From an uncultured Saprospiraceae bacterium (GTDB lineage: Bacteria > Bacteroidota > Bacteroidia > Chitinophagales > Saprospiraceae): DNA of 10,367 bases. The notes under the pieces were generated by a model, which saw nothing but the letters and a program-made list of their open reading frames with translations, had not been told where the DNA came from and searched no databases. The position numbers were made by a program, and so were the translations under genes. This document shows positions 1 through 10,367 of the stretch, in pieces (within the stretch, counting starts at the first letter, position 1; every line of letters begins with the position of its first letter). The stretch spans positions 1 to 10,367 of the forward strand of contig CALGLY010000023.1 in NCBI GenBank assembly GCA_937959095.1, given 5' to 3'.

Positions 1-978
1 CAAAAAACCTAAATCGCCCAAGCCTGTATTATTGCCACTTGTCTCTAAGTTATAGTTGGCCTCCGAGTCAATACCGACCTTAAATACCGCATAATTACCA
101 CGCAAATTTACATCTAAAAAGTCCTGTTTTACCTCTTCGATAGTAGCACCACCGAAGGAGAATTCAATGTCTGCACTACGATTCAGCTCTTCGATTTTTA
201 TTTGCGTGTATTTGCTAGACATATGCACATTATCGACTTCGTCTATTTTGAAATTGTCGAATTTTCCAGTATTCCGAAAATCTTCAATCTCATCTATATC
301 ATAAGTATCGTACTTCGAATCGCTTTTGATTTCGTCTGCGTCATCAATCACTACCTTCGAGTATTTACTTACAATATTCACGTCTTTCGCTTCATTAATC
401 GTCAGCTTGCCGTAGCTCACTGTTGCATCTATATCGCCTGCTTTCTGCACGGTGCCATTCCCATATGATACGGATATTTTCGAGTTATCTCCTACTCCAT
501 CCAACTGCATATTGCCATAGCGTACTTCGCCATCTACTGTGCCTTTTAGCATTTCTGCGTGTATGTTGCCATATCGCATCCCTACTTCCAAGTTATTACT
601 AGCGGGCATTCGTACTTCGTAATAGATTTTATAGTCGCCTTTCGTCCAATTAACTACACCCGATTTCGATTCAATTTCCGTCACGGCACGCACATAATCA
701 CTATCATTGCTGATGTCGATATGAATGCGATCAAAGGTTTCCTCGGCTTTGTCTTCGCTATTTGCTTTTACCTCAATAATAATTTTGAGTTCCACTTCAT
801 TCCGATCCCACGTTTTCACTTCTATGCTGCCGTATTTGCTGTACAGTTGCGTCGTGCCATCAGGCGAAATCGGAAAGGTCTTCTCTATTACTTTGGTATA
901 TTCTTCTCGCTTCGCGTGCAGGGGATTCATAAATCCCGTCACCAAGCAAGCTATCATTATATTAAATACTAACTTCAT
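1..978 (-). CDS. Exported DUF4097-like beta-repeat protein (partial, C-terminus outside window)
   Basis: The minus-strand frame is open from the ATG at 978-976 to the window edge: 326 codons with no stop, so the 3' end is missing. Residues 1-22 form a Sec signal peptide (basic MK, hydrophobic core, LHA before a likely cleavage), so the mature protein is probably periplasmic or surface exposed. From about residue 120 the protein is a run of short strand-turn units with recurrent aromatic-Gly-Asn/Lys or Lys-Tyr positions (RYGN, SYGN, SYGK, SKYSK, SKYDT, SKYTQ), the periodicity expected of the right-handed beta-helix called DUF4097 / putative adhesin. The start codon lies inside the upstream gene (17-bp overlap), which implies translational coupling to the anti-sigma-like protein. 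In Bacteroidota such proteins often sit behind ECF sigma/anti-sigma pairs; a role in envelope sensing is inference. The family call is from fold pattern, not a database hit. Confidence 0.82.
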   Translation of the reverse strand, partial: MKLVFNIMIACLVTGFMNPLHAKREEYTKVIEKTFPISPDGTTQLYSKYGSIEVKTWDRNEVELKIIIEVKANSEDKAEETFDRIHIDISNDSDYVRAVTEIESKSGVVNWTKGDYKIYYEVRMPASNNLEVGMRYGNIHAEMLKGTVDGEVRYGNMQLDGVGDNSKISVSYGNGTVQKAGDIDATVSYGKLTINEAKDVNIVSKYSKVVIDDADEIKSDSKYDTYDIDEIEDFRNTGKFDNFKIDEVDNVHMSSKYTQIKIEELNRSADIEFSFGGATIEEVKQDFLDVNLRGNYAVFKVGIDSEANYNLETSGNNTGLGDLGFL

Positions 979-1522
979 TTCTGTCTGAATTTTGATTTGG
1001 GTCGGTTTGAATACGACTTAACACGTGTTCTAAAATTTCAATTTTAGTCTGATAAGTTCGAATAATATTATTAACAATTTCTTCTTCGCTGCCCTGTGGT
1101 GCTTCTAGTAGTTCGTCCTTGAGCTCTTGCATCATTTCATCTATTTCTGCAAGATCTTCGAGTAGCATAGGAGCATCTTCATAGCTTGCCAAGACTTGTA
1201 TTTTTTCGTCGACCTGACTTTTATAGTACGCTTCCATTTCGCCCAATTCAGGTGCGATTTGGTCTACTGTTTTTGCTACTGCTTGCTGCGGAGTCACGCC
1301 ATCACTCATTGTCATTCTACCTATAAGTCCACCCGTGACTAAAAGCAATGCTACTGCTGCTGCAATTCGCATACTACGCCAAAGTCTAAAACCTTTTTGT
1401 TCTTGTACTTTTGCTGCTTCAAGCTCTTTATCTACACCATACCACACTTTCAGGCTTGGTACGTCCGTATCAAACTGTTCCCGTTCTTCTTGTACAAATT
1501 TTTCTAAATTATCTAGTTTCAT
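962..1522 (-). CDS. Anti-sigma-factor-like single-pass membrane protein
   Basis: This 186-residue protein has a charged cytoplasmic N-terminus (about residues 1-48), one hydrophobic segment at about 51-68 (IAAAVALLLVTGGLIG), and a strongly acidic, helix-prone C-terminal domain (about 75-175) predicted to lie in the periplasm. No zinc-binding HxxxCxxC anti-sigma motif is visible, so it is not a classical ZAS protein. Its place directly downstream of an ECF sigma gene and upstream of an exported beta-repeat protein supports a role in holding or sensing for that sigma factor; this is context-based inference. I chose the ATG at 1522 (MKLDNLEKF). An in-frame ATG at 1576 would add 18 residues, but that extension is encoded by one arm of a palindromic repeat (1537-1652) and reads as non-native sequence. 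The 3' end overlaps the next gene by 17 bp. Confidence 0.8.
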   Translation of the reverse strand: MKLDNLEKFVQEEREQFDTDVPSLKVWYGVDKELEAAKVQEQKGFRLWRSMRIAAAVALLLVTGGLIGRMTMSDGVTPQQAVAKTVDQIAPELGEMEAYYKSQVDEKIQVLASYEDAPMLLEDLAEIDEMMQELKDELLEAPQGSEEEIVNNIIRTYQTKIEILEHVLSRIQTDPNQNSDRNEVSI

Positions 1523-1536
1523 GCTTATTGCTTTGT

Positions 1537-1652
1537 AGTGGGAAAAAATCAATTTACATTCTCCACAGCCAAGCATTTTTAATAAATCGTTTAAAATGAA
1601 TCACTCTTCATCAAAAATGCTTGTCGAGAATGTAAATTGGTTTTTTCCCACT
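1537..1652. repeat. Long imperfect palindrome in the sigma/anti-sigma gap (element 1)
   Basis: Inverted arms at 1537-1580 and 1613-1652 surround a 32-nt centre. Both arms begin AGTGGGAAAAAA when read inward, continue with YCAATTTACATTCTC and end with AAGCATTTTT next to the loop; a short insertion (around 1564-1570) is the main difference. On the minus-strand transcript the hairpin would end about 14 nt before the ATG of the anti-sigma-like gene. It could be a MITE-like insertion, or a structure that lowers expression of the downstream gene relative to the sigma gene. No transposase is encoded within it. Confidence 0.85.
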
Positions 1653-1660
1653 CCTTTTAG

Positions 1661-1736
1661 ACGGGAGATTTTGAGATTTGAGACGGGAGAGATTTTTTAG
1701 AAATATTTCAATCTCAAATCTTAAAGTCTCACATCT
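1661..1736. repeat. Intergenic repeat with AGATGTGAGAC and GACGGGAGA motifs
   Basis: The stretch between element 1 and the sigma gene's stop holds two direct copies of ACGGGAGA (1661-1668, 1683-1690) and an inverted pair AGATTTGAGA (1674-1683) / TCTCAAATCT (1712-1721). On the minus strand 1736-1726 reads AGATGTGAGAC, followed by TTTAAGATTTGAGAT. The same 11-mer occurs twice at 4218-4275 next to TTTAAGATATGAGAT, so this is a copy of a dispersed repeat. Being just beyond the sigma gene, it may also act as a transcript-end or processing structure. Confidence 0.6.
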
Positions 1737-1749
1737 TCCTAAACAGCCT

Positions 1750-2355
1750 CTAAGCTATTTCTATTTCACTTTTATTTAAAAAGCCTCTCAATTTCTTTTT
1801 TGCTCGACTGTATTGCGATTTAGAAGTCGCTTCTGAAATATTCAATATTTCTGCGATTTCACCATGATCGTATCCCTCAAACATATAGAGGGATAGTACT
1901 ACGCGATAGCCGTCGGGCAATTGCGTTACTGCTCGTTTGATACTCCCCACATCTAGCTTGGGGGAGTCTGTCGTTGTTTCCTCAAAGAGGATGTTGCCAT
2001 GGCGTTCATCCAATTCATCAAAATAAACACGTCGCTTTTTTAGAAAATTAATACAGTTATTGACAACAATCCGTTTAATCCAAGCACCCACCGCCGATTG
2101 ATAGCGAAAGGAATCAAGCTTCGTGAATATATCGACAAATGCGTTTTGCAGAATGTCTTCTGCGTCGGTCTCGTTCTTCACCATGCGCAGACACACGCCA
2201 TACATTGCACGAGAGTACAATTGGTATAGTTGAAACTGCGCTTGGCGACTGCCTCGCTTGCAATCTTCGATGATTTCTTTATGTGTACTTGAATAATCCA
2301 ATATCTCTAGGTTGTTGTCGCTTTTATAGACAGAAGGAAAAGCAAAGGGTTGCAC
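1750..2355 (-). CDS. RNA polymerase sigma factor, ECF (sigma-70) family
   Basis: This 201-residue protein has the two-domain architecture of ECF sigma factors. Region 2 spans about residues 40-110, with the helix VCLRMVKNETDAEDILQNAFVDIF type signature (about 54-77) for core binding and -10 recognition, then IKRIVVNNCINFLKKRR (94-109). Region 4 spans about 138-192, with LPDGYRVVLSLYMFEGYDHGEIA followed by the helix-turn-helix LNISEATSKSQYSRAKKKLR for -35 recognition. The long N-terminal ECF-negative regions 1 and 3 are absent, as expected. No ATG precedes region 2 in frame, so the start is GTG at 2355; a TTG at 2301 (codon 19) would give a more typical ECF N-terminus and cannot be excluded. 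The two downstream genes are its likely regulators or effectors. The targets are unknown. Confidence 0.9.
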   Translation of the reverse strand: MQPFAFPSVYKSDNNLEILDYSSTHKEIIEDCKRGSRQAQFQLYQLYSRAMYGVCLRMVKNETDAEDILQNAFVDIFTKLDSFRYQSAVGAWIKRIVVNNCINFLKKRRVYFDELDERHGNILFEETTTDSPKLDVGSIKRAVTQLPDGYRVVLSLYMFEGYDHGEIAEILNISEATSKSQYSRAKKKLRGFLNKSEIEIA

Positions 2356-2738
2356 AGATGCAGCAAAATACTGTGTTCTTTCGTTATTATTTTTGAAAAA
2401 ATGAAATACGAAACACCCAAATACGAAATATCAATTACTTTATTAGTGCAATTCTACTGCTTAGCATAAGCTTTTTTTCCTCTATTTCACAAGTGAATTG
2501 AATACAATTTATAATCAACATAATATCACTTTAAATGGAAAGTAGACCTTGGAATGTTTAAACATCTATAACAATGTGTTTGTGAGTTTAACATGCTCTA
2601 AGTGATGTATAGTATGAGTATTAGTAAGAATAGACAATAAATATTTCTAAGATCAATTAGAATAGTAGATGTCTATTTTTATACGATATTCGCTGTTAGA
2701 ATTAGTGTGATAATTTAATTATTTGCTACCAAAACAAT
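2356..2738. other. AT-rich intergenic region between divergent sigma gene and small ORF
   Basis: I see no gene in these 383 bp. They should hold the promoters of the minus-strand sigma operon and of the plus-strand 88-aa gene, but no convincing Bacteroidota TAnnTTTG -7 element at a suitable position was found. Two exact direct copies of AAATACGAAA lie at 2404-2413 and 2419-2428, 15 bp apart and about 50-75 bp upstream of the sigma GTG. A perfect 12-bp palindrome ATGTTTAAACAT is at 2554-2565. Either could be a regulator site; neither is tested. Confidence 0.5.
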
Positions 2739-3005
2739 ATGACAAAAGAAGAAAAAGAATTACAATCCGTCACCGATCTCGTTGCTTTCCAAGTGATGGC
2801 GAAGATTTTCCTACAAAAAGAACGCGAAATCGAAGTAATAGTCGATGAAGATGCGGCTTCCCATCAGTCCGATAAGATGGAAGAAATGGTAGCAGAACAT
2901 CAATCCGATTCGGATATCCCTGAGAATCGCTGGGGCTTGACTGTTCCTTTAGCTTGGAAATTAACACGACTTTGGAGTCAATATCGGCGAATGATTGGCT
3001 TTTAG
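2739..3005 (+). CDS. Hypothetical 88-aa protein
   Basis: I do not recognise this protein. It begins MTKEEKELQ, has a helix-prone charged N-terminal half with an acidic middle (VIVDEDAASHQ..., about residues 33-60) and a basic, tryptophan-containing C-terminus (WGLTVPLAWKLTRLWSQ, about 65-81) that could be an amphipathic helix. There is no signal peptide or clear membrane span. The ATG follows an AT-rich stretch typical of Bacteroidota leaders. The codon choice (Lys AAA, Glu GAA) resembles the neighbouring genes, which favours a real gene over the overlapping minus-strand frame (3009-2770). It is divergent from the sigma operon, and its stop is 11 bp before a long palindrome that may act as its transcript end. 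Confidence 0.55.
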   Translation: MTKEEKELQSVTDLVAFQVMAKIFLQKEREIEVIVDEDAASHQSDKMEEMVAEHQSDSDIPENRWGLTVPLAWKLTRLWSQYRRMIGF

Positions 3006-3016
3006 GCAACTCCCAA

Positions 3017-3150
3017 TAATAAACAACACATTTTATGTTACTCTTTTCCTCCTGACAAATCTTAAAAAAGCCTTATGTAGCTAGGCTATACGCGGTTTTT
3101 GAAAATTTATCAGAAGAAAAAATAGCTACCCTAAAATGTGTTGTTTATTA
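3017..3150. repeat. MITE-like palindrome with perfect 19-bp ends (element 2)
   Basis: The ends are an exact 19-bp inverted repeat, TAATAAACAACACATTTTA at 3017-3035 and its complement at 3132-3150. The inner arms pair imperfectly (3036-3062 with 3101-3131). The centre contains a smaller hairpin, AGCC (3069-3072) with GGCT (3084-3087). It lies 11 bp after the stop of the 88-aa gene. The size (134 bp), the lack of coding capacity and the terminal inverted repeats fit a non-autonomous element; a transcript-end role is an alternative. No clear target-site duplication is visible. Confidence 0.8.
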
Positions 3151-3210
3151 ATGTGAATTACCTAAATTTCAATTTCAAAAAGCTACTTTTGGGTTTTATA
3201 TAAAAGGCAT

Positions 3211-3433
3211 TAGGTACAACGTATTAAGTATTAGGAACGCGAAAAAAATAAATGTAGATTCTTGACAGGGTATTTCGCCCATATTTTTCACTTTGAAGCC
3301 CTGAAAATATCAACATTTATGCGGGTTTCAAAGCAAAACTATGAATAAAACCTCTCTCTCAAGAATGTACATTTATTTATTTCGCGTTCCTTAGGAAAAT
3401 TCTAGTTAATACTTTGTACCTAATACTTAATAC
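3211..3433. repeat. Long palindrome upstream of surE (element 4)
   Basis: The core arms 3234-3265 and 3359-3390 match at 30 of 32 positions as an inverted repeat (GGAACGCGAAA... to ...ATTCTTGA). The outer arms 3211-3227 and 3406-3422 (TAGGTACAA.GTATTAA) match at 16 of 17. In addition GTATTAAGTATTA at 3221-3233 has an exact inverted copy at 3421-3433. The 93-nt centre (3266-3358) is non-coding. The repeat ends 9 bp before the surE ATG, so it occupies most of the surE leader and could affect its expression if transcribed. Confidence 0.82.
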
Positions 3434-3442
3434 AAAAATAGA

Positions 3443-4213
3443 ATGAGAAAGCCTTTAATTTTATTGACTAACGATGACGGTATCAATGCACCAGGTTTGC
3501 GGGCCTCCTTAAGTGTGGCGAAAGAGTTTGGAGAAGTAGTCGTTGTTGCACCCGATTCACCACAATCTGCCAAAGGACACGCCATCACCATTTCCGATCC
3601 TATTCGATTGAAAAAAGTCGATGTTTTTGAGGGCGTAGAAGCCTACGAATGCTCTGGTACACCTGTAGACTGTGTAAAATTGGCAAAACACGTTGTGCTA
3701 AAAAATCGACAAGCAGATTTATGTATTTCGGGAATCAATCATGGCTCGAATGCGTCTATAAATATCCTTTATTCTGGTACAGTTTCGGCAGCGATGGAAG
3801 CTTCTTTGGAAGGTATTCCTTCTATTGCACTTTCGTTATTGGACTTTGCTTGGACAGCCGACTTTCGACAAGCACGTCCTTTTTTGAAGCTCATTGTGCG
3901 AAAAGTACTCGAAAAAGGCTTGCCGAATTGCAATTTAATTAATGTAAATATTCCAAAACTAACAACTGCTCAAATAAAAGGCATCAAAGTCTGCCGACAG
4001 TCGGATTCGCGTTGGGAAGAAGAATTTCACGAAGCAAAAGACCCTCGTGGAGTTCCTTACTATTGGATGGGTGGCGACTTCGCAGCAACCGATATGGCAG
4101 AAGATACCGATATGTGGGCTTTGAAAAATGGCTATATTTCAATCGTTCCATCGGGACATGATTTGACAAAATATGACGCAATAGATCAACTTAATGAGGT
4201 AACCTTTGCATAA
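3443..4213 (+). CDS. surE: 5'/3'-nucleotidase SurE
   Basis: SurE is a metal-dependent phosphatase that dephosphorylates nucleoside monophosphates (EC 3.1.3.5), a cytoplasmic enzyme linked to stationary-phase survival in Escherichia coli. All hallmark motifs are present in order: LLTNDDGINAPG (7-18) with metal ligands Asp11-Asp12; APDSPQSAKGH (36-46) with Ser42 at the ligand Ser position; CSGTPVDCVKLA (70-81); and SGINHGSNASINILYSGTV (96-114) with ligand Asn99, followed by AAMEA. The length, 256 aa, is normal and the C-terminus (LTKYDAI) is intact. The ATG at 3443 lies 9 bp after the end of a palindromic repeat. A gene for a GNAT protein and lpxB follow in the same direction, separated by a 129-bp gap with a GC-rich hairpin, so surE may be its own transcript unit. 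Confidence 0.97.
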   Translation: MRKPLILLTNDDGINAPGLRASLSVAKEFGEVVVVAPDSPQSAKGHAITISDPIRLKKVDVFEGVEAYECSGTPVDCVKLAKHVVLKNRQADLCISGINHGSNASINILYSGTVSAAMEASLEGIPSIALSLLDFAWTADFRQARPFLKLIVRKVLEKGLPNCNLINVNIPKLTTAQIKGIKVCRQSDSRWEEEFHEAKDPRGVPYYWMGGDFAATDMAEDTDMWALKNGYISIVPSGHDLTKYDAIDQLNEVTFA

Positions 4214-4217
4214 ATTT

Positions 4218-4275
4218 AGATGTGAGACCTGCCCGATCGCGGAGCAGGCGGGTTTTAAGATATGAGATGTGAGAC
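4218..4275. repeat. REP-like GC-rich hairpin flanked by AGATGTGAGAC direct repeats
   Basis: Two exact copies of AGATGTGAGAC (4218-4228 and 4265-4275) bracket a GC-rich insert in otherwise AT-rich DNA. The insert folds as CCTGC (4228-4232) with GCAGG (4244-4248), extended inside by CCG (4233-4235) with CGG (4240-4242) around the loop ATCG, with one bulged A. GCGGGTTTT follows, so the structure could also end surE transcription. The flanks match the repeat at 1726-1736. The arrangement resembles REP palindromes embedded in a dispersed intergenic repeat; there is no transposase in the window to assign it to. Confidence 0.65.
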
Positions 4276-4342
4276 GGATATTCATTTAAAAAATCGAAGT
4301 ATTCAGTCTTTCTTATTCGATAATCTATTAATTTTATGCTAA

Positions 4343-4939
4343 ATGGAAAAGTGGCTAAATTCAATCGAATTAACAGGAAATAAAGTACGTCTAATCCCAT
4401 TAGAAGCAACACATAAAGAAGCTTTACTAGAAGCTGCTGCGGATGGCGATTTATCGAAACTGTGGTTCACTTCTGTACCAATTGCAAAAAATATTGATGC
4501 CTATTTGGATTTTGCCTTTCAAGAAGCAGAAGCAGATAGAGCCTTGCCTTTTGTGGTAATTGACATGGCAACTAATGAGATAGTCGGCACAACACGTTAT
4601 TGCAATGCAGAACCTAGAAATCGCCGCTTGGAAATCGGTTATACTTGGTATGCAAAGCGTTGTCAGCGCACAGGAATCAATACAGAAGCAAAGTATTTAT
4701 TGCTACAATATGCCTTTGAACAGCTCGATTGCATCGCGGTAGAATTTCGGACGCATTGGCACAATATGCCTTCCAGAAATGCCATCGCACGACTCGGGGC
4801 AAAGCAAGATGGCGTACTACGCAATCATCGGGTAGATGCAGCAGGCGTGAAACGAGATACGGTCGTTTTTTCCATCCTTGATTCGGAATGGAAAGCGGTA
4901 AGGCAATCCTTAGAATTTAAAATGCAACAGTACGATTAA
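4343..4939 (+). CDS. GNAT family N-acetyltransferase (RimJ/RimL-like)
   Basis: This 198-residue protein has the GNAT fold of the RimJ/RimL subgroup, which transfers acetyl from acetyl-CoA to an amine, often a protein N-terminus or a small molecule. Visible signatures are the opening LTGNKVRLIPLEATHKEALLEA (10-31), the central strand FVVIDMATNEIVGTTRY (70-86), EIGYTWYAKRCQRTGINTEAK (97-117) with the pyrophosphate-binding loop Gln108-Arg109-Thr110-Gly111-Ile112-Asn113-Thr114, and the late motif NMPSRNAIARLGAKQDGVLRNH (141-162). The length is normal. The substrate cannot be told from sequence. The stop codon is directly followed by the ATG of the next gene, which puts it in an operon with the small membrane protein and lpxB. 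Confidence 0.92.
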   Translation: MEKWLNSIELTGNKVRLIPLEATHKEALLEAAADGDLSKLWFTSVPIAKNIDAYLDFAFQEAEADRALPFVVIDMATNEIVGTTRYCNAEPRNRRLEIGYTWYAKRCQRTGINTEAKYLLLQYAFEQLDCIAVEFRTHWHNMPSRNAIARLGAKQDGVLRNHRVDAAGVKRDTVVFSILDSEWKAVRQSLEFKMQQYD

Positions 4940-5239
4940 ATGCTACGACAAAATAGAATACAAGCAGGGATTATTTTGGGTTTATTATTACCTTTTATTG
5001 CCTTTATGCTGCTCCGGTTGCTCTTTAGCGGACTAGAGCAAGCAGGCGTATTAGGTCCAAGTGATTTTTCAGCCAATTTCCGCATTCGCACTATTGCACT
5101 AGTAGCGGTAGGCTTAAATGCACTCTTATTAAATCGACTTCAAAAGGAATATTACACCCAATCTATGCGTGGTGTGGTCGTTGCGACGGGCATTTATATC
5201 ATTGCGTGGTTAGTTTATTTTAGTGGCTCGATATTTTAA
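4940..5239 (+). CDS. Small three-helix inner-membrane protein, function unknown
   Basis: This is a 99-residue hydrophobic protein with three likely transmembrane segments: about residues 9-28 (AGIILGLLLPFIAFMLLRLL), 49-66 (RTIALVAVGLNALLLNRL) and 77-97 (GVVVATGIYIIAWLVYFSGSI). Basic residues flank the helices (RQNR at the start, RLQKEYY after the second). No catalytic motif is seen. It is wedged between the GNAT gene (0-bp gap) and lpxB (2-bp gap), so it is almost certainly co-transcribed and perhaps translationally coupled. A role beside LpxB at the inner membrane is possible but rests only on position. Confidence 0.85.
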   Translation: MLRQNRIQAGIILGLLLPFIAFMLLRLLFSGLEQAGVLGPSDFSANFRIRTIALVAVGLNALLLNRLQKEYYTQSMRGVVVATGIYIIAWLVYFSGSIF

Positions 5240-5241
5240 GA

Positions 5242-6366
5242 ATGAAATACTACGTAATTGCAGGAGAAGCTTCGGGTGATTTATATGGAGCAAAACTACT
5301 AGAAGGACTAAAAAACGAAGATGCAGAAGCAGATTTTCGCATTTGGGGCGGCGATTTGATGGAAGCACAAGGGACGAAACTCATCAAACATTACCGCGAT
5401 TTAGCCTTTATGGGTTTTGTGGAAGTCGCGAAAAATATCCGTACGATTCGTCGGAATATGCAATTTTGCAAATCAGATATCCTCCAATACCGACCCGATG
5501 TACTTATCCTCATTGACTACCCTGGCTTCAATCTTCGCATAGCAGATTGGGCAAAGAAGCAAGGCATTCGAGTCTTCTATTATATTTCTCCAACGGTTTG
5601 GGCATGGCATCGCAGTCGTATTAAGCAAATCAAGCAATCCGTAGAGCGATTATTTGTCATCTTTCCCTTCGAACCTGCCTTTTTTCAGGAACATGATTAT
5701 CAAGTAGATTATGCAGGGCATCCGCTTTTAGATGTAATAAATGAGCATCAACAAAATCTTAATTTCAGATTAGAAAATCGACTTTCCGATTTACCCATCA
5801 TTGCCCTCTTGCCAGGCAGTCGTGTACAAGAAATAAAACGAATGCTAGGTGTGATGTTGCAAATGTTGCCGCGTTTTCCTGATTATCAATTTGTGATTGC
5901 TGCCGCGCCTTCCATAGATAATGGTTTATACAAAAGTATCTTAGAAGACTATGGGTTTCCGCTAAGTCCTCGACTTCATTTGGTCTACAATAAAACCTAT
6001 GACATTTTGAAGGAAGCGAGGGCTGCACTCGTTACATCAGGCACAGCTACCGTGGAAACTGCCTTGTTCAATGTGCCACAAGTCGTTTGCTACAAAACCA
6101 ATTTTTTGACCTATCAGATTGCACGTCGCTTAGTCGATTTGTCCCATATTGGCATGGTGAATATCATTGCTAAAAAGACGGTAGCAGAAGAACTCATTCA
6201 AAAAGACTTGAATCCTGAACGCCTTGAAGTGGAACTGCAACGGATTTTGCAAGCTAAACATCACCAAAACATTCAGCGTGATTATGCCGCTATTCGCGCA
6301 CAATTGGGTGAAACGGGCGTGGCGAAACGGGTGGCAGCTTTGATGTATGGGTATCTTACTTCCTAA
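5242..6366 (+). CDS. lpxB: Lipid-A-disaccharide synthase LpxB
   Basis: LpxB (EC 2.4.1.182, glycosyltransferase family 19) joins UDP-2,3-diacylglucosamine and lipid X into the tetraacyl disaccharide of lipid A, at the cytoplasmic face of the inner membrane. The 374-aa length is standard. Motifs in order are AGEASGD (7-13), FMGFVEV (56-62), IDYPGFN (91-97) with Asp92 at the position of the essential aspartate, SPTVWAWH (116-123), FPFEP (141-145), GHPLLD (159-164), [12 protein letters not shown] (189-200) and [11 protein letters not shown] (265-275), the donor-nucleotide site. The presence of lpxB implies a Gram-negative envelope with lipid A. It is the last gene of the GNAT / membrane protein / lpxB group, and its final 11 bp overlap the convergent SEC-C gene. 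Confidence 0.97.
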
Positions 6367-8128
6367 GACAACACTTTTTATATTTCTTCCCGCTTCCACA
6401 AGGACAAGGGTCGTTTCTACCTACTTTTGGTTCGGAACGAACTACCGTCCCTGTTGTTCTAGGTGTGTAGGCTAGTTCTTCATAATCATGATAACCGTCA
6501 TCAGCAGTCTCCGATTCAGGTATGATTGGAATTGCCCCTCCTGACATGGCAGATATCATGCTACGCATTGCATATTGCTCTACTCGTTGTCGCCCTTTGC
6601 TCGTAGGATTGAGAATTTCATCCATTTCTTTTTGAGCTTCTTCCGCGAAAGGAGATGTTTTATCAGCACGCTCAAGATATTCCCAAGAATAATACTCATA
6701 AATATTTTCAGGTAAGGGCTCAATATAGTACGGATGTTGTGGACGATTAATTTGCTCCTCAATCTTCTCTAAATTGCCTTGTATATTATTCAATATCCAG
6801 CCTTTTTGATAGAGTTCTTCAATAAGCGACCATAATTCAGTAGCTCTCATTTCCGTTAGATAACTCACAGAAAAGCTTATGAAACTGCTATCAATAAGAC
6901 CTTCTTTCTCCGTTTCTAGTAGGTAAGAAAATACTTCTTCGAACCATTTTAAAGCTTCCTTTCGGCGTTCAGGTTGGTGCAAAGCAACCTGCATAACTAC
7001 TTTGCTTGCTAGCATTCGGTCGTAGGGACTATTATATTCTTCTAAGACATATTTTTTAAGTACCTCTAATTGGTTTTCGGAAAGATTATAAAGAGTTGGA
7101 AATATAAAATCTGATTGCATATCGCCGAACCAAACCTCCGAAAAATCCGCACCTATCCTCAACAAATCGATTACTTTCGGAAGACTTGCTTCTACTTTTA
7201 GTGTACCTAAGAAAAAGAGGGCATGAATAGGAGCATACCCTTCTTCCTCTTCAGCCTCGTTAGTGAAATAATTGAAGCGATAAATTGCATCTTCCAACAC
7301 CTTTTCCAAATCACGAATAAAGCTTTCTCTAGGCAATTCCATGAATTGCCCTATTTCGGCTTCTGATAAAGGCTTGTCTCCTGCTCGATGACTAAAATTA
7401 ACATCACGTTCATAGAGCAGTTGCACTAAGTCATTTTCAAAATTTGGAGCTTCTGTTCTTTCTTCTGTTATTTTTGGGATGGCTTCGACCTCAATACCTC
7501 TATCTGTAAGGTTTTTCATACGCTCTGCCATTTCAAAAGAACGTACTCTCGCAAGTTGCTCTACCACATTATCTATCTTCGCTTTTTCCACTTTCAACTC
7601 AATCAGTCCGTCCAAGCGTTCATAAGCACTTTCCCACTCCCCTATATTGGCTTCATAATAAGCTGCTGCCGCCTGATAACTCACAAAAGCAGAAATATGA
7701 ATAGGTCCATCTTCTTTCCATGCTGAACGCACATCTCTAGGATTTCCTAACAAGGGAGCATACTTTTCAAGCTCTTCTTTATCTGTTATCTTGAGTATCT
7801 TGCTTGTATATCCAAAAATATAATCAGGATGTTCTTCCATCATGCGGTCTAGCATAGCATCAGCTTTCGCCTCTTTGCCTGCTAGAGTATAAGCGATGTA
7901 GAGATAATTTTTTATTGTATCAATATGTGGATAGCGTTCCATGTATTTTTCCAAACGGGGAATCGCTTTTCTTGCTTTTCTGAAGACATCATGATAAATA
8001 TCATTCATATCATCATCAATTTCAGGAGGTAGACGACTAATTGGTTCATCGGTAATTTCGATGCCTGTTTTTTCAAAGAATTTACGGTAAAGACTTCGAT
8101 TTGATTTGCTTAGCCCAAATAATGACAT
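6356..8128 (-). CDS. TPR/DUF1186-like protein with C-terminal SEC-C zinc motif
   Basis: This 590-residue cytoplasmic protein has no signal peptide or membrane span. Residues about 44-106 and 143-180 look like tetratricopeptide-type helix pairs ([16 protein letters not shown]..., [20 protein letters not shown]). Residues about 265-470 ([29 protein letters not shown] and following) resemble the helical-repeat family DUF1186. Residues 570-590 are a textbook SEC-C motif, with zinc ligands Cys575, Cys577, Cys586 and Cys587 in [14 protein letters not shown], the module found at the end of SecA and in many unrelated proteins. Function is unknown; scaffold or quality-control roles would be guesses. 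The ATG at 8128 follows an intergenic gap divergent from the DUF4240 gene. The 3' end overlaps lpxB by 11 bp tail to tail, so neither gene has a terminator between them. Confidence 0.9.
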
Positions 8129-8155
8129 ATGTCCTAATTTTCAGTTCAAAAAACA

Positions 8156-8163
8156 CAAAAATA
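8156..8163 (-). promoter_or_regulatory. Possible Bacteroidota -7 promoter element for the SEC-C gene
   Basis: Read on the minus strand, 8163-8156 is TATTTTTG, an exact match to the Bacteroidota -7 consensus TAnnTTTG, 28 bp before the ATG at 8128. No clear -33 TTTG is seen at the usual 19-21 bp spacing, so this is a weak call in AT-rich DNA. Confidence 0.3.
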
Positions 8164-8250
8164 ACCAATCACTTTAAATTTCTATGACTCGGAACAGAAA
8201 ATACTAGGAATATGTTAGAGAAAGTGGATATTTGCAGTGAATAGAATAAT

Positions 8251-8817
8251 ATGACAACACAATTTAAAATCAGTCTTCAACAACTCGACTTGACGTTTAT
8301 TCAGCAATTGAAAGAACAATATGCAGATGCGATGCTAGAAATTAGTATCGCACCTGCGGAAGGCAGTACACCAATGAGCGAAGATGAATTTTGGACGGTC
8401 ATTGATAAATTAGATTGGGATAAGCAAGAAGATCAGGCTGTTTTAAAACCTGCTGTAGATTATCTAGTAACTATGCCGACTCCTGCTATTTATCACTTTC
8501 ATAATCTACTTTCTGAAAAACTGTTTCAACTTGACCAACGCAAATATGCGGAGCAAGTTGGTTATACTGAAACACGCTACTTTTCCGTAGATACTTTTCT
8601 TTATACGCGTGCTTGTGTAGTAGCAAATGGTCCTACTACTTACCAAGCCGTGTTGCAAGAAGAAATGGCTATGCCTAATGATTTTACCTTTGAGTCAATC
8701 CTGTATTTAGCAGCAGAAGCCTATAAGCAAAAAACAGGTAAGGAATTTATAGCGATTCCACAGTATCGTTACGAAACCTACTCGAATAAGGAAGGTTGGG
8801 ATGAAAAAGCGACATGA
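8251..8817 (+). CDS. DUF4240 domain-containing protein
   Basis: This 188-residue protein has a DUF4240-like domain from about residue 42 to 165. It opens with MSEDEFWTVIDKLDW (42-56), the Phe-Trp-x-x-Ile-Asp signature, followed by LLSEKLFQLDQRKYAE (86-101), FSVDTFLYTRACVVANG (111-127) and FESILYLAAEAYKQKTGKEF (147-166). Residues 1-40 are an additional N-terminal segment without recognised features. DUF4240 has no established biochemical function. The gene is divergent from the SEC-C gene, and its TGA overlaps the ATG of the next ORF (ATGA at 8814-8817), implying coupled translation. The family assignment is from memory of the motif pattern. Confidence 0.82.
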   Translation: MTTQFKISLQQLDLTFIQQLKEQYADAMLEISIAPAEGSTPMSEDEFWTVIDKLDWDKQEDQAVLKPAVDYLVTMPTPAIYHFHNLLSEKLFQLDQRKYAEQVGYTETRYFSVDTFLYTRACVVANGPTTYQAVLQEEMAMPNDFTFESILYLAAEAYKQKTGKEFIAIPQYRYETYSNKEGWDEKAT

Positions 8818-9104
8818 TGGAGAAGAAACGCAATTTTACAGGACATGGCAACCGCTTAGATAATCCTGAACCACATCATTTGTACGAAATCAGAGATAGT
8901 TTAGAAGATGATGTATTCAAATATGGCATTAGTGCCAAACCGAATCAGAATTTTCAGGATTTGAGAATTAGCAGAATTTTTCTTTTTAAGAAATTTTCGA
9001 TTTCTTTAGAAAGAATAATGCAATGTAAATCGAAGATTTACGAGCAAAGTAATTCTCTAAATTCTCCAATTCTGAAAATCCTGATTAAAACAGAAGAAAG
9101 ATGA
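8814..9104 (+). pseudogene. Truncated GIY-YIG/URI-like ORF fused in frame to a palindromic repeat
   Basis: The ORF has 96 codons. Residues 1-43 (RNFTGHGNRLDNPEPHHLYE... to ...KYGISAKP) resemble the start of GIY-YIG/URI-type domains found at the ends of Bacteroidota polymorphic toxins and as small standalone proteins: LYEI (23-26) and KYGIS (36-40) sit at the GIY and YIG strand positions. The remainder of such a domain, including its catalytic Arg and Glu, is absent. From codon 44 exactly (8943), the protein is encoded by a 144-bp repeat copy that stays open in this frame. The tail (NQNFQDLRIS..., then a basic Ile/Lys/Ser-rich stretch) is therefore repeat-derived. It is probably a nonfunctional remnant or a chimeric small protein. 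The start could be 8814 or 8817. Its stop overlaps the ATG of the GxxExxY gene. Confidence 0.6.
8943..9086 (+). repeat. GxxExxY-associated structured repeat, copy A
   Basis: This is a 144-bp unit. The outer arms 8943-8978 and 9051-9086 form an inverted repeat with 30 of 36 matches. Inside are a variable hairpin (8980-8993 with 9001-9015) and a conserved hairpin, GTAAATC-GAA-GATTTAC at 9025-9041. The 3' module 9020-9086 is nearly identical to those of copies B and C. It lies inside the GIY-YIG-like ORF and ends 14 bp before the GxxExxY ATG. Confidence 0.9.
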
Positions 9105-9490
9105 TAAAAGACCCACTAACCTATGGAATTATTGGATGTGCCATGAAAGTACATCAAAAAATGGGACCTGGTTTTCAAGAGCTCATTTATCAGCGTTGTT
9201 TATCCATTGAATTAAGACGCGTAAATTTTTCGTTTGTAGAAGAACAAACGCATCCTATTTATTATGATGAAATTGAAGTGGGAAGGCGTAGAGCAGACTT
9301 TGTGGTGGAGAATAAGGTAGTTCTTGAATTGAAAGCAGTAGTTGCACTACAAGATGTGCATCTTGCTCAAGCCAAAAATTATACCGTAGTTTACGATTTT
9401 CCCAAAGGCTTATTGATTAATTTTGGAGGAAAAAGTTTAGAATATAAATTACTCTTTAATCCTAAGTATAATCAGGATTTTCGGAATTAG
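9101..9490 (+). CDS. GxxExxY protein, PD-(D/E)XK nuclease superfamily
   Basis: This 129-residue protein carries the name-giving motif Gly24-Phe-Gln-Glu27-Leu-Ile-Tyr30, preceded by LTYGIIGCAMKVHQKMGPG. A nuclease-type core follows: Asp66 (RRRADFVV), then Glu76-Leu-Lys78 (VVLELKAV), the D...ExK arrangement of PD-(D/E)XK enzymes. Next come the conserved block LQDVHLAQAKNYTVVYDFPKGLLINFGGKSLEYK (about 83-116, quoted by its key residues H87, Q90, Y94 and N107-F108-G109) and a short tail. Nuclease activity has not been established for the family, as far as I know. The last seven codons including the stop (NQDFRN) lie in repeat copy B. The ATG overlaps the stop of the upstream ORF and follows a purine-rich GAAGAAAG. 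Direct copies of the same repeat on both sides make this look like a cassette. Confidence 0.93.
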   Translation: MIKDPLTYGIIGCAMKVHQKMGPGFQELIYQRCLSIELRRVNFSFVEEQTHPIYYDEIEVGRRRADFVVENKVVLELKAVVALQDVHLAQAKNYTVVYDFPKGLLINFGGKSLEYKLLFNPKYNQDFRN

Positions 9491-9613
9491 AGAATTGACA
9501 GAATTATTCTCATTAAGAAATCTTCGATTCATTAATGAGAAATAGTGCAATGTAAATCGAAGATTTACGAGCAAGGTAATTCTGCAAATTCTCTAATCCT
9601 GAAAATCTTGATT
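9470..9613 (+). repeat. GxxExxY-associated structured repeat, copy B
   Basis: This 144-bp unit is in the same orientation and of the same length as copy A. The outer arms 9470-9506 and 9577-9613 match at 32 of 37 positions as an inverted repeat. The variable hairpin is a perfect 10-bp stem, TTCTCATTAA (9507-9516) with TTAATGAGAA (9532-9541). The conserved hairpin is at 9552-9568 and the conserved 3' module at 9547-9613. It overlaps the final 21 bp of the GxxExxY gene and supplies its TAG. Confidence 0.92.
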
Positions 9614-9619
9614 AAGAGA

Positions 9620-9759
9620 AAGAATTAGAAGTTGGAAATTAGTAGAATTCCCCTCTCCTTCTATGAGATCACCAATTTCATAGAAGGAAGAAAGCATGTA
9701 AATCGAAAATTTACGAGCAAAGTAATTCTGCAAATTCTCTAATCCTGAAAATTCTGATT
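9620..9759 (+). repeat. GxxExxY-associated structured repeat, copy C (diverged 5' half)
   Basis: The 3' module 9694-9759 is almost identical to copies A and B and keeps the conserved hairpin (9698-9714, with its innermost pair lost by a G-to-A change). The variable hairpin has a wholly different but perfect 10-bp stem, CCTTCTATGA (9657-9666) with TCATAGAAGG (9678-9687). The 5' outer arm is diverged or incomplete. The copy begins about 6 bp after copy B and ends 11 bp before the hisS ATG. Confidence 0.85.
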
Positions 9760-9770
9760 AAAAGAAGAAA

Positions 9771-10367
9771 ATGAAACCTAGCATACCGAAAGGAACGCGC
9801 GATTTTATACCAGCGCAAGTCATAAAACGAAATTATATTTTTGATACCATCAAGGCGGTATTTATCAAATATGGCTATCAGCCGATAGAAACGCCTGTGA
9901 TGGAAAATTTATCGACGCTAACAGGAAAGTATGGCGAAGAAGGCGACAAGCTACTCTTCAAAGTACTAAACAATGGCGATTTTCTAAGCAAAGCCAATGA
10001 AGAAGCTTTGACTGCACGAAACTCGGTGAAGCTAATTCCATCCATCTCTAAGCGTGGTTTGCGCTACGATTTGACTGTGCCGTTTGCACGCTTTGTGGTG
10101 ATGCACCAAAATGATATAGCCTTTCCATTCAAACGATATGCCATACAACCCGTTTGGCGCGCAGACCGTCCGCAAAAAGGACGCTATCAGGAGTTTTATC
10201 AGTGCGATGTGGATGTAGTTGGCTCGAATTCCTTAACCTATGAAGCCGAATTGACACAGATTTATGATGAAGTTTTTGACCAATTGAATTTAGATGTAAC
10301 CATCAAAATCAACAATCGGAAGATACTAGCAGGGCTGGCGGATGCAGCAGGCATTTCGGAGCAATTT
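9771..10367 (+). CDS. hisS: Histidyl-tRNA synthetase (N-terminal part; runs off the right edge)
   Basis: HisRS (EC 6.1.1.21) charges tRNA-His with histidine using ATP. The 199 codons in the window (about 45% of a normal HisRS) run to the edge without a stop. They show class II synthetase features: PKGTRDF at 6-12, the motif 1 region [13 protein letters not shown], the KLLFKV strand, [11 protein letters not shown] (98-108), and motif 2 from [28 protein letters not shown] (about 121-148), with Arg130 and Glu141 as key positions. The insert between KLLFKV and RYDLT is of the Bacteroidota/eukaryote-like type. The ATG at 9771 is the natural start, since PKGTRDF-type sequence normally lies within the first 15 residues. 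It lies 11 bp behind repeat copy C, so its promoter must lie within or upstream of the repeats. Confidence 0.96.

Follow-up and report, generated by a model that had tools for sequence, protein, structure and literature searches.

A candidate mobile element formed by GxxExxY nuclease genes and the palindromic arms that flank them

The window, meaning the whole 10,367-nt stretch of DNA that was analysed, is contig C23 of an uncultured Saprospiraceae genome (an assembly of 4.45 Mb in 857 contigs, 73.9% complete). It carries a small gene of the GxxExxY family accompanied by three copies of a palindromic repeat, termed A, B and C (Table 1). Copies A and B are direct repeats with 83% identity across the full 144 nt (84% over 146 nt in a second alignment). 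The end of copy A is separated by 14 bp from the GxxExxY ATG at 9101, and copy B covers the final seven codons of the gene, stop codon included (21 bp; gene end 9490). Coordinates and alignment agree here with the original prediction, which placed equal-length direct repeats 14 bp before and 21 bp inside the ends of the gene. Copy A also supplies the 3′ end of the preceding open reading frame (ORF).

Table 1. Positions of the GxxExxY gene, the preceding ORF and the repeat copies in the window
Feature	Coordinates	Strand	Basis and remarks
Upstream ORF, weak Tox-URI2 match in first half	8814..9104	+	3′ end crosses copy A; stop overlaps GxxExxY start (ATGA)
Copy A, complete 144-nt palindromic repeat	8943..9086	+	arms 8943-8978 and 9051-9086; alignment, folding, consensus fold
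Copy A, variable inner hairpin	8980..9014	+	consensus fold
Copy A, conserved hairpin GTAAATC-GAA-GATTTAC	9025..9041	+	sequence, alignment, consensus fold
GxxExxY gene, 129 aa, predicted PD-(D/E)XK nuclease, Cas4/lambda exonuclease-like	9101..9490	+	families TIGR04256, PF13366; G, E, Y, D, ExK residues
Copy B, complete 144-nt palindromic repeat; gives GxxExxY gene its last 21 bp	9470..9613	+	alignment, folding
Copy B, conserved hairpin	9552..9568	+	sequence, alignment
Copy C	9614..9759	+	left arm decayed; inner hairpin 9698-9714 and right arm 9724-9759 retained

The window gene scores 123.8 bits against TIGR04256 (cut-off 35) and 117.1 bits against PF13366 (cut-off 22); these two were its only matches in the family scans, which returned no Y1/HUH transposase. 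Aligning 31 diverse GxxExxY members, the window's included, shows no variation at the G, E, Y, D and ExK residues. The predicted structure has the PD-(D/E)XK core fold. Cas4 and lambda exonuclease are the best fold matches in Foldseek, where RNA splicing endonucleases also appear, ranked lower. The protein shares with Cas4, lambda exonuclease and RecB-type nucleases the residue pattern D..ExK..QxxxY, whose last part is known as the QxxxY motif. The protein superposes loosely on Cas4 (Foldseek TM 0.47, rmsd 13.2; VIA rmsd 4.6), the PADLOC match to Cas4b is weak (E 0.0012), and a sequence search of solved structures with the family gave no match (best E 0.19). Family scores, catalytic residues and fold matches together bear out the assignment of the gene to the GxxExxY family and PD-(D/E)XK type, and the modelled protein resembles a Cas4/lambda-exonuclease-like nuclease with its catalytic residues kept. 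At 129 aa it is shorter than Cas4, lambda exonuclease and the RecB-type nucleases, and scans of the seven ORFs of the window found neither a CRISPR gene nor a recombinase gene. The named proteins nearest to it include ones from Lewinellaceae and Saprospiraceae. GxxExxY is a common gene family: in and around the family of the source organism, 95 of 148 genomes have a match, 93 of them above the curated cut-off.

The repeat copies are predicted to fold stably. The z-scores for RNA folding, against 200 shuffles each, are -7.7 for A, -9.6 for B and -5.6 for the 9614-9759 stretch. A consensus fold of eight copies from the genome, with C trimmed to 9624-9759 and the partial copy on contig C619 omitted, consists of an outer stem, a variable hairpin and the GTAAATC-GAA-GATTTAC hairpin. 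In 16 of the 56 predicted pairs at least one copy has both sides changed with pairing retained, and 11 of these 16 are in the variable hairpin. The RNAalifold covariation term for the eight-copy consensus is +1.92 kcal/mol, i.e. no bonus, so that the conserved structure rests chiefly on energy and repetition. The three-part fold first proposed for all three copies holds for A and B, by folding and consensus. Copy C is partly decayed: its left arm aligns poorly, its last 64 nt alone are close to B (94%), and its inner hairpin reads GTAAATC-GAA-AATTTAC. Sliding-window minimum-energy folding of whole loci failed to tell palindromes from background and was abandoned.

The window repeat is found elsewhere in its own genome as full-length copies (contigs C274, C616, C684, C827 and C699), a partial copy of 98 nt (C619), short forms at C218 and at three places on C80, and possibly a further piece of 19 nt at C180 (E 0.012). 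Most copies are solo, and many adjoin gene ends. When 31 GxxExxY proteins were compared by tblastn with the nine other repeat-bearing loci (up to 1.5 kb on each side), no GxxExxY gene was found. On C566 the genome has a second GxxExxY gene, whose two flanks share no repeat (scores 20 and 20 in the 300-bp test described below); they contain other palindromes, visible by reading and unscored. Two of the refuting conditions set in the original prediction thus count against this exact repeat, and as literally worded its pairing with GxxExxY genes fails. BLAST detected the window repeat as 30-39 nt pieces, in only 6 of the other 147 genomes, and for this reason the association looked weak until arms of other sequence were considered. 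On C80 of the same genome (G000; L019/L013), at 14036-14945 and from 15455 on, the three short forms have repeated stretches on either side, and downstream comes a partial ORF for a reverse transcriptase with a match to retron type XIII (PADLOC RT_XIII, E 1.2e-119).

Palindromes of other sequences than the window's are evident by reading in the flanks of the relatives' GxxExxY genes. A motif-free test was applied in which the 300 bp before the gene core are compared with the 300 bp after it for shared sequence in either orientation, with a threshold score of at least 35. The score counts any shared sequence, and a few matches (e.g. L370) look like duplicated coding DNA. Among relatives (60 of the best-scoring profile matches, mostly with contig room, one of them excluded for a short flank), 41 of 59 GxxExxY loci reach 35; among the other ORFs of 100 aa or more within those 60 regions the figure is 10 of 237. 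In a set of named loci, the best 80 of at least 583 confirmed ones with three excluded for short flanks, the figures are 49 of 77 vs 4 of 128 other ORFs; 33 of the 49 are inverted and 16 direct. These named loci are mostly from Bacteroidota, with Planctomycetota, Chloroflexota, Cyanobacteria, Alphaproteobacteria and others also represented, and those outside Bacteroidota are mostly metagenome bins with possible misassignment. The threshold is reached by 17 of the 29 other loci nearest to the window's protein and by none of 29 ParE toxin genes of relatives (one of 30 excluded). Since many loci share a neighbourhood by descent, the 206 loci were merged by similar neighbour DNA into 160 groups, with 158 scorable representatives. 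Of these, 98 (62%) reach 35 and 60 score below it, vs 14 of 365 control ORFs combined (3.8%), which were called mechanically and given flanks of 330 bp rather than 300 bp. The pairing of repeat and gene, which does not stand for the window's exact repeat, is strongly supported in a wider form: the two flanks share sequence at most loci, and the type of arm follows the protein clade, as detailed below.

The shared stretches are mostly about 20-50 bp long and, by eye, consist of some four short units with 7-nt cores at a spacing of roughly 8-13 nt. CRCRRAG is the unit seen most often in loci outside the window's clade. In the named set its density within 350 bp upstream is 7.95 per kb forward and 1.83 reverse, and within 350 bp downstream 2.07 forward and 8.27 reverse, vs a background of 0.23-0.51 per kb at 1-3 kb away. 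At the 60 loci of relatives the forward and reverse values are 4.15 and 1.35 upstream and 2.52 and 4.30 downstream (background 0.22-0.32). This opposite strand bias on the two sides indicates that the arms are inverted. In one Saprospiraceae assembly (L243) the arms are 47 nt long with 46 identical positions. Arms in the window's clade have the sequence ATTGTCTGAATCAGAATTTTCAGAATTTTCAGGATTA in L347 and a similar one in others. The corresponding window sequence, AATCAGGATTTTCGGAATTAGAGAATTGACAGAATTA, can be aligned to L385 and L347 and has no TGTCT head. A Prosthecobacter assembly (L255) has a GxxExxY cassette with near-perfect arms between two ORFs, which by eye are presumably two halves of methionine synthase.

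Loci were labelled R when the two 300-bp flanks hold three or more CRCRRAG, G when they hold TGTCWGAA, and otherwise "other"; the motifs were picked after part of the data had been seen. The 206 loci comprise 101 R, 49 G and 56 other. On a FastTree protein tree of these loci there are 3 changes between R and G, whereas 200 shuffles give 41.4 on average and never fewer than 34. The window's clade, chosen for the R/G counts with the labels in view, has 46 G, 0 R and 29 other, and the remaining loci have 101 R, 3 G and 27 other; the tree change count, like the Mantel test given below, is independent of that choice. After merging of neighbourhoods the counts are 28 G, 0 R and 25 other in the clade and 82 R, 0 G and 25 other outside it. 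Forty loci added later show 17 G, 0 R and 10 other in the window's clade and 4 R, 0 G and 9 other in the other clade. Fifteen genomes carry both clades. In these the window's clade has 11 G, 0 R and 13 other, and the other clade 15 R, 1 G and 12 other, the single G locus outside the window's clade being in G134; only four of the fifteen (G056, G074, G124 and G134) pair a window-clade G locus with an other-clade R locus. The window locus, without the TGTCWGAA head, and the C566 locus are both labelled other.

A pair test free of motifs covered 20,913 pairs from different genomes with no similar neighbour DNA, each named locus being treated as its own genome, though L218 and L228 share one. Similar flanks are found in 0.4% of the 253 pairs with protein identity below 30% and in 0.1% at 30-40%, rising to 3.4% at 50-60%, 12.3% at 60-70% and 33% at 70% or more. 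The Mantel rho is 0.38, and the largest of 100 permutations gave 0.03. This co-variation of arms and protein implies that gene and arms are inherited as one unit at changing places, and the unit of gene plus arms is well supported. From sequence comparison it is a good inference that the GxxExxY protein recognises its own arms, which would be the simplest cause of the co-variation; linked inheritance has other possible causes.

One site offers a comparison of presence and absence. In genome G124 the 837-bp gap between arsR and a gene that is presumably DUF6428-like contains a palindrome array, a GxxExxY gene and a second palindrome array; the corresponding gap is 53 bp in congener G112 and 31 bp in congener G092. 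The comparison covered 28 of the 29 loci retrieved besides G124. In 23 of them the nearest upstream ORF on the same strand is 11 to 60 bp away, and 21 of those ORFs are arsR-like by eye, G112 and G092 included. In four of the remaining loci the distance is 80, 275, 275 and 516 bp, and the fifth lacks an ORF of this kind. L321, which is one of the two with 275 bp, does have arsR upstream and a short palindrome in the gap, but this is too small for a GxxExxY gene. In this single occupied/empty comparison the flanks of G124 and its congeners are too diverged to fix the block ends or a target-site duplication. Neither an excision product nor a transposition event was observed. Arms like those of G124 are present at other places in G124 and G112, and the stretches examined at 12 such loci contained no GxxExxY gene. 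Relatives of the G124 protein were absent from phage records at E <= 1e-5, and plasmid records contained eight, two of which, on inspection, lie in ordinary operon neighbourhoods. For the window site itself no empty counterpart was found: of 35 other hisS loci identified, 22 were read by eye, and their upstream ORFs differ from the window's. Similar DNA is found on both sides of GxxExxY genes across species or genera in three groups of loci (L235/L236/L240; L233/L259/L265/L268/L279/L292/L296; L239/L274/L275/L276/L291). Some loci are accordingly fixed at one site, and the cassettes are not all mobile now.

Cassette orientation is biased. For 141 merged loci with both neighbours known, the gene is co-directional with both in 96, opposed to both in 15 and mixed in 30, from which it follows that the cassette sits in the operon direction. 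This orientation fits expression by read-through, and an element acting at the RNA level would show it likewise.

The explanation that best accounts for these data is that gene and flanking palindromes together form a single mobile element, that solo repeats are gene-less copies of it and that the nuclease is cognate to the arms; this is considered probable, with appreciable room for doubt. It rests on the flank repeats, the co-variation of arms and protein, presence and absence at one site, the orientation bias, the catalytic residues and the predicted fold. The binding, cleavage and repair steps of its mechanism are inferred. A GxxExxY nuclease gene would sit between inverted arms of about four short units, and gene and arms would spread and evolve jointly, with arms that stand by themselves having lost the gene or never had it. 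The 129-aa Cas4/lambda-exonuclease-like nuclease would bind its own type of arm and act on folded or cruciform arm DNA. The block would next be copied, by recombination or replication repair, to a different arm copy or to an intergenic position not occupied before. Insertion would usually be operon-oriented, so that the block could be read from the host transcript.

A possible but rather unlikely alternative is an intervening sequence at the RNA level, in which the two arms would anneal to each other in the operon transcript and leave the ORF as a loop, the RNA being removed or processed by RNase III or by the protein itself. The model is the intervening sequence (IVS) of 23S rRNA with an S23 ORF. 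In Coxiella this IVS has terminal inverted repeats that form a 28-bp stem around the ORF, and a mobile origin has been proposed for it (PMC4990558). Among described elements it is the nearest. TIGR02436 genes of relatives, which belong to the S23 four-helix-bundle family, have the same flank layout in 19 of 29 loci (one of 30 excluded), 17 of the 19 inverted, with arms that by eye have a plain 7-nt period. This shared layout, the stable repeat folds and the co-directional bias all suit processing at the RNA level. On the other hand, read-through expression alone gives the same bias, the top fold matches are DNA nucleases, with RNA splicing endonucleases lower in the list, and solo arms are at many intergenic sites. 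Like the 23S rRNA IVS, the GxxExxY element is a small ORF within terminal inverted repeats, but its protein family is unrelated (PF13366/TIGR04256, not the S23 four-helix bundle), its sites are between protein genes and not in rRNA, and no Rfam family was found over the window at its gathering score.

The window holds other palindromes as well. Those at 3195-3438 and 1659-1736 have arms resembling those around TIGR02436 genes and look like solo copies of an element of that type; alignment scores are 55 for 3190-3440 against L164 of a congener and 42 for 1530-1745 against L167 of the window's own genome. More strong inverted repeats, with arms of 31-47 nt that are 81-94% complementary, lie at 1537-1652, 2994-3173 and 3233-3391, mostly outside the main ORFs.

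Cassettes of the window's clade (L346-L414) are often within type I and III restriction-modification operons. Pfam families among 142 of the 143 neighbours of 75 window-clade loci include HsdS (20), SWI2_SNF2 (8), HSDR_N (8), ResIII (7) and N6_Mtase (6). These neighbours, the HsdS specificity domain foremost, together with the resemblance of the protein to Cas4 and its weak Cas4b match, would suit a defence or restriction-modification accessory gene whose arms are regulatory or recombination sites and whose mobility is secondary. That reading is improbable: the same five families are absent from the 25 commonest among 115 of 242 neighbours in the other clade (alternate loci, 63 of 131, with one neighbour omitted by hand), and the window gene is outside any restriction-modification operon, with DUF4240 and Tox-URI2-like ORFs and hisS as neighbours. 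Independent REP-like or terminator repeats that gather near stop codons, with the GxxExxY gene a bystander, would account for the mostly solo window copies beside gene ends and for the repeat-less gene on C566, but the excess of shared flanks over control ORFs and ParE genes and the tracking of protein clade by arm type leave this reading little credibility, and for the GxxExxY family as a whole chance or independent REP-like repeats are very unlikely.

The proposed element of gene and arms has features in common with known mobile systems. RAYT (TnpA-REP) proteins are Y1/HUH transposases associated with dispersed REP palindromes. As there, scattered and mostly solo palindromes occur with one dedicated protein gene between copies, and the predominance of solo repeats is also a feature of REP/RAYT-like systems. 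The present case is not a REP/RAYT pair, because the protein is predicted to be a Cas4/lambda exonuclease-like PD-(D/E)XK nuclease and not an HUH transposase; unlike REP sequences, moreover, the arms hold internal short-period units, and their type tracks the protein clade. With MITEs and insertion sequences the element shares inverted termini and, in the window's genome, gene-less copies that outnumber gene-bearing ones. It differs from them in that the cassette has no transposase, and target-site duplication is not established from the one diverged site comparison.

A more far-reaching proposal can be put forward tentatively. GxxExxY cassettes may be a class of mobile element found across phyla whose sole protein, a Cas4/lambda-exonuclease-like nuclease, would act by cutting or resection on its own short-period arms, clade-specific palindromes in the form of folded DNA, with copying by repair and no transposase, recombinase or reverse transcriptase; the S23 cassettes might then be a second class built alike. 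In the open-access literature, to which the search was confined, no description was found of a GxxExxY gene with an arm element or of the arm strings. The element type is apparently widespread and, in that literature, undescribed.

If gene and arms are one element, this would account for the scatter of the family and for C-termini that run into repeats, and it would explain some of the short-period palindromes that these genomes carry. The two clades give matched pairs of protein and DNA, by which recognition may be tested directly. The frequent siting of window-clade cassettes inside restriction-modification operons adds a possible link to defence.
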